Part shown: one piece after another, positions 1-64,000 of the stretch
How positions within the stretch are numbered: position 1 is the stretch's first letter
How the letters are laid out: every line of letters starts with the position of its first letter
DNA from: Catellatospora sp. TT07R-123
Lineage (GTDB): Bacteria; Actinomycetota; Actinomycetes; Mycobacteriales; Micromonosporaceae
Direction of reading: 5' to 3'
Assembly: GCF_018327705.1 (NCBI RefSeq)
Contig: NZ_BNEM01000002.1
Span: 434,001 to 498,000 of the forward strand
DNA length: 64,000 nucleotides
The notes under the pieces: model-generated
Told to the model about the DNA's origin: nothing
What the model saw: the letters and a program-made list of their open reading frames with translations, nothing else
Databases searched by the model: none
Position numbers and translations under genes: made by a program

Positions 1-241
1 TGGTGGGGTTGGGGTTCTGGGTGGTGGGGTCGGGGATGCCGGTGCCGATGATCCAGTCGGCGTTGCCGGCGGTCTCGGCCTTCGAGTTGTCGAAGAGCAC
101 CCGGTGCTTGGCGGCTGCCGCGGTGGCGGCGTGCGGGACGGCGATCCCGGCGACGGTTGCCAGGGCGGTGGCGGCGAGCGCGGTGGCGGCGCCGACCAGT
201 GCGAATCTGGCGGTACGGGTCAGACGTGTGGAGTGATCCAT
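1..241 (-). CDS. secreted protein, N-terminal part only
   Basis: The gene starts at an ATG at 241 and runs off the left edge, so only about 80 residues are visible. The first 35 or so residues form a signal peptide: an arginine-containing start (MDHSTRLTRTARF), a long alanine-rich hydrophobic stretch, then an Ala-X-Ala-like cleavage zone. The mature protein begins with VLFDNSKAETAGNADWIIGT. I recall similar openings at the start of mature secreted hydrolase-like proteins of actinomycetes, but the catalytic part lies outside the window and the function cannot be called. Confidence 0.6.
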   Translation of the reverse strand, partial: MDHSTRLTRTARFALVGAATALAATALATVAGIAVPHAATAAAAKHRVLFDNSKAETAGNADWIIGTGIPDPTTQNPNPT

Positions 242-368
242 GCCGCACAGTATCGATGCCCGTTTATCCCTTTACGATAGGCGGTGATCACCAGTTTGTG
301 CCATCCGCGGTCCGGCAGTTCGGGCGCCGAGTGGCCGTGGTGGTAGACGACAGGACTTTGGAGTACGG

Positions 369-1112
369 GTGAACCCATCGACCGACACCTCGCTGGAGCT
401 GCTGGGTCGCGCCATCAGCAGTGGTGGAGGATGCGCGACCATGCTGCTTGCCGACGCCGGTGAAATCGGCGACTGGGCAGGTGACACCAACGCGACGTCA
501 GCGGACCCGTACGACCCGGCGGGTTCGGACTGGCATCGCGTGATGCTCGACTCCCTCGACGACGACGTGGTCGAGGTCGACCTCGGCGCCGGGCGCCGTG
601 GCCTCGGCGTCACCATGGGAGAGAACGGCTGGCACACGGTCTTCCGTACGCCGACCGGGCTTCTCATGGCGACCCGCAAAGGCGGCCCCGCCGCCGACGC
701 CGAGTTCCCGACGGCCGCCGGTTCCGTCGAGCGTCTCCTCAGCTCCGACGCCTTCTGGGACTTCATCGCCGCGCCGCTGACCAAGCCCTTCCAGGGCGGC
801 ACCCTGCACGTGCCGAGCGGCTGGCTGATGATCATGTCGGCCATCGTGCCGACCAAGGACCTGCACCGCGACGGTTCGCCGGTCGACGTGGCCGCCCTTC
901 TCGACGACGCCGAGCAGTCCGGCACGGATGTCGTCGAGGTAGGCGACGGGTACGGCGGCCGGGCGCTGCTGGTCCGGGTCGGGCCGACGGCCCTGTCGGC
1001 GTGGTTCGAACCCCAGCGCAGCGACCCGGCACTGGGCATCGTCGACCGGTGCGAGCTGCGCTTCGGGCACGAGCGGCCGGGCCTTGTCGGGGTATCCACT
1101 CCGCCAGCGTGA
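369..1112 (+). CDS. hypothetical protein, 247 aa
   Basis: Starts at GTG 369 with a GGAG ribosome site about 5 bases upstream. The product is acidic, soluble, and has no signal peptide or membrane segment. It contains a phrase with many Asp residues (about residues 57-67, DSLDDDVVEVDL) and a Trp-containing mid section. I do not recognise the family. Codon third positions are almost all G/C in this frame, which supports it over the long antisense frame. It stands alone, divergent from the truncated gene on its left and convergent with the next gene. Confidence 0.6.
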   Translation: MNPSTDTSLELLGRAISSGGGCATMLLADAGEIGDWAGDTNATSADPYDPAGSDWHRVMLDSLDDDVVEVDLGAGRRGLGVTMGENGWHTVFRTPTGLLMATRKGGPAADAEFPTAAGSVERLLSSDAFWDFIAAPLTKPFQGGTLHVPSGWLMIMSAIVPTKDLHRDGSPVDVAALLDDAEQSGTDVVEVGDGYGGRALLVRVGPTALSAWFEPQRSDPALGIVDRCELRFGHERPGLVGVSTPPA

Positions 1113-1138
1113 ACCGAGCCGCGCGGGCCGCGCGGACG

Positions 1139-2209
1139 TCAGCGTGCCACGTTCCATTCGCGCGGAAGGTCCGCGCCGCAGGCGGCGCAGCTGAAGTCAT
1201 CGTCCTTGACGATGTTGATCTGGCAGCAGTCCGGGCAGCGGCGGAACTCGAATGCCGCGGTGAACCCCCGGGGGTGCTCCAGCCCGGCTCGCTCGCAGGC
1301 GGCGGCCACCGCCTGCCACGAGGAGGTCTCCGGGCAGTATCCGGTGGACTGGTTGGTCACCTCGGCGACCGCCCAGTGCCGGTCCTGCCCGGCGAAACCG
1401 ATCTCGCCGGCGCTGAGCACCGGACGGCCGCCCGCGCACGCGACGTGTTCGCTGCGCCTGGGCGCGACGCGCAGGTCGCCCGCCACATCGACGATGAACG
1501 TGTGGGGCTCGCGGCGCTCGGCCGGTGCCAGCGCCGCCATCCACGCGGCCAGCTCGTCGACGGAGGTGACCCGGTGGCCGCCGGCGTCCTGCGTGACGGC
1601 GGCGAGCAGGTCCGCCGGGCCGACGTAGCGGTACCGCTGCTGGTGGATGGAGGCAGGCCGACCATCCCGCCAGCGAGGCAGGTCGAGGTCGGGCGTCTGC
1701 GGGCTGGTGAAGTGGAACGGCACGCGCAGGCGGGCCGCCACGGCCTCGCCGACCTGCTGGGCCTCGGCTGCCTCCGGCCAGGGCGGGACCTGCCCGTTGA
1801 ACAGTCGGAGATCGCCGCCGTGGCGGATCGACGCCAGCCGCACCTCGTCGAAGCTGTCGTGGTGCCGCCCAGGACGGTCCACGATCGCCACCAGGTCGAC
1901 CGTCCAGCCTTGCGTATCACCGTCCCACACCGCCTCGACCGCCACGACGGAACAGGTGATCGCCTTCGCCGCCGCGAGGACGCCGGAGATGTCGACGACC
2001 CGCTGCGGTTCCGCCTCCACCACGCCGCGATCGATCAGCCGGGCTCGGCGCCGCGTCACGGCCTCCTGTGCCTCGTACAGGCTGGGTGCGGGGTCGAGTC
2101 CGCATTCCTCGCGCAGCACGACGATCGCCGCCAGCAGGCCGCGATCGAGCAAGGCCGCGTCGACCCGGTCGCGGGCCTGCGAGGTCAGCCGCTCCCAGAC
2201 TTCGTTCAC
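1139..2209 (-). CDS. hypothetical protein with C-terminal zinc ribbon
   Basis: 356 aa from a GTG start. The last 35 residues carry two Cys-X2-Cys pairs (CPDCC ... CAAC) that look like a zinc ribbon. The body has a helical N-terminus and no membrane segments. The mid section (about residues 150-230) is rich in Trp, Arg and acidic residues. Two short cysteine pairs in an otherwise cysteine-poor soluble protein suggest metal binding, possibly for nucleic acid or protein contact, but no catalytic family is recognised. It converges on the gene that ends at 1112 with a gap of 26 bases. Confidence 0.6.
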   Translation of the reverse strand: MNEVWERLTSQARDRVDAALLDRGLLAAIVVLREECGLDPAPSLYEAQEAVTRRRARLIDRGVVEAEPQRVVDISGVLAAAKAITCSVVAVEAVWDGDTQGWTVDLVAIVDRPGRHHDSFDEVRLASIRHGGDLRLFNGQVPPWPEAAEAQQVGEAVAARLRVPFHFTSPQTPDLDLPRWRDGRPASIHQQRYRYVGPADLLAAVTQDAGGHRVTSVDELAAWMAALAPAERREPHTFIVDVAGDLRVAPRRSEHVACAGGRPVLSAGEIGFAGQDRHWAVAEVTNQSTGYCPETSSWQAVAAACERAGLEHPRGFTAAFEFRRCPDCCQINIVKDDDFSCAACGADLPREWNVAR

Positions 2210-2505
2210 CTATCCGTCTCCGTCACGCGTCGTCATGCTGGCCGAGGGTTGGCGCTGCGCAGACCGCATGGGGCGACCGCCCGTCCGTAGGTCATCGCGG
2301 AATGGCGCAACGACATCAGATCGGACCAGCCGTGGAAAGCACCAGTTGTTTTCGGCCCGCCATGCACGATCCGGATCGGCTGCTACTGGACGGCTGCGAC
2401 TGCGCGACCATGCGGTGCGCGCGCGTAGAAGCGATGAAGTCTCCCGTGGCACTGCGGCCAGGAACGGGACGGCCCGTCACGATCGGCACGTGCGCTGGGA
2501 TGCAC

Positions 2506-2544
2506 GCCGAAGGCGCCACCCGCGAACCGGGTGGCGCCTTCGGC
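2506..2544 (-). terminator. stem-loop terminator of the metalloprotease gene
   Basis: A perfect 16-bp inverted repeat (2506-2521 and 2529-2544) with a 7-base loop lies 18 bases past the metalloprotease stop codon. The rest of 2210-2562 holds no gene I can support. Confidence 0.75.
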
Positions 2545-2562
2545 GATGCGCAGGGGCGAGGA

Positions 2563-4794
2563 TTACAGGTACAGCGTCCAGGTGTCGATGCGGCCGGTGT
2601 CACCGGTGGCGGCGTCGCGGACCCGCAGGGTCCAGGTGCCTGCGGCGTTCTCGGCGGACAGGTTCACGGTGAACGTCTTGATGATGTTGGCGGTGCCGGC
2701 GCCGGCCCGGTTGGACAGGTTGTACACCGTGCCGTCGGGTGCGACCAGGTCCACGACCAGGTCACCGGGGTAGGTGTGGTAGATCGCGACCGGCACGGTG
2801 CTGGTGGCCGACGCCTTGCGGGCGCAGGCGCTCAGGGCGACCGTGCTGGCCACCGTCGTGTTGTCCGGGATCGCGACGTCGGTGCCGTTGGTCGCGAAGC
2901 AGCCGGGGTTGGTGACGGTCACGGTGTAGGTGGCGGTGTGGGTGGCCCCCGTGCCCTTGCCGGTGACGATCACCTGGTACGTGCCCGCCGGGGTCGTCGC
3001 CGCGGTCGTGACGGTCAGCGCAGAGCTGCCGTTGGCCGAGCTGACCGAGGTCGCGGAGAACGTCGCGGTGGCGCCGGTCGGCAGGCCGGACGCGGTCAGG
3101 GCCACGGTCTGGGCCGCGCCGTTGACCAGCTTCGCGGTGACCGTGGTGGTCAGCGAGGTGCCCGCGGAGACCGTGCCCGTCGCCGGGTTCGCGGTGAGGG
3201 AGAAGTCGTTGGCCGCGGGGCAGGCGACGTCGTTGCCGGCCACGTTCACCGAGGTCCACGCGGCCTGGACGGCCTTGTACTCGACCGAGCAGGAGCCGTA
3301 GAGGAAGGTGGCCGCAGTGAGGGTGTGGGCGCGGGCGGTGTTGGCGGGGCTGGTCGTGTTCACGTACGACGTGTTGGACAGGAAGCTGACGTCCAGGGCC
3401 CGGTACCAGATCTTCTCGGCCTTGGCGCGGCCGATGCCGACCACGGCCGGGGCGGTGCCGCAGGGGGTGCTGGTGCCGTACGCGGTGGCGCCGGTGCCCT
3501 CGGCCAGGTTGAAGAAGAAGTGGTTGGCCACACCCGAGGAGTAGTGCACGTCGAGGTTCTTGGTGGTGGTGGACCAGCAGTCGGCCGACGCGCCGTCCAG
3601 CGACGGCTTGTACATGTACCGCAGCGGCGTGCCGTTGCCGTTGAGGTTGATCTTCTCGCCGATCTGGTAGTCGCCCGCGTCCGCCGCGACGGCCGCGTAG
3701 AACTCGACCGCGGTGCCGAAGATGTCGGAGGTGGCCTCGTTGAGGCCGCCGGACTCACCGGAGTAGGTCAGGCCGCCGGAGACCAGCGACTCGGTCACGC
3801 CGTGGCTCATCTCGTGCCCGGCCACGTCCAGCGCCACCAGCGGACGCGCGTTGCCCGCGCCGTCGCCGTAGGTCATCTGCGAGCCGTCCCAGAACGCGTT
3901 GGTGTACGCGTTGCCGTAGTGCACCCGGCTGGGCACGCCCAGGCCGTTGCCGAAGATGCCGTTGCGGGCGTGGGTGTTCTTGAAGTAGTCGAACGTCTTC
4001 GCGGCGCCGAAGTACGCGTCGACGGCGGCCGACTGACGGCTGGCGGTGGTGCCGGTGCCCCACGTGTTGTCGGCGTCGGTGAAGGTGGTGCAGGTCGAGG
4101 TGCCGTTGTTCATGTCGCAGGTGCGGCCGTTGCCACGCACCTGGTCGACCATCGTGTACGTCGAGCCCGACAGCGCGGTTTCGACGGTGACGCTGCCGCT
4201 GTACAGGCTGGCGCCGGTGCCCGCGACGGTCTCGATCTCGTCGAACTGCCCGATGTGGGCGCCGCTGACCGCGTCGGTGATCACGTGCAGCCGCGACGGG
4301 GTCTGCCCATCGGCCTGCCAGCCCTCGACCACGTTCTCCCAGGCCAGGCGGCCCGTGCCCGAGGACGCGTCGACGAACAGCTCCGCGGTGCGCACCGAGG
4401 TGACCGAGCCGGAGAAGCGGCCCCGGGCCGACTTCGCGGCCTGGTCGGCGCCGACCTTCGGCGTGGTGCTCAGGGTCAGCGACGAGCGCAGCGCGCTCAT
4501 GGCACCGGCGGCGCGGCCGTTGGCGGCCTTGCTCACGATGAAGTCGCCGCCGTAGACGCGCAGGCCGCGGTAGGTGCGGCCGTACCGGGTGTGGGTGGTG
4601 CCGTCGGGGTCGCGCACGACGCGGGCCACGGTGTAGCCGTCCCCTGCCGAGGCGTGGATGTCCGCGGGGCTCGCGCCGACGGACCCGGCCTTGGTCGCCG
4701 CCGCGTCCAGCACGGCCGCGCTTCCTGACGTCGGCACGGCCACGAACGCGACCACGGCGGCCGCGACGCCGACAGCTGCGAGGGTCTTCCTCAC
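2563..4794 (-). CDS. secreted M4-family (thermolysin-like) metalloprotease
   Basis: Zinc endopeptidase, 743 aa. I chose the GTG at 4794 because an AGGAG box lies 7 bases upstream and the protein then begins with a normal signal peptide (VRKTLAAVGVAAAVVAF). Order: signal peptide, propeptide with FTP-like region, M4 catalytic domain with zinc motif HEMSH near residue 327 and the third-ligand motif GGLNEATSDIFG, a D-V-H-Y-S-S-G-V catalytic-histidine segment, an immunoglobulin-like linker (about 540-630), and a C-terminal proprotein-convertase P domain (about 635-743). P domains usually aid folding or substrate contact. All catalytic residues are present, so an active exoprotease is expected. It is divergent from a LuxR regulator gene. 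Confidence 0.93.
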   Translation of the reverse strand: MRKTLAAVGVAAAVVAFVAVPTSGSAAVLDAAATKAGSVGASPADIHASAGDGYTVARVVRDPDGTTHTRYGRTYRGLRVYGGDFIVSKAANGRAAGAMSALRSSLTLSTTPKVGADQAAKSARGRFSGSVTSVRTAELFVDASSGTGRLAWENVVEGWQADGQTPSRLHVITDAVSGAHIGQFDEIETVAGTGASLYSGSVTVETALSGSTYTMVDQVRGNGRTCDMNNGTSTCTTFTDADNTWGTGTTASRQSAAVDAYFGAAKTFDYFKNTHARNGIFGNGLGVPSRVHYGNAYTNAFWDGSQMTYGDGAGNARPLVALDVAGHEMSHGVTESLVSGGLTYSGESGGLNEATSDIFGTAVEFYAAVAADAGDYQIGEKINLNGNGTPLRYMYKPSLDGASADCWSTTTKNLDVHYSSGVANHFFFNLAEGTGATAYGTSTPCGTAPAVVGIGRAKAEKIWYRALDVSFLSNTSYVNTTSPANTARAHTLTAATFLYGSCSVEYKAVQAAWTSVNVAGNDVACPAANDFSLTANPATGTVSAGTSLTTTVTAKLVNGAAQTVALTASGLPTGATATFSATSVSSANGSSALTVTTAATTPAGTYQVIVTGKGTGATHTATYTVTVTNPGCFATNGTDVAIPDNTTVASTVALSACARKASATSTVPVAIYHTYPGDLVVDLVAPDGTVYNLSNRAGAGTANIIKTFTVNLSAENAAGTWTLRVRDAATGDTGRIDTWTLYL

Positions 4795-4885
4795 CTGAAT
4801 GCTCCTAAACCGAGGGGGTACGGCCGGTATGTGCTCCACGGCCGCGTTCACGCAGGTACACCCTCCGCCCGAAGACCATCCGGCG

Positions 4886-4904
4886 GTAGTGGGGTATCCC
4901 CTAC
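4886..4904. promoter_or_regulatory. imperfect palindrome between protease and LuxR genes
   Basis: GTAGTGGGGTATCCCCTAC is an interrupted inverted repeat with GTAG/CTAC ends and GGGG/CCCC arms. It sits in the 177-base divergent intergenic region, so it could serve either gene. Binding by the neighbouring LuxR protein is only an inference from position. Confidence 0.35.
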
Positions 4905-4971
4905 GTTTGCCGGTGTCACCGCCGTGTGCCGCTCCGATACAGTCGCGTCCAGGATCTTGAAAGGCGTTGGC

Positions 4972-7794
4972 GTGAGCGGTGCATCAACCGGACGTGAGCT
5001 GTTCGGACGCGACGAGCAGATCACCGTCGTACGCTCCGCGATCACCCGGCAGGCGGCCGGATTCCAGGTCGTGCTCCTGACCGGCCAGGCCGGCATCGGC
5101 AAGACCGCGATCTGGGAGGCCGGGGTCACCGACGCCGAGCAGCGCGGGCACGCGGTCCTGCAGACCCGGGCGTGCGAGTCGGAGGCCAGGCTGTCCCACG
5201 GCGGCCTCGGTGACCTGCTCGAACACATCGGCCCCGACGTGCTGGCCGAGCTCGCCCCGCCGCAGCGCCGCGCCGTGGACGCCGCGCTGCTGCGCGACGA
5301 CAGCGGCCCCATCGACCCCCGCGCGCTCGGCGCCGGGCTGCTCGCCATCGTCCGCACCCTGGCCGCCAGGGGCGGGGTGCTGATCGCGATCGACGACGAC
5401 CAGTGGCTCGACGCCGCCAGCACCGCGGCCGTGGCGTACGCGCTGCGGCGGCTGCGCGACGAGCACGTCACGGTGCTGCTGACCCGCCGCACCGAACCCG
5501 GTGCCGCGTACGGCGGCGACGGTCTCGCCCCGCACCTGGGCGACCTGCGCGCCGAGTCCGCGACCGAGGAGCTTCCGCCGCTGCGGCCCGAGGCGATCCG
5601 CAGCCTGCTCGACCGCCGCGTGCCGACCCACCTGGCCCAGCGCGTATACGAGCTGTCCCACGGCAACCCGTTCTTCGCCCTGGAGATCGCCCAGGCGCTG
5701 CGCCGCAGCGAGCACCCGATCGGGGCAGGCGACGAGCTGCCGCTGCCCTCGTCGCTACAGGCCCTGGTCAGCGCGCGACTGGCGGCGGCCTCCCCCGCCG
5801 CCCGCCGGGCCGTCCTGGTGACCTCGCTGGTCGGCAATCCGCGCCTCGGCCTCATCCGCGAGGTGCTCACCCGCGACGATCCCGACCGGACCGGACCCGA
5901 CGACGGCCTCGACGACGCCACCGCCGCCGGGCTGCTCGTCGTACGCGGCGACCACGTGCGGCTCGGGCACCCGCTGATCGGCGCGGTCGCCCGCGCCGAG
6001 ACGCCGCCGTCGCAGAGCCGCCACCTGCACCGGATCATCGCCGACACCGCCGTCGACGCCGAAGAACGCGCCCGGCACGCCGCCTTCGGCGCGATCCCGC
6101 CCGATGCCGCCATCGCCGACGAGCTCGCCCGGGTCGCCGACGCCACCATCGACCGGGGCGGTATGCGAGCCGCCGCCGAACTGGCCGAGCAGGCCTGGCG
6201 GTTCACGCCCCGGTCCGATCCGCGTCACGACGAGCGGCTGCTTGCCGCCGTCGACCGGTACTTCTGGGCCGGGCTGCACGACACCGGCGCCGCCCTGCTC
6301 GCCCCGCAGCTGCCGGCACTGCCGCCCGGCCCGCTGCGGGCCCGCGCCCGGCTCCTGCTCTCCCAGCTGACCGGCATCGAGCTGTCGCCGGAGCAGTACG
6401 AGGAGGTCCTGGCCGAGGCCGACCCGCGGCTGCGGGCGCAGGTCCTCGCCCACCGCGCGAACGCCGGCGTGGCCTTCGGCATCGTGCCGGTGTCGCAGGG
6501 TCTGCGCTGGACCGCGGAAGCCGCCGACATCACCGGCGGCCTCGACGACCCCGCCGCACGGGCCCAGGCCGTCAGCGAGGCCGGGTGGATGGAGGTGCTG
6601 CTCGGCATCGACCCCGAACCCCGGTTCGCCACCATGGACGCCAGCACGTTGACGGAGCTCGCCCTGCACGACCAGGGTGATCGCATCCGGGCGGTGCGGG
6701 CCATGTGGCGCGGCGAGATGAGCCGTGCCCAGCGGCTGCTGGAAGGCCTCCAGCAGCTCGCCCGGGAGCGGGGGGAGGAGCTGTCGCTGGTCATCTTCAG
6801 CCTGCATCTGTTCGAGGCCGCGATCCGGGTCGGGGACTGGACCGCCGCCGCCCGGATCCAGCAGGAACTCGTCGACGAAGGTTCGGCGTTCCTGCCCCCT
6901 GAGGTGCTGTGGCGTATCCGGGCGGCCGTCGCGGCGGGCACCGGTGACCGCGGGCTCGCGGCCGAGGCGCTGCGGGAGGTCGACCAGGTGGCCGCCCAGC
7001 CTGACGCCGGACCGGTGTTCTGGCACCACCTGGAGACCCGCCGTACGGCGGGGCAGGCGGCGCTGTTCGACGGTGACGCCGAGACCGCAGTCGCGCTGCT
7101 GTCGCAGGTGGCGGCCGACGCGGCCGACGGTGAGTACCTCGACCCGGGTGCGTTCCCGGTCGTGCCGGATCTGATCGAGGCGCTGGTGAAGGCGGGGCGG
7201 CTCGAGGAGGCCCGGGACACGCTGAAGCGGCTGGAGGAGACGGCGGCCGAGCTGGACCATCCGTGGGCGCGGGCGGGGGCGGCCCGCGCTCGCGGGATCC
7301 TGCTGTCCGCGGTCGTGGCCACCGCGAAGGCGTCGGCTGACGCGGCGGGTGGCGACGCCGCCGCCGAAGCGGCGCTGGGTGATGCCCTGGACCGGTACCG
7401 GAAGCTCGGGTTGCCGTTCGACGAGGCCCGTACGCTCGTGGCGCTCGGCACGCTGCGGCGGCGTCAGCGGCGGTTCCGGGAGGCGCGGACGCTGCTGCAG
7501 GATGCCGCGGAGCGGTTCGAGCGGCTGGGGGCGGCCGGGCTTGCCGGTGCGACCCGCGCTGAGGCCGGGCGGGTCGGTGGGCGGGTGCCGGAGCGGGCCG
7601 AGACGGCTGGTGGGCTCACCGCGACCGAGCAGCAGGTGGTGGACCTGGTCGTGGCCGGGTGCACCAACCGGCAGGCGGCCGACCGGCTGTTCATCAGCGT
7701 CAGCGCCGTCGAAGCCCACCTGACCCGCGTATACGCCAAACTCGGCGTCAGCTCGCGCACCCAGCTCGTCCGCAACCTGTCCCGGCCGACCTGA
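4972..7794 (+). CDS. large ATP-binding LuxR-family transcriptional regulator
   Basis: 940 aa from GTG 4972; longer upstream starts lack the conserved GRELFGRDEQ opening. The N-terminal NTPase has a Walker A motif (GQAGIGKT, near residue 38), a Walker B-like acidic run (LIAIDDDQWLD) and STAND-type spacing. A long helical middle region of TPR-like repeats follows, and the last 60 residues form a LuxR/GerE helix-turn-helix (LTATEQQVVDLVVAGCTNRQAA). This is the LAL (MalT-like) architecture, in which a ligand or protein partner controls ATP-dependent activation. The effector and targets are unknown; the divergent protease gene is the obvious candidate. Confidence 0.9.
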   Translation: MSGASTGRELFGRDEQITVVRSAITRQAAGFQVVLLTGQAGIGKTAIWEAGVTDAEQRGHAVLQTRACESEARLSHGGLGDLLEHIGPDVLAELAPPQRRAVDAALLRDDSGPIDPRALGAGLLAIVRTLAARGGVLIAIDDDQWLDAASTAAVAYALRRLRDEHVTVLLTRRTEPGAAYGGDGLAPHLGDLRAESATEELPPLRPEAIRSLLDRRVPTHLAQRVYELSHGNPFFALEIAQALRRSEHPIGAGDELPLPSSLQALVSARLAAASPAARRAVLVTSLVGNPRLGLIREVLTRDDPDRTGPDDGLDDATAAGLLVVRGDHVRLGHPLIGAVARAETPPSQSRHLHRIIADTAVDAEERARHAAFGAIPPDAAIADELARVADATIDRGGMRAAAELAEQAWRFTPRSDPRHDERLLAAVDRYFWAGLHDTGAALLAPQLPALPPGPLRARARLLLSQLTGIELSPEQYEEVLAEADPRLRAQVLAHRANAGVAFGIVPVSQGLRWTAEAADITGGLDDPAARAQAVSEAGWMEVLLGIDPEPRFATMDASTLTELALHDQGDRIRAVRAMWRGEMSRAQRLLEGLQQLARERGEELSLVIFSLHLFEAAIRVGDWTAAARIQQELVDEGSAFLPPEVLWRIRAAVAAGTGDRGLAAEALREVDQVAAQPDAGPVFWHHLETRRTAGQAALFDGDAETAVALLSQVAADAADGEYLDPGAFPVVPDLIEALVKAGRLEEARDTLKRLEETAAELDHPWARAGAARARGILLSAVVATAKASADAAGGDAAAEAALGDALDRYRKLGLPFDEARTLVALGTLRRRQRRFREARTLLQDAAERFERLGAAGLAGATRAEAGRVGGRVPERAETAGGLTATEQQVVDLVVAGCTNRQAADRLFISVSAVEAHLTRVYAKLGVSSRTQLVRNLSRPT

Positions 7795-7799
7795 CGTCG

Positions 7800-7922
7800 T
7801 CAGGCGCCGCCGGCGCGACCGCCCCGTAGTTGGAGCGCCGGAGGAAGGCCGAGTTCATTGCGCTGGCGCGGGGTCAGCGTCACTGAGAGCCGTTCCTGGG
7901 CATAGGCGGTCAGGTTCTCCAT
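7800..7922 (-). CDS. possible 40-residue protein
   Basis: A short frame starting with MENLTAYAQERLSVTLT begins 10 bases after the stop of the DinB-type enzyme on the same strand. Its composition is protein-like, but the only purine-rich box (GAGG) is too close to the ATG. It could be a translationally coupled peptide, a gene remnant or noise. Confidence 0.25.
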   Translation of the reverse strand: MENLTAYAQERLSVTLTPRQRNELGLPPALQLRGGRAGGA

Positions 7923-7932
7923 ACCTCAGCTT

Positions 7933-8697
7933 CTATGTGTGGAGCTGATCGAGGATGCCCTGGTCGCCCTCGGTACGCAGTGACGCCGCGGGAATCCGGC
8001 CGTAGAAGAACATGACCAGCTCGTGGGCGGTGCCCCAGGCGGTTACGTCGGCTCGTTCAACGGCCTCATCGGCGGTAGTGCCCTGCGGGAGCTCGGCGGT
8101 GCGCGTGTGGCCGTCGGAGACCCAGAGCCGCCAGGAGCGGCCCTCGGTGGCGTGGTAGTCGACGATTACCGGCTTGTGCGGCCAGGGTTCCGTTCCTGCG
8201 CAGCAGGTGGTCAGGAACTCGTCGACCCCGTCGAGCGCCACCTGGCTGGACAGCGGCTGCGGGGCGCCCACCGTGACCTGGGCATCGTAGGTGTGCACGG
8301 CGAGCTGCTGGAGCTGGTGGCGGGCGACGGCACCGCTGGTCTGCGGCGACTGCGAATCACCCCACCACGTCCAGCAGCCACGGTCCGGTCCGGCCTCCCG
8401 CAGCGCGTCCAGCAGCTCCCGTACCGAGCCGGCGAACCAGGTCAGCAGGGCTTCGCGCTCCCGGGGCGCCGCTGGGGCGGAGAAGGTCGCAGGAGCGTCG
8501 GCGGGCCCCGCGGCGACGGTGGCGGCCCACTTGTAGCGCCCCTCCACCAGGTGCTGCACCAAGTCGAACAATGTCCACTCGGGGCAGGTCGGCACCTGCA
8601 CTTCGAGGCTGGGTGCCGCAGCGACCGCCGCCTGGAAAGCGGTCGATCGCTCGTCCATCAGCCGCAGCAGGTCAGCGAACGCAAGATTCTTTTCCAC
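7933..8697 (-). CDS. maleylpyruvate isomerase family mycothiol-dependent enzyme (DinB fold)
   Basis: 254 aa from a GTG start. The N-terminal half matches the DinB/MDMPI fold: a long first helix, then CPEWTLFDLVQHLVEG with the metal-ligand histidine, and a later HTYDAQ segment supplying another ligand. The C-terminal half resembles the small domain of mycothiol-dependent maleylpyruvate isomerase. Many actinobacterial paralogues share this fold and their substrates are mostly unknown, so the name denotes family only. Mycothiol use fits an actinobacterial host. The gene stands alone among unrelated genes. Confidence 0.85.
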   Translation of the reverse strand: MEKNLAFADLLRLMDERSTAFQAAVAAAPSLEVQVPTCPEWTLFDLVQHLVEGRYKWAATVAAGPADAPATFSAPAAPREREALLTWFAGSVRELLDALREAGPDRGCWTWWGDSQSPQTSGAVARHQLQQLAVHTYDAQVTVGAPQPLSSQVALDGVDEFLTTCCAGTEPWPHKPVIVDYHATEGRSWRLWVSDGHTRTAELPQGTTADEAVERADVTAWGTAHELVMFFYGRIPAASLRTEGDQGILDQLHT

Positions 8698-8799
8698 TGA
8701 GGCTTTTTAGCACCACGCGCCGACAACCGACATCGGTTTTCTTGCGCCGGTCACCGGTCGGGGCGAGGCAGCCGTCCATGCGCACCGTGGACTTCAGGT

Positions 8800-9270
8800 C
8801 TAAGCGACTCGATAGAGACAGTCTGCCGGGTCCACGAGCGCGGCCAGCAGCGCACCGGGCACGAGTGCCGGATCGTCGGGACGGGTCGTTTCGGCATCGA
8901 AGGCCGTGAACCCGGACCCGCTGATCCGCAGGCGCAGTTTCAGCCCGGGGTCCTCACCGCCCAGGTGGTGCTCCACCGCGATCACCTCGGCCGTCGCGGC
9001 GACACCGGTGGCGGCGAGCTGGCGCGCGTCGCGTCGCGAGCGGGTGACCAGGCGCAAGCCGAAGACTCCGAAGCAGACACCGGCGATCGTCGTGATGACG
9101 CCTCCGGCGAGCAGGCCCCAGAAGTCCTGGGGCGGCGCCTGGGCGTCCAGCGCCAGGGCGAAGGCGAGCAGGACCGGTCCGGGCAGGCAGATGGCCAGGA
9201 AGGCCAGACGGCAGAGCAGCGCGCCGATCGGACCGATCCGCGCTTCCGCCTCCCGGGGTGCACTCGTCAT
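8800..9270 (-). CDS. small membrane protein, two transmembrane segments
   Basis: 156 aa from ATG 9270. Two hydrophobic helices (about residues 17-42 and 50-75) are followed by an RSRRDARQ cytoplasmic positive patch and a soluble C-terminal domain of about 75 residues containing LAATGVAATAEVIAVE. That phrase resembles the domain of DUF3592-like membrane proteins. No enzymatic motif is visible. It is the last gene before the rhamnose block and is separated from it by a strong hairpin. Confidence 0.6.
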   Translation of the reverse strand: MTSAPREAEARIGPIGALLCRLAFLAICLPGPVLLAFALALDAQAPPQDFWGLLAGGVITTIAGVCFGVFGLRLVTRSRRDARQLAATGVAATAEVIAVEHHLGGEDPGLKLRLRISGSGFTAFDAETTRPDDPALVPGALLAALVDPADCLYRVA

Positions 9271-9291
9271 CCCCGCACCCTAACCAAGCAG

Positions 9292-9333
9292 GCGGCCGGT
9301 GAGGAGCCTCGGGTGGAGGCGCTCACCGGCCGC
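9292..9333 (-). terminator. terminator of the rhaI-rhaEW-rhaB transcript
   Basis: A 12-bp outer stem (9292-9303 with 9322-9333) encloses a smaller inner GCCTC/GAGGC stem. It lies 33 bases past the rhaB stop codon, where a terminator of the catabolic operon is expected. Confidence 0.7.
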
Positions 9334-9365
9334 TGCCGGAGGCGACGTGGATGCGGTCGGTCCCG

Positions 9366-10838
9366 CTACCCGTGGACCCTGGATTCCGCAAGCCGCCAGG
9401 CCCGCGCGTCGCCACCGGGCGCGTAGGCGGCCAGTGACGTGTGCGCGCGGATCAGGCCGCGAAGTTCGGCCAGCTCACCGGTCACCGCGCCGAGTGCCCG
9501 GGCCTGGACGAGCGTGTTGCCGAGTGCGGTGGCCTCCACCGGCCCGGCGAGCACCGGCAGACCGCAGGCGTCGGCGGTGAGCTGGCACAGCAGCGCGTTG
9601 CGCGCCCCGCCGCCGACGACATGCACGACTTCGACGTCCTGTCCCGACAGCTGCTGCGCCTGCCGCACCGTCCGGGCGTGCGCGAGTGCGAGGCTGTCCA
9701 GGATGCACCGTGTCAGCGCGGCGGGAGACTCGGGCACCGGCTGGCCCGTACGCAGGCAGGCTTGCCTGATCCGCGCGGGCATGTCCCCCGGCGGCAGGAA
9801 CAGCGGATCATCCGGGTCGATGACCGAGGCGAGTCCGGGCTCCCCGGCGGCCGCCCGCAGGAGCGCGTCGAGGTCGATCTCGGTCCCCGAGGCGCTCCAG
9901 GTGCGCACCGACTCCTGGAGGAGCCACAGTCCCATGACGTTGCGCAGGTAGCGGACGGTCCCGTCGACACCGATCTCGTTGGTGAAGTTCGCCGCCCGGC
10001 TGGCCTCGTCGAGCACCGGCGCCCGCAGCTCGACCCCGACCAGCGACCACGTCCCGCAGGACACGTACGCGAACCGGGGGCTCGCCGCCGGGACGGCCAC
10101 CACGGCCGACGCCGTGTCGTGCGACCCGACCGCGATGACCGGCACCGCGGTGGACAGCCCCGTCTCCTCGGCCACCGCGGGCAGCAGGCGCCCGATCTGC
10201 TCACCGGGCTGGCGCAGCGTGCCCAGCAGCGCCGGGTCCAGTGCCAGTGCGGCCAGCAGCGACTCGGACCAGGTCCGCGAGGTCGCGTCCAGCAGTCCGG
10301 TCGTGGACGCGTTGGTGATCTCCGCGCCGTCGTCGCCCGTCAGCCAGTACGCCAGCAGGTCCGGCAGCAGCAGGAGCCGCCGTGCCTGCGCGAAGGCAGG
10401 CGTGTCCCGTGCCGCCACGAGCTGGTAGACGGTGTTGAACGGCAGGTTCTGCAGCCCGGTGGTGCGGTAGAGGTGCTCGGCGCCGACCTGGGCGTGTACG
10501 GCTTCCATCACTCCGTCGGTGCGATGGTCCCGGTAGCTGACCGGGTTGCCGATCAGCGCACCGGTGCCGTCGAGCAGTCCGTAGTCGACGGCCCAGGAGT
10601 CGATACCGATCCCGTCGAGCCCGCCGGCCGTACGCGCCGCCGCGGTGAGTCCGTCGAGGACGCCCCGGTAGAGGGCGAGCGCGTCCCAGTGCAGGGTCGG
10701 GCCGAGGCGTACGGGCCGGTTGGTGAAGCGGTGGACCTCGGTGAGGCCGAGCCGTTCCGGGCCTACCCGGGCGACCATGACCCGGCCGCTGGAGGCGCCG
10801 AGGTCGGCTGCCGCGACGGTGACGGTGTCCGTGGCCAT
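9366..10838 (-). CDS. rhaB: L-rhamnulokinase
   Basis: Phosphorylates L-rhamnulose to L-rhamnulose 1-phosphate with ATP. 490 aa, the usual length of an FGGY-family sugar kinase. The N-terminal nucleotide motif AADLGASSGRVM is present near residue 9, the substrate-loop segment GIDSWAVDYGLLD near residue 75, and the second actin-fold motif VVHVVGGGARN near residue 405. It is the last gene of the unit and begins 3 bases after the stop of the aldolase-dehydrogenase gene, which indicates translational coupling. The gene order (isomerase, aldolase fusion, kinase) settles which FGGY substrate to assign. Confidence 0.93.
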   Translation of the reverse strand: MATDTVTVAAADLGASSGRVMVARVGPERLGLTEVHRFTNRPVRLGPTLHWDALALYRGVLDGLTAAARTAGGLDGIGIDSWAVDYGLLDGTGALIGNPVSYRDHRTDGVMEAVHAQVGAEHLYRTTGLQNLPFNTVYQLVAARDTPAFAQARRLLLLPDLLAYWLTGDDGAEITNASTTGLLDATSRTWSESLLAALALDPALLGTLRQPGEQIGRLLPAVAEETGLSTAVPVIAVGSHDTASAVVAVPAASPRFAYVSCGTWSLVGVELRAPVLDEASRAANFTNEIGVDGTVRYLRNVMGLWLLQESVRTWSASGTEIDLDALLRAAAGEPGLASVIDPDDPLFLPPGDMPARIRQACLRTGQPVPESPAALTRCILDSLALAHARTVRQAQQLSGQDVEVVHVVGGGARNALLCQLTADACGLPVLAGPVEATALGNTLVQARALGAVTGELAELRGLIRAHTSLAAYAPGGDARAWRLAESRVHG

Positions 10839-10841
10839 GGT

Positions 10842-12884
10842 TCAGCGCAGGAACGCGGCGGCGACGCCGGCATCGACGGGCACGTGCAGGCCGGTGGTGT
10901 GCGACAGGTCCCCGGCGACGAGGGCGAACACGGCGTTCGCGACGTGCTCGGGCAGCACTTCGCGTTTGAGCAGCGTCCGCTGTGCGTAGAACGCGCCGAG
11001 TTCAGACTCGGGTACGCCGTAGACGGCGGCCCGTTGCGCGCCCCAGCCGCCGGCGAAGATCCCGGAGCCGCGGACGACGCCGTCGGGGTTGACGCCGTTG
11101 ACGCGGATGCGGTGCTCGCCGAGTTCGGCGGCGAGCAGGCGCACCTGGTGGGCCTGGTCGGCCTTGGCCGCGCTGTAGGCGATGTTGTTGGGTCCGGCGA
11201 AGACGGAGTTCTTGCTGGAGATGTAGACGATGTCGCCGCCCATGCCCTGGGCGATCATGGTGCGGGCGGCTTCGCGGGCGACGAGGAACGAGCCCTTGGC
11301 CATCACGTCGTGCTGGATGTCCCAGTCGGCTTCGGTGGTGTCCAGCAGCGGTTTGGAGATCGACAGTCCGGCGTTGTTGACGACCAGGTCGACGCCGCCG
11401 AAGGCCAGCGCGCACGCGTCGATCATCGCGGTGACGGCGTGCGCGTCGGTGACGTCGGCGGCCACGCCCACGGCGAGGTCGGTGCCGCCGATCTCGGCGG
11501 CGACGCGGTGGGCGGCCTCGGCGTCGCGGTCGGCGACGACGACGCAGGCGCCCTGCGCGGCCAGCCGGTGGGCGATGGCGCGGCCGATGCCGGAGCCGCC
11601 GCCGGTGACCAGGGCGATCCGGGCGGCCAGCGGGGCGGGTTTGGGCAGCCGGGCGAGCTTGGCCTCCTCCAGCGCCCAGTATTCGATGCGGAACTTCTCC
11701 GCCTCGTCGATCGGCTGGTAGGTGGAGATCGCCTCGGCGCCGCGCATCACGTTGACGGCGTTGACGTAGAACTCCCCCGCGACGCGGGCGGTCTGCTTGG
11801 TGGCGCCGAACGAGAACATGCCCACGCCGGGGACCAGCACGATCGCCGGGTCGGCGCCGCGCATCGGCGGCGAGCCGGGTTCGGCGTGGCGGGCGTAGTA
11901 GCGCGCGTACTCCTGCCGGTAGTCGGCGTGCAGCTCCTTGAGCCGCGCGATCGTCTCCGTCGGCGACGCCGTGGGCGGCAGGTCGAGCACCAAGGGCTTC
12001 ACCTTGGTACGCAGGAAGTGGTCCGGGCAGGAGGTGCCCAGGTCGGCCAGCCGGGGGTGGGCGTCGCGGGACAGGAAGTCCAGCACCACGTCGCTGTCGG
12101 TGAAGTGCCCGACCTGCGGCCGGTCCGTGCTGACCAGGCCCCGGATGACGGGTGCGAGGGCGGCGGCACGGGCCAGCCGCTCCTGCTCGGGCAGCGGCTC
12201 GTATCCGGGCAGGATGGTGCCGAACGGCTCCGGCTTGCCGCGCTCGTCGAGGAACGCCTGCGCCCGCGTGATGATCTCGAGGGTGTTGGCCTCGCACTCG
12301 TGGCTGGTAGCGCCCCAGGCGGTGATGCCGTGCCCGCCGAGGATCACGCCGATGGCCTGCGGGTTGTCCCGGTGCAGCTGGGCGATGTCGAGGCCCAGTT
12401 GGAAGCCGGGCCGGCGCCACGGCGTCCACAGCACCCGGTCGCCGAAGCACTCCTGCGTCAGCGCCTGGCCGTCGGCGGCGGTGGCGAACGCGATACCGGC
12501 GTCGGGGTGCAGGTGGTCGACGTGTGCGGCGTCGACGAGGCTGTGCATGGCGGTGTCGATCGACGGTGCGGCACCGCCGCGGCCGTGCAGGCAGTAGTCG
12601 AACGCGGCGACCATCTCGTCCTCGCGCTCGACCCCGGGGTACACGTCGGCGAGCGCGCGCACCCGGTCCAGGCGCAGGACGGCGAGCCCGGCCTCGGTGA
12701 GCGTGCCCAGGTCACCGCCGGAGCCCTTGACCCAGAGCAGGTCGACGTCGGTGCCGGTGACGGGGTCGAGGTCGGTGCCCTTGGCGGAGGTGTTGCCGCC
12801 CGCGTAGTTGGTGTTGCGCGGGTCCGCGCCGAGGCGGCGGGAACGGGCGACGAGTTCGGCGGGCGTGCTGCTGTGCTGCGGCAT
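10842..12884 (-). CDS. rhaEW: fused L-rhamnulose-1-phosphate aldolase / L-lactaldehyde dehydrogenase
   Basis: 680 aa bifunctional protein. Residues about 1-420 are a class II aldolase with the zinc-site histidine segments HLHPDAGIAF and GGHGITAWG; it splits L-rhamnulose 1-phosphate into DHAP and L-lactaldehyde. Residues about 425-680 are a short-chain dehydrogenase with the Rossmann motif VTGGGSGIGRA, the NNAG motif and the catalytic YSAAK; it is expected to oxidise L-lactaldehyde to L-lactate. This fusion is known as RhaEW in rhamnose pathways of several bacteria, including B. subtilis YuxG. It starts 3 bases after the rhaI stop. The lutABC genes nearby are a sensible outlet for the lactate. 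Confidence 0.92.
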   Translation of the reverse strand: MPQHSSTPAELVARSRRLGADPRNTNYAGGNTSAKGTDLDPVTGTDVDLLWVKGSGGDLGTLTEAGLAVLRLDRVRALADVYPGVEREDEMVAAFDYCLHGRGGAAPSIDTAMHSLVDAAHVDHLHPDAGIAFATAADGQALTQECFGDRVLWTPWRRPGFQLGLDIAQLHRDNPQAIGVILGGHGITAWGATSHECEANTLEIITRAQAFLDERGKPEPFGTILPGYEPLPEQERLARAAALAPVIRGLVSTDRPQVGHFTDSDVVLDFLSRDAHPRLADLGTSCPDHFLRTKVKPLVLDLPPTASPTETIARLKELHADYRQEYARYYARHAEPGSPPMRGADPAIVLVPGVGMFSFGATKQTARVAGEFYVNAVNVMRGAEAISTYQPIDEAEKFRIEYWALEEAKLARLPKPAPLAARIALVTGGGSGIGRAIAHRLAAQGACVVVADRDAEAAHRVAAEIGGTDLAVGVAADVTDAHAVTAMIDACALAFGGVDLVVNNAGLSISKPLLDTTEADWDIQHDVMAKGSFLVAREAARTMIAQGMGGDIVYISSKNSVFAGPNNIAYSAAKADQAHQVRLLAAELGEHRIRVNGVNPDGVVRGSGIFAGGWGAQRAAVYGVPESELGAFYAQRTLLKREVLPEHVANAVFALVAGDLSHTTGLHVPVDAGVAAAFLR

Positions 12885-12887
12885 CGG

Positions 12888-14054
12888 TCAGGCTCCCCAT
12901 CCGGCCTGCTGGCCGCCGACGCGCTCGGATTCGATCCGCTGCTGGTAGCCGCTGCGGTGGTAGGCGGCGATCGGGTCGGGGTCCAGGCCAATCTCCTCGC
13001 GCAGCTCGGCCAGCAGCGGGCGCACGTCGGTGGCGTACGCGTCCATGAGCACGGCGTGCGCGCCCAGGACGTCGCCGCGAAGCTGCGCGGCGGCCAGGGC
13101 GTCGGCGTCCACGAGCAGCGCCTTGGCGGTGGCTTCCTGGACGTTGAGGACCGAGCGGATCAGCGCGGGCACCTTGGCTTCCAGATTGTGGCACTGGTCG
13201 AGCATGTACGCCACGTTGGCCTCAGGCGCGATCGCGTCGGCGCGCACGAGCTCGTGCATGATCCGGAACAGCTGGAACGGGTCGGCCGCGCCGACCATCA
13301 GGTCGTCGTCGGCGTAGTTGCGGCTGTTGAAGTGGAAGCCGCCGAGCTTGCCGAAGCGGCGCAGCACGGTGACCAGGAACTCGATGTTCGTGCCCGGCGC
13401 GTGGTGGCCGGTGTCGACGAGGACCTGCGCCCGGTCGCCCAGGGCCACGCAGTGCGCGTAGGAGGTGCCCCAGTCCGGCAGGTCCATGCTGTAGAAGTGC
13501 GGCTCGAACAGCTTGTACTCCACGAGCATCCGCTGGTCGGGGCCGAGCCGGTCGTACGTCTGCGACAGTGCGTCGGCGAGGCGGTCCTGGCGGGCCGCGA
13601 TCGAGTCCTGGCCGGCGTAGTTGGTGCCGTCGGCGAACCACAGCGACAGGATCGACGAGCCGGTGGCGTCCATGATGTCGACGCATTCGAGCAGGTGGTC
13701 GAGGGCCTTGCGGCGCACCTGGGGGTCGGGGTGGCAGACGCTGCCGAGCTTGTAGTCGTTGTCCTGGAACACGTTCGGGTTGATCGCGCCGATGGCGATC
13801 CCCTGCTCGGCGGCGAAGCGGGCCAGGTCGGCGAAGTCGTCCACCCGGTCCCACGGGATGTGCAACGCCACGCTGGGCGCGGCGCCGGTCAGGCGGTGCA
13901 CCATCGCCGCGTCGGCGATCTTCTCGTACGCGTCGCGGGGTACCCCCTGCTGGGCGAACACCTTGAACCTGGTGCCCGAGTTGCCGTACGCCCAGGACGG
14001 CGTCTCGATGGGCATGGCCCGCAGGGCCGCTTTGACGGCAGCGTGGTCGTTCAT
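12888..14054 (-). CDS. rhaI: L-rhamnose isomerase
   Basis: 388 aa TIM-barrel isomerase converting L-rhamnose to L-rhamnulose. Length and sequence fit the RhaI (Pseudomonas stutzeri) type rather than the E. coli RhaA type. Metal-site segments can be seen: LVEYKLFEPHFY near residue 180, VDTGHH near residue 208 and GGFHFNSRNYADDD near residue 240. Start is ATG 14054 with AGGAGA 6 bases upstream. It is the first enzyme gene after the sugar-binding lipoprotein gene, from which it is separated by a strong hairpin. Confidence 0.93.
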   Translation of the reverse strand: MNDHAAVKAALRAMPIETPSWAYGNSGTRFKVFAQQGVPRDAYEKIADAAMVHRLTGAAPSVALHIPWDRVDDFADLARFAAEQGIAIGAINPNVFQDNDYKLGSVCHPDPQVRRKALDHLLECVDIMDATGSSILSLWFADGTNYAGQDSIAARQDRLADALSQTYDRLGPDQRMLVEYKLFEPHFYSMDLPDWGTSYAHCVALGDRAQVLVDTGHHAPGTNIEFLVTVLRRFGKLGGFHFNSRNYADDDLMVGAADPFQLFRIMHELVRADAIAPEANVAYMLDQCHNLEAKVPALIRSVLNVQEATAKALLVDADALAAAQLRGDVLGAHAVLMDAYATDVRPLLAELREEIGLDPDPIAAYHRSGYQQRIESERVGGQQAGWGA

Positions 14055-14086
14055 ATCGTCTCCTGTGCTACGCCGAACGGGGTGAC

Positions 14087-14119
14087 GGTGCGGGCGGCGC
14101 GGCTCGCGCCGCCCGCACC
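14087..14119 (-). terminator. intra-operon hairpin between binding-protein gene and rhaI
   Basis: A perfect 15-bp GC-rich stem (14087-14101 with 14105-14119) and a 3-base loop. It sits 10 bases past the binding-protein stop. Such hairpins often stabilise or partly terminate the upstream message, giving more binding protein than downstream enzyme. Confidence 0.6.
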
Positions 14120-14129
14120 AGGGCCGCCG

Positions 14130-15107
14130 TTACTTGATGGTGGCGACGTTGTCCTTGGTGACCAGCAGAACCGGGTTGAAGACCTCCCGCTCGGCCGCGT
14201 TGCCGAAGGTGATCGCCTCCTTGCTCAGGGCCTGGCCGGCGAGCTTCACGGTCAGGGCGCCCATCGCGGCGGGGTCCTGCGCGACGGTGGCGGCCAGGCC
14301 GCCGCCCTTGATCGCGGTCAGCGCCTCCGGGTCGGCGTTGAAGCCGACGGTGACGATGTCGGTGACCGGGTTCTTGCCGGCGTCCTTGACCGCGTTGGCC
14401 GCGGCGACACCCATCGGGTCGTTGCAGGAGAACACGCCCGCGACGTCGGGGTTCTTGGCCATGATGTCCTTCATGACCTTGTAGCCCTCTTCGGCCTTGG
14501 AGTTGCCGGACAGCTCGGCGACGACCTTGAAGCCGAGCCCCTCGATCGCCTCCTTGAACCCGGCGTTGCGGCGGGCGGCGTAGACCGCCGACGGCTCGCA
14601 GGTGATCGAGGCGACGTTCTTGCTGGTCTTGCCGTTGGCCGCGATCTGCTTGGCCATGTACTCCGCGGCGAGCTTGCCGCCGCCGGCGTTGTCGGAGATG
14701 ACGATCGCGTCGTACGGGGCACCGCCGCCGCCGATGTCGTCGACGATCACCGGCACGCCCTTGGCCTTGGCCTTGGCGATGATCGGGCCGAGCGCGCTGG
14801 GCTTGAACGGGCTGATGATCAGCACGTCGACGCCCTGGTCGATGAGCGCCTGGGCGCCGGTGACCATCTCGTTCTCGTCGCTCTTCTCGTCGTGGAGCTT
14901 GAACTCCCAGCCCTTGGCGGCGACCGCCTCGCGGGTGCCCTTCTCCATCTTCTGGAAGAACTCGTACTGCATGTCGTAGACCGAGAAGCCGACGACGACC
15001 TTGTCGTCGCCGCCCTTGTCCCCGCTGGGCGCGTTGGAGTCCGAGCAGCCCGCCAGGACCAGCGCGCCGGTCAGGGCGAGCGGGACGAGGACCTTCTTGA
15101 GCATCAC
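14130..15107 (-). CDS. sugar-binding lipoprotein of ABC importer (probably L-rhamnose)
   Basis: 325 aa periplasmic-binding-protein-like lipoprotein (Peripla_BP_4 type). The signal peptide ends in a lipobox (LVLAGC, Cys near residue 21), so the protein is tethered outside the membrane. The body has the two-lobe fold of CUT2 sugar-binding proteins, like rhizobial RhaS. GTG 15107 and the ATG one codon later are both possible; AAGGAG lies 7 bases before the GTG. It follows the two permease genes on the same strand and precedes rhaI, so rhamnose is the likely ligand. An operator 43 bases upstream implies its own control point. Confidence 0.88.
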   Translation of the reverse strand: MMLKKVLVPLALTGALVLAGCSDSNAPSGDKGGDDKVVVGFSVYDMQYEFFQKMEKGTREAVAAKGWEFKLHDEKSDENEMVTGAQALIDQGVDVLIISPFKPSALGPIIAKAKAKGVPVIVDDIGGGGAPYDAIVISDNAGGGKLAAEYMAKQIAANGKTSKNVASITCEPSAVYAARRNAGFKEAIEGLGFKVVAELSGNSKAEEGYKVMKDIMAKNPDVAGVFSCNDPMGVAAANAVKDAGKNPVTDIVTVGFNADPEALTAIKGGGLAATVAQDPAAMGALTVKLAGQALSKEAITFGNAAEREVFNPVLLVTKDNVATIK

Positions 15108-15149
15108 GGTGATGCTCCTTCCGTGCGAAATGTGGACGGATACATGGGG

Positions 15150-15163
15150 TTAATACGTTTCAA
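15150..15163. promoter_or_regulatory. LacI-type operator upstream of sugar-binding lipoprotein gene
   Basis: TTAATACGTTTCAA, matching 12 of 14 positions of the consensus TTGAAACGTTTCAA built from the other sites in this window. It lies in the 95-base gap before the binding-protein start. I see no clear -35/-10 pair there. Confidence 0.65.
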
Positions 15164-15175
15164 TTCCGCCGTGCC

Positions 15176-15195
15176 CACGGCGCCGGAGCGCCGTG
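15176..15195 (-). terminator. short hairpin after the second permease gene
   Basis: 7-bp stem CACGGCG/CGCCGTG with a 6-base loop just after the permease stop and just before the operator. It may weaken read-through between importer membrane genes and the binding-protein gene. Confidence 0.4.
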
Positions 15196-15202
15196 CTGTG
15201 GT

Positions 15203-16219
15203 TCACCGGGCCAGGCCCGGTTTGGGCGTTCGCCCGCCCAGTCCGGTCACCGCGCGCCGCAGGGAGCCGGGCGCGGCGAAGCGGGTACGGAGCCCGTCGA
15301 TGGTCAGGGCGATGATGAGGACTCCACCGAGCACGATGCGCTGGTAGGCCGACGGCACCCCCTGGCTGACGAGCATGTCGTTGAGCACGCTGACCAGGAG
15401 CACCGCGGAGAAGGTGCCGATCAACGTGCCCTTGCCGCCCTTGAGGCTGGTGCCCCCGAGGACGACCGCGGCGATCACTTTGAGTTCGAACCCGTCCTGG
15501 GCCGAGCCGTCGGCTGTCCACACCCGGGTGATGTAGGTCAGCGCGGCGATCCCGACGCTGACTCCCACCAGGGCGAAGACGAAGAAGCGCAGCCGGGTCG
15601 GGGAGATCCCGCAGAACCGGGCCGCCTCCGGCGAGGAGCCGTAGGCGAGCACCCGGCGGCCGGTGGCGGTCCGCCGCAGCAGCACCCAGGCCGCCCCGTA
15701 GACGGCCAGCATGATGAGGAAGGGCAGGGGCAGCCCGGCCACGTCGAGCCCGCCGATCTTCACGAACGGCGAGCCGATCTGGTCGTAGGGCAGGGTCTTG
15801 GGCCCGTCCTGGGTGAGGATGTAGGCCACGCCCCGGAAGACGAACAGGGTGCCGAGGGTGGCCACGAACGGGGGCACCCGCAGCCGGGTGATCAGGCTGG
15901 CGTTGACCAGCCCGCAGGCGAGCCCGGTGGCCAGCGCCGCCGCGACGGCCAGCGCCGTGCCGCCCGCGGCGTAGCCCATGAGCGACACCACGCTGCACAG
16001 GGCCAGCTGCCCGCCGACGGACAGGTCGAACGCGCCGCTGGCGATCGCGAAGGTCATCCCGGCCGCGACGATGCCCAGGTAGGCGCTCTCGCGCAGCACC
16101 GACTGCGCGTTGTCGAGGCTGAAGAAGTCCGGGGTGACCACCGGTGCGACAGCCAGGAGCAGCAGCAGGATCGCGGTGATGCCCCAGGTGTCCCACAGCC
16201 TGCCCAGCGAGGTCTTCAT
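15203..16219 (-). CDS. ABC sugar importer permease (second subunit)
   Basis: 338 aa inner-membrane permease of the CUT2/RbsC family. I chose ATG 16219 because it overlaps the preceding permease stop (ATGA) and gives a normal N-terminus ([21 protein letters not shown]). About nine hydrophobic helices are visible. The family motif [15 protein letters not shown] near residue 65 and the coupling-loop segment [21 protein letters not shown] near residue 250 are intact. It pairs with the next permease gene to form the membrane channel, matching rhizobial RhaP/RhaQ arrangements. Confidence 0.9.
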
Positions 16220-17175
16220 GAGGTCGCCTCCCGGGCGGTCGGAACGACGGTGGTGTCGGCGCGGCGCAGGCCCTTGAGGGCGAGGGCGGCGATGAGCAGC
16301 AGCCCGACGCTGATCCGCTGGTACGCCGGCGGGGTGTTGAGCAGGTTCAGCCCGTTGCGGATCGTCTCGATGAGCACCGCGCCCAGGACGGTGCCCACGA
16401 TGGACGCCCGCCCGCCCAGCAACGCGGTCCCGCCGATGACGACGACGGTGATCGCGTCGAGCTCGAAGCCGAGGCCCAGCTGCCCGTTGCCCTTCTGCAA
16501 CTGGCTGGAGATCAGCAGGCCCCAGGCGCCGCCCGCGATGCCGACCAGCGTGTAGACCGCGATGCGGATGCGGTCGACGGGCAGGCCGGACACGCGGGCC
16601 GCCTCGCGGTTGGACCCGATCGCGCACACCCAGCGGCCGAACCGGGTCCGGTTCATGGCCCACCACGCCGCCGCGGTCGCGACGGCGACCAGGACGATCG
16701 GCATCGGTACGCCCAGCGGACGCCCACCGACCAGGTATTTCAGACCGGCGGAGCTGATGATCTGGTCGTGCCCGTCGGAGTAGGCCAGGGCGACGCCCCG
16801 GACGATGACGAGCGTGGCCAGGGTCGCGATGAACGGCGTGACCCCGAGTTTCGTCACGACCAGGCCGTTGGCCAGGCCGATCACGGCGCCGACCACGAGC
16901 GCGAGCGCCATCGCGACGGCCAGCGGCCGACCGGCGATCAGGGCGCTACAGCAGACGACTCCGGCGAGGGAGACGGTGGAGCCGACCGACAGGTCGAACT
17001 CCCCCATCGCCAGGCAGAAGGTCATGGCCAGGCCCGGCAGCGCCACGATCCCTGCGGCGACCAGCACGTTCTCTATGTTCGCGCCGGTCAGGAAGCTGTC
17101 GGTGGCGACCGCGAGCGCGATGATCACGGTGAGCAGGGGCAGCACGAGCGGTGCCCGGCGCAGCAGGGCGGTCAT
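16216..17175 (-). CDS. ABC sugar importer permease (first subunit)
   Basis: 319 aa CUT2-family permease. ATG 17175 overlaps the stop of the ATPase gene, and its own stop overlaps the following permease start, so three genes are translationally coupled. Motifs: [15 protein letters not shown] near residue 58 and [21 protein letters not shown] near residue 240. Both permeases share the fold but are clearly different sequences, as expected for a heterodimeric channel. Confidence 0.9.
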
Positions 17176-18710
17176 GACACCGGCTCCGGCGAGAAGATCC
17201 GCCGACCGGTGCTGGCGCACGTCATGACGTTCTCCTCGGTGCGGTCGTCGCCGGTCAGGTGCCCGGCGACGCGGCCGCCGGCCAGGACGTAGACGCGGTC
17301 GCTGATGCCGAGCAGCTCGGGCAGATCGCTGGAGATCATGATCACGCCGGCTCCCTGCGCGGTGATCTCGTTGATGAGGTGGTGGATCTCGACCTTGGCA
17401 CCGATGTCGACTCCCCGGGTGGGTTCGTTGAGGATCAGCAGCCGCCCGCCGGGGGCCAGTGCCCGCCCGAACAGGACCTTCTGCTGGTTGCCGCCGGACA
17501 GTTGCCCGATGAGCTGGTCCGGCCCGGTGGCGCGGATGGCCAGGCGGTCGCGGTAGGTGGAGAAGACGCCCAGCTCCGCCGCCGGTGACAGCAGGCGGCC
17601 GAGCGCGCCGCGCACCCTGTCCAGGACGGAGATGGTGACGTTGTGGCGCACGGTGAGGTCGGGCAGGATGCCGGCCGCCTTGCGGTCCTCGTGCAGGAAC
17701 CCGATCCCGGCGCGCATCGCGTCGGCGGGGCCGTCCGGGCGGTAGGGTTCGCCGCCCAGGCGCATCCGGCCCGCCGTCACCGGCAGGGCACCGAAGATCA
17801 CCTGGGACAGTTCGGGCTGCCCGGCTCCGGCGACACCGCCGATGCCGACGATCTCCCCCGCCCGTACGGTGATCGACACCTCGCGCAGCTGCCGTCCCGC
17901 GCTGACCCCGTCGAGTTCCAGCACGACCTCGCCGCTGACGGCGTCGCCCCGCGGGAACAGGGCCGCGACGTCCCGCCCGACCATCCACCGCACCAGCTCG
18001 TCGGTGCTCGTCTCGGCCAGCGGCACGGTGCGTACGTGGCGGCCGTCGCGCAGGACGGTGACCCGGTCGGCGACCGCGAAAACCTCGTCGAGGCGGTGGC
18101 TGACGTAGATGACGCTGCGGCCCTCGGCGCGCAGGCGGCGCACCACGTCCAGGAGGCGGGTGACCTCGTCGGCCGACAGCGCGGCCGTCGGCTCGTCCAT
18201 GACGATGATGCGGCCGTCCACCGACAGCGCCTTGGCGATCTCGACGAGCTGCTGCTCGGAGACGGTCAGGCTGCTCACCGGCGCGGCCGGGTCGATGGCG
18301 ACCCCGAGGGTGGCGAACAGCTCCGCGGCACGGCGGTTGATCTCGGCATAGCGGATGCCCCTGGTGAGGGGGTGGATCGGCTCCCGGCCGGAGAACACGT
18401 TCTCGGCGACGGTGAGATCGGGGTAGAGGTTGAACTCCTGGTAGATGACCGCGATGCCGGCGTGCACGGCGTCGGCGGGACGGCGGGGGCGGTAGGCGGC
18501 TCCGCCGAGCGTGATCGCCCCGGCGCTGGGCCGGTGCAGTCCACCGAGGACCTTCAGCAGCGTGGACTTGCCGGCTCCGTTCTCGCCGACCAGCGCGTGG
18601 ACCTCACCGGCCGCCACGTCGAAGTGCACGCCGTCCAGTGCGCGTACGCCGGGGAACTCCACGGTCAGGCCGTCGACCTGTAGCAGCGCTGGTGTTCCGG
18701 TGTCTGCCAC
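17172..18710 (-). CDS. ABC sugar importer ATPase, two nucleotide-binding domains
   Basis: 512 aa duplicated ATPase of a CUT2-type importer (rhizobial RhaT, RbsA/XylG relatives). The first domain has Walker [10 protein letters not shown], signature [15 protein letters not shown] and Walker [12 protein letters not shown]. The second has signature [15 protein letters not shown] and Walker [13 protein letters not shown], with a degenerate Walker A ([11 protein letters not shown]), the normal condition in this family. GTG 18710 has a GGGAGGA site. It is the first gene of the transport unit, directly downstream of an operator-containing promoter. Confidence 0.93.
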
Positions 18711-18749
18711 CGCGGTCCTCCCTTCGCAGGAACCTGCACTAAGATCAAT

Positions 18750-18763
18750 TTGAATCGTTTCGG
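18750..18763. promoter_or_regulatory. LacI-type operator, importer operon side
   Basis: TTGAATCGTTTCGG, 11 of 14 matches to the local consensus. It lies 16 bases downstream of the predicted -10 of the importer promoter, so a bound repressor would block the start of transcription. Confidence 0.7.
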
Positions 18764-18779
18764 GCTTCGGGTGGAACGT

Positions 18780-18808
18780 ACGCTACGATTCGGTTGCCGG
18801 ACTGTCAA
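18780..18808 (-). promoter_or_regulatory. promoter of the sugar importer operon
   Basis: On the minus strand: -35 TTGACA (18803-18808), 17-base spacer, -10 TAGCGT (18780-18785). The -35 is a perfect vegetative-type hexamer. It points to the ATPase gene starting at 18710. Confidence 0.65.
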
Positions 18809-18873
18809 CAGTTCAGTCCCCACAACCGCTCCGAGTGCTCATTTCGTTAGCGGGCAACCTGATCCTGACGCGG

Positions 18874-18887
18874 TTGACACGTTTCAG
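18874..18887. promoter_or_regulatory. LacI-type operator over the regulator's own promoter
   Basis: TTGACACGTTTCAG, 12 of 14 matches to the consensus. It overlaps the -35 hexamer of the promoter reading toward the LacI gene, which predicts autorepression. Confidence 0.7.
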
Positions 18888-18901
18888 TTCCGGCGTACGC
18901 T
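18874..18901 (+). promoter_or_regulatory. promoter of the lacI-lutABC transcript
   Basis: -35 TTGACA (18874-18879), 16-base spacer, -10 TACGCT (18896-18901), 55 bases before the LacI start codon. Confidence 0.6.
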
Positions 18902-18956
18902 GAAGCCGCTCCGAGCCCCGGGGCGGTCCCACCCTCCGTCACACCACCGAGGAGCC

Positions 18957-19982
18957 ATGGCCAACGTCAGCATCAAGGAGGTTGCCCGCCGGGCAGGGGT
19001 CTCGATCGGGACCGTGAGCAATGTGCTCAACCACCCCGACGCCGTGGCCGTCGCCACCCGCCGCCGCGTGCTCGACGTGATCGCCGAACTCGGCTACGTG
19101 CGCAACGACTCCGCGCGCCAGCTGCGCGCCGGGCGCAGCCGCACCGTGGCGATGGTCGCGCTCGACCTCGGCAACCCCTTCTTCACCGACGTCATGCGCG
19201 GCGCCGAGATCGCCGCCGAGGGCGCCGGGGTCAACGTCATGATCTTCAACAGCGGCGAGGACGTCGCGCGCGAGCGCCGCCATCTGGACATCCTCAACGA
19301 GCAGCGCGTCCTCGGAGTGCTGATCACCCCGGTCAACGAGACCCACGACGCGCGACTGGACCAGCTCGTCGAACACGGCATCCCGGTGGTGCTCGTCGAC
19401 CGCGGGTCGGGCAGCCACCACCGCTGCTCCGTCGCCGTCGACGACGTCCTCGGCGGCCAGCTCGCCGCCGACCACCTGCGCGAACTCGGCCACCCGCGCA
19501 TCGCGTTCGTCGGCGGCCCGCTGACGATCCGCCAGGTCGCCGACCGGTACGCCGGCTTCACGGCCGCGCTGGCCAGCGGACCGGAGGTCCGGCTGGTTGC
19601 CACGACCAACCTCACCGTCGCCGCCGGTCGCACCGCCGGCCAGGAGATCGCCGAGCTGCCCGCCGCCGAGCGCCCGACCGCCGTGTTCTGCGCCAACGAC
19701 CTGCTCGCGCTGGGCCTGCTCCAGGAGATGACCAGCCGCGGCGTGCGCGTTCCGCATGACGTCGCGATCGTCGGATACGACGACATCGAGTTCGCCGCCG
19801 CCGCGGCCGTGCCGCTGTCCTCGGTGCGCCAGCCGCGCGAGCAGCTGGGCCGCGCGGCGACCCAGCTGCTGCTGGAGGAGGTCAACGAACCCGACCGGCA
19901 CGAGCACCGCCACGTCGTGTTCCGCCCCGAACTCGTCGTGCGCCAGTCCAGCGAACCCGTGCCGACCAAGCGCAGGAAGTAG
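18957..19982 (+). CDS. LacI-family repressor of the rhamnose regulon
   Basis: 341 aa. ATG 18957 is chosen because the protein then opens with the conserved LacI helix-turn-helix (VSIKEVARRAGVSIGTVSNVLNHP). A hinge helix (NDSARQLRAGRSR) and a periplasmic-binding-like effector domain follow. It is the only LacI gene in the window, and six operators of the classic LacI type (central CG, TGAAA arms) lie in front of the rhamnose and polysaccharide genes, so it is the natural regulator. Rhamnose or a pathway intermediate is the probable inducer. It is co-directional with lutABC, with a 3-base gap to lutA. Confidence 0.92.
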   Translation: MANVSIKEVARRAGVSIGTVSNVLNHPDAVAVATRRRVLDVIAELGYVRNDSARQLRAGRSRTVAMVALDLGNPFFTDVMRGAEIAAEGAGVNVMIFNSGEDVARERRHLDILNEQRVLGVLITPVNETHDARLDQLVEHGIPVVLVDRGSGSHHRCSVAVDDVLGGQLAADHLRELGHPRIAFVGGPLTIRQVADRYAGFTAALASGPEVRLVATTNLTVAAGRTAGQEIAELPAAERPTAVFCANDLLALGLLQEMTSRGVRVPHDVAIVGYDDIEFAAAAAVPLSSVRQPREQLGRAATQLLLEEVNEPDRHEHRHVVFRPELVVRQSSEPVPTKRRK

Positions 19983-19985
19983 CGC

Positions 19986-20729
19986 ATGCGCATCGCCCTG
20001 TTCGTGACGTGCCTGTCCGACACCCTGTTCCCCCAGGTCGGGCAGGCGACCACCGTGTTGCTGGAACGGCTCGGGCACGAGGTCGTCTTCCCGCAGGCCC
20101 AGACGTGCTGCGGCCAGATGCACATCAACACCGGGTACCAGCGCCAGGCGCTGCCCCTGGTCGAGCACTACGCCGACGTGTTCGCCGACGCCGACGCCAT
20201 CGTCGCCCCCTCGGGCTCCTGCGTCGGGTCCGTCCGCCACCAGCACGCCACCGTCGCCCGGAGCCTGGGCCGCCACCAGCTCGCGCAGCGGTCGGCCGCC
20301 GTCGCGGCGAAGACCTTCGAGCTGTGCGAGTTCCTCGTCGACGTGCTGGGGGTGACCGATGTCGGCGCGTACTTCCCGCACCGGGTGACCTACCACCCGA
20401 CCTGCCATTCGCTGCGGATGCTGCACGTGGCCGACAAGCCGCTGCGGCTGCTGCGCCAGGTGCGGGGGCTGAGCCTCATCGAGCTGCCCGACGCGGAGCA
20501 GTGCTGCGGGTTCGGCGGCACGTTCGCGCTGAAGAACGCCGACACGTCCACCGCCATGCTGGCCGACAAGATGACCCGGGTGCTGTCCACCCGCGCCGAG
20601 GTCCTCACCGCCGGCGACTCCTCGTGCCTCATGCACATCGGCGGCGGGCTCGGCCGGCTGTCCTCCGGCACGCGTACCCTGCACATCGCGGAGATCCTCG
20701 CCGCCACCGAGACGGGCGCCGGGTCATGA
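19986..20729 (+). CDS. lutA: L-lactate utilisation protein A
   Basis: 247 aa Fe-S oxidoreductase subunit with two cysteine-rich CCG domains (CCGQMH near residue 40 and CCGFGGTF near residue 170, each with a partner Cys segment such as SGSCVGS and HPTCHS). LutA is the subunit of LutABC that binds iron-sulfur or a related cofactor through CCG motifs; the complex oxidises L-lactate to pyruvate. It starts 3 bases after the LacI stop and its own stop overlaps the lutB start (ATGA). Confidence 0.9.
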   Translation: MRIALFVTCLSDTLFPQVGQATTVLLERLGHEVVFPQAQTCCGQMHINTGYQRQALPLVEHYADVFADADAIVAPSGSCVGSVRHQHATVARSLGRHQLAQRSAAVAAKTFELCEFLVDVLGVTDVGAYFPHRVTYHPTCHSLRMLHVADKPLRLLRQVRGLSLIELPDAEQCCGFGGTFALKNADTSTAMLADKMTRVLSTRAEVLTAGDSSCLMHIGGGLGRLSSGTRTLHIAEILAATETGAGS

Positions 20730-22198
20730 GCCGGGTCTTCCTCGGCATGCCCGCGCACGCACCCGCCGACGTCGCGGCCCTGCACGCGAGGCGGCCGTTT
20801 CCCGACGCCGCCCGCGACGCGCTGGCCGACACGCAGCTGCGCCGCAACATCGGGGCCGCCACCGCCACCATCCGCGGCAAGCGCGCCGCCGTCGTCGCCG
20901 AGGTCGACGACTGGGAGCAGCTGCGCCTGGCCGGTCAGGCGATCAAGGCCGCCACCATGTCCCGCCTGGCCGAACACCTGCAACGGCTGGAACGTGAGGT
21001 CACCGCGCGCGGCGGCACGGTGCACTGGGCCCGCGACGCCGCCGAGGCGAACCGGATCGTCACCGATCTCGTCCGCGCCACCGGCGCCGACGAGGTCGTC
21101 AAGGTCAAGTCGATGGTCACCCAGGAGATCGGACTCAACGAGGCGCTGGCCGAGGCCGGGATCGCCGCCTGGGAGACCGACCTCGCCGAGCTGATCGTCC
21201 AGCTCGGACAGGACACGCCGTCGCACATCCTCGTCCCGGCCATCCACCGCAACCGCGCCGAGATCCGCGAGATCTTCCTGCGCGAGATGCCCGGCGCGGA
21301 CCCCGCGCTCACCGACGATCCCCGCGCGCTCGCCATGGCCGCCCGCGCCCACCTGCGCCGCAAGTTCCTCACCGCCAGGGTCGCCGTGTCCGGCGCCAAC
21401 TTCGCGGTGGCCGACACCGGCACCCTGCTCGTCGTCGAGTCCGAGGGCAACGGCCGGATGTGCCTCACCCTGCCCGACACCCTGATCACCGTCATGGGCA
21501 TCGAGAAGATCGTCCCCACCTGGTCCGACCTGGAAGTGTTCCTGCAACTGCTGCCCCGGTCGTCCACCGGCGAGCGGATGAACCCCTACACGTCGGCCTG
21601 GACCGGGGTCACCCCCGGCGACGGGCCGCAGGAGTTCCACCTGGTCCTGCTCGACAACGGGCGTACCGCCGTGCTCGCCGACGAGGTGGGGCGGGAGGCG
21701 CTGCACTGCATCCGGTGCAGCGCGTGCCTGAACGTGTGCCCGGTCTACGAGCGCACCGGCGGGCACGCGTACGGGTCGGTGTATCCCGGTCCCATCGGGG
21801 CGGTGCTGACCCCGCTGCTCACCGGCACGCCGGGCAACCCGTCGCTGCCGTACGCGTCGACCCTGTGCGGGGCGTGTTTCGACGCGTGCCCGGTGCGCAT
21901 CGACATCCCGTCGCTGCTGGTGCACCTGCGCGGGCGTACCACGCAGGAGCGGGCCGAAGCTCACCTGCTGCCCTCGGCCGAGGCCGTCGCGATGGCCGCC
22001 GCGTCCTGGGTCATGGCCTCACCACGGCGTTTCGCGTGGGCGGGCCGGTCGGCCCGGCTCGGGCGGCTGCTCGCCCGGCGCGGCCGGATCCGCAGGCTGC
22101 CACCGCCGCTGTCGGCGTGGACCACCGCCCGCGACGCGCCGGCCCCGCCGGCGCAGACCTTCCGAGACTGGTGGCGAAGCAACCGGGGGAAGCAATGA
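20726..22198 (+). CDS. lutB: L-lactate utilisation iron-sulfur protein B
   Basis: 490 aa. The N-terminal two thirds is a LUD domain (VKVKSMVTQEIGLNEAL near residue 125). The C-terminal third holds a ferredoxin-like pair of clusters: CIRCSACLNVCPVY near residue 330 and CGACFDACPVRIDIP near residue 385. The conserved R-K-F-L segment (HLRRKFLTARVAVSGANF) precedes them. This is the standard LutB layout at the standard length. ATGA overlaps at both ends couple it to lutA and lutC. Confidence 0.92.
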   Translation: MSRVFLGMPAHAPADVAALHARRPFPDAARDALADTQLRRNIGAATATIRGKRAAVVAEVDDWEQLRLAGQAIKAATMSRLAEHLQRLEREVTARGGTVHWARDAAEANRIVTDLVRATGADEVVKVKSMVTQEIGLNEALAEAGIAAWETDLAELIVQLGQDTPSHILVPAIHRNRAEIREIFLREMPGADPALTDDPRALAMAARAHLRRKFLTARVAVSGANFAVADTGTLLVVESEGNGRMCLTLPDTLITVMGIEKIVPTWSDLEVFLQLLPRSSTGERMNPYTSAWTGVTPGDGPQEFHLVLLDNGRTAVLADEVGREALHCIRCSACLNVCPVYERTGGHAYGSVYPGPIGAVLTPLLTGTPGNPSLPYASTLCGACFDACPVRIDIPSLLVHLRGRTTQERAEAHLLPSAEAVAMAAASWVMASPRRFAWAGRSARLGRLLARRGRIRRLPPPLSAWTTARDAPAPPAQTFRDWWRSNRGKQ

Positions 22199-22821
22199 CG
22201 AGCCCATCAGCCCGCGACGAGGTGCTGGCCCGGATCGGCCACGCCCTGTCCGGTGCCGCCGTCCCCGCCGAGGTGCCGCGTGACTACCGGCGCACGGGCG
22301 AGCATCCGCCGGGCGCACCCGAGTTGCTGCACCTGCTGACCGACCGGCTCGTCGACTACCGGGCGGCCGTGCACCCGGCGACACCTCGGACGCTGGAGTC
22401 GGTGCTGGCCACGGTGCTGGAGGGCCTGGACCGGGTCGTCGTGCCGCCCGGCCTGCCGGTGGGTTGGCTGCCCCCGCAGGCCGTCGTCGACGACGGGACC
22501 CTGTCTCCCGCTGAGCTCGACCGCACCGACGCCGTCCTGACCGCGTGCGCCGCCGCAGCGGCCGACACCGGCACCATCGTCCTGGACGGTTCGGCCGACC
22601 AGGGCCGCCGCGCCATCACTCTCGTCCCGGACCGGCACATCTGCGTCGTCCACGCGGCGCAGGTGGTGCAGACCGTGCCCGAGCTGCTGGCCCGCGTCGA
22701 CCCCCGGCGGCCGCTGACCTTCATCAGCGGCCCGTCGGCGACCAGCGACATCGAGTTGCAGCGGGTGGAGGGTGTCCACGGGCCCCGTACCCTCATCGTG
22801 GTGCTGGTCGCCGACGAGTGA
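22195..22821 (+). CDS. lutC: L-lactate utilisation protein C (LUD domain)
   Basis: 208 aa LUD-domain protein, third subunit of LutABC. The conserved end segment FISGPSATSDIELQRVEGVHGP is intact. It closes the lacI-lutABC transcript and converges on the GH43-like gene with a 43-base gap. Lactate oxidation in this operon makes sense because the aldolase-dehydrogenase fusion yields L-lactate. Confidence 0.9.
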   Translation: MTSPSARDEVLARIGHALSGAAVPAEVPRDYRRTGEHPPGAPELLHLLTDRLVDYRAAVHPATPRTLESVLATVLEGLDRVVVPPGLPVGWLPPQAVVDDGTLSPAELDRTDAVLTACAAAAADTGTIVLDGSADQGRRAITLVPDRHICVVHAAQVVQTVPELLARVDPRRPLTFISGPSATSDIELQRVEGVHGPRTLIVVLVADE

Positions 22822-22864
22822 CGGCCGCCGAGGTCACCCTCGACGGCCGCCGGATGATCACTGG

Positions 22865-24817
22865 TTATTTGTAGTAGCAGGACTTGACCGTGCCGAAGAT
22901 CGGGTCGCTGCCGAACGCGGTCTGGTTGCAGCCGATGCTGCCGGTCGCGGTCTGGTAGACGAACGCACCGTTGGCGCCGTAGGCGACCGACTTCGTGCCG
23001 GCGAACGTGCAGGTGCCGGTCTCACCGACGGCGCAGGACGTCCAGCCGTTGCCCGACGGCTGTGGTGAGCTGTCGCAGTGCTTGACGGTGCCGAAGATCG
23101 GGTCGCCGCCGAACGCGGTCTGGTTGCAGCCGATGCTGCCGGTCACGGTCTTGTACAGGTAGGAGCTGCCGGCCCCGTACCGGACCACGGCCGTGCCGGA
23201 GACCGAGCAGGTGCCGTTCTCGGCCGCGGCGCAGTAGGTCCAGCCGCCGCCGCTGGCGCCGACCGTGGTCTGGAACTTCAGGCTCCGGTTGGTCTCGGCC
23301 GTCCAGTTCACACTGCTGTTCTTGTACGCGCTGCCGCCCGACGGGTAGGGCGCGTTCTCGTTGAAGGCCCAGCCGTAGAGGCCGGATGTGGTGGTCGAGC
23401 GCGCCACGATGCCGTAGCGGGTGCCCGCCGTGACCGAGATGTTGGGGTTGATCGTGACCGAGCGCGGTGACCAGCCGATCGACGAGGCGGGGACGGTCAC
23501 GGTGTAGAGCGGCGATCCGGTGGGCTGGAACGACGCGTTGGCCTGGTAGATGTCGAAGGTGAGCCCGGCGTTCGGGTTGCCGGTCTGGAACGTCGTCAGC
23601 GACGCGCTGGTCAGCGTGCCGCTGCGGGACGGCACGAAGGTCTGGATGCGCGACACCGGGCCGATGTCGGCCCAGCGGCGGAACCCGTCCACCCCGTCGT
23701 GCTGGTCCAGGTCCGTGACGGTGTCCTGTGCTCCCGCCGAGCCCGTGGTCAGCGCGAGCGTGACCGTGTTCTGGCAGGTCATGGTGCTGATCGCGGACCC
23801 GGAGAAGGTCAGCGGTGCCCAGTAGAAGTTCGCCAGCGCCTCGTTGGGCGCCGCGTTGTTCCACAGGTCGCTGCCGTAGAGGTAGGCCGTGCCGCCGGTC
23901 AGGCTGATCGGCGTGACGAACGACGGCTGCCCGCCGCACGAGTTGGTGCTGATGTTCGTGCCGCCGGACCAGGTGCCCAGGACCGACGTCGCGCTGCGGT
24001 AGGAGGTGCCGGTGCCGGAGCAGTAGCCGCAGTTGGGGTCGGAGTACGTCAGGTAGTAGGTGCCGCTGCGCTTGAACAGGGCCGGCGCCTCGGTGGAGCT
24101 CGGCGTCACCCGGACATAGCTGCCCGTGCCCGACAGGTAGCTCGCGTTGAGCCGCTCGACGACGATCCCGCCGCCGCTGACCCAGTCGGTGTAGGCCAGG
24201 TACGCGGTGCCGTCGTCGTCGACGAAGGTGTCGTGGTCGCCGTTCTTCAGCCCGCTCGCGGGTGCGCCGCCGTTGACCGCCAGGGTCGGGTCGGCCGTCT
24301 GGGTGAACGGGCCGGTCGGTTGGGTGCTGGTGAAGACGTGGAACCCGCTGACGTTGTCGTAGCTGTTGATCCACAGCACGTACTGGCCGGTGCTGTTGTT
24401 GTAGACGACGTGCGGGCGGTAGCAGCCGTAGGTGCTGCCGTTGCAGCGCGTCTGCCACGTCGAGGTGGTGGCGTCGAAGAGCTTGCCCCGGTCGGTCCAG
24501 TGCACCAGGTCGGGTGAGGAGTACACCTTGAACCCGCAGAACGGCGTCCCCGCGCCGTTCCACTGGTAGCCGCAGTCGTAGCTGGTGCCGTAGAGGTAGT
24601 AGACGCCGCCGAACAGCGCCAGGTCGCCGTCGTGGGCGTCGACCGCGTTACCGGCCGTGTCGAAGCGGACGACCTGGTTGCCGGCGGCGTCGAAGTTGGT
24701 GATCGTGGTGGTGTAGGCCGCGCTGGCCTGCGGGGCGGGCCCGGCGAGGAGCTGGGCGGCGATCAGCACCAGCAGCGCGCCCGCGTGGGCGAGCCTGGTT
24801 CTGTGCTTTCTGGACAT
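22865..24817 (-). CDS. secreted GH43-like glycosidase with two Cys-rich C-terminal modules
   Basis: 650 aa with a 33-residue signal peptide. Residues about 40-370 form a five-bladed propeller of GH43 type; NAVDAHDGDLALFGGVYYLYG near residue 57 carries the blade-one acidic residues and resembles exo-1,3-galactanase-type GH43 proteins. A beta-sandwich-like domain (about 385-515) follows. The end holds two modules of about 57 residues, each with four cysteines and a YGA ... FGxDPxxGTVK pattern, that I cannot assign to a family. GGAGA lies before ATG 24817. It is second in an operon controlled by the operator at 27245. Activity on galactan or arabinan side chains is inference. Confidence 0.82.
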   Translation of the reverse strand: MSRKHRTRLAHAGALLVLIAAQLLAGPAPQASAAYTTTITNFDAAGNQVVRFDTAGNAVDAHDGDLALFGGVYYLYGTSYDCGYQWNGAGTPFCGFKVYSSPDLVHWTDRGKLFDATTSTWQTRCNGSTYGCYRPHVVYNNSTGQYVLWINSYDNVSGFHVFTSTQPTGPFTQTADPTLAVNGGAPASGLKNGDHDTFVDDDGTAYLAYTDWVSGGGIVVERLNASYLSGTGSYVRVTPSSTEAPALFKRSGTYYLTYSDPNCGYCSGTGTSYRSATSVLGTWSGGTNISTNSCGGQPSFVTPISLTGGTAYLYGSDLWNNAAPNEALANFYWAPLTFSGSAISTMTCQNTVTLALTTGSAGAQDTVTDLDQHDGVDGFRRWADIGPVSRIQTFVPSRSGTLTSASLTTFQTGNPNAGLTFDIYQANASFQPTGSPLYTVTVPASSIGWSPRSVTINPNISVTAGTRYGIVARSTTTSGLYGWAFNENAPYPSGGSAYKNSSVNWTAETNRSLKFQTTVGASGGGWTYCAAAENGTCSVSGTAVVRYGAGSSYLYKTVTGSIGCNQTAFGGDPIFGTVKHCDSSPQPSGNGWTSCAVGETGTCTFAGTKSVAYGANGAFVYQTATGSIGCNQTAFGSDPIFGTVKSCYYK

Positions 24818-24829
24818 GGGGGTCTCCGT

Positions 24830-27193
24830 TCAGGGCGCGAGGTAGCAGTTCTTGGCGGTCCCGTAGACGGGATCGAGGCCGAAGGCCGTGTTCGTGCAGG
24901 CTGTTCCGCCGCTGACGGACCGGTAGGTGAAGCGCCCGGCGGCGCCGTAGGCGACGGTGCGGAACCCGCTGAACGAGCAGGTCCCGTTCTCGGCCGCGCA
25001 GGCCGCGCCGTAGCCGACCGGGCCGCCCGTGGCCACGTAGCAGGCCTTGGCGCCGTCACCGGGCGGGGTGCCGCCGAAGTTGGCCGCCGTGCACTGCACC
25101 GGTGCGCCGGCCTGGCGGGTGTGGAAGCTGCCGTTGGTGCCGTACATGACGGTCGAGGGTCCGCTCACCGCGCAGGTCCCGCCCTCGGTGGCGCACTGCT
25201 GCCAGCCTCCGGCGGGCGCCGCGGTGCTCGCGAGGTAGCAGGACTTGAGCACGCCGGGCAGCGGGTCGCGGCCGAAGGCGCCGACACCGCAGGCGGTGCC
25301 GCCGCCGGCCACCGTGTACGCGAAGGAGCCGCCGGACCCGTACGCGACGGTCCGGGTGCCGGTGAACGAGCAGGTGCCGCCCTCGCCGGCGCACTGCGTG
25401 TACCCGGCCGGGCCGCCTGCCGGAGCGACGTAGCAGGATTTGAGCACCCCGACGGCGGGGTCGCCGCCGAACGCGACGATCCCGCACGGCGCGGAACCGG
25501 TGGCGGTCGTGTACCGGTAGCCGCCCGCCCCGTAGGCGACGGTGCGGGTCCCGGTGAACGTACACGTGCCGCCCTCACCGGCGCAGTACGTGTACCCGGC
25601 GGGCAGCCCTTCGGGCACGTACGCCCCGGCGGTGTTCACGTCGGTGGTGAACTTGAGGTCGCGGGCCGGTTCGGCGGTGAAGCCGCCGCCGCTGTTGGTG
25701 CTGTAGCTCTCCGACCCGCCCGGGTACGGGTTCGCGTCGTTGTACTCGAAGCCGTAGCACCCCTGCGTGGTGGCGGTGTGCAGGCGCGCGGTGTAGCTGT
25801 GCCCGGCGGTGACCGCGACGTTGGGGTGCACGGCCAGCGCGGCGGGTGCCCAGCCGACGGTGGCCGGGGCCAGCGACGACGATTGCAGCAGCGCGCCGGT
25901 GGCGGTGTCGACGATGTCGACGGTCAGCGGCTGGGTCGGCTGGTTGCGCTGGAACGTGGTGACCGAGACGCTGGCCAGCAGGCCCGTGCGCGACGGGGTG
26001 AAGCTCTGCTGGCGCCACACGTTGCCGGCGATGTCGCAGTAGTGCCGGAACCCGTCGAAACCGCTGTGCTGGTCGCGGTCCGGCGAGGCGGTGTAGGCGC
26101 CGGTCGGCGAGCCCGGCAGGGTCACGCTCGCGGTGTTGGCGCAGGTGAAGTTCTGCAGCGTGCCCACGCCGTCGAAGGTCAGCGGGCCGAGGTAGAAGTT
26201 GGCCAGCGACTGGTTGGGGTTGCTGCCCGCGGGCAGGTTGGCGACCCAGCGGTCGGAGACGAAGTGGTAGTCGGTGCCGCCGGTCCGGGTGATCGGCAGG
26301 ACGGCCAGGGGCTGGCCGCCGCAGTTGTCGGCGTTGACGATGCGGGACCGGTTGCGCGGCTGCGGCCGGTTGTTGTTGATGTCGAACCCGTTGGGGTCGT
26401 ACCAGACGCCGGACCAGGGTCCGAGCATCGAGGTGGCGGTGACCTCGCCGGTGGACCCGGCGCAGTAGGCGCAGGTGGGGTCGGACATGAGGACGTGGTA
26501 GACGCCGTTGCGCTTGAACGCGGCGAAGCCTTCGACGTTGCCGAGTCCGAGCCGGACGTACTGGCCGGTGGTGTTGAGGTAGTCGGGTGTCAGCTTCTCC
26601 ACGACCATGTCGGCGGTCAGACCGGCGCTGACGATCGTGGTGTTGTGGATGACGTATGCGCTGCCGTCGCTGTCGGCGAACAGGGCCTCGTCGACGGCGC
26701 CGCCGACGGCCAGGCTCGGGTTGGCCTGGCGGGTGAACAGCCCGGCCGGGGTCGGGCTGGTGAAGACGCCGTAGCTGTTGCCGATGCCCATGTCCGCCCA
26801 CATGACGTAGGTGGCGGTGGACTGGTTGTAGATCACGTGCGGGCGGAAGCAGTACTGGCACTGGCCGGGCGCGACGATGTAGCCGCGATCGTTCCAGTGG
26901 ACCAGGTCCGCCGAGCTGTAGGCCTTGAAGCCGCAGAACCCGCCGCTGTTGGGCCCGGCGTTGTAGGTGTAGCCGCAGCTGTAGCTGGTGCCGTAGAGGT
27001 AGTAGAGGTCGCCCACCTGGAGCAGGGACCCGTCGTGTGCGTCGAGGGCGTTGCCGTCGGTGTCGAATCGGCTGATCTGGTTGCCCGCGCTGTCACCGTT
27101 GATCACGGTGACGGCGACGTCGGCGTGTGCCGGGGCGGGTACGAGCCAGATCATGGCCATGACCGTGCAGGCCAGTGCCAGTAGTCGCCGCAT
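24830..27193 (-). CDS. secreted GH43-like glycosidase with four Cys-rich C-terminal modules
   Basis: 787 aa from ATG 27193, which has AAGGAG 8 bases upstream and a 24-residue signal peptide. The propeller domain opens with FDTDGNALDAHDGSLLQVGD and is a diverged homologue of the next gene's catalytic domain. A middle beta domain follows, then four tandem modules of about 60 residues (coding roughly 25590 down to 24830), each with four cysteines. The third module has lost the FGxDP element. The two genes are 12 bases apart and look like an ancient duplication. Attachment of the modules to plant polysaccharide is inferred from their place in a secreted glycosidase. Confidence 0.82.
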   Translation of the reverse strand: MRRLLALACTVMAMIWLVPAPAHADVAVTVINGDSAGNQISRFDTDGNALDAHDGSLLQVGDLYYLYGTSYSCGYTYNAGPNSGGFCGFKAYSSADLVHWNDRGYIVAPGQCQYCFRPHVIYNQSTATYVMWADMGIGNSYGVFTSPTPAGLFTRQANPSLAVGGAVDEALFADSDGSAYVIHNTTIVSAGLTADMVVEKLTPDYLNTTGQYVRLGLGNVEGFAAFKRNGVYHVLMSDPTCAYCAGSTGEVTATSMLGPWSGVWYDPNGFDINNNRPQPRNRSRIVNADNCGGQPLAVLPITRTGGTDYHFVSDRWVANLPAGSNPNQSLANFYLGPLTFDGVGTLQNFTCANTASVTLPGSPTGAYTASPDRDQHSGFDGFRHYCDIAGNVWRQQSFTPSRTGLLASVSVTTFQRNQPTQPLTVDIVDTATGALLQSSSLAPATVGWAPAALAVHPNVAVTAGHSYTARLHTATTQGCYGFEYNDANPYPGGSESYSTNSGGGFTAEPARDLKFTTDVNTAGAYVPEGLPAGYTYCAGEGGTCTFTGTRTVAYGAGGYRYTTATGSAPCGIVAFGGDPAVGVLKSCYVAPAGGPAGYTQCAGEGGTCSFTGTRTVAYGSGGSFAYTVAGGGTACGVGAFGRDPLPGVLKSCYLASTAAPAGGWQQCATEGGTCAVSGPSTVMYGTNGSFHTRQAGAPVQCTAANFGGTPPGDGAKACYVATGGPVGYGAACAAENGTCSFSGFRTVAYGAAGRFTYRSVSGGTACTNTAFGLDPVYGTAKNCYLAP

Positions 27194-27244
27194 GGGGATA
27201 CTCCTTCGATGTGGTGGGACAGCCACGAAGAGCGCATGCAGATA

Positions 27245-27258
27245 TTGAAACGTTTCAG
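27245..27258. promoter_or_regulatory. LacI-type operator of the GH43-like operon
   Basis: TTGAAACGTTTCAG contains the perfect 12-base palindrome TGAAACGTTTCA. It lies 52 bases upstream of the GH43-like start and 14 bases after the predicted -10. Confidence 0.8.
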
Positions 27259-27272
27259 GAGCGAATGTTTTC

Positions 27273-27302
27273 AGCCTAAGGTCAAAAACGTGAACGGGTC
27301 AA
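27273..27302 (-). promoter_or_regulatory. promoter of the GH43-like operon
   Basis: Minus strand -35 TTGACC (27297-27302), 18-base spacer, -10 TAGGCT (27273-27278), followed by the operator. Confidence 0.5.
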
Positions 27303-27353
27303 GGCCACGGGCACACGCCCGCAACGTTCAGGCTCCAAATCCGAGGGATCTTC

Positions 27354-27382
27354 TTGACAGCCCGATCGAGTCGACCTACCGT
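27354..27382 (+). promoter_or_regulatory. promoter of the sugar isomerase gene
   Basis: -35 TTGACA (27354-27359), 17-base spacer, -10 TACCGT (27377-27382). The operator begins 12 bases further on. Confidence 0.65.
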
Positions 27383-27394
27383 CGTGGCTCAAAC

Positions 27395-27408
27395 TTGAAA
27401 CATTTCAA
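27395..27408. promoter_or_regulatory. LacI-type operator of the sugar isomerase gene
   Basis: TTGAAACATTTCAA, 13 of 14 consensus positions, 19 bases before the isomerase start codon and just past the predicted transcription start. Confidence 0.78.
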
Positions 27409-27427
27409 CGCTGCGTCAGGAGCCAGC

Positions 27428-28861
27428 ATGCTGACCGAGCCGCATCCCGGCATCGCCCGGATCGCTCCCCGCAAGACCCGCGTCGGCCTGGTGTCGGGCG
27501 GCCTCGGCGCGTACTGGCCCCAGTTCCCGAACCTGCTGCCGCAGTTGCAGGAGTCCGCCCGCCGCGTGGCGCAGCGGCTGTCGCAGCTGGACTGCGAGGT
27601 GATCGACGCCGGGTTCATCTCGGACCCGCGGGAGGGCGCCGCGGCCGCCGAGACCCTGCGCCGGGCCGACTGCGACCTCGTGATCGGCTTCCTCACCACG
27701 TACATGACCGCCAACATGCTGGTGCCCGTCGCCCAGCGCACCGGCGCCCCGGTGCTGCTGCTCAACCTCCAGCCCACCGAGGCGATGGACCACGCCACCT
27801 TCGACACCGGCGCGTGGCTGGCCTACTGCGGCGCCTGTCCCCTGCCGGAGATGACCAACGCCTTCCGCCGCTGCGGCATCGACGTGCGCTCGGTCTCCGG
27901 CTACCTCGAATCCGACGCCGCCTGGCTGCGCATCGGACGGTGGGTCAAGGCCGCGGGCGTGCGGGCGGCGTTCCGGCACGGGCGGCACGGGCTGCTCGGC
28001 CACCTCTACCCCGGCATGATGGACGTGTCGACCGACCCCACCCTGGTCTCGGCACAGCTCGGCGGGCACGTCGAGATCCTGGAGATCGACGACCTGCGGG
28101 TACGCACCGAGAAGGTCACCGAGGCCGAGACCCTGGCCCGGATGGACCTGGCCCGCGACGTCTTCCAGCTCGACGTCACCGTCGCCGACGACGACTTCCG
28201 CTGGGCCGCCACCGTCTCGGTGGCGCTGGACCGCCTGGTCGAGGACTTCGACCTGGATTCCCTGGCCTACTACCACCGCGGCCTCGACGGGGAGACCCAC
28301 GAGCGGGTCGGCGCCGGGATGATCCTCGGCGCCTCCCTGCTGACCGCGCGCGGCATCCCCGCCTGCGGCGAGTTCGAGCTGCGCACGTCGCTGGCGATGC
28401 TGCTGATGGACCGCCTCGGCGCGGGCGGCTCGTTCACCGAGTTGCAGGCGCTCAACTTCACCGACAACGTGGTGGAGATGGGCCACGACGGCCCCGCGCA
28501 CCTGGCGATCAGCTCCGGCAAGCCGATGCTGCGCGGGCTGGGCGTCTTCCACGGCAAGCGCGGCTGGGGCGTGTCGGTCGAGTTCGACGTCAGCCACGGC
28601 CCGGTGACGCTGTGCGGGCTGGCGCAGGACCGGACCGGCCGGTTCTCGCTGGTCGCCTCGGAGGGACGGGCGGTGCCCGGCCCGCTGCTGGCGATCGGCA
28701 ACACGTCGTCGCGCATCGACTTCGGCCGCGACCCCGGCGAGTGGACCGACGACTGGTCGGCCAGCGGCATCGCCCACCACTGGGCGCTGGGCACCGGCCA
28801 CCGCGTCGCCGAGCTGCGCGCGGTCGCCGAACTGCTCGACCTGCCCATCACCGTCGTCTGA
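27428..28861 (+). CDS. L-fucose/L-arabinose isomerase-family protein
   Basis: 477 aa from ATG 27428 (AGGAG 6 bases upstream). The sequence fits the arabinose/fucose isomerase superfamily: an N-terminal Rossmann-like domain (KTRVGLVSGGLGAYWPQFPN), a YMTANML segment near residue 100, and a C-terminal metal-binding half with FELRTSLAMLLMDRL and FHGKRGWGVSVEFDVSHGP. Aldose-ketose isomerisation is expected. Whether arabinose, fucose or another sugar is used cannot be told. Arabinose is attractive because rhamnogalacturonan carries arabinan side chains, and the operator puts it in the same regulon. Confidence 0.82.
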   Translation: MLTEPHPGIARIAPRKTRVGLVSGGLGAYWPQFPNLLPQLQESARRVAQRLSQLDCEVIDAGFISDPREGAAAAETLRRADCDLVIGFLTTYMTANMLVPVAQRTGAPVLLLNLQPTEAMDHATFDTGAWLAYCGACPLPEMTNAFRRCGIDVRSVSGYLESDAAWLRIGRWVKAAGVRAAFRHGRHGLLGHLYPGMMDVSTDPTLVSAQLGGHVEILEIDDLRVRTEKVTEAETLARMDLARDVFQLDVTVADDDFRWAATVSVALDRLVEDFDLDSLAYYHRGLDGETHERVGAGMILGASLLTARGIPACGEFELRTSLAMLLMDRLGAGGSFTELQALNFTDNVVEMGHDGPAHLAISSGKPMLRGLGVFHGKRGWGVSVEFDVSHGPVTLCGLAQDRTGRFSLVASEGRAVPGPLLAIGNTSSRIDFGRDPGEWTDDWSASGIAHHWALGTGHRVAELRAVAELLDLPITVV

Positions 28862-28871
28862 GCGGGTGCCG

Positions 28872-28905
28872 GAGAAGGGCCGGCCGCTGTGGGGCCGGCC
28901 CTCTC
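28872..28905. terminator. bidirectional terminator hairpin
   Basis: AGGGCCGGCC/GGCCGGCCCT 10-bp stem with a 7-base loop and flanking GAG/CTC, in the 55-base gap between the convergent isomerase and FAD monooxygenase genes. Confidence 0.7.
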
Positions 28906-28916
28906 GTGCTCGGCGG

Positions 28917-30038
28917 TCAGGACGGGTTGACTCTGTCCCAGTGGGCGATCGCTTCGGCGGGGTCCGGGCTCACCAGGCGTTCCAGGCCAGCGGTCGTGAT
29001 CTTCGCCCACCTGCCGGCCCGCGCCCACATCTGCTCCTCGAAGGCGCGGACGGCGTCGTCCAGCTCGCCGGAGCCGAGCATGGCGACGGTCTCGGCGAGT
29101 TCGGCGCCTTCCAGCATCGCGAGGTTCGCGCCCGCCCCCAGCGGCGGCATCAGATGGGCGGCGTCGCCCAGCAGCGTCACGCCGGGGACGTGGGTCCAGG
29201 TGTGGGACACGGGCAGGACGTAGACAGGGCGGTGGACGAAGGCGGTCCCGTGGCGGAGTAGGTCGAGGACGGGCGTGGCCCAGCCGTCGAACAGGGCCAG
29301 CAGGTTCGATCGCACGGCTTCGTCGTCGGCCAGGTCCAGGTTCCGGTGCCATTCCAGGGGTGCGCGGAACCGGGCGTTGACCTTGATGTGACCGCCGCTG
29401 TTGCGCTGGGCGACGACGGCTCGGTTCACGCCGTACACGGCCATGGAACCGTCGCCGATCAGCCGGGCGAGGTCGGGGTGGCGGGTGTCGACGTCGTCGA
29501 GGGAGGTCTCGACCGAGGTGACGCCGGTGTACTGCGGCGTCGCCGGAGACACCGCGGGGCGGGTCCGGGACCAGGCGCCGTCCGCGCCGACGACGAAGTC
29601 GAACGTCTCCTGCCGCCCGTCCGCGAAATGGACCAGTACGCCGTCGCGGGTGCCCGGCACCACCTGTGCCACGCCCCGGCCCCACTGGACGTCGAGCGGG
29701 CCGGTCAGCAGGTCACGCAGCTGCCTGCGGTCTATCTCGGGATTGGCCAGTTCGTCCGGTCGGGGTCGCCAGTCGCGCAGGACGGTCCCGTCCGGGTCCA
29801 GGATGCGCATGGCCTGCCCTTCGGGGCGGGACAGCGCCTGGAACCCGTCCCGCAGCCCCGCCTTGTCCAGCGCGAGCTGGCCCAGCCCTTCGTGCAGGTC
29901 CAGCGTGCCGCCCGGGGGGCGGGCGTCGGGGGCGGCATCGCGTTCGAGGACGGTGACGGGATGGCCGTGGCGGTGCAGCACCCGGGCGAAGGTCAGGCCG
30001 CCGGGGCCGCCCCCGACCACCGCAATGCGATGTCTCAT
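28917..30038 (-). CDS. FAD-dependent monooxygenase (TetX-like group)
   Basis: 373 aa class A flavin monooxygenase. Motifs: GGGPGGLTFARVL (FAD Rossmann, residues 8-20), VVGADGAWSRTRP (DG motif near residue 155) and GDAAHLMPPLGAGANLAMLEG (near residue 290). Length and motif spacing fit the TetX/aromatic hydroxylase group, which use NADPH and O2. ATG 30038 gives a tight N-terminus but has no good ribosome site. No operator lies nearby and its neighbours do not hint at a substrate, so it looks like an independent insertion in the sugar block. Tetracycline inactivation should not be assumed. Confidence 0.85.
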   Translation of the reverse strand: MRHRIAVVGGGPGGLTFARVLHRHGHPVTVLERDAAPDARPPGGTLDLHEGLGQLALDKAGLRDGFQALSRPEGQAMRILDPDGTVLRDWRPRPDELANPEIDRRQLRDLLTGPLDVQWGRGVAQVVPGTRDGVLVHFADGRQETFDFVVGADGAWSRTRPAVSPATPQYTGVTSVETSLDDVDTRHPDLARLIGDGSMAVYGVNRAVVAQRNSGGHIKVNARFRAPLEWHRNLDLADDEAVRSNLLALFDGWATPVLDLLRHGTAFVHRPVYVLPVSHTWTHVPGVTLLGDAAHLMPPLGAGANLAMLEGAELAETVAMLGSGELDDAVRAFEEQMWARAGRWAKITTAGLERLVSPDPAEAIAHWDRVNPS

Positions 30039-30142
30039 ACCGATACAGTGCCACGGGCCGCTTCCGCTCACCGTGAGCGTGACCCCGGCGAACTGCTGCA
30101 AGCGGCCGAGCGGCCGTTGACTACGGGCGGTATAACAGCGGG

Positions 30143-30346
30143 ATGCATGCGCTGTTCAGCAGGACCCCGATCTGGCTGCTCTCTCTGGCCGTGGTCATCT
30201 ACGCTCTGCCGCCGGTGGCCATCTTCCTTACCCAGGGCCGGGTCTCGGCTGCTTTTCTCGTGGTCCTGGGCATGGTGTTCTCAGCTGGGCTCGGATCGCG
30301 GATCGCACTGCGCGGCGCAGGTGCTCCCCGGAACGAGTCGCCGTAG
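30143..30346 (+). CDS. small two-helix membrane protein
   Basis: 67 aa, MHALFSRTPIWLLSLAVVIY. Two hydrophobic stretches (about residues 8-29 and 36-54) joined by a short polar turn, with basic C-terminus. A TATAAC hexamer ends 6 bases before the ATG and no ribosome site is seen, so the message could be leaderless. No family recognised. Confidence 0.5.
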   Translation: MHALFSRTPIWLLSLAVVIYALPPVAIFLTQGRVSAAFLVVLGMVFSAGLGSRIALRGAGAPRNESP

Positions 30347-30428
30347 CCGATCTGACGGCCGACGGTGCTGCTCCCGTCACCGTGGTCTGACCGCCCAGGC
30401 CCCGCCATCGGCATGTTTCGCACGCGGC

Positions 30429-30459
30429 CCGGTGGCATGCCGATCCGGCATGCCACCGG
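30429..30459. terminator. terminator hairpin
   Basis: Perfect 14-bp stem (30429-30442 with 30446-30459), 3-base loop, between two convergent small genes. Confidence 0.7.
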
Positions 30460-30528
30460 CCGTTCAACTGGCCCGCAGGGCCGGTGGGTATGGCTGTTGC
30501 GCCGGCCCCAGTGTCCGGCAGTGCCGCC

Positions 30529-30975
30529 TCAGCCGCACACCCGCCACTGCCCGTCCTCCTTGAGCAACGGGAAGCTCTGCGTCATGACGGCTCCCGTCTC
30601 AGCCTGAGTGATGCGCATGGTGATGACCGCGCTGGTGGTGGTGTTCATCGTCTTGACACTGGTGCCGATCACCTCGTACTTGCTGATCTTCAGCTGCGCC
30701 GCCTGGATCCGGGTGTACTCCGCCTCCGAGGTCTCGGTCCGGACCTTGTCGCACAGCCGCCCGTACGCGCCGTGGTAATCCCCCGCCGTGACGTCCTGGA
30801 TGTAGCCGACCGCAGCGTCGCGGGCCGGGGCGGTCGCCTCCTCGACGCCGCGGAACAGCAGCGCCCCGCCCGCGATGACGCCGCCGCAGCAGAGCGCCAG
30901 GACGATGGCGACGACGACGAGGATGCGTTTGACATTGCTCTTCGCCGGGGGCGGCGGTGGCGGTACGAAAGTCAT
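30529..30975 (-). CDS. DUF4878-like membrane-anchored protein
   Basis: 148 aa from ATG 30975. A proline run (MTFVPPPPPPAKS), one membrane helix (about 22-45), then an extracytoplasmic NTF2-like domain with AAVGYIQDVTAGDYHGAYGRLC and an ending QWRVCG. The Gly-Asp-Tyr-x3-Tyr pattern and closing W-R-V-C are typical of DUF4878-type proteins. A distant paralogue lies at 47237-47671. Function unknown. Confidence 0.7.
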   Translation of the reverse strand: MTFVPPPPPPAKSNVKRILVVVAIVLALCCGGVIAGGALLFRGVEEATAPARDAAVGYIQDVTAGDYHGAYGRLCDKVRTETSEAEYTRIQAAQLKISKYEVIGTSVKTMNTTTSAVITMRITQAETGAVMTQSFPLLKEDGQWRVCG

Positions 30976-31153
30976 GGCGCCAATATGAACGATCAACGCA
31001 AGGCCTCACGGCTGGTGCGCGGAACAACGTCGGTCCGGTGCTCGCCTCAGCCGATTTCGACGCCACGGTGACGTCGCTGCACGACCTGCTCAACTCGGCG
31101 AGAGCCGCCGCCGATCATTCGCCGTAACCGACTCGACGCCTGACGATGAAAGT

Positions 31154-31190
31154 GAAGGTCCGATGACCGGTAAGCGGCCATCGGACCTTC
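31154..31190 (-). terminator. terminator of the alpha-L-rhamnosidase gene
   Basis: 12-bp stem GAAGGTCCGATG/CATCGGACCTTC with a 13-base loop, ending 13 bases past the rhamnosidase stop. Confidence 0.7.
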
Positions 31191-31203
31191 GGGGTGAGGC
31201 TGG

Positions 31204-34200
31204 TCAGGCGGGTGCGGTGAAGGTGTAGCTGCCCGAGGGCAGGTAGTAGGACGCCGCGCCGGAGCCGTACCCGAAGGGCACCGCCTGCGCCGGGGCGCTC
31301 ACCACGGCTGCCGAGGTCGCCGGGACCTTGACCAGCGCCGTCACCCCGGCGGGCACTGTGACCCGGAGGGTGAACGTCCCGCCGCTGCTGGTCCAGTCGC
31401 TGACCGCCTGGCCGTACGGCGTCTCGTACGCCGACTTCGCCGAGCTGAGCCCGCCGCCGGGACGCGGAGCCACCAGCAGCGACTGGTATCCCGGGCTCGC
31501 CGGGCCGAGCCCGCCGACCTGCCGGTAGAGGAAGTCGCCGGCCGACCCGAGCCCGTAGTGGTTGAACGAGTTCATCCCGACGTCCTGGAAGCTGCCGTCG
31601 GTGCGGATGCCGTCCCAGCGCTCCCAGATCGTGGTCGCGCCCCGGCTGAGCATGTAGCCCCAGCCGGGATACGAGGTCTGGAGCAGGATCTGGTACGCGA
31701 TGTCGGCCCGGCCGTTGTCGGCCAGCACCGGCAGCAGGTTCTCCACGCCGAGGAAGCCGACGGTCAGGTGCCCGCCGGACGCGGCCACCTTCGCCACCAG
31801 CTTGTTCACGGCCGGAGCGACCAGGTTCGACGGGAGCAGCCCGAAGGCCAGCGCGAGCACGTACCCGGTCTGGGTGTTGCCCGACACGGTGCCGTCGCCG
31901 GCGACGAACCGGCTGGTGAACGCCGCGGCGACCTGATCGGCCAGGGTGCCGTAGCTCGACGCCTCCGCCGTGTGCCCGGTCGCGGCCGCCATCTGCGACA
32001 CCATCCGCGCCGAGTGGGCGAAGAACGCCGTCGAGATGACGTTGCGGGCGGTGTCGTCGTTGACGTTGAGCCAGTCGCCGTAGCCGCCCTGGTCCCGGAT
32101 CAGGTCCGCGGCGGCCGTGCTGCGCAGGTAGTCCACCCAGCGCGTCATGGCCGTGAAGTGGTCGTCGATGACCTTCGTGTCACCGAAGCGCTGCCACATG
32201 GTGTAGGGCACGATCACTCCGGCGTCGCCCCAACCGGCGGTCCCGGCACCGCAGCACACGTACGGCGCGGTGTCGGTGAACGCGCCGTTGGACTGCTGCG
32301 CGTCGGTCAGATCGTCGGCGAACTTGTCCAGGAACCCGGTCACGTCCACGTTGAACGTCGAGGTGGCCGCGAAGCTGGCGATGTCACCGGTCCAGCCGAG
32401 GCGCTCGTCCCGGTTGGGGCAGTCGGTGGGGATGGACAGCATGTTGGACCGCTGCCCCCATACGATCGCGCTCTGCATCTGGTTGATCAGGCTGCTGGAG
32501 GTCGTCAGCGTGCCCAGGGCCACGCCGGACGTCCACGCGGCCTGGCCGGTGATCGCCTGCGCGGTCGGCGTGCCGGGGAATCCGGTCACCTCGACATACC
32601 GGTACCCGTGCACGGTGAACCGGGGCTCGAAGATCTCCTCGCCGCCCGTGCCGGCCAGGGTGAACCGGTCCGTGGCCAGGCCCGGGACCCGCAGGTTCGC
32701 GGTGTAGAGCGTGCCGTCGGCGTTGAGGACCTCACCGTGGCGCAGCGTCACGGTGGTCCCGGCCGGGCCGGTCACCCGCAGCCGGTCCCACCCGGCGTAG
32801 TTCTGGCCGAGGTCGAAGATCCACACTCCGGGCTGCGGCTGGGTCACCGAGACCGGGGTGAGCTGGCGCTGCACGGTCACGCCGGGGTCCACCTGGGACA
32901 CCAGCGCGGGCAGGGTGCCCGAGCGTACGGCCACCGCCGTCCAGGCCGCGTCGTCGTATCCGGCCGCGTCCCAGCCGGAGATCACCTTGCGGGCGTCGTA
33001 CTGCTCGCCCATGTACAGGTCGTCGGCGGTGATCGGGCTCTGCGCGTACTTCCAGCTGCCGTCGGTGGTCACGGTGGTGCTGGTGCCGTCGGTGAAGGTC
33101 AGCAGCAGCTTCGCCGAATACCACGGCTGGGTGCCGTAGCGCTGCGATCCGGCCATGCCGATGCTGCCGGAGTACCAGCCGTCGCCGAGCCAGGCGCCGA
33201 GCGCGTTCGTGCCCTGCACGATCTGCCCGGTCACGTCGTACACCTTGTACTGGAGGCGCTTGTTGTAGTCGGTCCAGCCCGGCGCGAGCACGTCGGTGCC
33301 GACCTTCGCCCCGTTGAGGCGGGTCTCGTGCAGGCCCAGGGCGGTGGTGAGCAGCCGGGCCGACGCCACGGGCTTGCCGACCGTGAACGACTTGCGCAGC
33401 AGGGGCGCGCCGCGGCGTACCACGACGTTGGCGCCCCACGGCCCGGTGCCGTACGCGGTCAGCGCGCGGGCGGCCACCCAGCCGCTGTCGTTGAACCCGG
33501 CCTGCTGCCAGCCCGACGGGTTGGTCTGGGACGCCTTCCACGACACGTCGGTGTTGATCGTCGAGACGCCCGGGATGGTCAGCTGGGCGATGACGGCGGT
33601 CGGCGACTGCGTGGTGTTCTGGCTGGAGATCGCGATGGCGTTCGTGCCCGTGGTCAGGCGGCCGGCCAGGTCGATCACCGCCGCCTGCTTCCACGAGTCG
33701 GTGACCCGCGCCGAGGTGCTGACCTGCACCCCGTTGACCCACACGTCGGCGGTGTCGTCGCCGGTCACCACGAGCGTGCCGCCGGAGGGGACCGAGGACA
33801 GGCTGAACGTCCGGCGGAAGTAGCGGGTCATGGGCGGCAGCCCCGCGATCGGGTCGCCCTCGGGGTACCAGATCCAGGTCGAGCCGTTCAGCCCCACCGC
33901 GGAACCGGGCTGCCCGACGAACGCGGCCTGCCATTCCGAAGCCGAGTTGAGCAGGCCGGTCTCGAACGTCTGGGTGCCGCTCCACGGGCCGACGCGGCCC
34001 TGGGCGTCCCACACGCGCACCCGCCAGAAGTAGCCGCGCATCGAGGCCAGCGCCGGTCCGCCGTACTGGACGTCGACGGACTTCACGCTGGCCACCCGGC
34101 CGCTGTCCCAGACGTCGCCGGTGTTCGCCCCGGCCAGCGCGGCGGTGCTCGCGACGATGACCTGGTAGGCACCCTGGCGCTGCTGGATTGTCGACGCGCC

Positions 34201-34917
34201 GAGCTTCCAGCCCAGGCGGGGTTTGGCCGCGTCCACGCCGAGGGGGTTGGCGCGGCGCTCCACGGTCGCACCGGCCACGCTCAGCGGCGAACCGGCCGCG
34301 GTGTCCGGACCGAGCACGTTGGAGTTCCACGGGCCCATGCCGTAGGCGCCCAGGTCAGCGGCGGCGGGCCAGCCGCTGTCGCTGAAACCCGGCTGCTCCC
34401 AGCCGGCGGCCGGGCTCTGCGAGGCCTTCCACGACCCGTCGGTCGTGAAGTCCACCGTGGTGGAGCCGGTGACGTGCACCCGGCCGATCATTCCGGCCGG
34501 TCCGGCCGCGGTGTTGCGGGCCACCACCGCGAGGGTGTTGGCGGCGCCGGGACGCAGCGCGGCCTGCAGGTCGATGTAGAGCGCCTGCTTCCACGAGTCG
34601 GTCATGCGGGGTGACCCGGCCAGCGGGATCCCGTTGAGCCACGCGTCGACCGTGTCGTCGCCGGTGATGACCAGCTGGGCGTCGCTGATGCCGCCCGACG
34701 GTGCCGTGAAGACCTTCCGGAAGTAGCGGTCGGCGGCGGGCGCGCTGCTCGCGGGGGATCCTTCGGGATACCAGATCCAGTGGGCGCCCGAGACGCTCAC
34801 GGGGGTTGCGGCTTGGGCGGGGACGGTCCAGGCGACGACGGCGGTGGAGATCGCGACGAAGGCGGCCGTCACGGCCGCACACCATCGCCAGTGCCGTTTC
34901 ATCATCAGATGCGGCAT
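31204..34917 (-). CDS. secreted GH78 alpha-L-rhamnosidase
   Basis: 1237 aa, cutting terminal alpha-L-rhamnose from plant polysaccharides or glycosides. ATG 34917 has AGGAG 5 bases upstream and yields a signal peptide ending AQAA. Order: sandwich module opening HWIWYPEGSP, Ig-like domain (PRLGWKL ... YFWRVRVWD), a second copy of the sandwich module (WIWYPEGDP), the GH78 N-terminal beta domain (LHETRLNG ... APGWTDYNKRLQYKVYDVT), the DLGQNYAGW domain, the (alpha/alpha)6 catalytic barrel and a C-terminal beta domain. Expected acid and base glutamates sit in DCPNRDERLGWTGD (near residue 836) and TIWERWDG (near 1097). It is longer than many GH78 proteins because of the duplicated module. Confidence 0.93.
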   Translation of the reverse strand: MPHLMMKRHWRWCAAVTAAFVAISTAVVAWTVPAQAATPVSVSGAHWIWYPEGSPASSAPAADRYFRKVFTAPSGGISDAQLVITGDDTVDAWLNGIPLAGSPRMTDSWKQALYIDLQAALRPGAANTLAVVARNTAAGPAGMIGRVHVTGSTTVDFTTDGSWKASQSPAAGWEQPGFSDSGWPAAADLGAYGMGPWNSNVLGPDTAAGSPLSVAGATVERRANPLGVDAAKPRLGWKLGASTIQQRQGAYQVIVASTAALAGANTGDVWDSGRVASVKSVDVQYGGPALASMRGYFWRVRVWDAQGRVGPWSGTQTFETGLLNSASEWQAAFVGQPGSAVGLNGSTWIWYPEGDPIAGLPPMTRYFRRTFSLSSVPSGGTLVVTGDDTADVWVNGVQVSTSARVTDSWKQAAVIDLAGRLTTGTNAIAISSQNTTQSPTAVIAQLTIPGVSTINTDVSWKASQTNPSGWQQAGFNDSGWVAARALTAYGTGPWGANVVVRRGAPLLRKSFTVGKPVASARLLTTALGLHETRLNGAKVGTDVLAPGWTDYNKRLQYKVYDVTGQIVQGTNALGAWLGDGWYSGSIGMAGSQRYGTQPWYSAKLLLTFTDGTSTTVTTDGSWKYAQSPITADDLYMGEQYDARKVISGWDAAGYDDAAWTAVAVRSGTLPALVSQVDPGVTVQRQLTPVSVTQPQPGVWIFDLGQNYAGWDRLRVTGPAGTTVTLRHGEVLNADGTLYTANLRVPGLATDRFTLAGTGGEEIFEPRFTVHGYRYVEVTGFPGTPTAQAITGQAAWTSGVALGTLTTSSSLINQMQSAIVWGQRSNMLSIPTDCPNRDERLGWTGDIASFAATSTFNVDVTGFLDKFADDLTDAQQSNGAFTDTAPYVCCGAGTAGWGDAGVIVPYTMWQRFGDTKVIDDHFTAMTRWVDYLRSTAAADLIRDQGGYGDWLNVNDDTARNVISTAFFAHSARMVSQMAAATGHTAEASSYGTLADQVAAAFTSRFVAGDGTVSGNTQTGYVLALAFGLLPSNLVAPAVNKLVAKVAASGGHLTVGFLGVENLLPVLADNGRADIAYQILLQTSYPGWGYMLSRGATTIWERWDGIRTDGSFQDVGMNSFNHYGLGSAGDFLYRQVGGLGPASPGYQSLLVAPRPGGGLSSAKSAYETPYGQAVSDWTSSGGTFTLRVTVPAGVTALVKVPATSAAVVSAPAQAVPFGYGSGAASYYLPSGSYTFTAPA

Positions 34918-34992
34918 ACCTACTCCTGAGGGCGACAGGACCCGGATACGGCATGCGCGAGGCTTGGGACGGCCAGATGGCATATCCGGGCA

Positions 34993-35006
34993 TTGAAACG
35001 TTTCAC
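34993..35006. promoter_or_regulatory. LacI-type operator of the rhamnosidase gene
   Basis: TTGAAACGTTTCAC, 13 of 14 consensus positions, 75 bases upstream of the start codon and 18 bases past the predicted -10. Confidence 0.8.
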
Positions 35007-35024
35007 TGGGTTGCCAGTGCAGCA

Positions 35025-35053
35025 ACCGTAGATGCCGCCCCCATGGGAGTCAA
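35025..35053 (-). promoter_or_regulatory. promoter of the rhamnosidase gene
   Basis: Minus strand -35 TTGACT (35048-35053), 17-base spacer, -10 TACGGT (35025-35030). The operator follows in the direction of transcription. Between here and 35283 I see nothing else. Confidence 0.6.
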
Positions 35054-35283
35054 TACCTTCGATCTGCCGACATTTCGCAGCGCCGATGGCACCGGCAGGC
35101 GCGCGAAACCGGTGGACCGGAGCCGCCGCGGGCCGCTAACGTGCCGCTCAGCCATCTCATCGAGCTGAGGACCGTCCGTTGTACCTCCTTTGAGACCCAC
35201 CGAGCGCTGAACCTGTCGCGCGTCGCGCCTGTGCGCCGCGTGCCTTCCTGCTGTGGACTTCTCATTGGAATGGGTGTATCTCC

Positions 35284-35637
35284 ATGCTCGAAAACCGGGC
35301 AGCCGTGCCTGCCTGCCTGCCACCGGTCCTTCGCCGTCGCCACCTCTGCGCGTCCGAGCGCGTGCGGGAAGACGGCACCTTCCGCGTCGACGTCGACGCC
35401 GGGCTCCTCGACGCCTGGCTCCTCACGCTCTGCACCCGCCGCGACGACCCGGCGAAGCCCACCGTCCTGGAGCGGATGACGGTACGGCTCCGCACGACCC
35501 GGGGCGCCGGACCGGCCGCCCGACGCCTCCGGCCGGACAGCCGCGCGGCTTGCGGATCGGGTCGGGCGACGCCCCACGCGCATCGCCTCGGACTGCGCGG
35601 CCTGACGCGGCGACACCGGCGGATCGGCCCGCTGTGA
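35284..35637 (+). CDS. doubtful hypothetical protein
   Basis: 117 aa. The stretch from about residue 27 to 70 (REDGTFRVDVDAGLLDAWLL) has protein-like composition with G/C third positions, but the tail is arginine-rich, no ribosome site precedes the ATG and no family is recognised. The region 34918-35821 otherwise contains only the rhamnosidase promoter and a hairpin. Confidence 0.3.
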   Translation: MLENRAAVPACLPPVLRRRHLCASERVREDGTFRVDVDAGLLDAWLLTLCTRRDDPAKPTVLERMTVRLRTTRGAGPAARRLRPDSRAACGSGRATPHAHRLGLRGLTRRHRRIGPL

Positions 35638-35703
35638 CCGGCAGGTGATCGGCATCCGCTTGGTGGTGGCGCCCACGTCTCCGTCCAAGGTGGCCTGAAT
35701 ACC

Positions 35704-35742
35704 GCGGTTCCCGGTGATCACAATCTGATCACCGGGAACCGC
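35704..35742. terminator. long perfect hairpin
   Basis: 17-bp stem (35704-35720 with 35726-35742) and a 5-base loop, 80 bases past the acetyltransferase stop. Could terminate transcription from either side. Confidence 0.65.
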
Positions 35743-35821
35743 GCCGTGCATGCGGCGACGCTGTCCGGCATGCCCTGGTCCGGTGACACCCGGGCGCAGG
35801 CGAGCGGGCGGCCGCGTTCGC

Positions 35822-36496
35822 TCAGTCCTGAGGTCGGACCATGCCGGGCGCGGTGGCGATCAGTACGTGGGCCGCCGCGGTCCAGCCCAGTGCGGTGTAG
35901 AGCCGCTGGCCGTCCTCGCTGGCGATGAGCAGGCCCGATCCGATCCCCTGCCGCAGCGCGCCGTCGGCGAGTGCGCTCATCACGGCGTTGGCGAGGCCGC
36001 GCCGCCGATGGTCGGGCCAGGTGAGGATGCGGTCGATGACGGCGCCGTCCCGGGTCAGGCCGACCGCTCCGCGAGCGGCGACCTCCGCGGCCGGATCGCG
36101 GACCTCGACGTAGAGCCCCGAGGCGGAAGGTTCGAGATGCAGCCGGTACGGCGCGGGCACGTCGTGGTGCGCCTGGGCGCGCAGGTCTGCCGTCATCAGC
36201 TGCTCGTTGCGTTTGAGCAGCGTGAGCCCGTGGTCCTGGAGCAGCGATGCGGTCTGCTCGGGGCGGGTGGTGGGCACGGTCAGCCACGTCGTCTGGGCGG
36301 TGTCGGCGACCCGGGCGGCGAGTCTGGCGACCGAGGCGGGGTCGTGGTCGGCGTGCCGGGCGAAGATCTCGATGTCGCGTCCCGGCTGGTGGCACAGGAC
36401 CCGCCATCCGTCCCCGAGGTCCTCGGGTGCGGGCAGGGACCGGGCGGCCACCCAGCCGTGCACCCATCTGGTCGTCAGGTCGCTCAGTTCCTCCAT
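35822..36496 (-). CDS. GNAT-family N-acetyltransferase
   Basis: 224 aa from ATG 36496. The C-terminal half carries the GNAT acetyl-CoA site: after GAVGLTRDGAVIDRILTWPDHRRRGLANAVMSAL the R-R-x-G-L/x-A segment matches motif A, and GLLIASEDGQRLYTALGW is motif B. The N-terminal half (about residues 1-110) is less conserved and may form a substrate cap. Substrate unknown. Confidence 0.8.
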   Translation of the reverse strand: MEELSDLTTRWVHGWVAARSLPAPEDLGDGWRVLCHQPGRDIEIFARHADHDPASVARLAARVADTAQTTWLTVPTTRPEQTASLLQDHGLTLLKRNEQLMTADLRAQAHHDVPAPYRLHLEPSASGLYVEVRDPAAEVAARGAVGLTRDGAVIDRILTWPDHRRRGLANAVMSALADGALRQGIGSGLLIASEDGQRLYTALGWTAAAHVLIATAPGMVRPQD

Positions 36497-36685
36497 CCGT
36501 CCAGTAGATCTTGAGAAGGTGCCGGGCGCCTCCGGGGCATCGACAACTGTGCGCCAGGTCACGCCGCGCGGTGATCGCGGGCTGTCAGCGGAGCAGGTCC
36601 AGGTCCGGTCCGAACAGCCTTCGGCCAGGTTGTCCGGCTGATAGTTTCGGTCTGCGGGCGTTCCGCTGGATCGGGGTCGTCGCCA

Positions 36686-36808
36686 ATGAAGATCAAGTCA
36701 CCGGTCATCACACTGGCCGTCGGCGCATTGATCGCGCTCATCATCTCCATTCTGAGCGTCATGGTGCACCACGCGGGTGACAACTACGGGCTGGTGGTGA
36801 CGCGGTGA
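36686..36808 (+). CDS. 40-residue membrane peptide overlapping a DUF6529 gene
   Basis: Starts MKIKSPVITLAVGALIALII, a single membrane helix, and ends NYGLVVTR. Its TGA overlaps the GTG of the next gene (GTGA), the usual sign of translational coupling. It is too small for routine calling but has a normal lysine-rich start and a polar C-terminal tail. It may be a partner subunit of the DUF6529 protein. Confidence 0.6.
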   Translation: MKIKSPVITLAVGALIALIISILSVMVHHAGDNYGLVVTR

Positions 36809-37341
36809 GCCAGGCGCCGGCCCGGAACAGCGCGCGACTGCTGCTCCCCCTGCTCATCGGCGCCCTGGTCTCCGTCGCACTCGGCGTCTACGGCGCCAAC
36901 CACCGGGGCGCGAGCGTCGTCTTCCGGGTGAGCGGCTTCGAGCACCTCATCGTCGTCAAGAGCTGGCTCGCCACCGTCGTCACGGTCTTCGCACTGGTCC
37001 AGCTGGTGTCGGCGCTCGCCATGTACGGCAGGATCCGTGCGATCACACCCGCGCCCTGGATCAGCACCGTCCACCGCTGGTCCGGCCGGATCGCGTTCTT
37101 CGCCGCCGTGCCGATCGGAGTCTTCTGCCTGTACGGGATCGGGTTCCAGCACTACGACACCCGCGTGCTGCTGCACTCGCTGCTCGGCTGCCTGTTCTTC
37201 GGCGTGTTCACCGTCAAGATGCTCGTCCTGACCAGGCCGGGGCTGGCCGGCTGGGTCCTTCCGGCAGTGGGCGGGACCGTGTTCACCGTCCTGGTGGCGA
37301 CGATCCTCACGTCAGCGGCCTGGTACTTCTCCACCCGTTGA
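36805..37341 (+). CDS. DUF6529-like membrane protein
   Basis: 178 aa with five predicted helices. Histidines sit inside helix ends: STVHRWSGRIAFF near residue 90 and RVLLHSLLGCLFFG near residue 118. Paired intramembrane histidines resemble cytochrome b561-type heme ligation, as suggested for this family; no heme site can be proven by eye. Starts at GTG 36805, overlapping the 40-residue peptide gene. Confidence 0.7.
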   Translation: MSQAPARNSARLLLPLLIGALVSVALGVYGANHRGASVVFRVSGFEHLIVVKSWLATVVTVFALVQLVSALAMYGRIRAITPAPWISTVHRWSGRIAFFAAVPIGVFCLYGIGFQHYDTRVLLHSLLGCLFFGVFTVKMLVLTRPGLAGWVLPAVGGTVFTVLVATILTSAAWYFSTR

Positions 37342-37395
37342 GCCGCCCGGCGGCCGGACACGCAGCGTGCCCGATGCCCCCGAGCGGCAGCAGCC

Positions 37396-38586
37396 TCACG
37401 TCAGCCGGACCGGCAGGTGGACGGGGCCGTGCATGATCAGGCCCGGCCGCCACCGCAGCTCCTCCAGCGGCACGGCGGCATGGAGCGCGGGGAAGCGGCG
37501 CAGCAGCGCACCGACGGCCACCTGCGCCTCCAGCCGGGCGACCGGCGCACCCAGGCAGAAGTGGATGCCGTGGCCGAACGCGACGTGGCCGTCAGCGTCA
37601 GGACGGTGCGGATCGAACTCGCCCGCGGCCGCGAACGACCCGCCGTCGCGGTTGGCCGACATCAACGAGAGCACCACGATCTCCCCCGCCGGGATCGTCA
37701 CGTCTCCGAAGGTCACCGGCTCGACCGCCAGCCGCAGGGTCGCGTTCTTCACCGGGCTCTCATACCGCAGGGTCTCCTCGATCACCGCCGGCAGCAGCGA
37801 CTCGTCGGCCCGCAGCGCCGCCGCCAGCTCCGGCCGCTGCAACAGCACGTAGATCGCGTTGCCGATCAGGTTCACCGTGGTCTCGTGCCCGGCGAGCAGC
37901 AGCACGAACACCAGCGAGCTGAGCTCGTCGGCGCTCAGCCGGTCACCGGCGTCGCTGGCCTCGATCAGGCTGCTCAGCAGCGCGTCGTCCGGTTCGGCCC
38001 GCTTGCGCTCCAGCAGCTGCGCGACATACCCCGCGGCCGCCCTCGCCGCCGCGTTCGTCTCCTCGGGCGGGACCGCGGCGCCCGCGACCATCGTGTTGGT
38101 CCAGCCGCGGAAGGTGTCGCGGTCCACGTCGGGCAGTCCGATCAGTTCGCAGATCACCTGGAACGGCAGCGGGAACGCGAAGTCGTCGATGAGGTCGGCC
38201 TCGTCCCTGCCGTCCAGGCGGTCGAGCAGGTCGCGGGTGAGCTGCTCGACGCGGGGACGCAGCCCTTCGATCCGCCGCGCGGTGAACGACCTCGACACCA
38301 GCCGCCGCAGCCGGGTGTGCTCCGGCGGGTCGGCGTTGAGCATGTGGGTGCTCGTCGCGGCCTGGACCTCGGGCGGCAGCGGCAGGCTGCCGGTGAGCCG
38401 CACCTCCTTCAGGGCCGCCTTCGACAGGCGCGGATCGTTGAGCGCGCGCTTCACGTCCGCGTACCGGGTGACCAGCCAGCCGGTCTTGGTGGGGCCGAGC
38501 GGGATCCGGTGGGCCGGAGCGGCGGCGCGCAGCTGGCCGAGCATCTCATGTGGATCGCCGGTGAGGCCGTCGGCCGTCGCTGTCAT
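37396..38586 (-). CDS. cytochrome P450
   Basis: 396 aa soluble bacterial P450. I-helix oxygen-activation motif LAGHETTVN (near residue 235), K-helix ETLRYES (near 275), and heme loop FGHGIHFCLGAPVARLE (Cys near 345) are intact, so a working monooxygenase is expected. ATG 38586 gives the usual length, though no ribosome site is visible and the frame stays open upstream. No ferredoxin or biosynthetic genes are adjacent, so the substrate and redox partner are not indicated. Confidence 0.9.
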   Translation of the reverse strand: MTATADGLTGDPHEMLGQLRAAAPAHRIPLGPTKTGWLVTRYADVKRALNDPRLSKAALKEVRLTGSLPLPPEVQAATSTHMLNADPPEHTRLRRLVSRSFTARRIEGLRPRVEQLTRDLLDRLDGRDEADLIDDFAFPLPFQVICELIGLPDVDRDTFRGWTNTMVAGAAVPPEETNAAARAAAGYVAQLLERKRAEPDDALLSSLIEASDAGDRLSADELSSLVFVLLLAGHETTVNLIGNAIYVLLQRPELAAALRADESLLPAVIEETLRYESPVKNATLRLAVEPVTFGDVTIPAGEIVVLSLMSANRDGGSFAAAGEFDPHRPDADGHVAFGHGIHFCLGAPVARLEAQVAVGALLRRFPALHAAVPLEELRWRPGLIMHGPVHLPVRLT

Positions 38587-38761
38587 TCGGCGAGTCTGGC
38601 ACAACCGCACGCAGGCCATAAGTGTCCACAAAGGCAGGCCGAGAAGCGGGCCGGGGGATCTGCCGGCGTCATCCGCGCTGCCTGCGGCCGCACCCGTCCC
38701 CGGCCGCTGACCGCGGCCCCGCGGGGTCGCATGCGGCGGCCGGGACGGGCGGCGGGACACC

Positions 38762-39433
38762 TCAGGAGTTGAACAGTCGCCACTGCCCCTCGGAGACGAC
38801 TTCGACGTCTGCGCCGGTCACCTTGATGGCGGTCTGGTTGTCGATCGCGTACGCCCGCATCGGCATCGCGGCGGCCCACTTCTCGGCGTTGGCCATGGAG
38901 TTGGAGGTCATCCCGGGATAGTCCAGGTGCGGGAAGATCGCGAAATCGACCATGCCGAGCGTCTGGTCGCCGCCGTCGGGCGGGCTCCAGCGGACGAAGT
39001 CCTCGCCGATGCGGGGGGTCATCACCATGCTGCCCGCGCTGAGCCCCACGTAGACGGTGTCGCTGAGCGTGGGCAGCAGGCCGGCCAGGCCGGACTCGCG
39101 CATCCAGTAGGCCAGGAACATGGGATCACCGCCCTCGACCAGCAGGGCGTCGGCCTCCTCGACCAGCGGGACCCAGCGCTGCTCGCCGATGCTCGGCAGC
39201 GCGGTGAGCTCCAGCAGGCCGAGCGACTTCCAGCCCAGCTGGGCCATGGGCGCCCTGTCCTCCTGCCCGCTGACCACCCGGTATGCCTGGACGGCACCGC
39301 CCTGCTGGGCGTGCAGCGCGGTAGGGACGATCAGCGCGGTGGACTCTTCGATCGGCTTGCCCAGCAGGTCGACGAGCGCGTCGCGGATGCTCCTGTTCTG
39401 GATGCCCGAGTCGGTAAGGAGAAGCTTCATCAC
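38762..39433 (-). CDS. S51-family peptidase (dipeptidase E-like)
   Basis: 223 aa. The nucleophile elbow GLSAGSM near residue 130, the upstream LLVEGGDP near residue 97 and the downstream FPHLDYPG histidine near 170 are the S51/PepE pattern. Such enzymes release Asp-X dipeptides or act as cyanophycinase relatives. GTG 39433 and the ATG one codon on are both possible starts. Confidence 0.82.
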   Translation of the reverse strand: MMKLLLTDSGIQNRSIRDALVDLLGKPIEESTALIVPTALHAQQGGAVQAYRVVSGQEDRAPMAQLGWKSLGLLELTALPSIGEQRWVPLVEEADALLVEGGDPMFLAYWMRESGLAGLLPTLSDTVYVGLSAGSMVMTPRIGEDFVRWSPPDGGDQTLGMVDFAIFPHLDYPGMTSNSMANAEKWAAAMPMRAYAIDNQTAIKVTGADVEVVSEGQWRLFNS

Positions 39434-39591
39434 GTCCCTTTCCTGGTGATCTCATCAAGGTGACCGGAGGCTATCTCCCACTCCCGACAATCCACCGCCG
39501 CCGCCCGGATACGAGCCGTGTCGCCAGAGGTCCGGCTCACCACCCCTAGGCATCCTAGGAACCTAGCTGCGGAGACAACGGCGACTCGCCG

Positions 39592-40008
39592 TCATCTGCT
39601 GCCGGGCGGGCCTGCGGACACGGCGCATGCCGCGGTGCCGCCCGGCAGCCGGTGACGGTTGCGGGCGATCCACCGGTAGACCACCGCCGCCGGATATCGC
39701 AGCGGAACCGTCCCGAGCAGGCGTCCCACCAGGCGGTATCTCCATTCGGGCTGATACCGGAACAGTTGGGCGAACGCTTGCACGCCGGAGACCGAACCGC
39801 CGTCCGGGAAGATCCACTGAACGGCCGTGTCCGCGTCCGCGCGTGTCAGGCCCAGGGCCGACAGGTCCAGCACCTGCCACGGACGCGCGTCGGGCCAGGC
39901 CGACAGGATCGACCGCAGCCAGAGCACACTGCGGGTGCAGAAGCCGCAGTCCCCGTCGTACACCAGCAGCGGCATCGCGGGTTCCGGCATGGGTTCCGCC
40001 CCCTTCAT
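39592..40008 (-). CDS. DCC-family thiol-disulfide oxidoreductase-like protein (DUF393)
   Basis: 138 aa. Begins with the diagnostic YDGDCGFC segment near residue 13, a CxxC-like redox site (C-G-F-C), and keeps the WRYRLVGRLLGTVPLRYPAA tail of the family. The ATG overlaps the MocR stop (ATGA), so both are translated together. DUF393 proteins often neighbour or are fused to HTTM membrane domains, the group to which SdpB-like proteins are related; an SdpB gene lies 3 kb away on the divergent operon. Confidence 0.82.
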   Translation of the reverse strand: MKGAEPMPEPAMPLLVYDGDCGFCTRSVLWLRSILSAWPDARPWQVLDLSALGLTRADADTAVQWIFPDGGSVSGVQAFAQLFRYQPEWRYRLVGRLLGTVPLRYPAAVVYRWIARNRHRLPGGTAACAVSAGPPGSR

Positions 40009-41408
40009 GCCGACACCCGAGCAGGCGTCGGCATGGCCGGCGTCAGCAGCCGGGCGAGTGTCGAGAGTCCACGGCGCAGCGCGGGCTCGGTGAGATGGCC
40101 GTACCCGAGGACCAGTGCCGAACGCACGGGCGCGGCCGAGAAGTGGTACGGGTTCAAGGTCGACACCCGTACACCCTGGTCGCGTAGTGCTGCCGCGATC
40201 CGCCCGGCATCCATCCCGGGCAGCGGCAGCAGCGCGGTCCCCGCCGCACCGGCGATGAGCGGACGTAACGGCGCGGCCGCGGCAGCCTGTGCGACCATCA
40301 CCCTGCGCCGCTGCTCGTCGATCAGACTGAGCCGGTGCATCAGCCGTTCGACCGTGCCGTCGGACAGCAGGCGCGCCATCGCGAGCTGGGAGACGTACGG
40401 CGGCGCAACGGCCTGGTCCCGGATCCGTCGGCCCACCGCCGCGGCCAGCCGGCTGGGCACGATCGCGTAGCCGATCTGCAGCGCCGGCGTGAGCACCTCG
40501 CAGAAGTCACCGACCAGCACCGACCGCGCAGGTCCGGTGAGCGACAGCAGCTTGGGCAGCTGGCCGGCGGCCGGCGACGGATGCCGGTCGCCGGCGATCT
40601 CGATCAGCGTCCCGCCGGTCCGGTCGGCCCACTGGGCCGCCTGTGCCCGGCGGTCGGCCGACAGGACCCCGCCGAAGGGCAGGTGCGCGCCGGGGCTGAG
40701 CACCATCGCCCGGCAGCTGCCGGGCACCTGGTCCAGGCAGGCGCCCCGGTCGTCGACCGTCATCGCCACCGGCCGGCCGCTGCCGTCCGCGGCCGCCCGC
40801 CACAGGGTCGGCGGGGCCGGTTCCTCGACCGCCGCCCGGGGACCGCACGCGTCCAGCGCCTCCAGTACGGCGCGCAGCGCATGCGCCCGGCAGGCGGCGA
40901 CCACGACCTCGCGCCCGGTCAGGGACACTCCGTGGTTGCGTTGGACGTGCTCAGCGATCGCATGCCGCAGCTCGGGCAGGCCGAGTTGCGGCATGGCGGT
41001 CGTCGGCGGCGTCCGGAAGCTGGCCGACCGCCACGCCCTGCGCCAGGCGGCCAGCGGAAACGCTTCACCGGCGGCCTGCCCGGGCCGCAGGTCGACCTCG
41101 GCAGCGCGGGGTTCGCGCGGGAGCCGGGAGGCGGCACCGGCACCGGTGGCAGCCGCCACGTATGTGCCCGACCCGCGCAGGCTGTGCAGGTAGCCGCGCT
41201 GGGCCAGCAGGTCGTACGCCTCGGCGGTCACTCCCCGGGAGACGCCCAACGCCGCCGCCAGCGTCCGGGTCGACGGCATCCGCACCCCGTGCGGGAACAG
41301 GCCGTCGTCCACCGCGGCGCCGACCTGCTCGGCGATCTGTTCCCGCAGTGGTCGGGTCACATTGCGGTCGAGCGTCACGGCGACCGTCAAAGGCTGTCGA
41401 TAAGGCAC
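40005..41408 (-). CDS. MocR-type GntR regulator with degenerate aminotransferase domain
   Basis: 467 aa from GTG 41408. Residues about 10-80 are a GntR winged helix (LREQIAEQVGAAVDDGLFPHG ... LAAALGVSRGVTAEAYDLL), then a fold-type I aminotransferase-like domain. In MocR proteins the PLP lysine lies in a G-x-F-S-K-x-L-x-P motif; here the aligned segment is GDFCEVLTP, so the lysine is Glu. The usual D-Y-D segment is also lost (IEIAGDRHP). It probably cannot form the normal Schiff base. It is divergent from the Sdp-type operon. Confidence 0.85.
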   Translation of the reverse strand: MPYRQPLTVAVTLDRNVTRPLREQIAEQVGAAVDDGLFPHGVRMPSTRTLAAALGVSRGVTAEAYDLLAQRGYLHSLRGSGTYVAAATGAGAASRLPREPRAAEVDLRPGQAAGEAFPLAAWRRAWRSASFRTPPTTAMPQLGLPELRHAIAEHVQRNHGVSLTGREVVVAACRAHALRAVLEALDACGPRAAVEEPAPPTLWRAAADGSGRPVAMTVDDRGACLDQVPGSCRAMVLSPGAHLPFGGVLSADRRAQAAQWADRTGGTLIEIAGDRHPSPAAGQLPKLLSLTGPARSVLVGDFCEVLTPALQIGYAIVPSRLAAAVGRRIRDQAVAPPYVSQLAMARLLSDGTVERLMHRLSLIDEQRRRVMVAQAAAAAPLRPLIAGAAGTALLPLPGMDAGRIAAALRDQGVRVSTLNPYHFSAAPVRSALVLGYGHLTEPALRRGLSTLARLLTPAMPTPARVSA

Positions 41409-41440
41409 GGCACAGATCTACGCAGGCTCGCCTGTGGTGC

Positions 41441-41473
41441 GGTCGTGCTCCGGTTGTGCTCAGGTTGTGGCCC
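41441..41473. promoter_or_regulatory. three 11-bp direct repeats between mocR and sdpC
   Basis: GGTCGTGCTCC, GGTTGTGCTCA and GGTTGTGGCCC follow one another without gaps. The 11-base period puts them on one face of the helix. Direct repeats are typical operators of MocR regulators, so self-binding by the adjacent regulator is plausible. Confidence 0.5.
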
Positions 41474-41494
41474 AGGTCGACGGCCGTCGGAGGT

Positions 41495-41545
41495 GCGGAC
41501 AGGGCCACTGCGGCGGCGAAGGCGGCGTCCAGTGGCCCTGTCCGC
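41495..41545. repeat. 15-bp inverted repeat upstream of sdpC
   Basis: Perfect 15-bp arms (41495-41509 and 41531-41545) around a 21-base centre, 75 bases before the sdpC start. It could be an operator or a leader hairpin. Confidence 0.55.
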
Positions 41546-41620
41546 GGCGCTCGGACTTCCACACGCTTGCTGTCGACCGGCCCGACGGGGGCCGGTCGGC
41601 AGAAGAAGGGTGGGAGTGGA

Positions 41621-42292
41621 GTGGGAATACTCGGCTCGCTACGCAGGCATTGGAAGGTGGGGGCGGCCGGACTGGCCGTGGCCGCGCTGGTGGGCTTCGT
41701 CCAGCCGGGGACGGGCAATGCCGGTGACCGGTCGGGGGTGCCGGTGTTCAAGCCGGCGGACCTGGCGGTCGCGGTGCTGTTCAACGACGGGCCCGCGGCC
41801 GGGTACCTGTCGTCGCTGAACCGTCCCCGGCCCGAGCGCACCGATGTGCTGCTCAAGAGCGAGGCGGCGGTGGCGGAGGCGGTCGCGGGCTGGCGTGCGG
41901 GGAGCTCCTTCGCCGAGCAGATCCAGAGCGGCGACCCGGTCAAGGTCCAGGACGCGCTGCGTCAGCTCGCCGTCCTCGCCAAGGACGTGCTGGAGAAGCT
42001 GTACGGCAAGGACCTGATCCTCCAGGCCGTGGACAGGGTCATCGACGGCATCAGCAAGCAGCACCTGATCACGGCGATCACGCTCGACAGCGAGCTGTCC
42101 CTGTACAACGGCGACATCCTGTGGATCGACAACGACGTCGCGCTGTACGTGGAGGTCGCCGCAGCCGCCTTCGCCGTCGTCTTCGCGGCCATCGTCTGGC
42201 CCGCCGAACCGGGTGCGGCGAAGGTGCTGGACCTGGTCCAGGAGGTGATGATCCGCAACATCGCGGTGAACCTCCAGGCCAAGGCCTACTGA
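41621..42292 (+). CDS. sdpC: SdpC-family antimicrobial peptide precursor
   Basis: 223 aa from GTG 41621. The layout follows B. subtilis SdpC: signal-like N-terminus (MGILGSLRRHWKVGAAGLAV), a segment VFKPADLAVAVLFNDGPAAGYL that parallels SdpC FSGEDYFRGLLFGQGEVGKL, a charged middle with SGDPVKVQDALRQL, and a late hydrophobic stretch ALYVEVAAAAFAVVFAAIVW (about 174-193) where the mature SDP toxin lies. SdpA- and SdpB-type genes follow directly, which supports the call. Unlike B. subtilis SDP, which has a disulfide in the toxin, this protein has no cysteine at all. Cleavage sites cannot be read from the sequence. Confidence 0.75.
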   Translation: MGILGSLRRHWKVGAAGLAVAALVGFVQPGTGNAGDRSGVPVFKPADLAVAVLFNDGPAAGYLSSLNRPRPERTDVLLKSEAAVAEAVAGWRAGSSFAEQIQSGDPVKVQDALRQLAVLAKDVLEKLYGKDLILQAVDRVIDGISKQHLITAITLDSELSLYNGDILWIDNDVALYVEVAAAAFAVVFAAIVWPAEPGAAKVLDLVQEVMIRNIAVNLQAKAY

Positions 42293-42328
42293 CGTACCGA
42301 CGGTTCAGCGAAGGGAGGAAGTCCGAAG

Positions 42329-42994
42329 ATGAGTGACCGCAGCGCGGTGCTGCAGCACCGCACCACCAGAGACGCCGGTGCCGAGGGCGACGGCGCGGGG
42401 GCCGAGCACGACGGCCGGGACGACGGACTGGGTTCCGCTCCGCCGCCCGCGTCCGAGCACGAGGACCTTCGGCTCGGCCGCCGGGTCGCGACGGTCGCGG
42501 TGCTGGCGATGATCCTGGCCGGGTACGTGCTGCACGCCGCGCTGCCGGCCACGGCGTTCAAGCTTCCGTTCTACGACAAGCAGGTGATCCGGTCGCTGAT
42601 GCCGGAGGGCTGGGCGTTCTTCACCAAGAGCCCGAAGGACCCGGAGGCGACCGTGTACGGACTGGGTCCCGGCGGTGCCTGGCACTCGTTGAACGCGGGT
42701 CCGCAGGCCAACGTGGAGAACCTGATGGGGCTGGACCGGCTGGCCCGGTCCCAGGGCACCGAGATGGCGCTCGTGCTCCGGCAGGTGCCCAGCGACGACT
42801 GGTCGGCCTGCCGCCGCACGCCCATCGAGTGCCTGTCCGAGCTGTCCCCGCAACATACCGTGATCAACTTCTCGACGCACCGCACCATCTGCGGTGACGT
42901 CGGGGTGGCCATCCAGGAGGTGCTGCCATGGGCGTGGCACGATCTGCCGACCGTCATGCCGTCGAAGGTCGTACGGGTGAGGGTGACGTGCTGA
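42329..42994 (+). CDS. sdpA: SdpA-family protein of antimicrobial peptide system
   Basis: 221 aa, starts 36 bases after sdpC with GGGAGGAAG in front. A charged cytoplasmic N-terminus of about 55 residues, one membrane helix (VATVAVLAMILAGYVLHAAL), then an external domain opening with MPEGWAFFTKSPKDPEATVYG, the recognisable SdpA block. B. subtilis SdpA and SdpB are required to turn pro-SdpC into active toxin. The N-terminal extension is longer than in B. subtilis. The C-terminal domain has three cysteines (DWSACRR, IECLSEL, HRTICGD) plus a terminal one. Confidence 0.82.
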   Translation: MSDRSAVLQHRTTRDAGAEGDGAGAEHDGRDDGLGSAPPPASEHEDLRLGRRVATVAVLAMILAGYVLHAALPATAFKLPFYDKQVIRSLMPEGWAFFTKSPKDPEATVYGLGPGGAWHSLNAGPQANVENLMGLDRLARSQGTEMALVLRQVPSDDWSACRRTPIECLSELSPQHTVINFSTHRTICGDVGVAIQEVLPWAWHDLPTVMPSKVVRVRVTC

Positions 42995-43974
42995 CCCGGG
43001 CGCTGAGCTCGCTGGGGCGGTGGGCACGCGCTCGGATGGCGGCGGCACCGTGGGGCTCGGGTCTGGGTCTGGGCCGTACCGTCCTGGCCCTGGGCACCCT
43101 CGGCACCCTGCTGGCCACCTCCCCCGAGGTGCTGATGTCCCCACTGTCCACGGGGGTGGTCCCGCCGACGTGCCTGGGCCTGACCCAGGCCGGCGTGTGG
43201 TGCCTGGTGCCGGCCTGGCACGGTGAGGCGGCCCGGTGGCTGAGCGTCGTGGTGCTGCTGGTGACCGCGGCGGGCTGGCGTCCGCGCATCACCGGACTCG
43301 CGCACTGGTACGTGTCGTGGAGCCTGATCGCCAACGTCACCATCCAGGACGGCGGTGACCAGATCACCACGGTGCTCACGCTGCTGCTGATCCCGCTGAC
43401 GCTGACCGATCCGCGCCGCTGGCACTGGCAGGCCCCGCCGGCCGGGCGCACCGGCGCGGGACGCGTCGCCGCGTACGTCGCCCTGCTGCTCATCCAGGTC
43501 CAGGTGGCGGTGCTGTACTTCCAGGCCTCCGTCGCCAAGATGGGCGTGGCCGAGTGGTCCGACGGCACGGCGATGTTCTACTGGCTGCGTCACCCGACCT
43601 TCGGCGCACCCGACTGGCTGCGCCCGCTCACCGATGTCATCACCGACTCACCGGTCGGGGTGTCGCTGCTCACCTGGTCCTCGATAGCACTCGAATTCGC
43701 CCTGGCCGTGGCGATCCTGCTGCGTCCACCGGCCAAGCGGCTGCTGCTGTGGGCCGGGCTGCTCTTCCACGACCTGATCGCGCTCACCATGGGACTGATC
43801 AGCTTCGACCTGGCGATGAGCGGCGCGCTGCTGCTCTACCTGCTGCCGATCGGGCATCAGGTGCGGGTGCCGGAGCGGCTGCGCCGCCTGGTGCCCGGGG
43901 AGCTGCCGTCCTGGGCCCGCCGCCCCGCTTCGCCACCCGCCACGGTGACCGCGCGGGACCTGGCCACCTCCTGA
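42988..43974 (+). CDS. sdpB: SdpB-family membrane protein of antimicrobial peptide system
   Basis: 328 aa polytopic membrane protein, close to the 323 aa of B. subtilis SdpB. I chose GTG 42988, which overlaps the sdpA stop, over an earlier ATG at 42928 that would overlap sdpA by 67 bases. Family landmarks include GLGRTVLALGTLGTLLATSP, QDGGDQITTVLTLLLIPLTLTD and YFQASVAKMGVAEWSDGTAMFYWL. SdpB belongs to the HTTM/vitamin-K-carboxylase-like membrane group. It is expected to mature the SdpC product. No SdpI/SdpR immunity genes are seen nearby. Confidence 0.82.
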   Translation: MLTRALSSLGRWARARMAAAPWGSGLGLGRTVLALGTLGTLLATSPEVLMSPLSTGVVPPTCLGLTQAGVWCLVPAWHGEAARWLSVVVLLVTAAGWRPRITGLAHWYVSWSLIANVTIQDGGDQITTVLTLLLIPLTLTDPRRWHWQAPPAGRTGAGRVAAYVALLLIQVQVAVLYFQASVAKMGVAEWSDGTAMFYWLRHPTFGAPDWLRPLTDVITDSPVGVSLLTWSSIALEFALAVAILLRPPAKRLLLWAGLLFHDLIALTMGLISFDLAMSGALLLYLLPIGHQVRVPERLRRLVPGELPSWARRPASPPATVTARDLATS

Positions 43975-44096
43975 ACTCCAGGCGGTCGCGCCGTCGCCCG
44001 TCCACCCGACATGGTCATACCGGGGGGGCGGGCGATGGCGCGGCCGCCGTCGGTAATTCGGGTGAGGACCGCGGCTGTTCCTGGTCAGATTGGCCC

Positions 44097-45416
44097 GTGT
44101 TTCCACTCCGAGCATCCCTGCGCCGACTGATCCCACCGACGCCGCTGTCGCGGCGGCTCGCGACCCAGTCCCTGTTGTTCGCGACCGCGGAGGGCACGTT
44201 CCTCACCGGCTCGGCGGTCTTCTTCACCCAGGTGGTCGGCCTGCGGGCGGCGCAGGTCGGGCTCGGGCTCACCGCCGCCGGCGTCGTGTCGTTCCTGTTG
44301 GCCTACCCCGCGGGCAAGCTGACCGACCGGATCGGACCGAAGCGGATGTGGGCGGTCGGCGCGTTCGTGGCGGCCATGATGTTCGGCGCCTGGCCGTTCA
44401 TCACCAGTTTCGGCGGCTACCTCGCGATGGTCGTCTGCTTCGAGATCGTCGAGAACGCCGCCGGGGCCGGCCGCAACGCCTACGTCCTGGACGTGATGCC
44501 CGAACAGGAACGGGTGGCGACGCAGGCCTACATGTACTCCGCGCTCAACGTCGGCTTCACCCTCGGCGCGCTCATCGGCGGTGTCGCACTGGCCGTCGAC
44601 GACCTGGCCCTGATCCGGTGGATGCCCCTGTTCACCCTGGCCATCGGGATACTCAACGCGGTGTTCATCGCCCGGCTGCCGCGGGCGCCGCACGACCTCG
44701 CGCGGTCGGCGTCCGGACGGCGGACCTCGGCGGTGAAGCCGGCCCGCCGAGGGCCGCTGCGCAACGTCGGCTGGATGCTGAGCAGCTTCTTCAGCGGCAC
44801 GATGTGGACCAACCAGGTCCTGCTGAACGTCGTGATCCCGCTGTGGCTGGTGCAGGCCACCGACGCGCCGCACTGGCTGCTGGCATGGCTGTTCGGCACC
44901 AACACGGTGCTGTGCATCTTCCTGCCCGCCTACACCTCACGCGGAGTCGAGACGACCTCGGACGCGCTTCGCTCGGTACGCATCGCCGGCCTCTTCTTCG
45001 TCGCCGCCTGTCTGATCACCATGGCCACGCACAGCACGGCCGGACTGGTGACGATGCTCCTCGTGTGGCTGGGCCACGTGGCCGTGACCGGTGCGGAGCT
45101 GTACTTCTCGGGCGCCAACTGGGCGTTTCAGGCCAAGCTCATGGACCCCGCCAGACGCGGCGAGTACGGCGGCGTCGCCGAGGTGTTCAGCACCCTGGGC
45201 GGCCGCTGGGCACCGGCCCTGTACACGTTCCTGGCCATGTCGTGGCACCCCGCCGGCCTACCCGGCGCGGGCTGGCTGGTGATCGCGGGCATCTCGCTGT
45301 TGGCCGTCGCGGGGTTCCACCCGTCGGTACGCCTGGCCGAACGGTTCCTCACCCGCGAGTCGATCGCCGACGCACCGGCAGGCGACCAGGTCGAGGTCGC
45401 CGCATCGGCGTCGTGA
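44097..45416 (+). CDS. MFS transporter
   Basis: 439 aa from GTG 44097, about 12 membrane helices. The loop 2-3 motif GKLTDRIGPKRMW is the MFS motif A (G-x3-D-R-x-G-x-K/R). Sequence resembles drug or metabolite exporters. It follows the Sdp-type operon on the same strand after 122 bases, so a role in export of or immunity to the peptide is possible but only positional. Confidence 0.85.
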   Translation: MFPLRASLRRLIPPTPLSRRLATQSLLFATAEGTFLTGSAVFFTQVVGLRAAQVGLGLTAAGVVSFLLAYPAGKLTDRIGPKRMWAVGAFVAAMMFGAWPFITSFGGYLAMVVCFEIVENAAGAGRNAYVLDVMPEQERVATQAYMYSALNVGFTLGALIGGVALAVDDLALIRWMPLFTLAIGILNAVFIARLPRAPHDLARSASGRRTSAVKPARRGPLRNVGWMLSSFFSGTMWTNQVLLNVVIPLWLVQATDAPHWLLAWLFGTNTVLCIFLPAYTSRGVETTSDALRSVRIAGLFFVAACLITMATHSTAGLVTMLLVWLGHVAVTGAELYFSGANWAFQAKLMDPARRGEYGGVAEVFSTLGGRWAPALYTFLAMSWHPAGLPGAGWLVIAGISLLAVAGFHPSVRLAERFLTRESIADAPAGDQVEVAASAS

Positions 45417-45510
45417 ACCCCACGCCCGACAATCCGCCGCCGCCGCCCGGCCCGCCGTTCGTCGCATCGGGAAATCTGAACCCCGCGCTATCTCCACCGC
45501 ACTACCCTAT

Positions 45511-45523
45511 GTAGAGTCTCTAC
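45511..45523. promoter_or_regulatory. inverted repeat overlapping the PadR start region
   Basis: GTAGAGTCTCTAC: perfect 6-bp arms about a single T, one base before the PadR start codon. Autoregulation by PadR proteins at such sites is common. Confidence 0.5.
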
Positions 45524-45524
45524 T

Positions 45525-45857
45525 ATGATCGCCGAGATTCGCTTGACTGTGCCTGTCGCACGAGTCCTCGCGGCCCTCGCCGCCGACCCGGGCGGCGACC
45601 ACTACGGAATGGAGCTGATGCAATCGTCCGAACTGCCCAGCGGAACGCTGTATCCGATCCTGGCCAGGCTCACCGAGGCTGGCTGGCTGGAGAAGCGGTG
45701 GGAGCAGGTCGACCCGTCCGCGGTGGGCCGCCCCGCCCGCGCGTACTACCGGCTCACCCCGGCGGCGCTGCCGGTCGCCCGCCAGCGGCTCGCCGAACTG
45801 CACGAGCAGACCAGGACCGTGCCGACCCACACCGTAGCGAAGGAGGCCACCGCATGA
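45525..45857 (+). CDS. PadR-family transcriptional regulator
   Basis: 110 aa winged helix. MIAEIRLTVPVARVLAALAADPGGDHYGMELMQ and SSELPSGTLYPILARLTEAGWLEKRWE give the PadR DNA-binding region; only a short C-terminal helix follows, as in the small PadR-s2 group. Its stop overlaps the next start (ATGA), so it is co-translated with the membrane protein it probably controls. Confidence 0.9.
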   Translation: MIAEIRLTVPVARVLAALAADPGGDHYGMELMQSSELPSGTLYPILARLTEAGWLEKRWEQVDPSAVGRPARAYYRLTPAALPVARQRLAELHEQTRTVPTHTVAKEATA

Positions 45858-46684
45858 TCAGGCGCCTGTGCCACGCGTTCCTCACCAGCGCGGCCCGGCG
45901 CTGGCCGACCGAGATGCGGGCCGAGATGCTCGCCGAGTGGCGCGCAGAGCTGCACGCCATGCCGGGGACAGCGCGTCGGCTGCGATACGCGGCGAGCCTC
46001 GCCACCTCACGGCCGCACCGCGAGCCGGCGATCGTGGTCCGGCCGGGGCGCAACCTCGCGCACATGCTGCTGTCGCTCGCGGTGCTCGCGGGCGTGCCGG
46101 TGCTGTACCCCTGGTTCGCCTTCAGGTTGCTGACCTCTTTCGACACGGGCACCATCGCCCGGCAGGCGTGGGTGGGCGCGGCCGGCATCGTGGCCGCCGC
46201 CGTGGTGGGGATCGTCTGCGCAGGTGTCACCACGGGGGTGACGCAGCTGATCCGCCCGGTGCTCGTACCCCTGTGGGCCGTCGGCGTCCCCTACATGACC
46301 ACGGTCGGCATCCTCCTGGTGGAGAGGCTCCCGTTCAGGTCGACCCTCATCGACCTGACCTGCTGGGCGCTGAGCGCCGGTGCGCTGGGCATGCTGGCGG
46401 TCCTGGTCGCCAGGGGCGGGCGGCCAGTGCTCTCCTGGAACATCGTCGTGGTCGCCGTGGCGGTCTCGTTCTGGTTCAGGCACATGCACAGCACCCTGAG
46501 CCACTTCGACACCATGGGGATGGAGTACTTCTTCGGCGGCAGGACCGTGCCGGCCTTCGCCTTCCTCGTCGGTATCAGCCCGCTGCTCCACGTCACGATC
46601 TTCCTGCTCGTGTACGCGCACCAGCTGGCGCGGCGCCACCGGGCCGTCCCAGCGCAGGTGACCGTGCCGCCCGTGCCCGCGTAG
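45854..46684 (+). CDS. membrane protein paired with PadR
   Basis: 276 aa with about six hydrophobic helices after a soluble N-terminus RRWPTEMRAEMLAEWRAELHAM, a motif seen in many actinobacterial PadR-linked membrane proteins of unknown function. Translationally coupled to the regulator. No catalytic motif. Confidence 0.75.
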   Translation: MIRRLCHAFLTSAARRWPTEMRAEMLAEWRAELHAMPGTARRLRYAASLATSRPHREPAIVVRPGRNLAHMLLSLAVLAGVPVLYPWFAFRLLTSFDTGTIARQAWVGAAGIVAAAVVGIVCAGVTTGVTQLIRPVLVPLWAVGVPYMTTVGILLVERLPFRSTLIDLTCWALSAGALGMLAVLVARGGRPVLSWNIVVVAVAVSFWFRHMHSTLSHFDTMGMEYFFGGRTVPAFAFLVGISPLLHVTIFLLVYAHQLARRHRAVPAQVTVPPVPA

Positions 46685-46825
46685 CCCGCACAGATCCGTC
46701 CGGCCGCACGCGCCGGGCCGCTCAGCCCGGCGACTTCTGCGGCCACATGCCACGCAGGAGCCGCCGGGCTGCGACGACCTGGCACCCAGCCGATGTCGGC
46801 CGCCACTGGCAGGTGGTCGCCGCCG

Positions 46826-47185
46826 TCAGCCGGTGGCGATCCACAGGGCCAGCAGCCCGAGCCAGGAGGCCAGCCCGGCCGCCCACCCGGCCCACAGCCC
46901 TCTGCGCCAACCGGCTCCGCGGCCCAGGGACAGCAACACGACCGTAGTGAGCAGCAGCGTCTGGGTCCCGGCGAGCAGGCACACGGCGGTGAAGACCACG
47001 CCGAATCTGCCGCCGGACTCGAGGTCCGTGCCGGGCGGCACCGTAGGCAGGACGGCCGGCACTACGCCGATGCTGACGGCATGGCCCAGCAGGCCGAGCG
47101 CGCAGCCGATCACCTGGCCCGCACCGCCCGGCTTCGGCACGGCGGAGGTCCCGGACACCGGATTCAGATCACGGGGCGACGGCAT
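46826..47185 (-). CDS. small three-helix membrane protein
   Basis: 119 aa. Helices at about 24-48, 60-85 and 95-117. No family recognised; frame supported by G/C third positions and the regular alternation of helices and basic loops (RGAGWRRG). Confidence 0.5.
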   Translation of the reverse strand: MPSPRDLNPVSGTSAVPKPGGAGQVIGCALGLLGHAVSIGVVPAVLPTVPPGTDLESGGRFGVVFTAVCLLAGTQTLLLTTVVLLSLGRGAGWRRGLWAGWAAGLASWLGLLALWIATG

Positions 47186-47236
47186 CGGCTGACCGTACCG
47201 GGCGGAGGCTGCGCTCGCCGCCCCTGGACGGCATGG

Positions 47237-47671
47237 TCAGTAGCCCCGGTCGGTGCACACTTTCCACGCCGAGTGCTCCTGCACCATGGGCAGGGAGATC
47301 CGCTCGACGCCGCCGTCGGAGTAGCGCAGTTCGATCTCGACGCTGTACGAGATCGGGCCTTCGGTGTCGCGGTTGACCCGCCCCTTGATCACGCGGTATC
47401 CGACGACGTGGGGTTCCATGTTGCGGTCGCCCCGCCACTCCTCGCGCGTGGCCCATGACCGGCGGCTCTGGCACATCAGGTCGTAGCCCTTGCCGTGGTC
47501 CCCGGCGATCAGCGCGTCGAAATACGCGGCGGCCGGTCCCGGCAGCTCTTTCACCGTCTGCGCGTCGGAGACGTACGCATAGACGAAGTACGTCGGCACG
47601 CCCAGGCAGACCGCGAGCACCATGAGCACGGCCGGCCAGGGAGTTCTCGCTCTGCGCGCCTCCTGCGTCAC
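47237..47671 (-). CDS. DUF4878-like membrane-anchored protein
   Basis: 144 aa from GTG 47671. One membrane helix (PWPAVLMVLAVCLGVPTYFVYA) and an external NTF2-like domain with AAYFDALIAGDHGKGYDLMC and an ending SAWKVC. It shares the layout of the gene at 30529-30975 (G-D-x2-x-A/G-Y-x2-L/M-C and terminal W-K/R-V-C), so the two are distant paralogues. Function unknown. Confidence 0.7.
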   Translation of the reverse strand: MTQEARRARTPWPAVLMVLAVCLGVPTYFVYAYVSDAQTVKELPGPAAAYFDALIAGDHGKGYDLMCQSRRSWATREEWRGDRNMEPHVVGYRVIKGRVNRDTEGPISYSVEIELRYSDGGVERISLPMVQEHSAWKVCTDRGY

Positions 47672-47870
47672 GTCGGCAGCGTAGGCGGGCGGGGCAAACT
47701 TCCGGCCACCTGTCGGTGAACGGGGGCGGGACCGGCCGGATTTCCACCGGCGTCCTTCGCATGAGCAATGCGACGCGACGAGTTCTGCGCTACGGCCCCG
47801 CCGCCCGCAGTGTAGTAGACGATCATCGGGGTCCGCGGCCCTGGCGAACCTGCGGTGGTAGCGTCGCGGC

Positions 47871-48176
47871 ATGTCGGTTCTGGTCGCGTTCAGTGTCTCG
47901 CCCGTCGGTGCCGGGGAGGACGTCGGCGCGCTCGTCGCCGAGGCGGTCCGGGTCGTGCGGGCCTCCGGCCTGCCCAACCGCACCGACGCGATGTTCACCA
48001 CCGTCGAGGGCGAGTCCTGGGACGAGGTCATGGCCGTGATCAAGGCCGCGACCGAGGCCGTCAAGGCGAAGTCGCCGCGCGTGGGCCTGGTGCTCAAGCT
48101 GGACTGGCGCGACGGGGTGAGCGGCGCCCTGGAGTCGAAGGTCGCCACCGTCGAGCGCCACCTCGCCGCAGGCTGA
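47871..48176 (+). CDS. MTH1187-family thiamine-binding protein
   Basis: 101 aa. [47 protein letters not shown] and [12 protein letters not shown] match the YkoF/MTH1187 (DUF77) fold, proteins of about 100 residues that bind thiamine or related compounds. No thiamine genes adjoin. Confidence 0.88.
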
Positions 48177-48276
48177 GGTCCCTGCCTTCGCGCCGAGGTC
48201 ACGAGCCTGTTCGCAACGCTGGACGCGGCAAGACCACCGACGAGATCCTCGCCGGTCGCGCGTACCGCAGACTCTT

Positions 48277-48804
48277 TTAGAGCGGTTCCCCGTCGTCGTC
48301 GAATGGGCCGTTGCAGGTTTCCTCGACGAGCTCCTCCAGGGCGGCCAGCATCGTCTCGGCCTCGGCGAGGACCTCCTCGATCGAGCGCGGCTCACCGGGG
48401 GCGAGCGCGATGAGCTCGGGAATCGGCTCGGGCACGCGATTCAGGCCGTCGACCGCTTCCAAGGGACCGACGCCGTCGGCCAACAGCCACAGGAAGTCAC
48501 CGAGGCTCTTGGCGATCACGGCCAGCTGGCCCTCGGAGCCGAGGAACACCACCGGCTGGGTCTCGATCGCAGCGTCCGGGTCGCGCAGCCAGACGGCCGC
48601 CAGGCCGCCCGAGCCGTCCTTGCCGAAGACACGGAAAGGCGGCGTGCCGGCGTCTTCGTTGCCGGTCCAGGCCGTCCACCATTCCGCGGTCTCCTCCAAC
48701 GAATCGAACTCGTCAGAAGGCTCGAAGTCATGGCCCTCGTGGTCGGTGGCGAAGGGCGCCTTGAGCGCAACGGCCAGCATGGCCGGCAAGTCCCGATGAA
48801 GCAC
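48277..48804 (-). CDS. SUKH-like (SMI1/KNR4) protein
   Basis: 175 aa acidic soluble protein. FRVFGKDGSGGLAAVWLRDPDAAIETQPVVFLGSEGQLAVIAKSLGDFLWLLADG reads as the SUKH core: an aromatic-rich sheet, then G-x-x-x-x-V-A-x-S-L-x-D-F-L. SUKH proteins are frequently immunity proteins against nuclease toxins, but no toxin is visible nearby. It may instead be a solitary regulatory protein. Confidence 0.6.
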   Translation of the reverse strand: MLHRDLPAMLAVALKAPFATDHEGHDFEPSDEFDSLEETAEWWTAWTGNEDAGTPPFRVFGKDGSGGLAAVWLRDPDAAIETQPVVFLGSEGQLAVIAKSLGDFLWLLADGVGPLEAVDGLNRVPEPIPELIALAPGEPRSIEEVLAEAETMLAALEELVEETCNGPFDDDGEPL

Positions 48805-49040
48805 AGCCAGCAGCTTAGAGCCTGCCCAGCCGATCGTGCGGCCGACCGGTGAGCGGCAGTACGCGACTTCGATCGACGTCGGCCGCGGACCGGGAACGGG
48901 TGATTTCAGCCTGACGATCGCGGATGTCTCGGGTCGTCAACGTCCGGCCGACCGGAACCTCACCCGCAACCATGCTGAGCCGTCGATCCGCCGCGAGCTG
49001 CGCCGGCGTGGAGACTTGCGCTCGTCACGACAATGCAGGC

Positions 49041-49574
49041 ATGTTTCGTTGGCGTCGCCCTCATCCCGTCACCGGTATGCAGATCTTCAACTTCTTCCTT
49101 CAGGTGGTCGTGGTCCTCGCGTTCGTCGGGCTCACGTGGCTGACCATCATCAAGGGTTTCACGACGGTCGCGACCTGGGCGGGCGCCTATGTGTTCCTGA
49201 GCCTCGGGTTCTTCATCCTCAGGCACGAGTACCTGGTGGGCATCCAGGTCGGGCCGCGCGGGGTCAGAGTGCGGTCGGACATGGGCAACCGCATCGTGGG
49301 TTGGGAGGAGATCAGGTCCGTCTATCGCAAACGGTCACGCCACACGGAGACTTCGAACCCGGCGATCTGGCTGGAGCTCGTCGACGGCGAGCGGCTGGAA
49401 CTGCCTGTGCAGGGCACCGACGTGCTGCCGTTGCTGGGACGCGTGTCATACGGGGTGGGCTCTCGGAGATATCAGAATCCGAGCATCTCGCTGCCGACGG
49501 CGGACTTCGCCATCGCGCTGGAGACGCTTCAGGAACTGGTACAGCAGAGCCGCACCGGTTCGGCCGACCAGTGA
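49041..49574 (+). CDS. membrane protein with PH-like domain
   Basis: 177 aa. I chose ATG 49041 because the stretch upstream is not protein-like. Two membrane helices (about 13-34 and 40-58) are followed by a soluble beta-rich domain (VGIQVGPRGVRVRSDMGNRIVGWEEIRSVYRK) resembling bacterial PH domains. Function unknown. 48805-49040 contains no gene I can support. Confidence 0.6.
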   Translation: MFRWRRPHPVTGMQIFNFFLQVVVVLAFVGLTWLTIIKGFTTVATWAGAYVFLSLGFFILRHEYLVGIQVGPRGVRVRSDMGNRIVGWEEIRSVYRKRSRHTETSNPAIWLELVDGERLELPVQGTDVLPLLGRVSYGVGSRRYQNPSISLPTADFAIALETLQELVQQSRTGSADQ

Positions 49575-49662
49575 GCGCCCGGGGCGAAGGCCGCCGCTGC
49601 CATCGTGGTGAGCTATGCCATCCGCTGCCGGTCGGGCACGTCGGACCGATCGGTGGGAGGAT

Positions 49663-50244
49663 ATGCCCGTGCTGGACGACCTGATCGGTTACTGGGATCC
49701 GGCTGCCGCCGTGGCGTCCTCGGCACAGCTGCCTTTCGACAATCCAGGCGGCACGTTCCATCATCTCGGCGCGCCCGAGACCTACCTGCGGGGACGGTGG
49801 GACGAACGCAACCGGCTCAACGTGCCGGGCCCGTTCTACTGCGGGGATACCGACACCTGCTGGACCGGCCGGATCTACGCACCCCGCCACGTCTTGTACG
49901 ACGATGACGGCCAGGAGTTCGTCTACCGGCAGCCCGTCGATCATGCGCAGCTGCACGCCGTTCTCAGCGCCGCAGTCGCCGAGGTCTGCAGCGGCTACGC
50001 TGCCGACGGAGACGACCACTGGACACCGAGCAGCGTGCGTGAATGGTGGTGTGACCGCCGCTTCGTGCTCGACTGGATCAATCAAGCCAGCAGGAATGCC
50101 GACGAACCAGACCTGCTGGCAGGCCTGACCGACTATGCCCGGCACATCGCCACGGATCTCGAAACCTACCTGCGGTGCTACAGCTTCTGGCTCGACAACC
50201 GACGGCCGCCACAACCCGACGACCGGCTGCCGGCCATCCGGTAA
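49663..50244 (+). CDS. hypothetical protein, 193 aa
   Basis: Starts MPVLDDLIGYWDPAAAV at ATG 49663, with GGGAGG just upstream. Rich in Trp, Tyr and Asp (YCGDTDTCWTGRIYAPRHVLYDDDGQEFVYR), soluble, with helical C-terminal half. I do not recognise the family. The composition and size are like polymorphic-toxin immunity proteins, but this is only an impression. Confidence 0.6.
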   Translation: MPVLDDLIGYWDPAAAVASSAQLPFDNPGGTFHHLGAPETYLRGRWDERNRLNVPGPFYCGDTDTCWTGRIYAPRHVLYDDDGQEFVYRQPVDHAQLHAVLSAAVAEVCSGYAADGDDHWTPSSVREWWCDRRFVLDWINQASRNADEPDLLAGLTDYARHIATDLETYLRCYSFWLDNRRPPQPDDRLPAIR

Positions 50245-50345
50245 CCGTGAACGGTGACCGCTACCGCAGTCGGATAGCGCAGACGCTCACCGGCGTGGCT
50301 CTGGGCTGCCGGAGGCGCAGTCCGTGTGGCGATACCCTTGACGAC

Positions 50346-50933
50346 ATGTCGATCGGGCTTCCCACCACGCCTACTGCTCGTGCGGCTCTTGACGTCGCCA
50401 CGCGCTTCTGTTCGCCCGCGTTGCTCAACCATTCCGTCCGCTCCTACCTGTGGGGAGTGGCCTACGCGAACGCTCACGATGTCGCGTTCGACGACGAGCT
50501 GTACTTCGTATCCGCGATGCTGCACGACATCGGGCTGACCACGCCCTTCGACAGCCACACGGTGCCGTTCGAGGAGGCGGGCGGGCACCTTGCCTGGGCG
50601 TTCGGCATAGCCGCCGGCTGGCCGGCGGATCGAAGCGCTCGCGCCGATGAGATCATCGTGCGCCACATGCGGAAGGACGTTCCAGCGACCGAGGATCCCG
50701 AGTCCCACCTGCTCCAGGTCGCGACGAGCTGGGATGTCTCCGGACGCCGCGCTACGGAGTTTCCGACGGCGCTGCGGGCGGAGGTGCTGGAGGCGTATCC
50801 GAGGCTCGACTTCGGTGCGCAGTTCGTCGAGCTGTTCAAGGATCAGACCGAACGCAAGCCTGGTAGCGCGGCGGCACAGGCGACCAACGGCGGGATAGCT
50901 GCACGTATCAGCGCGAATCCCCTAGATCATTGA
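50346..50933 (+). CDS. HD-domain protein
   Basis: 195 aa from ATG 50346. Metal-site motifs of the HD superfamily can be read in order: NHSVRSYLWG (His 1), SAMLHDIGLT (His-Asp), FEEAGGHLAWAFG (His), and a later acidic residue. This spacing is seen in cyanamide hydratase-like and related small HD phosphohydrolases. Substrate unknown. The 3' end overlaps the convergent gene by 7 bases. Confidence 0.8.
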   Translation: MSIGLPTTPTARAALDVATRFCSPALLNHSVRSYLWGVAYANAHDVAFDDELYFVSAMLHDIGLTTPFDSHTVPFEEAGGHLAWAFGIAAGWPADRSARADEIIVRHMRKDVPATEDPESHLLQVATSWDVSGRRATEFPTALRAEVLEAYPRLDFGAQFVELFKDQTERKPGSAAAQATNGGIAARISANPLDH

Positions 50934-51265
50934 GGACCGCTCGTTACCGCGTCCGCACTGTTCACGTATGCGTCGACGCCATTGGCATGGACTGTCACCG
51001 AGCCGTGCCGGTGGTCGACCTCGAACGGTTCGTCCTGCCTCGTCGTTCCGGGCCAGGGCGCGTCTCCCCCGATTCCGACGGTCGTCACCAACACACCTTC
51101 GCCGGGCTTCAGCCAGTAATCACGCCCGTACGGTTCGATCACCAACTCGATCAACTCGTCACCGCAGTTCTCGACCCGCAGCCTCGCCTCCGGACGATCA
51201 TCAGACCCCACGGCGCCCACCCCACCCTCTCCGCCGCCGAGTAACGTCGCTTCCCATCCCACCAT
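50927..51265 (-). CDS. conserved hypothetical protein
   Basis: 112 aa from ATG 51265. The core ARLRVENCGDELIELVIEPYGRDYWLKPGEGVLVTT resembles small beta-sandwich proteins common in actinomycetes with a charged tail VDHRHGSVTVHANGVDAYV. No enzyme motif. Confidence 0.65.
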   Translation of the reverse strand: MVGWEATLLGGGEGGVGAVGSDDRPEARLRVENCGDELIELVIEPYGRDYWLKPGEGVLVTTVGIGGDAPWPGTTRQDEPFEVDHRHGSVTVHANGVDAYVNSADAVTSGPQ

Positions 51266-51352
51266 CACCGCCGACGTTGGCAACCAGAGCCTTGGCTCTG
51301 GCCTGGTCGACCCCAAAGAGCGTCGGTCGGACGGCGGCGGGTGTGTGCGACC

Positions 51353-51892
51353 ATGACAGCCATGGCGATCGATCGGACCGAGGCTCCAGCGAAGCACTCC
51401 GATAGCCCCAGAAACAGGGCCGAGCGGGACTACCGACGCGTTGCCGGGATGCTGGTCATGATCGTCGGGACGGTCGTGGTCGCGTTCTGCTGGACCATGT
51501 ATCTGATCACGCGGCCGGAGGTCGGCTCACCGTCGCACCTGCTCGTCCTGCATCGAGCGCCCGCACCCGCCGAGGTCGTGCGCATCGACGCGGCCGGGCC
51601 GCATGAGCTGCCGACCGATTGGAGCACCAGCTTCGGGATCATCGGTACGTCCCAGACGCCCGGCCAGGCCCATGTGCTGGTGGACGGCAAGGAGATCACG
51701 GTTCTGCGGTGGACCGACTACCAGGCGCACGCCACGTCCTACTGCGAGAGTCCGGTCTCCGAGCGCCTGCCGTACTTCCTCGCGCACGTGGCCCCGGGCA
51801 GCACCGTCACCGTGGAGCCCGAGGGACTCGGCGGCGACTGGTATGTCGACATAGTGATGTACCCGCTCCTGAAGGACTGCCCCGTGGGGTAG
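51353..51892 (+). CDS. single-pass membrane protein, hypothetical
   Basis: 179 aa. A basic cytoplasmic start, one membrane helix (VAGMLVMIVGTVVVAFCWTMYL), then an external domain of about 120 residues with two cysteines (YCESPVSERL and LLKDCPVG) that could form a disulfide. Family not recognised. Confidence 0.6.
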   Translation: MTAMAIDRTEAPAKHSDSPRNRAERDYRRVAGMLVMIVGTVVVAFCWTMYLITRPEVGSPSHLLVLHRAPAPAEVVRIDAAGPHELPTDWSTSFGIIGTSQTPGQAHVLVDGKEITVLRWTDYQAHATSYCESPVSERLPYFLAHVAPGSTVTVEPEGLGGDWYVDIVMYPLLKDCPVG

Positions 51893-52071
51893 ACGGGCCC
51901 TGCCCATGGCTCCCGCATGGGCCCATCCACCGTCGCGTGAATGATCTTCTCGGTCGGTCGGGCATATCGCTGAGGCGCCTGAACTGCATCCATCTGTGTG
52001 TTCACGTACTGGGCAGGCCGTTTACAGAACTATGCTGATCCCACCATTCAAGATCGAAACGGGGGATCACG

Positions 52072-52365
52072 ATGGCGGTCGTGCTGATTCACGAGGGGCC
52101 GACGCTGACGCAGGAGCGGTACGACGAGATCGTCCGCAGACTCACCGGCGGCCTCGGCCGCATGGAGAGCACCGACGACTGGCCCGTCTCCGGTCTGCTG
52201 GTGCACGTCGCCGGGCAGAGCCCGCACGGCTTCCGGGTGGTCGACGTGTGGGAGTCCGAGGAGGCGTGCCAGCGCTTCGCCGAGGTGCTCAAGCCGATCC
52301 TGGCCGAGGTCGGGGTCACCGACCAGGCGGTGGTCTACCCTCCGCACGCGTTCGTGTCGGCCTGA
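52072..52365 (+). CDS. small ferredoxin-fold (ABM-like) protein
   Basis: 97 aa. VVLIHEGPTLTQERYDEIVRRL, LLVHVAGQSPHGFRVVDVWES and EACQRFAEVLKPILAEVG give the beta-alpha-beta order of dimeric alpha-beta barrel proteins such as antibiotic-biosynthesis-monooxygenase-like domains. Such proteins are often of unknown role. A strong hairpin follows 25 bases after the stop. Confidence 0.7.
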   Translation: MAVVLIHEGPTLTQERYDEIVRRLTGGLGRMESTDDWPVSGLLVHVAGQSPHGFRVVDVWESEEACQRFAEVLKPILAEVGVTDQAVVYPPHAFVSA

Positions 52366-52390
52366 GCCGCGACCGGTGGCCCGCATGTAG

Positions 52391-52447
52391 ACGCTGGCCT
52401 ATCTCATCGACTGTACGAAGATCGAACTCGACGAGATAGGCCAGCGT
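52391..52447 (+). terminator. long terminator hairpin
   Basis: 15-bp perfect stem ACGCTGGCCTATCTC with its complement (52391-52405, 52433-52447), extended inward by 4 bp after one mismatch, then a T-rich end (GTTTA). Confidence 0.75.
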
Positions 52448-52520
52448 TTATGGAACCGTGCTGCCGTGCGCTCTGGCGCTGGCCGCGTGCACCCCTACCG
52501 CACCGAGCAAGGAGAACCCG

Positions 52521-53114
52521 ATGACCCGCTCCCCCGATCAGGACCTGCTGGCGGCCGCCGCAGCCGGTGACGCCGACGGCGTGGCCGGTGCGCTGCGCGC
52601 GGGCGCCGCACTGGAGGCCCGTGACGGGCACCGGCGTACGGCGCTGCTGCTGGCTGCTGCGGCCGACCACGTGGAGGTCGCGAAGGTGCTCGTCGCGGCG
52701 GGCGCCGACCCGGACGCTTCCGACGACCGCCACGACACCCCGTGGCTGGTCACCGGCGTTACCGGCAGCGTGCCGATGCTGGAGGTGCTGCTGCCGGCCG
52801 GGCCCGACCTGACCGTGGTCAACCGCTACGGCGGCGTGTCGGTGATCCCGGCCAGCGAGCGCGGCCACGTCGAGTATGTGCGCCGGGTGGTCACCACGGG
52901 GATCGACGTGAACCATGTCAACAACCTCGGCTGGACGGCGCTGCTGGAGTGCGTGATCCTCGGCGACGGGTCCGCGCCGTATGTCGAGATCGCCCGGATC
53001 CTGCTGGGCGCGGGCGCCGACCCGTCCATCGCGGACAAGGACGGCGTCACCGCGCTGGCGCATGCCCGCAAGCTGGGGCACCGCGAGCTGGCCGCGGTGC
53101 TCACCGGCGCGTGA
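52521..53114 (+). CDS. ankyrin-repeat protein
   Basis: 197 aa from ATG 52521, which has AAGGAG 7 bases upstream. About five ankyrin repeats are visible (for example RTALLLAAAADHVEVAKVLVAAGADPDASD and GWTALLECVILGDGSAPYVEIARILLGAGADPSIAD), so a protein-binding role is likely. A frame extension to GTG 52458 would add a short start ending in a lipobox-like LALAAC, but it lacks the positive residues of a signal peptide. Confidence 0.85.
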   Translation: MTRSPDQDLLAAAAAGDADGVAGALRAGAALEARDGHRRTALLLAAAADHVEVAKVLVAAGADPDASDDRHDTPWLVTGVTGSVPMLEVLLPAGPDLTVVNRYGGVSVIPASERGHVEYVRRVVTTGIDVNHVNNLGWTALLECVILGDGSAPYVEIARILLGAGADPSIADKDGVTALAHARKLGHRELAAVLTGA

Positions 53115-53130
53115 CAGTGTGCGGGCGGCG

Positions 53131-53622
53131 TCAGTCGTCGCCGCCGTCACCTCCGTCGTCGCTGTCGTCGTCATCGTCGCCGTCGAGGTCGAGGTCGAAT
53201 CCGCCGCCGTGGTGGTGGCGCCTGCGGCGCCTGCGGCTCAGGGCGTGCAGTCCGATGAAGAGGATCGGCGGCGCGAGGCACGCCATCATGAGCTGGCCGT
53301 TGCCGATCGGGGCGGTGAAGGCGTAGTTGCCGAGCTGGTGGACGGCCGAGGTCGGCGGCCTGGTGCCCTTGGTGAGGCCGTCGACGGCCTGGCCGTAGAG
53401 GGTGCCGGTGGTCTTGCCGTCCTCGGTGGTCCAGGTGACGTCGCAGCGCTGCGGGAACCCGGCGAAGGGGGCGAAGCCGATCGCACCGTGGCAGGCGGCC
53501 GGGTCGGCGACGGTGACCGTCTCGACCTTCGCGCCGCCGAAGGTGGTGGCGAAGGGCAGCGTGAGCGTGAAGCCCAGCAGCAGCGCGTACAAGACGAGGA
53601 TCGTTCCTATTATCTTTCGCAC
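53131..53622 (-). CDS. membrane protein with acidic tail
   Basis: 163 aa. Two membrane helices (about 4-26 and 108-128), an external loop with two cysteines, then a run RRRRRRHHHGGG and a C-terminal tail almost entirely Asp and Gly. The His-rich and Asp-rich tail could bind metal. Family not recognised. Confidence 0.6.
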   Translation of the reverse strand: MRKIIGTILVLYALLLGFTLTLPFATTFGGAKVETVTVADPAACHGAIGFAPFAGFPQRCDVTWTTEDGKTTGTLYGQAVDGLTKGTRPPTSAVHQLGNYAFTAPIGNGQLMMACLAPPILFIGLHALSRRRRRRHHHGGGFDLDLDGDDDDDSDDGGDGGDD

Positions 53623-53767
53623 GTCGGCACGCTAGCGGGGATCTTCAACGGGCACCCTCCGCCGCCCGGCTGCCCTTCATCGCATCGATCGGTGGCGGGA
53701 GTGCGCGCGATGGTCCGGGCCTGCCCGGCCCGCGCCGTTCGGGGCGCGGGCCGGGTGCGGGCGCCGT

Positions 53768-54700
53768 TCAGGGCGTCAGGACGAGCCGGCCGCGGTGGCC
53801 GCCCGTGGTCAGGCGGTCGTGGGCGGCTGCCACGTCCTCCAGCGGGAGGGTGTCGGCCACGCGCAGGGTCAGCACGCCCGCGTCGACGAGTGCGGACAGC
53901 TCGGCCAGGCGGGCACCGTCGGCGTACACCTCCTGGACCAGCACCCGGGTGCCGCGCAGGGGCGGCGGCGCGAACGGGGCCACCAGGGCGACGAACGTCC
54001 CGGCGCCCCGCAGGGCCTCGTGTGCCGCGACTCCGATGACGGCGGCGTCGATCACCGCGTCCACTCCGCCGGGCACCAGCTCGCGGACCCGGGCCGCGAG
54101 CTGGTCGGTGCGGGGCGTGAACCAGGTCGCGCCCAGGTCGCGGACCAGCTGCTCGTCGGCTTCGCCGGCCACGGCGACGGTACGGATGCCGCGCTGCGCC
54201 GCCAGTTGCAGCACCAGCCCGCCGACGCCGCCCGCCGCGCCCGTGACCAGCAGGGTCTGACCGGCGGTCAGCCCGGTCATGGCCAGCGACCGGTCGGCGG
54301 TCAGTCCGATCAGGGGCAGCGTCGCGGCCTGCACCAGGGTGACGCTGGACGGTGCGGGCGCGACCGCGCCCTGGTCGAGCACGACGTACTCGGCCTGCGT
54401 GCCGGGCGCCGACAGGACGTCGCGCAGGCCGATGACGGCGTCGCCGACGGCGAACCGGGTGGTGCCGGAGCCCACCGCGTCGACGCGTCCGGAGACGTCC
54501 CAGCCGAGGCCGGTCACCGGGGCGGGCACGAGCAGACCGGCGTGGGCCAGGGCGCCGTTGCGGGTGGACAGGTCGATGCGGTTGACGGAGGCGGCGTGGA
54601 CGTGGATGCGGACCTGGCCGTGGCCGGGTTGCGGCAGCGGCACCTCGGCCACTTCCAGTACTTCAGTGCCACCGAATTCGCGGATGATCACAGCTCTCAT
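53768..54700 (-). CDS. NADP-dependent quinone oxidoreductase-like protein
   Basis: 310 aa medium-chain dehydrogenase of the zeta-crystallin/QOR group, zinc-free. Opens MRAVIIREFGGTEVLEVAEVPLP, has the nucleotide motif VTGAAGGVGGLVLQLA near residue 150 and GLGWDVSGRVDAVG near residue 62. It is divergent from an HxlR regulator, like the qor2-qorR pair of Corynebacterium glutamicum, suggesting response to quinones or electrophiles. Confidence 0.88.
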   Translation of the reverse strand: MRAVIIREFGGTEVLEVAEVPLPQPGHGQVRIHVHAASVNRIDLSTRNGALAHAGLLVPAPVTGLGWDVSGRVDAVGSGTTRFAVGDAVIGLRDVLSAPGTQAEYVVLDQGAVAPAPSSVTLVQAATLPLIGLTADRSLAMTGLTAGQTLLVTGAAGGVGGLVLQLAAQRGIRTVAVAGEADEQLVRDLGATWFTPRTDQLAARVRELVPGGVDAVIDAAVIGVAAHEALRGAGTFVALVAPFAPPPLRGTRVLVQEVYADGARLAELSALVDAGVLTLRVADTLPLEDVAAAHDRLTTGGHRGRLVLTP

Positions 54701-54780
54701 GTCTCAGAACGCTAGTCGCGGACACTCTCTTGTGGTAAGTAGGTACCTGCGAGTGCGTAACGTACGCGAAGGAGAGTCCT

Positions 54781-55182
54781 ATGGCGACGGTATCGGCGGC
54801 GCAGCGGCGCGAGCAGGAGCGGTACGAGTACAACGCGTTCCTGTCCGAGTGCCCCGGCCACCAGCTGCTGGCGACCCTCAGCGACAAGTGGGTGACCCTG
54901 GCGATCAGCGCGCTGGCCGACGGGCCGCTGCGCTACAGCGGACTGTCGCGGGTGATCCCCGGCGCCAGCCAGAAGATGCTCACCCAGACGCTGCGTACGC
55001 TGGAACGCGACGGCCTGGTGTCGCGGACGGTGACCCCGTCGGTGCCGGTCCGGGTCGACTATGAGCTGACCGCCCTGGGTCACAGCCTGCTGCCTGTGCA
55101 GCGCGCGATCAAGTCCTGGGCCGAGACCCACATCGAGCAGGTGCACCAGGCCCGCGAGGCCTACGACGGCGCCGCGGACTGA
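54781..55182 (+). CDS. HxlR-family (DUF24) regulator
   Basis: 133 aa winged helix. SECPGHQLLATLSDKWVTLAISAL has the N-terminal cysteine used for redox sensing in several HxlR proteins, followed by LRYSGLSRVIPGASQKMLTQTLRTLERDGLVSR, the recognition helix and wing. GGAGAG lies before ATG 54781. The 80-base gap to the oxidoreductase gene contains AGGTACCT (54741-54748), a possible operator core. Confidence 0.9.
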   Translation: MATVSAAQRREQERYEYNAFLSECPGHQLLATLSDKWVTLAISALADGPLRYSGLSRVIPGASQKMLTQTLRTLERDGLVSRTVTPSVPVRVDYELTALGHSLLPVQRAIKSWAETHIEQVHQAREAYDGAAD

Positions 55183-55191
55183 GCCTTGCGG

Positions 55192-55851
55192 TCAGGCTTC
55201 CAGCAGTTCGCCGCCTTCCGGGCGGCTGCGGTTGAGGAAGACGCCGCACGGGATGGCGAGGAACCACACGCCGACGGCCGCCAGGGTGCTCCAGTAGGCG
55301 ACCGGGATGGACAGTGCGAACAGCACGACCGGCTGCATCGAGGCGATGGTGCCCCAGCGCAGCACTTCGGTGGTGAGCCGCACCCGCAGCAGCCCCGCCC
55401 GGTAGCTGTGGCGCAGCAGCACCACCTCCATGCCGCTGACCAGCCCGGCGACCACGGCGTACACGGTGATGGCCAGCGGGTTGCCGAAGTAGTCGCCCAG
55501 CAGCGCGGTCGGGAACGGCAGGAACGCCACGAACGCCAGGTAGAGCAGGTTGCGGGCGATCATGCCGAGGTCGAGGCCGCGCAGCAGGCTGAACAGCTTG
55601 TGGTGGGCGATCCAGTAGCGGCCGATGACGGCGAAGGACAGGAAGAAGCCGACGAAGTTCGGGATCAGGTCGCCGAGGTCGCGGGCGAGCTCACGGACGT
55701 CGTTCTCGTGGACGAGTTTCGGCACGGCGACTTCGACGACGAGCAGGGTCATCGCGATGGCGAACAGGCCGTCGCTGAAGGCGAGCACGCGGCCGAACTC
55801 CACGCTGTCGCGCGGATAGAACCTGTTCGCGACCCCGCCGCCTCGGCCCAC
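55192..55851 (-). CDS. TMEM175-family membrane protein
   Basis: 219 aa with about six helices. The family signature RVLAFSDGLFAIAMTLLVVEV (F-S-D motif, near residue 20) is intact; in TMEM175 channels this helix lines a potassium pore. A second feature, RYWIAHHKLFSLLRGLD, is also typical. The start is uncertain; the GTG encoding VANRFYPRDS is an alternative. Confidence 0.88.
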   Translation of the reverse strand: MGRGGGVANRFYPRDSVEFGRVLAFSDGLFAIAMTLLVVEVAVPKLVHENDVRELARDLGDLIPNFVGFFLSFAVIGRYWIAHHKLFSLLRGLDLGMIARNLLYLAFVAFLPFPTALLGDYFGNPLAITVYAVVAGLVSGMEVVLLRHSYRAGLLRVRLTTEVLRWGTIASMQPVVLFALSIPVAYWSTLAAVGVWFLAIPCGVFLNRSRPEGGELLEA

Positions 55852-55908
55852 GAGATCACCCTACGGGCCGGTGCGGGCCGGTGCGGGCGCGAGCCGGGTT
55901 TCGGCCGG

Positions 55909-56322
55909 TCAGGCGTCGGCGCGTACGCCGATGGTGGTGAATTCGCTGCCGGTGTCGCCGCCCAGGCGGCGCTGGAGCGACCAGGCCATCCGGGTGGACT
56001 GGGTCTTGGCCAGTTCGGTGACGGGGCCGGTGAACAGGTCGTCGAGGGTGGCGTGCCACAGCTGGAGCCAGCGCAGGAAGTGGTCGCCGTGCAGCGGCGC
56101 GACCTGGTGCAGGGCGACGTGGACCTGGAGGGTGTTGCCGCGGTAGGTCCTGGCGTGCAGCAGCACCGTCTCCCAGAAGTCGACCATGGTCGGCAGGTGT
56201 GCGTCGAGGTCCATCCGCACGATGTCGACGAAGATCGGGCCGAGCAGCGGGTCGGCGAAGGCGCGCTGGTAGAAGGTCTGCACGAGGGTGGTGATGTCGT
56301 CCCTGCCGGTGATGTCGCCCAT
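55909..56322 (-). CDS. group III truncated hemoglobin
   Basis: 137 aa from ATG 56322. LVQTFYQRAFADPLLGPIFVDIV, FWETVLLHARTYRGNTLQVH and HGDHFLRWLQLWHATLDDLF follow the group III pattern, with the proximal heme histidine in HFLRW. Binds O2 or NO; role unknown. Divergent from the ClpC2-like gene. Confidence 0.88.
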   Translation of the reverse strand: MGDITGRDDITTLVQTFYQRAFADPLLGPIFVDIVRMDLDAHLPTMVDFWETVLLHARTYRGNTLQVHVALHQVAPLHGDHFLRWLQLWHATLDDLFTGPVTELAKTQSTRMAWSLQRRLGGDTGSEFTTIGVRADA

Positions 56323-56380
56323 GATCCGACCGTACTGAGGTGACCCTAAGTTCGTCCGCTTCCTGCGGTGTGACGTTGCC

Positions 56381-56397
56381 GTCAACCTGTGGTTGAC
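56381..56397. promoter_or_regulatory. palindromic operator 1 of the ClpC2-like gene
   Basis: GTCAACCTGTGGTTGAC, a near-perfect 17-base palindrome overlapping the -35 hexamer. Confidence 0.75.
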
Positions 56398-56421
56398 GGC
56401 ACGCGATCGTCAACCTATGGT
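56393..56421 (+). promoter_or_regulatory. apparently leaderless promoter of the ClpC2-like gene
   Basis: -35 TTGACG (56393-56398), 17-base spacer, -10 TATGGT (56416-56421). The ATG at 56428 lies 6 bases after the -10, where transcription should start, and no ribosome site fits between. Confidence 0.6.
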
Positions 56422-56425
56422 TGAC
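56409..56425. promoter_or_regulatory. palindromic operator 2 of the ClpC2-like gene
   Basis: GTCAACCTATGGTTGAC, differing from operator 1 at one base, 28 bases downstream of it and covering the -10. Confidence 0.75.
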
Positions 56426-56427
56426 GC

Positions 56428-57129
56428 ATGGCTGACACTCCGCGACTCGACGACCTCATCAACGCCATCAAGCAGCGCAACCCCGGCAGCGACCCGCTGG
56501 CCCAGCTCAGCGACGCCGTACTGCTCGGGCAGCACCTCGGCGAACTCGCCGACCACCTCATCGGCCACTTCGTCGACAACGCCCGCCACTCCGGCGCCTC
56601 CTGGACCGACATCGGCCAGAGCATGGGCGTGACCAAGCAGGCCGCCCAGAAGCGGTTCGTGCCCAAGGAAGGCGGCGGCGAGAACGACCTGCGCGTCTTC
56701 GCCCGCTACGACGACGCCGCCCGCCAGACCATGGTGCAGGCGCAGGAGATCGCCCGCCTCGCCGGACACGAGCACATCGGACCCGAACACATCCTGCTCG
56801 CGCTGCTGTCGGTGCCGGGCACCCCCGCCGCCGCGGCCGTCGCCGACGCGGGCACGACCCCGCAGGCCGTGGCGGCGGCGGTCGCCGCCCGGTTCCCGTC
56901 GACCGGGCAGCAGACCGCCGGGCCGGTGCCGTTCTCCGGGGCGGCGAAGAAGACCCTCGAACTGGGCCACCGCGAGGCGCTGCGGCTGGGCCACGACCAC
57001 ATCGGCACCGAGCACCTGCTGCTGGGCGTCCTGGCCCTGGGCGAGGGCGACGTGGTCGCGCTGCTGCACGGCGCGGGCGTCACCGCCGAGCAGACCGAGG
57101 CCTCGGTACGGCGCACCCTCGGCGCCTGA
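56428..57129 (+). CDS. ClpC2-like protein: HTH plus two Clp N-terminal repeats
   Basis: 233 aa. Residues about 1-75 hold a helix-turn-helix-like segment (SGASWTDIGQSMGVTKQAAQKRF), then two Clp-N repeats: IARLAGHEHIGPEHILLALLSVPG and EALRLGHDHIGTEHLLLGVLALGEG. There is no AAA domain. This is the layout of mycobacterial ClpC2, reported to represses its own promoter and to bind antibiotics that target the ClpC1 N-domain. The two palindromes over its promoter fit autorepression. A role as decoy for ClpC-targeting compounds is inference from the family. Confidence 0.88.
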   Translation: MADTPRLDDLINAIKQRNPGSDPLAQLSDAVLLGQHLGELADHLIGHFVDNARHSGASWTDIGQSMGVTKQAAQKRFVPKEGGGENDLRVFARYDDAARQTMVQAQEIARLAGHEHIGPEHILLALLSVPGTPAAAAVADAGTTPQAVAAAVAARFPSTGQQTAGPVPFSGAAKKTLELGHREALRLGHDHIGTEHLLLGVLALGEGDVVALLHGAGVTAEQTEASVRRTLGA

Positions 57130-57162
57130 AACCCGCCGGGTCCCGGTGCGGCTGCTCGACGG

Positions 57163-57197
57163 CCGTGCCCGCTCAACGTCGCGCTGAGCGGGCACGG
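57163..57197 (+). terminator. terminator of the ClpC2-like gene
   Basis: 13-bp stem (57163-57175 with 57185-57197) and 9-base loop, 33 bases past the stop. Confidence 0.7.
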
Positions 57198-57347
57198 CAG
57201 GGGCGAACGCGGCCCAAGTCAGCCGACACCGAGCCCACCTACGACATCGCGCTGACCTATGACCGGCTGCTGGTGATCGAAGCGGCCCGCACCCTCATCG
57301 ACCGGATCCCGCCCCTGCCGCACGGCTTCGGGCACCCCCGCGTCTGA
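57165..57347 (+). pseudogene. possible gene remnant or small protein
   Basis: The last 37 codons (TYDIALTYDRLLVIEAARTLIDRIPPLPHG) look protein-coding by composition, but the only start (GTG 57165) lies inside the terminator hairpin and no ribosome site is seen. It may be the 3' end of a lost gene. The rest of 57130-57668 holds nothing I can support. Confidence 0.3.
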
Positions 57348-57668
57348 CTCGGGCGCCATGTCTTCGTGATCCCTGTGCTGCGCCCTTGCCGACGCACCCT
57401 GCCGACCACAGCGTTCGCCGGTCGATTCGCGCAGCCGGCTGAATTGCCTCAGCAAGGTCGAATCACCTCCCGACGACGTTTTCACGCTGGGAAGGTCGGC
57501 TTCAGCGCACCGAACCGCGCCCGCGGCCGTGGTCTGACCTGAGGATTATGGTGATGGCGTAGAGCAGCTCCGCGCTGCTCGAAGACGCGGCGTCGTTTCC
57601 ATGGATGCGCCCGGAGTGGTGCACGACCGCCACGCTCGCCAACGTCCTGCGCCGAAAGGTGGACGCCC

Positions 57669-59555
57669 ATGTCGAGCACACCTGCGGCCCCGGCCGGAAG
57701 GGACAGGCGTTGGTACGCGTGGGCGGTGATCCTGGGGATCGCCGTGTTCACCGCCGCTGCGGGCATGTTCATCGGGTTCGGCCCCCGTCCGCGTCCGGCC
57801 ATGTACGGGGCGCTGTGTGTGCTGTACGGGGTCAACGCCGTCGGCTCGCTCCAGCAGGCCCGGCACGGTGCGGCCACCGACCCGCGCACCCGTGCCTTCT
57901 GGCGCTGGGCGGCGGTCGGCGGCGCTTTCCTGACGGCCGGGTCCATCGTGCAGATGCTGCCCGGACTGGGCGCCTGGCCCGTCGCGACCACGCCGATGCT
58001 GATCACCAAGGCCCTGGCGGTGGCGGGCTTCGCGGCCGTCACCTGGCCCATGCTGACCTGGCCGCTGAACGTGGCCGGGCGCCAGCGGCTGCGCATCGGC
58101 CTGGACGCGGCCACCGTGATGTGCAGCGTGGCCGTGTTCACCTGGGCACTGGCCCACAGCACCGGCGCACGGCCGGTCGACGAGGTCGACCTGCTGCTGA
58201 CGTTGCTGGCCAGCGGCGTACTGGTGGCTGCGGCGTACGCGATGGTGCGGTTGATCCTCAGCGGATCGGCTCCGTTCACGCCCGCGACCGCCGCCACCGG
58301 CACTTCGGCGCTGCTGCTGCTGTCCATCGGCATCGCCACCGACGGGCTGACCGGCCCGCAGCCCGACACGCGGCTGCTGTTCACCTTGAAACTGGTCTCC
58401 GGGGCACTGCTCGCGATGACGCCCCAGGTCGAACGGCTCACGTACACCGCCAGCCGTCCGGTGGCGCCGCCGCGGAGGATCAGCGGGACGCTGCCGTACC
58501 TCGCCGTCGCGGCCGCCCAGGCGTTGCTGATCCTGCAGCTCTGGCGAGACGGACTGACCACCGCGACCTGGGGTGTCGTCACCGGGATGGCGCTGATCAC
58601 GGCGATCGTCACGGTGCGGCAGAAGATCACCGCGACGGACAACGACCGCCTGATAGCCGAACTCGACGCCACCATGACCACGCTCAGCGCGCATGAGCGG
58701 CGCTTCCGCTCACTGGTGCAGAACACCTCCGACGTGACGCTGGTCGTCGACCGCACCGGCGGCATCACCTACGCCAGTCCGTCGGTGCGTACCGTGCTGG
58801 GCATCTCGCCGCAGGAAGCGGAGGGCAGACCCGCACGCGACATACTGGCGGCCCAGCAGTCCGACGGCTCCCGGGAGTGGTTGGCTCCCCTCTACGGCCC
58901 GCCTGCCCAACGCGACGAACTGCTGGTACAGCTGCACGACGGCACCCTCAAGCACCTCGAACTGATCTCCACGAACCTGCTGGAAGACCCGTCGGTCGGC
59001 GGAATCGTGATCAACTTGCGGGACGTATCCGAAGCCAAGGACCTCCAGCGACGGCTGCGCCACCAGGCGACCCATGACAGCCTCACCGGCCTGGCCAACC
59101 GCACACTGCTCGACGAGCAGCTCGGCGACGACGGCCGAGCCCGGGGCAGCAACGCCGTGCTGCTGCTCGACCTCGACGGCTTCAAGGAGGTCAACGACCG
59201 CTTCGGCCACCATGTCGGCGACCAGCTGCTGATGGCGGTCGCCCAGCGGCTGCGGCAGATGGTGCGCCACGACAACCTGGTCGCACGGCTCGGCGGCGAC
59301 GAGTTCGTCGTCCTGCTGCGCGACAGCACGGCCGACGCCGCCGTGCGCACGGCCGACCGCCTCCTCGAAGGGGTGGGCCACACGGCCTGCCTCGACGGCG
59401 ACGACACCGTGCACGCGAAGACCAGCATCGGCGTCGCGGTCGGCACCGACACCGCGTTCGACACCCTGCTGCGGCAGGCCGACGAGGCGATGTACCAGGC
59501 CAAGCGCAGCGGTTCCGGGGTGTCGCTGTACGGCGGTGCCGACGACGGGCCGTGA
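57669..59555 (+). CDS. membrane PAS-GGDEF protein (probable diguanylate cyclase)
   Basis: 628 aa. About eight to ten hydrophobic helices (residues 15-320), a short coiled stretch, a PAS domain (about 343-455), then GGDEF domain with active-site GGDEF at 542-546 and the metal/substrate segment LLLDLDGFKEVNDRFGHHVG. All catalytic residues are present, so c-di-GMP synthesis is expected. The inhibitory site normally R-x-x-D nine to six residues before GG is RHDN here, so feedback inhibition may be weak or absent. No EAL domain. Confidence 0.9.
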   Translation: MSSTPAAPAGRDRRWYAWAVILGIAVFTAAAGMFIGFGPRPRPAMYGALCVLYGVNAVGSLQQARHGAATDPRTRAFWRWAAVGGAFLTAGSIVQMLPGLGAWPVATTPMLITKALAVAGFAAVTWPMLTWPLNVAGRQRLRIGLDAATVMCSVAVFTWALAHSTGARPVDEVDLLLTLLASGVLVAAAYAMVRLILSGSAPFTPATAATGTSALLLLSIGIATDGLTGPQPDTRLLFTLKLVSGALLAMTPQVERLTYTASRPVAPPRRISGTLPYLAVAAAQALLILQLWRDGLTTATWGVVTGMALITAIVTVRQKITATDNDRLIAELDATMTTLSAHERRFRSLVQNTSDVTLVVDRTGGITYASPSVRTVLGISPQEAEGRPARDILAAQQSDGSREWLAPLYGPPAQRDELLVQLHDGTLKHLELISTNLLEDPSVGGIVINLRDVSEAKDLQRRLRHQATHDSLTGLANRTLLDEQLGDDGRARGSNAVLLLDLDGFKEVNDRFGHHVGDQLLMAVAQRLRQMVRHDNLVARLGGDEFVVLLRDSTADAAVRTADRLLEGVGHTACLDGDDTVHAKTSIGVAVGTDTAFDTLLRQADEAMYQAKRSGSGVSLYGGADDGP

Positions 59556-59608
59556 ACGGGTGTCACACCGTGTCAGGCCGGCGGGCGGATGGGCCACCCG
59601 GCCGCGGG

Positions 59609-61108
59609 TCAGCTGACGGTGACGGCCAGGGTGTGCCAGCCGGTGGCGCCGTCGGGGAACGGGGTGGCGCGGCGCTCGGGCTGCGTCTGGCCGGTGTCGT
59701 CGGTGGCTCGGACGCGCAGGCGGTGGCCGCCCGAGCTCGCCTGCCAGCGGTAACGCCACTGCACCCAGGTGTCCGTCCCGGAGGTGGGCAGGATCTCGGC
59801 CTGCTGCCACGGCCCGTCGTCGATCTGGAGCTCGACGGTACGGACGCCGCGGCCCTGGGCCCACGCCACGCCGGCGACAGTGACCGTTCCGGATGCCACC
59901 TGTGCGAAGGGGGCGGGGCGGTCGATGCGTGAGGCGGTTTTGACAGGTGCCCGGCGCGCCCAGCCGCGGCGGACCCAGTAGGTGTCGAAGTCGGCGAAGC
60001 GGGCCAGTTCGATCTCGGTGATCCATTTGCAGGAGCCGGCGTATCCGTAGACGCCGGGGGTCAGCATCCGCACCGGGAACCCGTTCTCGGGTGGCAGGGG
60101 CCGGCCGTCCATGGCGACGGCGAGCATCGCGTCGCGGCCGTCGAGGATCGTCTCGACGGGCGTGCCCAGGGTCATGCCGTCGACGGAGCGGGCCACGACC
60201 TGGTCGGCGCCGGGTCGGATGCCCGCCTGGCGCAGCAGCGGTGCCAGCGGCACGCCGAGCCAGCGGGTGGTGCCGATGTAGGGGCCGCCGACCTCGTTGG
60301 AGACGCAGTTGAGGGTGATGTCGCGTTCGATGAGTCCGCGGGCCAGGAGCTGGTCGAAGTCGAGGGTGAGGGGCCGGTCGACCATGCCGTGGACGCGCAG
60401 CCGCCACTGCGCGGCGTCGATGCGGGGAACGGTGAGGGCGGTGTCGACGCGGTAGAAGTCCGCTACGGGGGTGTAGAAGCCTGGCGTCGCGTTTCGGGGA
60501 CCGGCCGGTTGCACGGGTGGCGGGAGGACGATCGCCGCTCGTGACCGTTCGGCGGAGCCCGAGGTCAGCTCACGGATCATCGTGGCGAGCCCACCGGCGA
60601 CCAGGGAGGAGCCTGCCACGGCCGTGGCGGTCGTCAGGAAGCGCCGCCGCCCCGCCTGCACCTCGGCGGCGGGTTCGGGCCTGGGCAGCCGACTCGTGAG
60701 CAGCCCGAGAACGGCGGCGGCGACCACGGCGGCCAGCAGCGACGGCACGACGTCCAGCGCGGTGGCTGACGGGCGGGACGCGACCGCGGCCGCCCCGAGC
60801 AGGCCCAGGGCGGCGGCTCCGGCCTGCGCCGGCCGGAGCCGCCGCCGGGCCAGGATGCCCAGGCCGACGGCTGCGACCGTCAGCACCACGGCCACGGAGG
60901 CCAGCAGCAGCGGCTTGTCGTAGGTGCCGAACGTGCGGACCGCGTATTCCTTGACGGGGGTGGGGGTCGCGTCGATGACCGAGGCCCCGATGCCGATCAG
61001 TGGTGACGACTCGGGCCGGAGCAGTGCCGCGCACAGTTCCGCGGCGGCAAGGCCTGCGGCGGCGGCGAGCACACCGGCGATGGCGGGCCTGAGGACAGGG
61101 GTGGGCAT
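59609..61108 (-). CDS. sulfite-oxidase-like molybdopterin oxidoreductase
   Basis: 499 aa from ATG 61108 (GGAAGG 7 bases upstream). Four membrane helices in the first 135 residues, an RRRFLTTATAVAGSSLVAGG segment resembling an internal twin-arginine signal, then the sulfite oxidase fold: the molybdenum cysteine in LNCVSNEVGGPYIGTTRW, GMTLGTPVE, and the heme-free dimerisation domain. The catalytic part is therefore extracytoplasmic. It lies 59 bases after the fasciclin gene on the same strand and probably shares its SigK-type promoter. Confidence 0.88.
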   Translation of the reverse strand: MPTPVLRPAIAGVLAAAAGLAAAELCAALLRPESSPLIGIGASVIDATPTPVKEYAVRTFGTYDKPLLLASVAVVLTVAAVGLGILARRRLRPAQAGAAALGLLGAAAVASRPSATALDVVPSLLAAVVAAAVLGLLTSRLPRPEPAAEVQAGRRRFLTTATAVAGSSLVAGGLATMIRELTSGSAERSRAAIVLPPPVQPAGPRNATPGFYTPVADFYRVDTALTVPRIDAAQWRLRVHGMVDRPLTLDFDQLLARGLIERDITLNCVSNEVGGPYIGTTRWLGVPLAPLLRQAGIRPGADQVVARSVDGMTLGTPVETILDGRDAMLAVAMDGRPLPPENGFPVRMLTPGVYGYAGSCKWITEIELARFADFDTYWVRRGWARRAPVKTASRIDRPAPFAQVASGTVTVAGVAWAQGRGVRTVELQIDDGPWQQAEILPTSGTDTWVQWRYRWQASSGGHRLRVRATDDTGQTQPERRATPFPDGATGWHTLAVTVS

Positions 61109-61167
61109 GGCGCGGCCTTCCGGGGCGGGCCCGCCGGCGGTGACCGGCGGGCCCTGGATGGGTGAGG

Positions 61168-61782
61168 TCACATCGGCATGAGCACGGAGTCGATGATGTA
61201 GACGGTCGCGTTGGCGGTCTGCACGTTGCCGCACACGACCTTGGCGCCGCCGTCGACGGTGAAGTCGGTGCCCGAGCCGGTCACCTTGATGTCGCCGCCC
61301 TGCAGGGTCTTGTGGGTGCCGGCGAGCTGGTCGGGCGAGATCTTCCCGGCGACCACGTGGTAGGTGAGGATCTTGGTCAGGGTGGCGTTGTCGGCCAGGA
61401 CCTTGTCGAGGTCGGCCTTGGGGATCTTCGCGAACGCGTCGTTGGTCGGCGCGAACACCGTGACCGCCGGCGCGCCGTTGAGCGTGTCGACGAGGTTGGC
61501 CTTCTTGACCGCGGTGACCAGCGTGGACAGCAGCGGGTTGCCGGATGCGGCGGTGGCGACGGGGACCTTGGCCATCGCCTCGAAGCTGCCGGCGTTGGAC
61601 GGGTCGGTGGGCACCGCGGCGCAGCCGGGCCCGAACTCCCCGGCCGGCGCGGCCGACATGCCGCTGGACGCCGACGTGGCGGTGGACGTCTCGGCGGTGG
61701 TGGATCCGGCGCCGCACGCGGACAGGGCCAGCGCGGCCAGACCGGTGACGAGAACGGCGGCGAACGTCTTCTTCGACTTCAT
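61168..61782 (-). CDS. fasciclin-domain lipoprotein (MPT70/MPT83-like)
   Basis: 204 aa. Signal peptide with lipobox LALSAC (Cys near residue 23), a Ser/Thr-rich linker, then one fasciclin domain with VTVFAPTNDAFAKIP and LTYHVVAGKISPDQL and the ending NATVYIIDSVLMPM. Two more cysteines could form the disulfide seen in MPT70. In Mycobacterium tuberculosis such proteins are the main targets of SigK. Here a matching promoter precedes the gene. Confidence 0.92.
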   Translation of the reverse strand: MKSKKTFAAVLVTGLAALALSACGAGSTTAETSTATSASSGMSAAPAGEFGPGCAAVPTDPSNAGSFEAMAKVPVATAASGNPLLSTLVTAVKKANLVDTLNGAPAVTVFAPTNDAFAKIPKADLDKVLADNATLTKILTYHVVAGKISPDQLAGTHKTLQGGDIKVTGSGTDFTVDGGAKVVCGNVQTANATVYIIDSVLMPM

Positions 61783-61828
61783 GGTGACCCTCCCTGGCGG
61801 GACCCCGGTGGGGTCCGACTACACAGGG

Positions 61829-61856
61829 GATTCGGCGGTCACACCGTCGCGGATGG
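61829..61856 (-). promoter_or_regulatory. SigK-type promoter of the fasciclin gene
   Basis: Minus strand -35 CCATCC (61851-61856), 16-base spacer, -10 CGAATC (61829-61834). Identical hexamers and spacing precede the sigma gene. The remaining part of 61783-62154 holds this promoter and a terminator. Confidence 0.75.
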
Positions 61857-62017
61857 GTTGATTCCAGAAAAATCTGATTCACGTTATCTGCGGTGTTGGT
61901 CCTGGCATCCGGGTCCGACGAACGAGGCTCGCACGCGGTGCCGTACCTGACGGGTCACGTATGGCGCATTGTCCCGATGGCCACGAGGTGGATCACGCGT
62001 ACGCCGGTCGGCGGCCG

Positions 62018-62064
62018 CGGCCGGATCAGGGCAGGCCGACGGTGAGCCTGCCCTGATCCGGCCG
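62018..62064 (-). terminator. terminator of the sigma/anti-sigma operon
   Basis: 19-bp stem (62018-62036 with 62046-62064), 9-base loop, 90 bases past the anti-sigma stop. Confidence 0.75.
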
Positions 62065-62154
62065 TAGCCGGTGGATCGGCGGGCACGGGTCCCGGCCGGA
62101 CGTGCCCGCGGTGGTGACAGGACTGACGGTCTTGCAGCTGGCTTTCGGGGTCGG

Positions 62155-62880
62155 CTATCCCATGGTCAACTGCGCCAGGACCGGCAGGGTTGGCGCGGCC
62201 GAGCCGCCTGCGGGCTCGACGGTCAGGCCCAGGGCGTCGGCGGCGCCCAGTCCGCTCACCAGGTGTGTGGCGGTGCCCTGCCCGCTGGCCAGGACTCCGG
62301 CCGAGTGCGGGGTGCCGTCCTGTATCAGCCACAACTGGTAGGCCCGGCCGGCGCCGGGCGGCGGCGCGGCCAGCATGATCACTGCCGAGTCCTGACTGGG
62401 CGCGGCCACCATGGTGACCCGGCCGCCGCCGGCGACGGTGGTGGTCCGCAGCTGCGCATCCGGTGCCGTCAGCACGGCCTGCACCCGGGCGAGTTGCTGG
62501 GCTGCGCTCCGTTCGCCGCGCAGCCGCTGTTCCTGCACCGTGTAGGTGACCCCGGCGGCGATGGCGGCGACCAGCAGGCACGCCGCCACGGTCGCGAGCG
62601 CGGGATGGCGCCACCACCGCGTCGGCGCGCGTCGCCTGCGGACGGCTCGGGTCGGCGGCAGTTGCCGGGTCAGCCGCACCTGGGTCATGACCTGCTCGCG
62701 CAGGGCGGGCGGCGGCACCGACCAGGTGTCGTCGGCCAGCCGGGCCGCGGTCTCGGTCAGCTCCGCGACCTCGGTCGCGCACGTCGCGCACCCGCTCAGG
62801 TGCTGCTCGAAGGTAGCCCGCTCCGGCTCGTCCAGTGCGTGCAGCACGTATGGTCCGGCCAGCGAGTGGATGTCGCTCAT
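62155..62880 (-). CDS. rskA: RskA-type zinc anti-sigma factor
   Basis: 241 aa. Cytoplasmic zinc anti-sigma motif FEQHLSGCATCATEV (H-x3-C-x2-C, near residue 27), one membrane helix (ALATVAACLLVAAIAAGVTY, about 113-133), then an external RskA domain with YQLWLIQDGTPHSAGVL. Binds and holds the sigma factor; proteolysis in the membrane normally releases it. The start overlaps the sigma stop (ATGA). Confidence 0.92.
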   Translation of the reverse strand: MSDIHSLAGPYVLHALDEPERATFEQHLSGCATCATEVAELTETAARLADDTWSVPPPALREQVMTQVRLTRQLPPTRAVRRRRAPTRWWRHPALATVAACLLVAAIAAGVTYTVQEQRLRGERSAAQQLARVQAVLTAPDAQLRTTTVAGGGRVTMVAAPSQDSAVIMLAAPPPGAGRAYQLWLIQDGTPHSAGVLASGQGTATHLVSGLGAADALGLTVEPAGGSAAPTLPVLAQLTMG

Positions 62881-63494
62881 GCCGACACCTCCACCCCGAG
62901 GCAGTCGCGCAGCCGGATCAGGCCGTCGCGCATCCGCGACTTCACCGACGGCAGCCCGGCGCCGAGCAGCTGGGCCACCTGCTGGTAGGTGTATCCGCCG
63001 TAGAAGGCCAAGGTGATCGCCTCGCGTTGCAGGTCGGTGAGTGTGTTGAGACAGCGTCGCACCTGTTGCCGACGCAGGCGGGTCGTGGCCTGGTCCTCGA
63101 CATCGTCGGCCGGTGTCTGAACCGGGTCCGGGGTCAGGCGCTGTATCCGGTCCAGGGCCGCCTGTTCGGCGCGGACCCGGTCGACGGCACGCCGGTGGGT
63201 GATGGTGAAGACCCACGCGGTGGCCGAGCCGCGCTCCGGGTCGAAGCGGCTGGCGGTGCGCCACACCTCCAGCAGCACCTCCTGCGCGACCTCCTCGGCC
63301 TGCGCGGGGTCGCGCAGCACCCGCCTGGCCAGGCCGTACACCCGCGGGGCGACCAGCTCGTACAGGCGGGTGAAGGCCGCCTCGTCGCCGCGGGCCACCG
63401 CCCGCAGCAGTGTCTCGGCGTCGGCGGGCTCGGCCGGGCCGGGAACGCGGGTCAGGTGGTCGTACCGCGGGTTGGGCTGGTCGGCACCGTTCAC
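62877..63494 (-). CDS. sigK: ECF sigma factor, SigK type
   Basis: 205 aa. Region 2 FTRLYELVAPRVYGLARRVLRDPAQAEEVAQEVLLEVW and region 4 LTDLQREAITLAFYGGYTYQQVAQLLGAGLPSVKSRMRDGL are clear. I prefer GTG 63494 (AAAGG about 7 bases upstream); ATG 63512 is an alternative. Pairing with an RskA anti-sigma factor and a fasciclin gene supports the SigK assignment. The promoter upstream has the same elements as the fasciclin promoter, predicting autoregulation. Confidence 0.9.
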   Translation of the reverse strand: MNGADQPNPRYDHLTRVPGPAEPADAETLLRAVARGDEAAFTRLYELVAPRVYGLARRVLRDPAQAEEVAQEVLLEVWRTASRFDPERGSATAWVFTITHRRAVDRVRAEQAALDRIQRLTPDPVQTPADDVEDQATTRLRRQQVRRCLNTLTDLQREAITLAFYGGYTYQQVAQLLGAGLPSVKSRMRDGLIRLRDCLGVEVSA

Positions 63495-63544
63495 GGTCCC
63501 ACCTTTCGGCATGGTCAAGATCGCTGCTGTTCGACGACGCAGGG

Positions 63545-63572
63545 GATTCGGCACGCATTGGCACGCGGATGG
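63545..63572 (-). promoter_or_regulatory. SigK-type promoter of sigK-rskA
   Basis: Minus strand -35 CCATCC (63567-63572), 16-base spacer, -10 CGAATC (63545-63550), 51 bases before GTG 63494. The rest of 63573-63857 shows nothing I can support as a gene. Confidence 0.75.
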
Positions 63573-63857
63573 GTCGGTTTCCGCAGAATCTCACACGGCA
63601 TGCCGGACACCTGCGAACCTGGCTCGGTGTCCGGACCAGCGCGGGAGCCGGGCTCAGGTCGGCGTTCGCCCCTCACTCGGGAAGCGGCACGGCCACCGCG
63701 ATCATCGTCAGGTGCGGGCGCTGGAGATCACGCAGAACGGCCCGCTGGGCCGGGCCGGGGTCTGACTTGCTCAAACAGCCAGCATCCGGATCATTTTCCG
63801 CATTATGCTCGCCGACATGCGGCCATCGTCCGCGTATGCCGACTGCGGAGGTCGTCC

Positions 63858-64000
63858 ATGGCGGAGCCGGACCACCCACCGGCGGCCGAGGCGGCGCGAC
63901 CAAACGCGGACCGGCGGACACCCGGTCCCGCACCGGCGGCGGTGCCGGATCCGGCCGCGATGCGGGCCGCCCGGCTGGCCGTCGTGATGGGACTGGCCCA
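63858..64000 (+). CDS. start of a gene cut by the window edge
   Basis: Opens MAEPDHPPAAEAARPNADRR at ATG 63858 with GGAGG 6 bases upstream. A Pro/Ala-rich cytoplasmic start leads into a hydrophobic stretch (LAVVMGLA) at the edge, so a membrane protein is likely. Family cannot be told from 47 residues. Confidence 0.6.
   Translation, partial: MAEPDHPPAAEAARPNADRRTPGPAPAAVPDPAAMRAARLAVVMGLA

Follow-up and report, generated by a model that had tools for sequence, protein, structure and literature searches.

A cysteine-free SdpC homolog encoded in an sdpC-sdpA-sdpB operon of Catellatospora sp. TT07R-123

The window analyzed here, a stretch of 64,000 nucleotides from Catellatospora sp. TT07R-123, contains three closely spaced plus-strand genes in the order sdpC-sdpA-sdpB (41621–43974), all three with intact reading frames. 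The first gene, sdpC (41621..42292), has a GTG start and encodes a pro-SdpC of 223 aa, with a signal peptide judged by eye to occupy residues ∼1–33; sdpA (42329..42994) encodes a protein of 221 aa, and sdpB (42988..43974, in a frame open from 42928) encodes a multi-helix membrane protein. For SdpB, GTG 42988 is a more probable start than ATG 42928, because the homologs from loci L031 and L020 have a methionine at the same place, and a start at 42988 produces a 7-nt overlap with the end of sdpA. A hairpin 3′ of sdpB (43981..44048, plus strand) has a 23-bp stem including G-U pairs and lacks a T run; it has a z score of −5.59, none of 200 shuffled sequences was equally stable, and it likely marks the end of the transcript. 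Adjoining the operon behind sdpB, on the same strand, is a gene encoding an MFS transporter (about 44099–45416). A further membrane protein is encoded at 45698–46684. Two minus-strand genes diverge from sdpCAB: one encoding a MocR/PdxR-like GntR regulator that scores below the PdxR cutoff (40005..41408) and one encoding a DCC1-like thiol-disulfide oxidoreductase (39592..40008; PF04134, 52.7 bits against a cutoff of 27.8), which overlaps the MocR-like gene at an ATGA and whose start lies 1.6 kb from sdpC. The 212-bp intergenic region separating mocR-DCC1 from sdpCAB (41409..41620) presumably carries divergent promoters, as judged from coordinates alone.

A sequence-only reading of this DNA had proposed an SDP-type operon in the order found here. 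SdpA and SdpB both exceed curated cutoffs: SdpA scores 120.2 bits with PF17418 (cutoff 25) and 114.2 bits with TIGR04034 (cutoff 53.1), and SdpB scores 263.2 bits with TIGR04033 (cutoff 178.4). The score of SdpC with TIGR04032 is 20.7 bits (E = 3 × 10−4), far below the cutoff of 99.2 bits, with positions 15–170 of the 172-position model covered, and a Pfam search with SdpC gave no match at E ≤ 1. When a profile of the window SdpC and six database relatives was compared using hhalign with a profile of seven SdpC proteins, six from Bacillota and one from Tsukamurella, the two aligned over 162 columns with a probability of 96.9% and an E-value of 1.5 × 10−10, and the SGD motif and C-terminal helix were in register. 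Three of the seven target proteins (L105, L106, and L107) are annotated in their records as SDP-family toxins, and the other four were found with our own hidden Markov model (HMM). The proposed operon was thus upheld, directly by the curated models for SdpA and SdpB and by hhalign for SdpC, for which the curated model fell short. By these profile comparisons, SdpC is a divergent homolog, not a TIGR04032 member by the cutoff, yet homologous to annotated SdpC toxins. TIGR04032 matches all 57 rows of an SdpC alignment at E ≤ 1 × 10−3; this alignment (A4) comprises the window and 56 of the 62 available loci, the most divergent (L074, L077, L092, L093, L096, and L101) having been excluded. Its sole invariant column is the serine of the QSGDP motif, which is found in the window SdpC.

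The window SdpC has no cysteine among its 223 residues, and its best 19-residue hydropathy windows span residues 171–197, forming one strongly hydrophobic stretch; both the lack of cysteine and a late hydrophobic core at about residues 174–193 had been noticed in the sequence-only reading. The closest database relative is a metagenomic protein, P0003, with 49% identity over 83% of SdpC. Identity is concentrated in residues 164–193, where 27 of 30 positions match, compared with 62 of 161 before this segment, 11 of 30 behind it, and 73 of 191 outside it as a whole, but the P0003 core is flanked by two cysteines, at 142 and 198, which are 56 residues apart and unlike the Bacillus subtilis pair. 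The likely toxin core, GDILWIDNDVALYVEVAAAAFAVVFAAIVW (SdpC residues 164–193; 42110..42199, plus strand), is delimited by identity to P0003, by hydropathy, and by a lone helix modeled at low confidence. In the AlphaFold model, built with 57 sequences (mean pLDDT 73; model numbering is protein numbering minus one), a helical prodomain at 41–140 is confident, with block means of 82–94; residues 152–170 fall below 50, a single helix at 171–190 is at 60–66, and a C-terminal helix at 199–217 is at ∼86. Such a model would fit a peptide that lies inside the precursor and is held by prodomain segments on either side of it. A search of the PDB with the model, in which the toxin part is of low confidence, produced no match better than E = 1.

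Cysteines were surveyed across SdpC relatives from 91 sdpAB loci: the window, 13 stretches from 12 actinobacterial genomes (L016–L028), 73 contigs (L031–L103), and four of 12 matching plasmid records (L104–L107). Across the class, 394 genomes were searched for SdpA itself and 13 had it, the source genome among them. Five contigs duplicating other loci (L034, L041, L046, L080, and L085, which are contigs of L020, L016, L018, L023, and L024, respectively) and L089, near-identical to L087, were dropped, leaving 85 non-duplicate loci. The family HMM, which is not blind to synteny because its seed included members found by position, detected SdpC in 79 of the 85; it detected none in L027, L078, L084, L099, or L103, and a candidate in L102 was rejected as a 128-aa chance frame. 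Behind the QSGD motif, 28 of the 79 proteins (window counted) have no cysteine, 40 have one, and 11 have two or more. Since related species remain among the 79, the count was also made on groups at 50% identity: 24 of 51 groups have none, 18 have one, and 9 have two or more, with no mixed group. In a second sample of 345 genomes from the order of genome G151, 20 exceeded the SdpB cutoff, six of them already in the first set; the other 14 provided 15 regions, four corresponding to earlier loci (L165, L169, L171, and L174) and 11 new. No SdpC was detected in one of the new loci (L175), and the 10 SdpC proteins of the others comprise seven with no cysteine behind the motif, one with a single cysteine (L172, a partial frame), and two with two.

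In a tree of SdpB (79 rows, built with a quick method), the window falls in a clade of seven with an SH-aLRT support of 100, and six of the seven are cysteine-free; in the exception, L035 from a Humibacillus metagenome-assembled genome, the core ends with CPPC. At least 15 changes of cysteine state occurred on this tree. On a Staphylococcus simulans plasmid, the genes lie in the order sdpA-sdpB-sdpC, the SdpC is cysteine-free, and SdpI and SdpR are both annotated. The cysteine pair is therefore a minority feature, and cysteine-free toxin parts are common in the SDP family. The absence of cysteine, which had been put forward as an oddity of this operon, turns out to be nothing unusual, either in the family or in the clade of the window.

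Not all cysteine-free relatives have a clear hydrophobic stretch; L023, L050, L066, L164, and L168 are examples without one, so the term covers more than one kind of toxin, and such relatives need not work like the one encoded in the window. By locus, the commonest state is a lone cysteine (40 of 79), usually located where the toxin core begins, which suggests dimers or another modification. The SdpC-like proteins of L092 and L095 have a toxin part consisting of an alternating asparagine-rich repeat, e.g., NINVHTNVNVQLNVN, which is more like a β-strand than a membrane helix. Perez Morales et al. in 2013 are said to have found that the disulfide raises SDP activity but is dispensable for it. 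No cysteine-free SdpC is described among the listed matches in the open-licence literature, which is weak evidence of absence.

The predicted fold of SdpB, an HTTM/GGCX fold, is that of the membrane domain of the human vitamin K carboxylase GGCX (PDB 9l6q, 9wfc, and 9bum). The codon AAG at 43537..43539 (plus strand) specifies SdpB Lys204, numbered from 42928, which HMMER aligns with Lys218 of the GGCX K217-K218 pair and which is invariant in 60 of 60 SdpB proteins (alignment A5: the window and 59 of 73 loci, L096 having been excluded because of an in-frame stop). We take GGCX Lys218 to be the catalytic lysine and His160 an active-site residue; the significant alignment does not take in His160. 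GGCX is a protein of ∼758 aa compared with 328–348 aa for SdpB, the alignment is confined to the first 330-odd residues of GGCX, and identity is 12–16%. On the strength of the model, SdpB is more likely to be an enzyme, or a processing partner derived from one, than simply an exporter. Among the listed matches in the open-licence literature, we found no link between SdpB and GGCX, which again is weak evidence of absence. In SdpA, four cysteines are invariant in all 29 aligned proteins (alignment A8: the window and 28 of the 71 SdpA proteins found).

Genes for DCC1 proteins recur near sdp loci. They were found in the stretches of eight of the 85 loci (window, L020, L021, L024, L033, L093, L105, and L106), the score in L033 barely equaling the cutoff, and in four of the 11 new loci of the second sample (L163, L166, L167, and L170); by a hand estimate assuming approximately one gene per genome, genomes of ∼8 Mb, and stretches of ∼13 kb, the chance expectation is ∼0.1–0.2. 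The source genome contains two PF04134 genes, and there are 20 DCC1 matches across 23 genomes. The DCC1 gene is directly behind sdpB in L163, L166, and L167, is 2 nt behind sdpC in L105, overlaps sdpA in L106, and is 1–3 kb away in others. The toxin part is cysteine-free in eight of the 12 DCC1-linked loci (window, L020, L033, L105, L106, L163, L166, and L167), has one cysteine in L093, and has two in L021, L024, and L170. In six of the 23 genomes (G000, G005, G008, G009, G151, and G233), a Pfam-called HTTM gene and a DCC1 gene are no more than 4 kb apart. The 23 were picked partly for having sdp genes, and G005, G008, and G009 are congeners without SdpA and, belonging to one genus, are not independent cases. 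The DCC1 gene is a possible accessory partner of sdpCAB, and the MocR-like gene a possible regulator.

The SdpB model raises the alternative of a quinol-dependent GGCX relative that is competent for catalysis: SdpB would have to modify SdpC, for example by carboxylation of Glu/Asp or by other base chemistry, for maturation to proceed, and DCC1, in loci that have it, would keep quinone or thiols in the reduced state. The toxin or its precursor would then carry a modification. We regard this as possible but rather unlikely. In its fuller form, which is equally tentative, SDP toxins would be matured by a GGCX relative: SdpB would use menaquinol and the conserved lysine on pro-SdpC, SdpA with its four invariant cysteines would present this precursor as substrate, and reducing power would come, in some lineages, from a linked DCC1. 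If true, such maturation would account for the presence of an oxidoreductase gene beside toxins that have no cysteine. A general role for DCC1 is disfavored, since no DCC1 gene is found in the stretches examined for 84 of 96 sdp loci, and the 23 genomes include 13 with sdp genes, seven of which lack any DCC1 match (G148, G199, G244, G285, G295, G366, and G379).

Our preferred reading, an intact SDP-family toxin operon, is weakened by the fact that no immunity gene was recognized, although a producer should need one. In line with the sequence-only reading, in which no SdpI/SdpR pair was visible, PF13630 (SdpI) has no match at E ≤ 0.1 in the 9.17-Mb source genome; the same model matches six of 14 control genomes, B. 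subtilis among them. The best DUF1648 score in the source genome is 16.8 bits, below the cutoff of 28.7, and no SdpI, DUF1648, or CAAX-type gene is present beside the operon. Elsewhere, SdpI proteins are encoded at L021 and L022, a CAAX-type protease at L020, and DUF1648 proteins at L033 and L036, with that of L049 below the cutoff. In L016, L017, L033, L036, L049, and further loci, sdpCAB repeatedly has a GntR regulator and a DUF1648-like membrane protein as neighbors, and this pair may be an actinobacterial immunity module. Single-linkage BLAST clustering found the GntR cluster in 28 loci, which the window joins through its MocR, and the L049-type membrane protein cluster in 23. The MFS transporter, adjacent and on the same strand, might instead be an immunity exporter for sdpCAB, and the YknWXYZ pump of B. 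subtilis protects against SDP (PMC4887032). However, a very stable hairpin separates the MFS gene from sdpB, relatives with 44–48% identity occur in eight of 10 congeners, none of which has an SdpA match, and the nearest sdp locus, L031, has another, open-ended frame at that place, making this role improbable.

The missing immunity gene would also suit a decayed operon in which SdpC had lost its cysteines and its function, as would the weak TIGR04032 score and the two cysteines of the closest protein homolog; the last of these had been named in the sequence-only reading as a mark of decay, and P0003 does carry such cysteines. They lie outside the core, though, with a spacing unlike that of the B. 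subtilis pair; all three frames are intact, and the cysteine-free state is common in the clade of the window. Decay is further made unlikely by the core being the part best kept relative to P0003, and conservation centered on the hydrophobic core speaks for function. We therefore consider decay very improbable. Within the genus, SdpA turned up in a single genome among 11; the operon thus has a patchy distribution, and it may be silent. On the sequence evidence, sdpCAB is a genuine SDP-family operon that probably works, and its absence of cysteine is ordinary.

According to PMC6818787, the B. subtilis SDP toxin is a 42-residue peptide (C141–S182) derived from the hydrophobic part of SdpC; its production requires SdpA and SdpB, and it acts by collapsing the proton motive force. 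The sdpABC-sdpRI system resembles that of the window in its SdpA, SdpB, and SdpC families and in a secreted precursor with an internal hydrophobic toxin segment (PMC6818787), but its order is A-B-C, whereas the window has C-A-B, no cysteine, and no SdpI match. Among the 77 placed loci, 68 begin with C, including all 42 of those whose records are classed as Actinomycetota. PMC6818787 also sorts the B. subtilis sdpABC homologs into five groups, every one of which has a distinctive hydrophobic part, and describes the sdpABC paralog yitPOM-yitQ (YIT), in which the SdpC paralog YitM gives a toxin of different sequence and the immunity protein is dissimilar to SdpI; YIT differs from the window in gene order, regulator, and immunity. 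By analogy, the divergent cysteine-free core, with no recognized immunity gene beside it, would fit this pattern of groups with their own hydrophobic parts. Actinobacterial sdp genes as such are already known: sdpABC-like genes in Brevibacterium aurantiacum (PMC5719810) and SdpAB/SdpC homologs in Streptomyces and Myxococcus (PMC3924187) have been reported, and the passages of these two papers considered here take SdpAB as exporters or maturation proteins and do not mention cysteines. The nearest locus to the window, L031 of Rhizocola hellebori (SdpB 71% and SdpA 59% identical), shares the C-A-B order and a cysteine-free toxin part but has a different SdpC core and no mocR-DCC1 unit within the 6.6 kb examined.

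We think it likely that sdpCAB is an intact SDP-family toxin operon whose SdpC is excised to a membrane-active peptide. Its basis is the family assignments, gene order, absence of cysteine, conservation of the core, predicted SdpB fold, and absence of an SdpI match, from which we infer secretion, excision, and membrane killing. SdpC would be exported by the Sec route and its signal peptide removed; excision of an internal hydrophobic segment (residues ∼160–195) would then be assisted by SdpA and SdpB; and the peptide would insert into the membrane of competing or sibling cells, collapsing the proton gradient. The SDP-type toxin would work here without a disulfide; invariant cysteines of the system are found in SdpA. 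Loci with sdp genes span Actinomycetota, Myxococcota, Bacteroidota, and others, placing sdp operons well beyond Bacillus, and a disulfide is no longer a must for toxins of this family. With a GGCX fold in the model and an aligned lysine, the function of SdpB is now testable.
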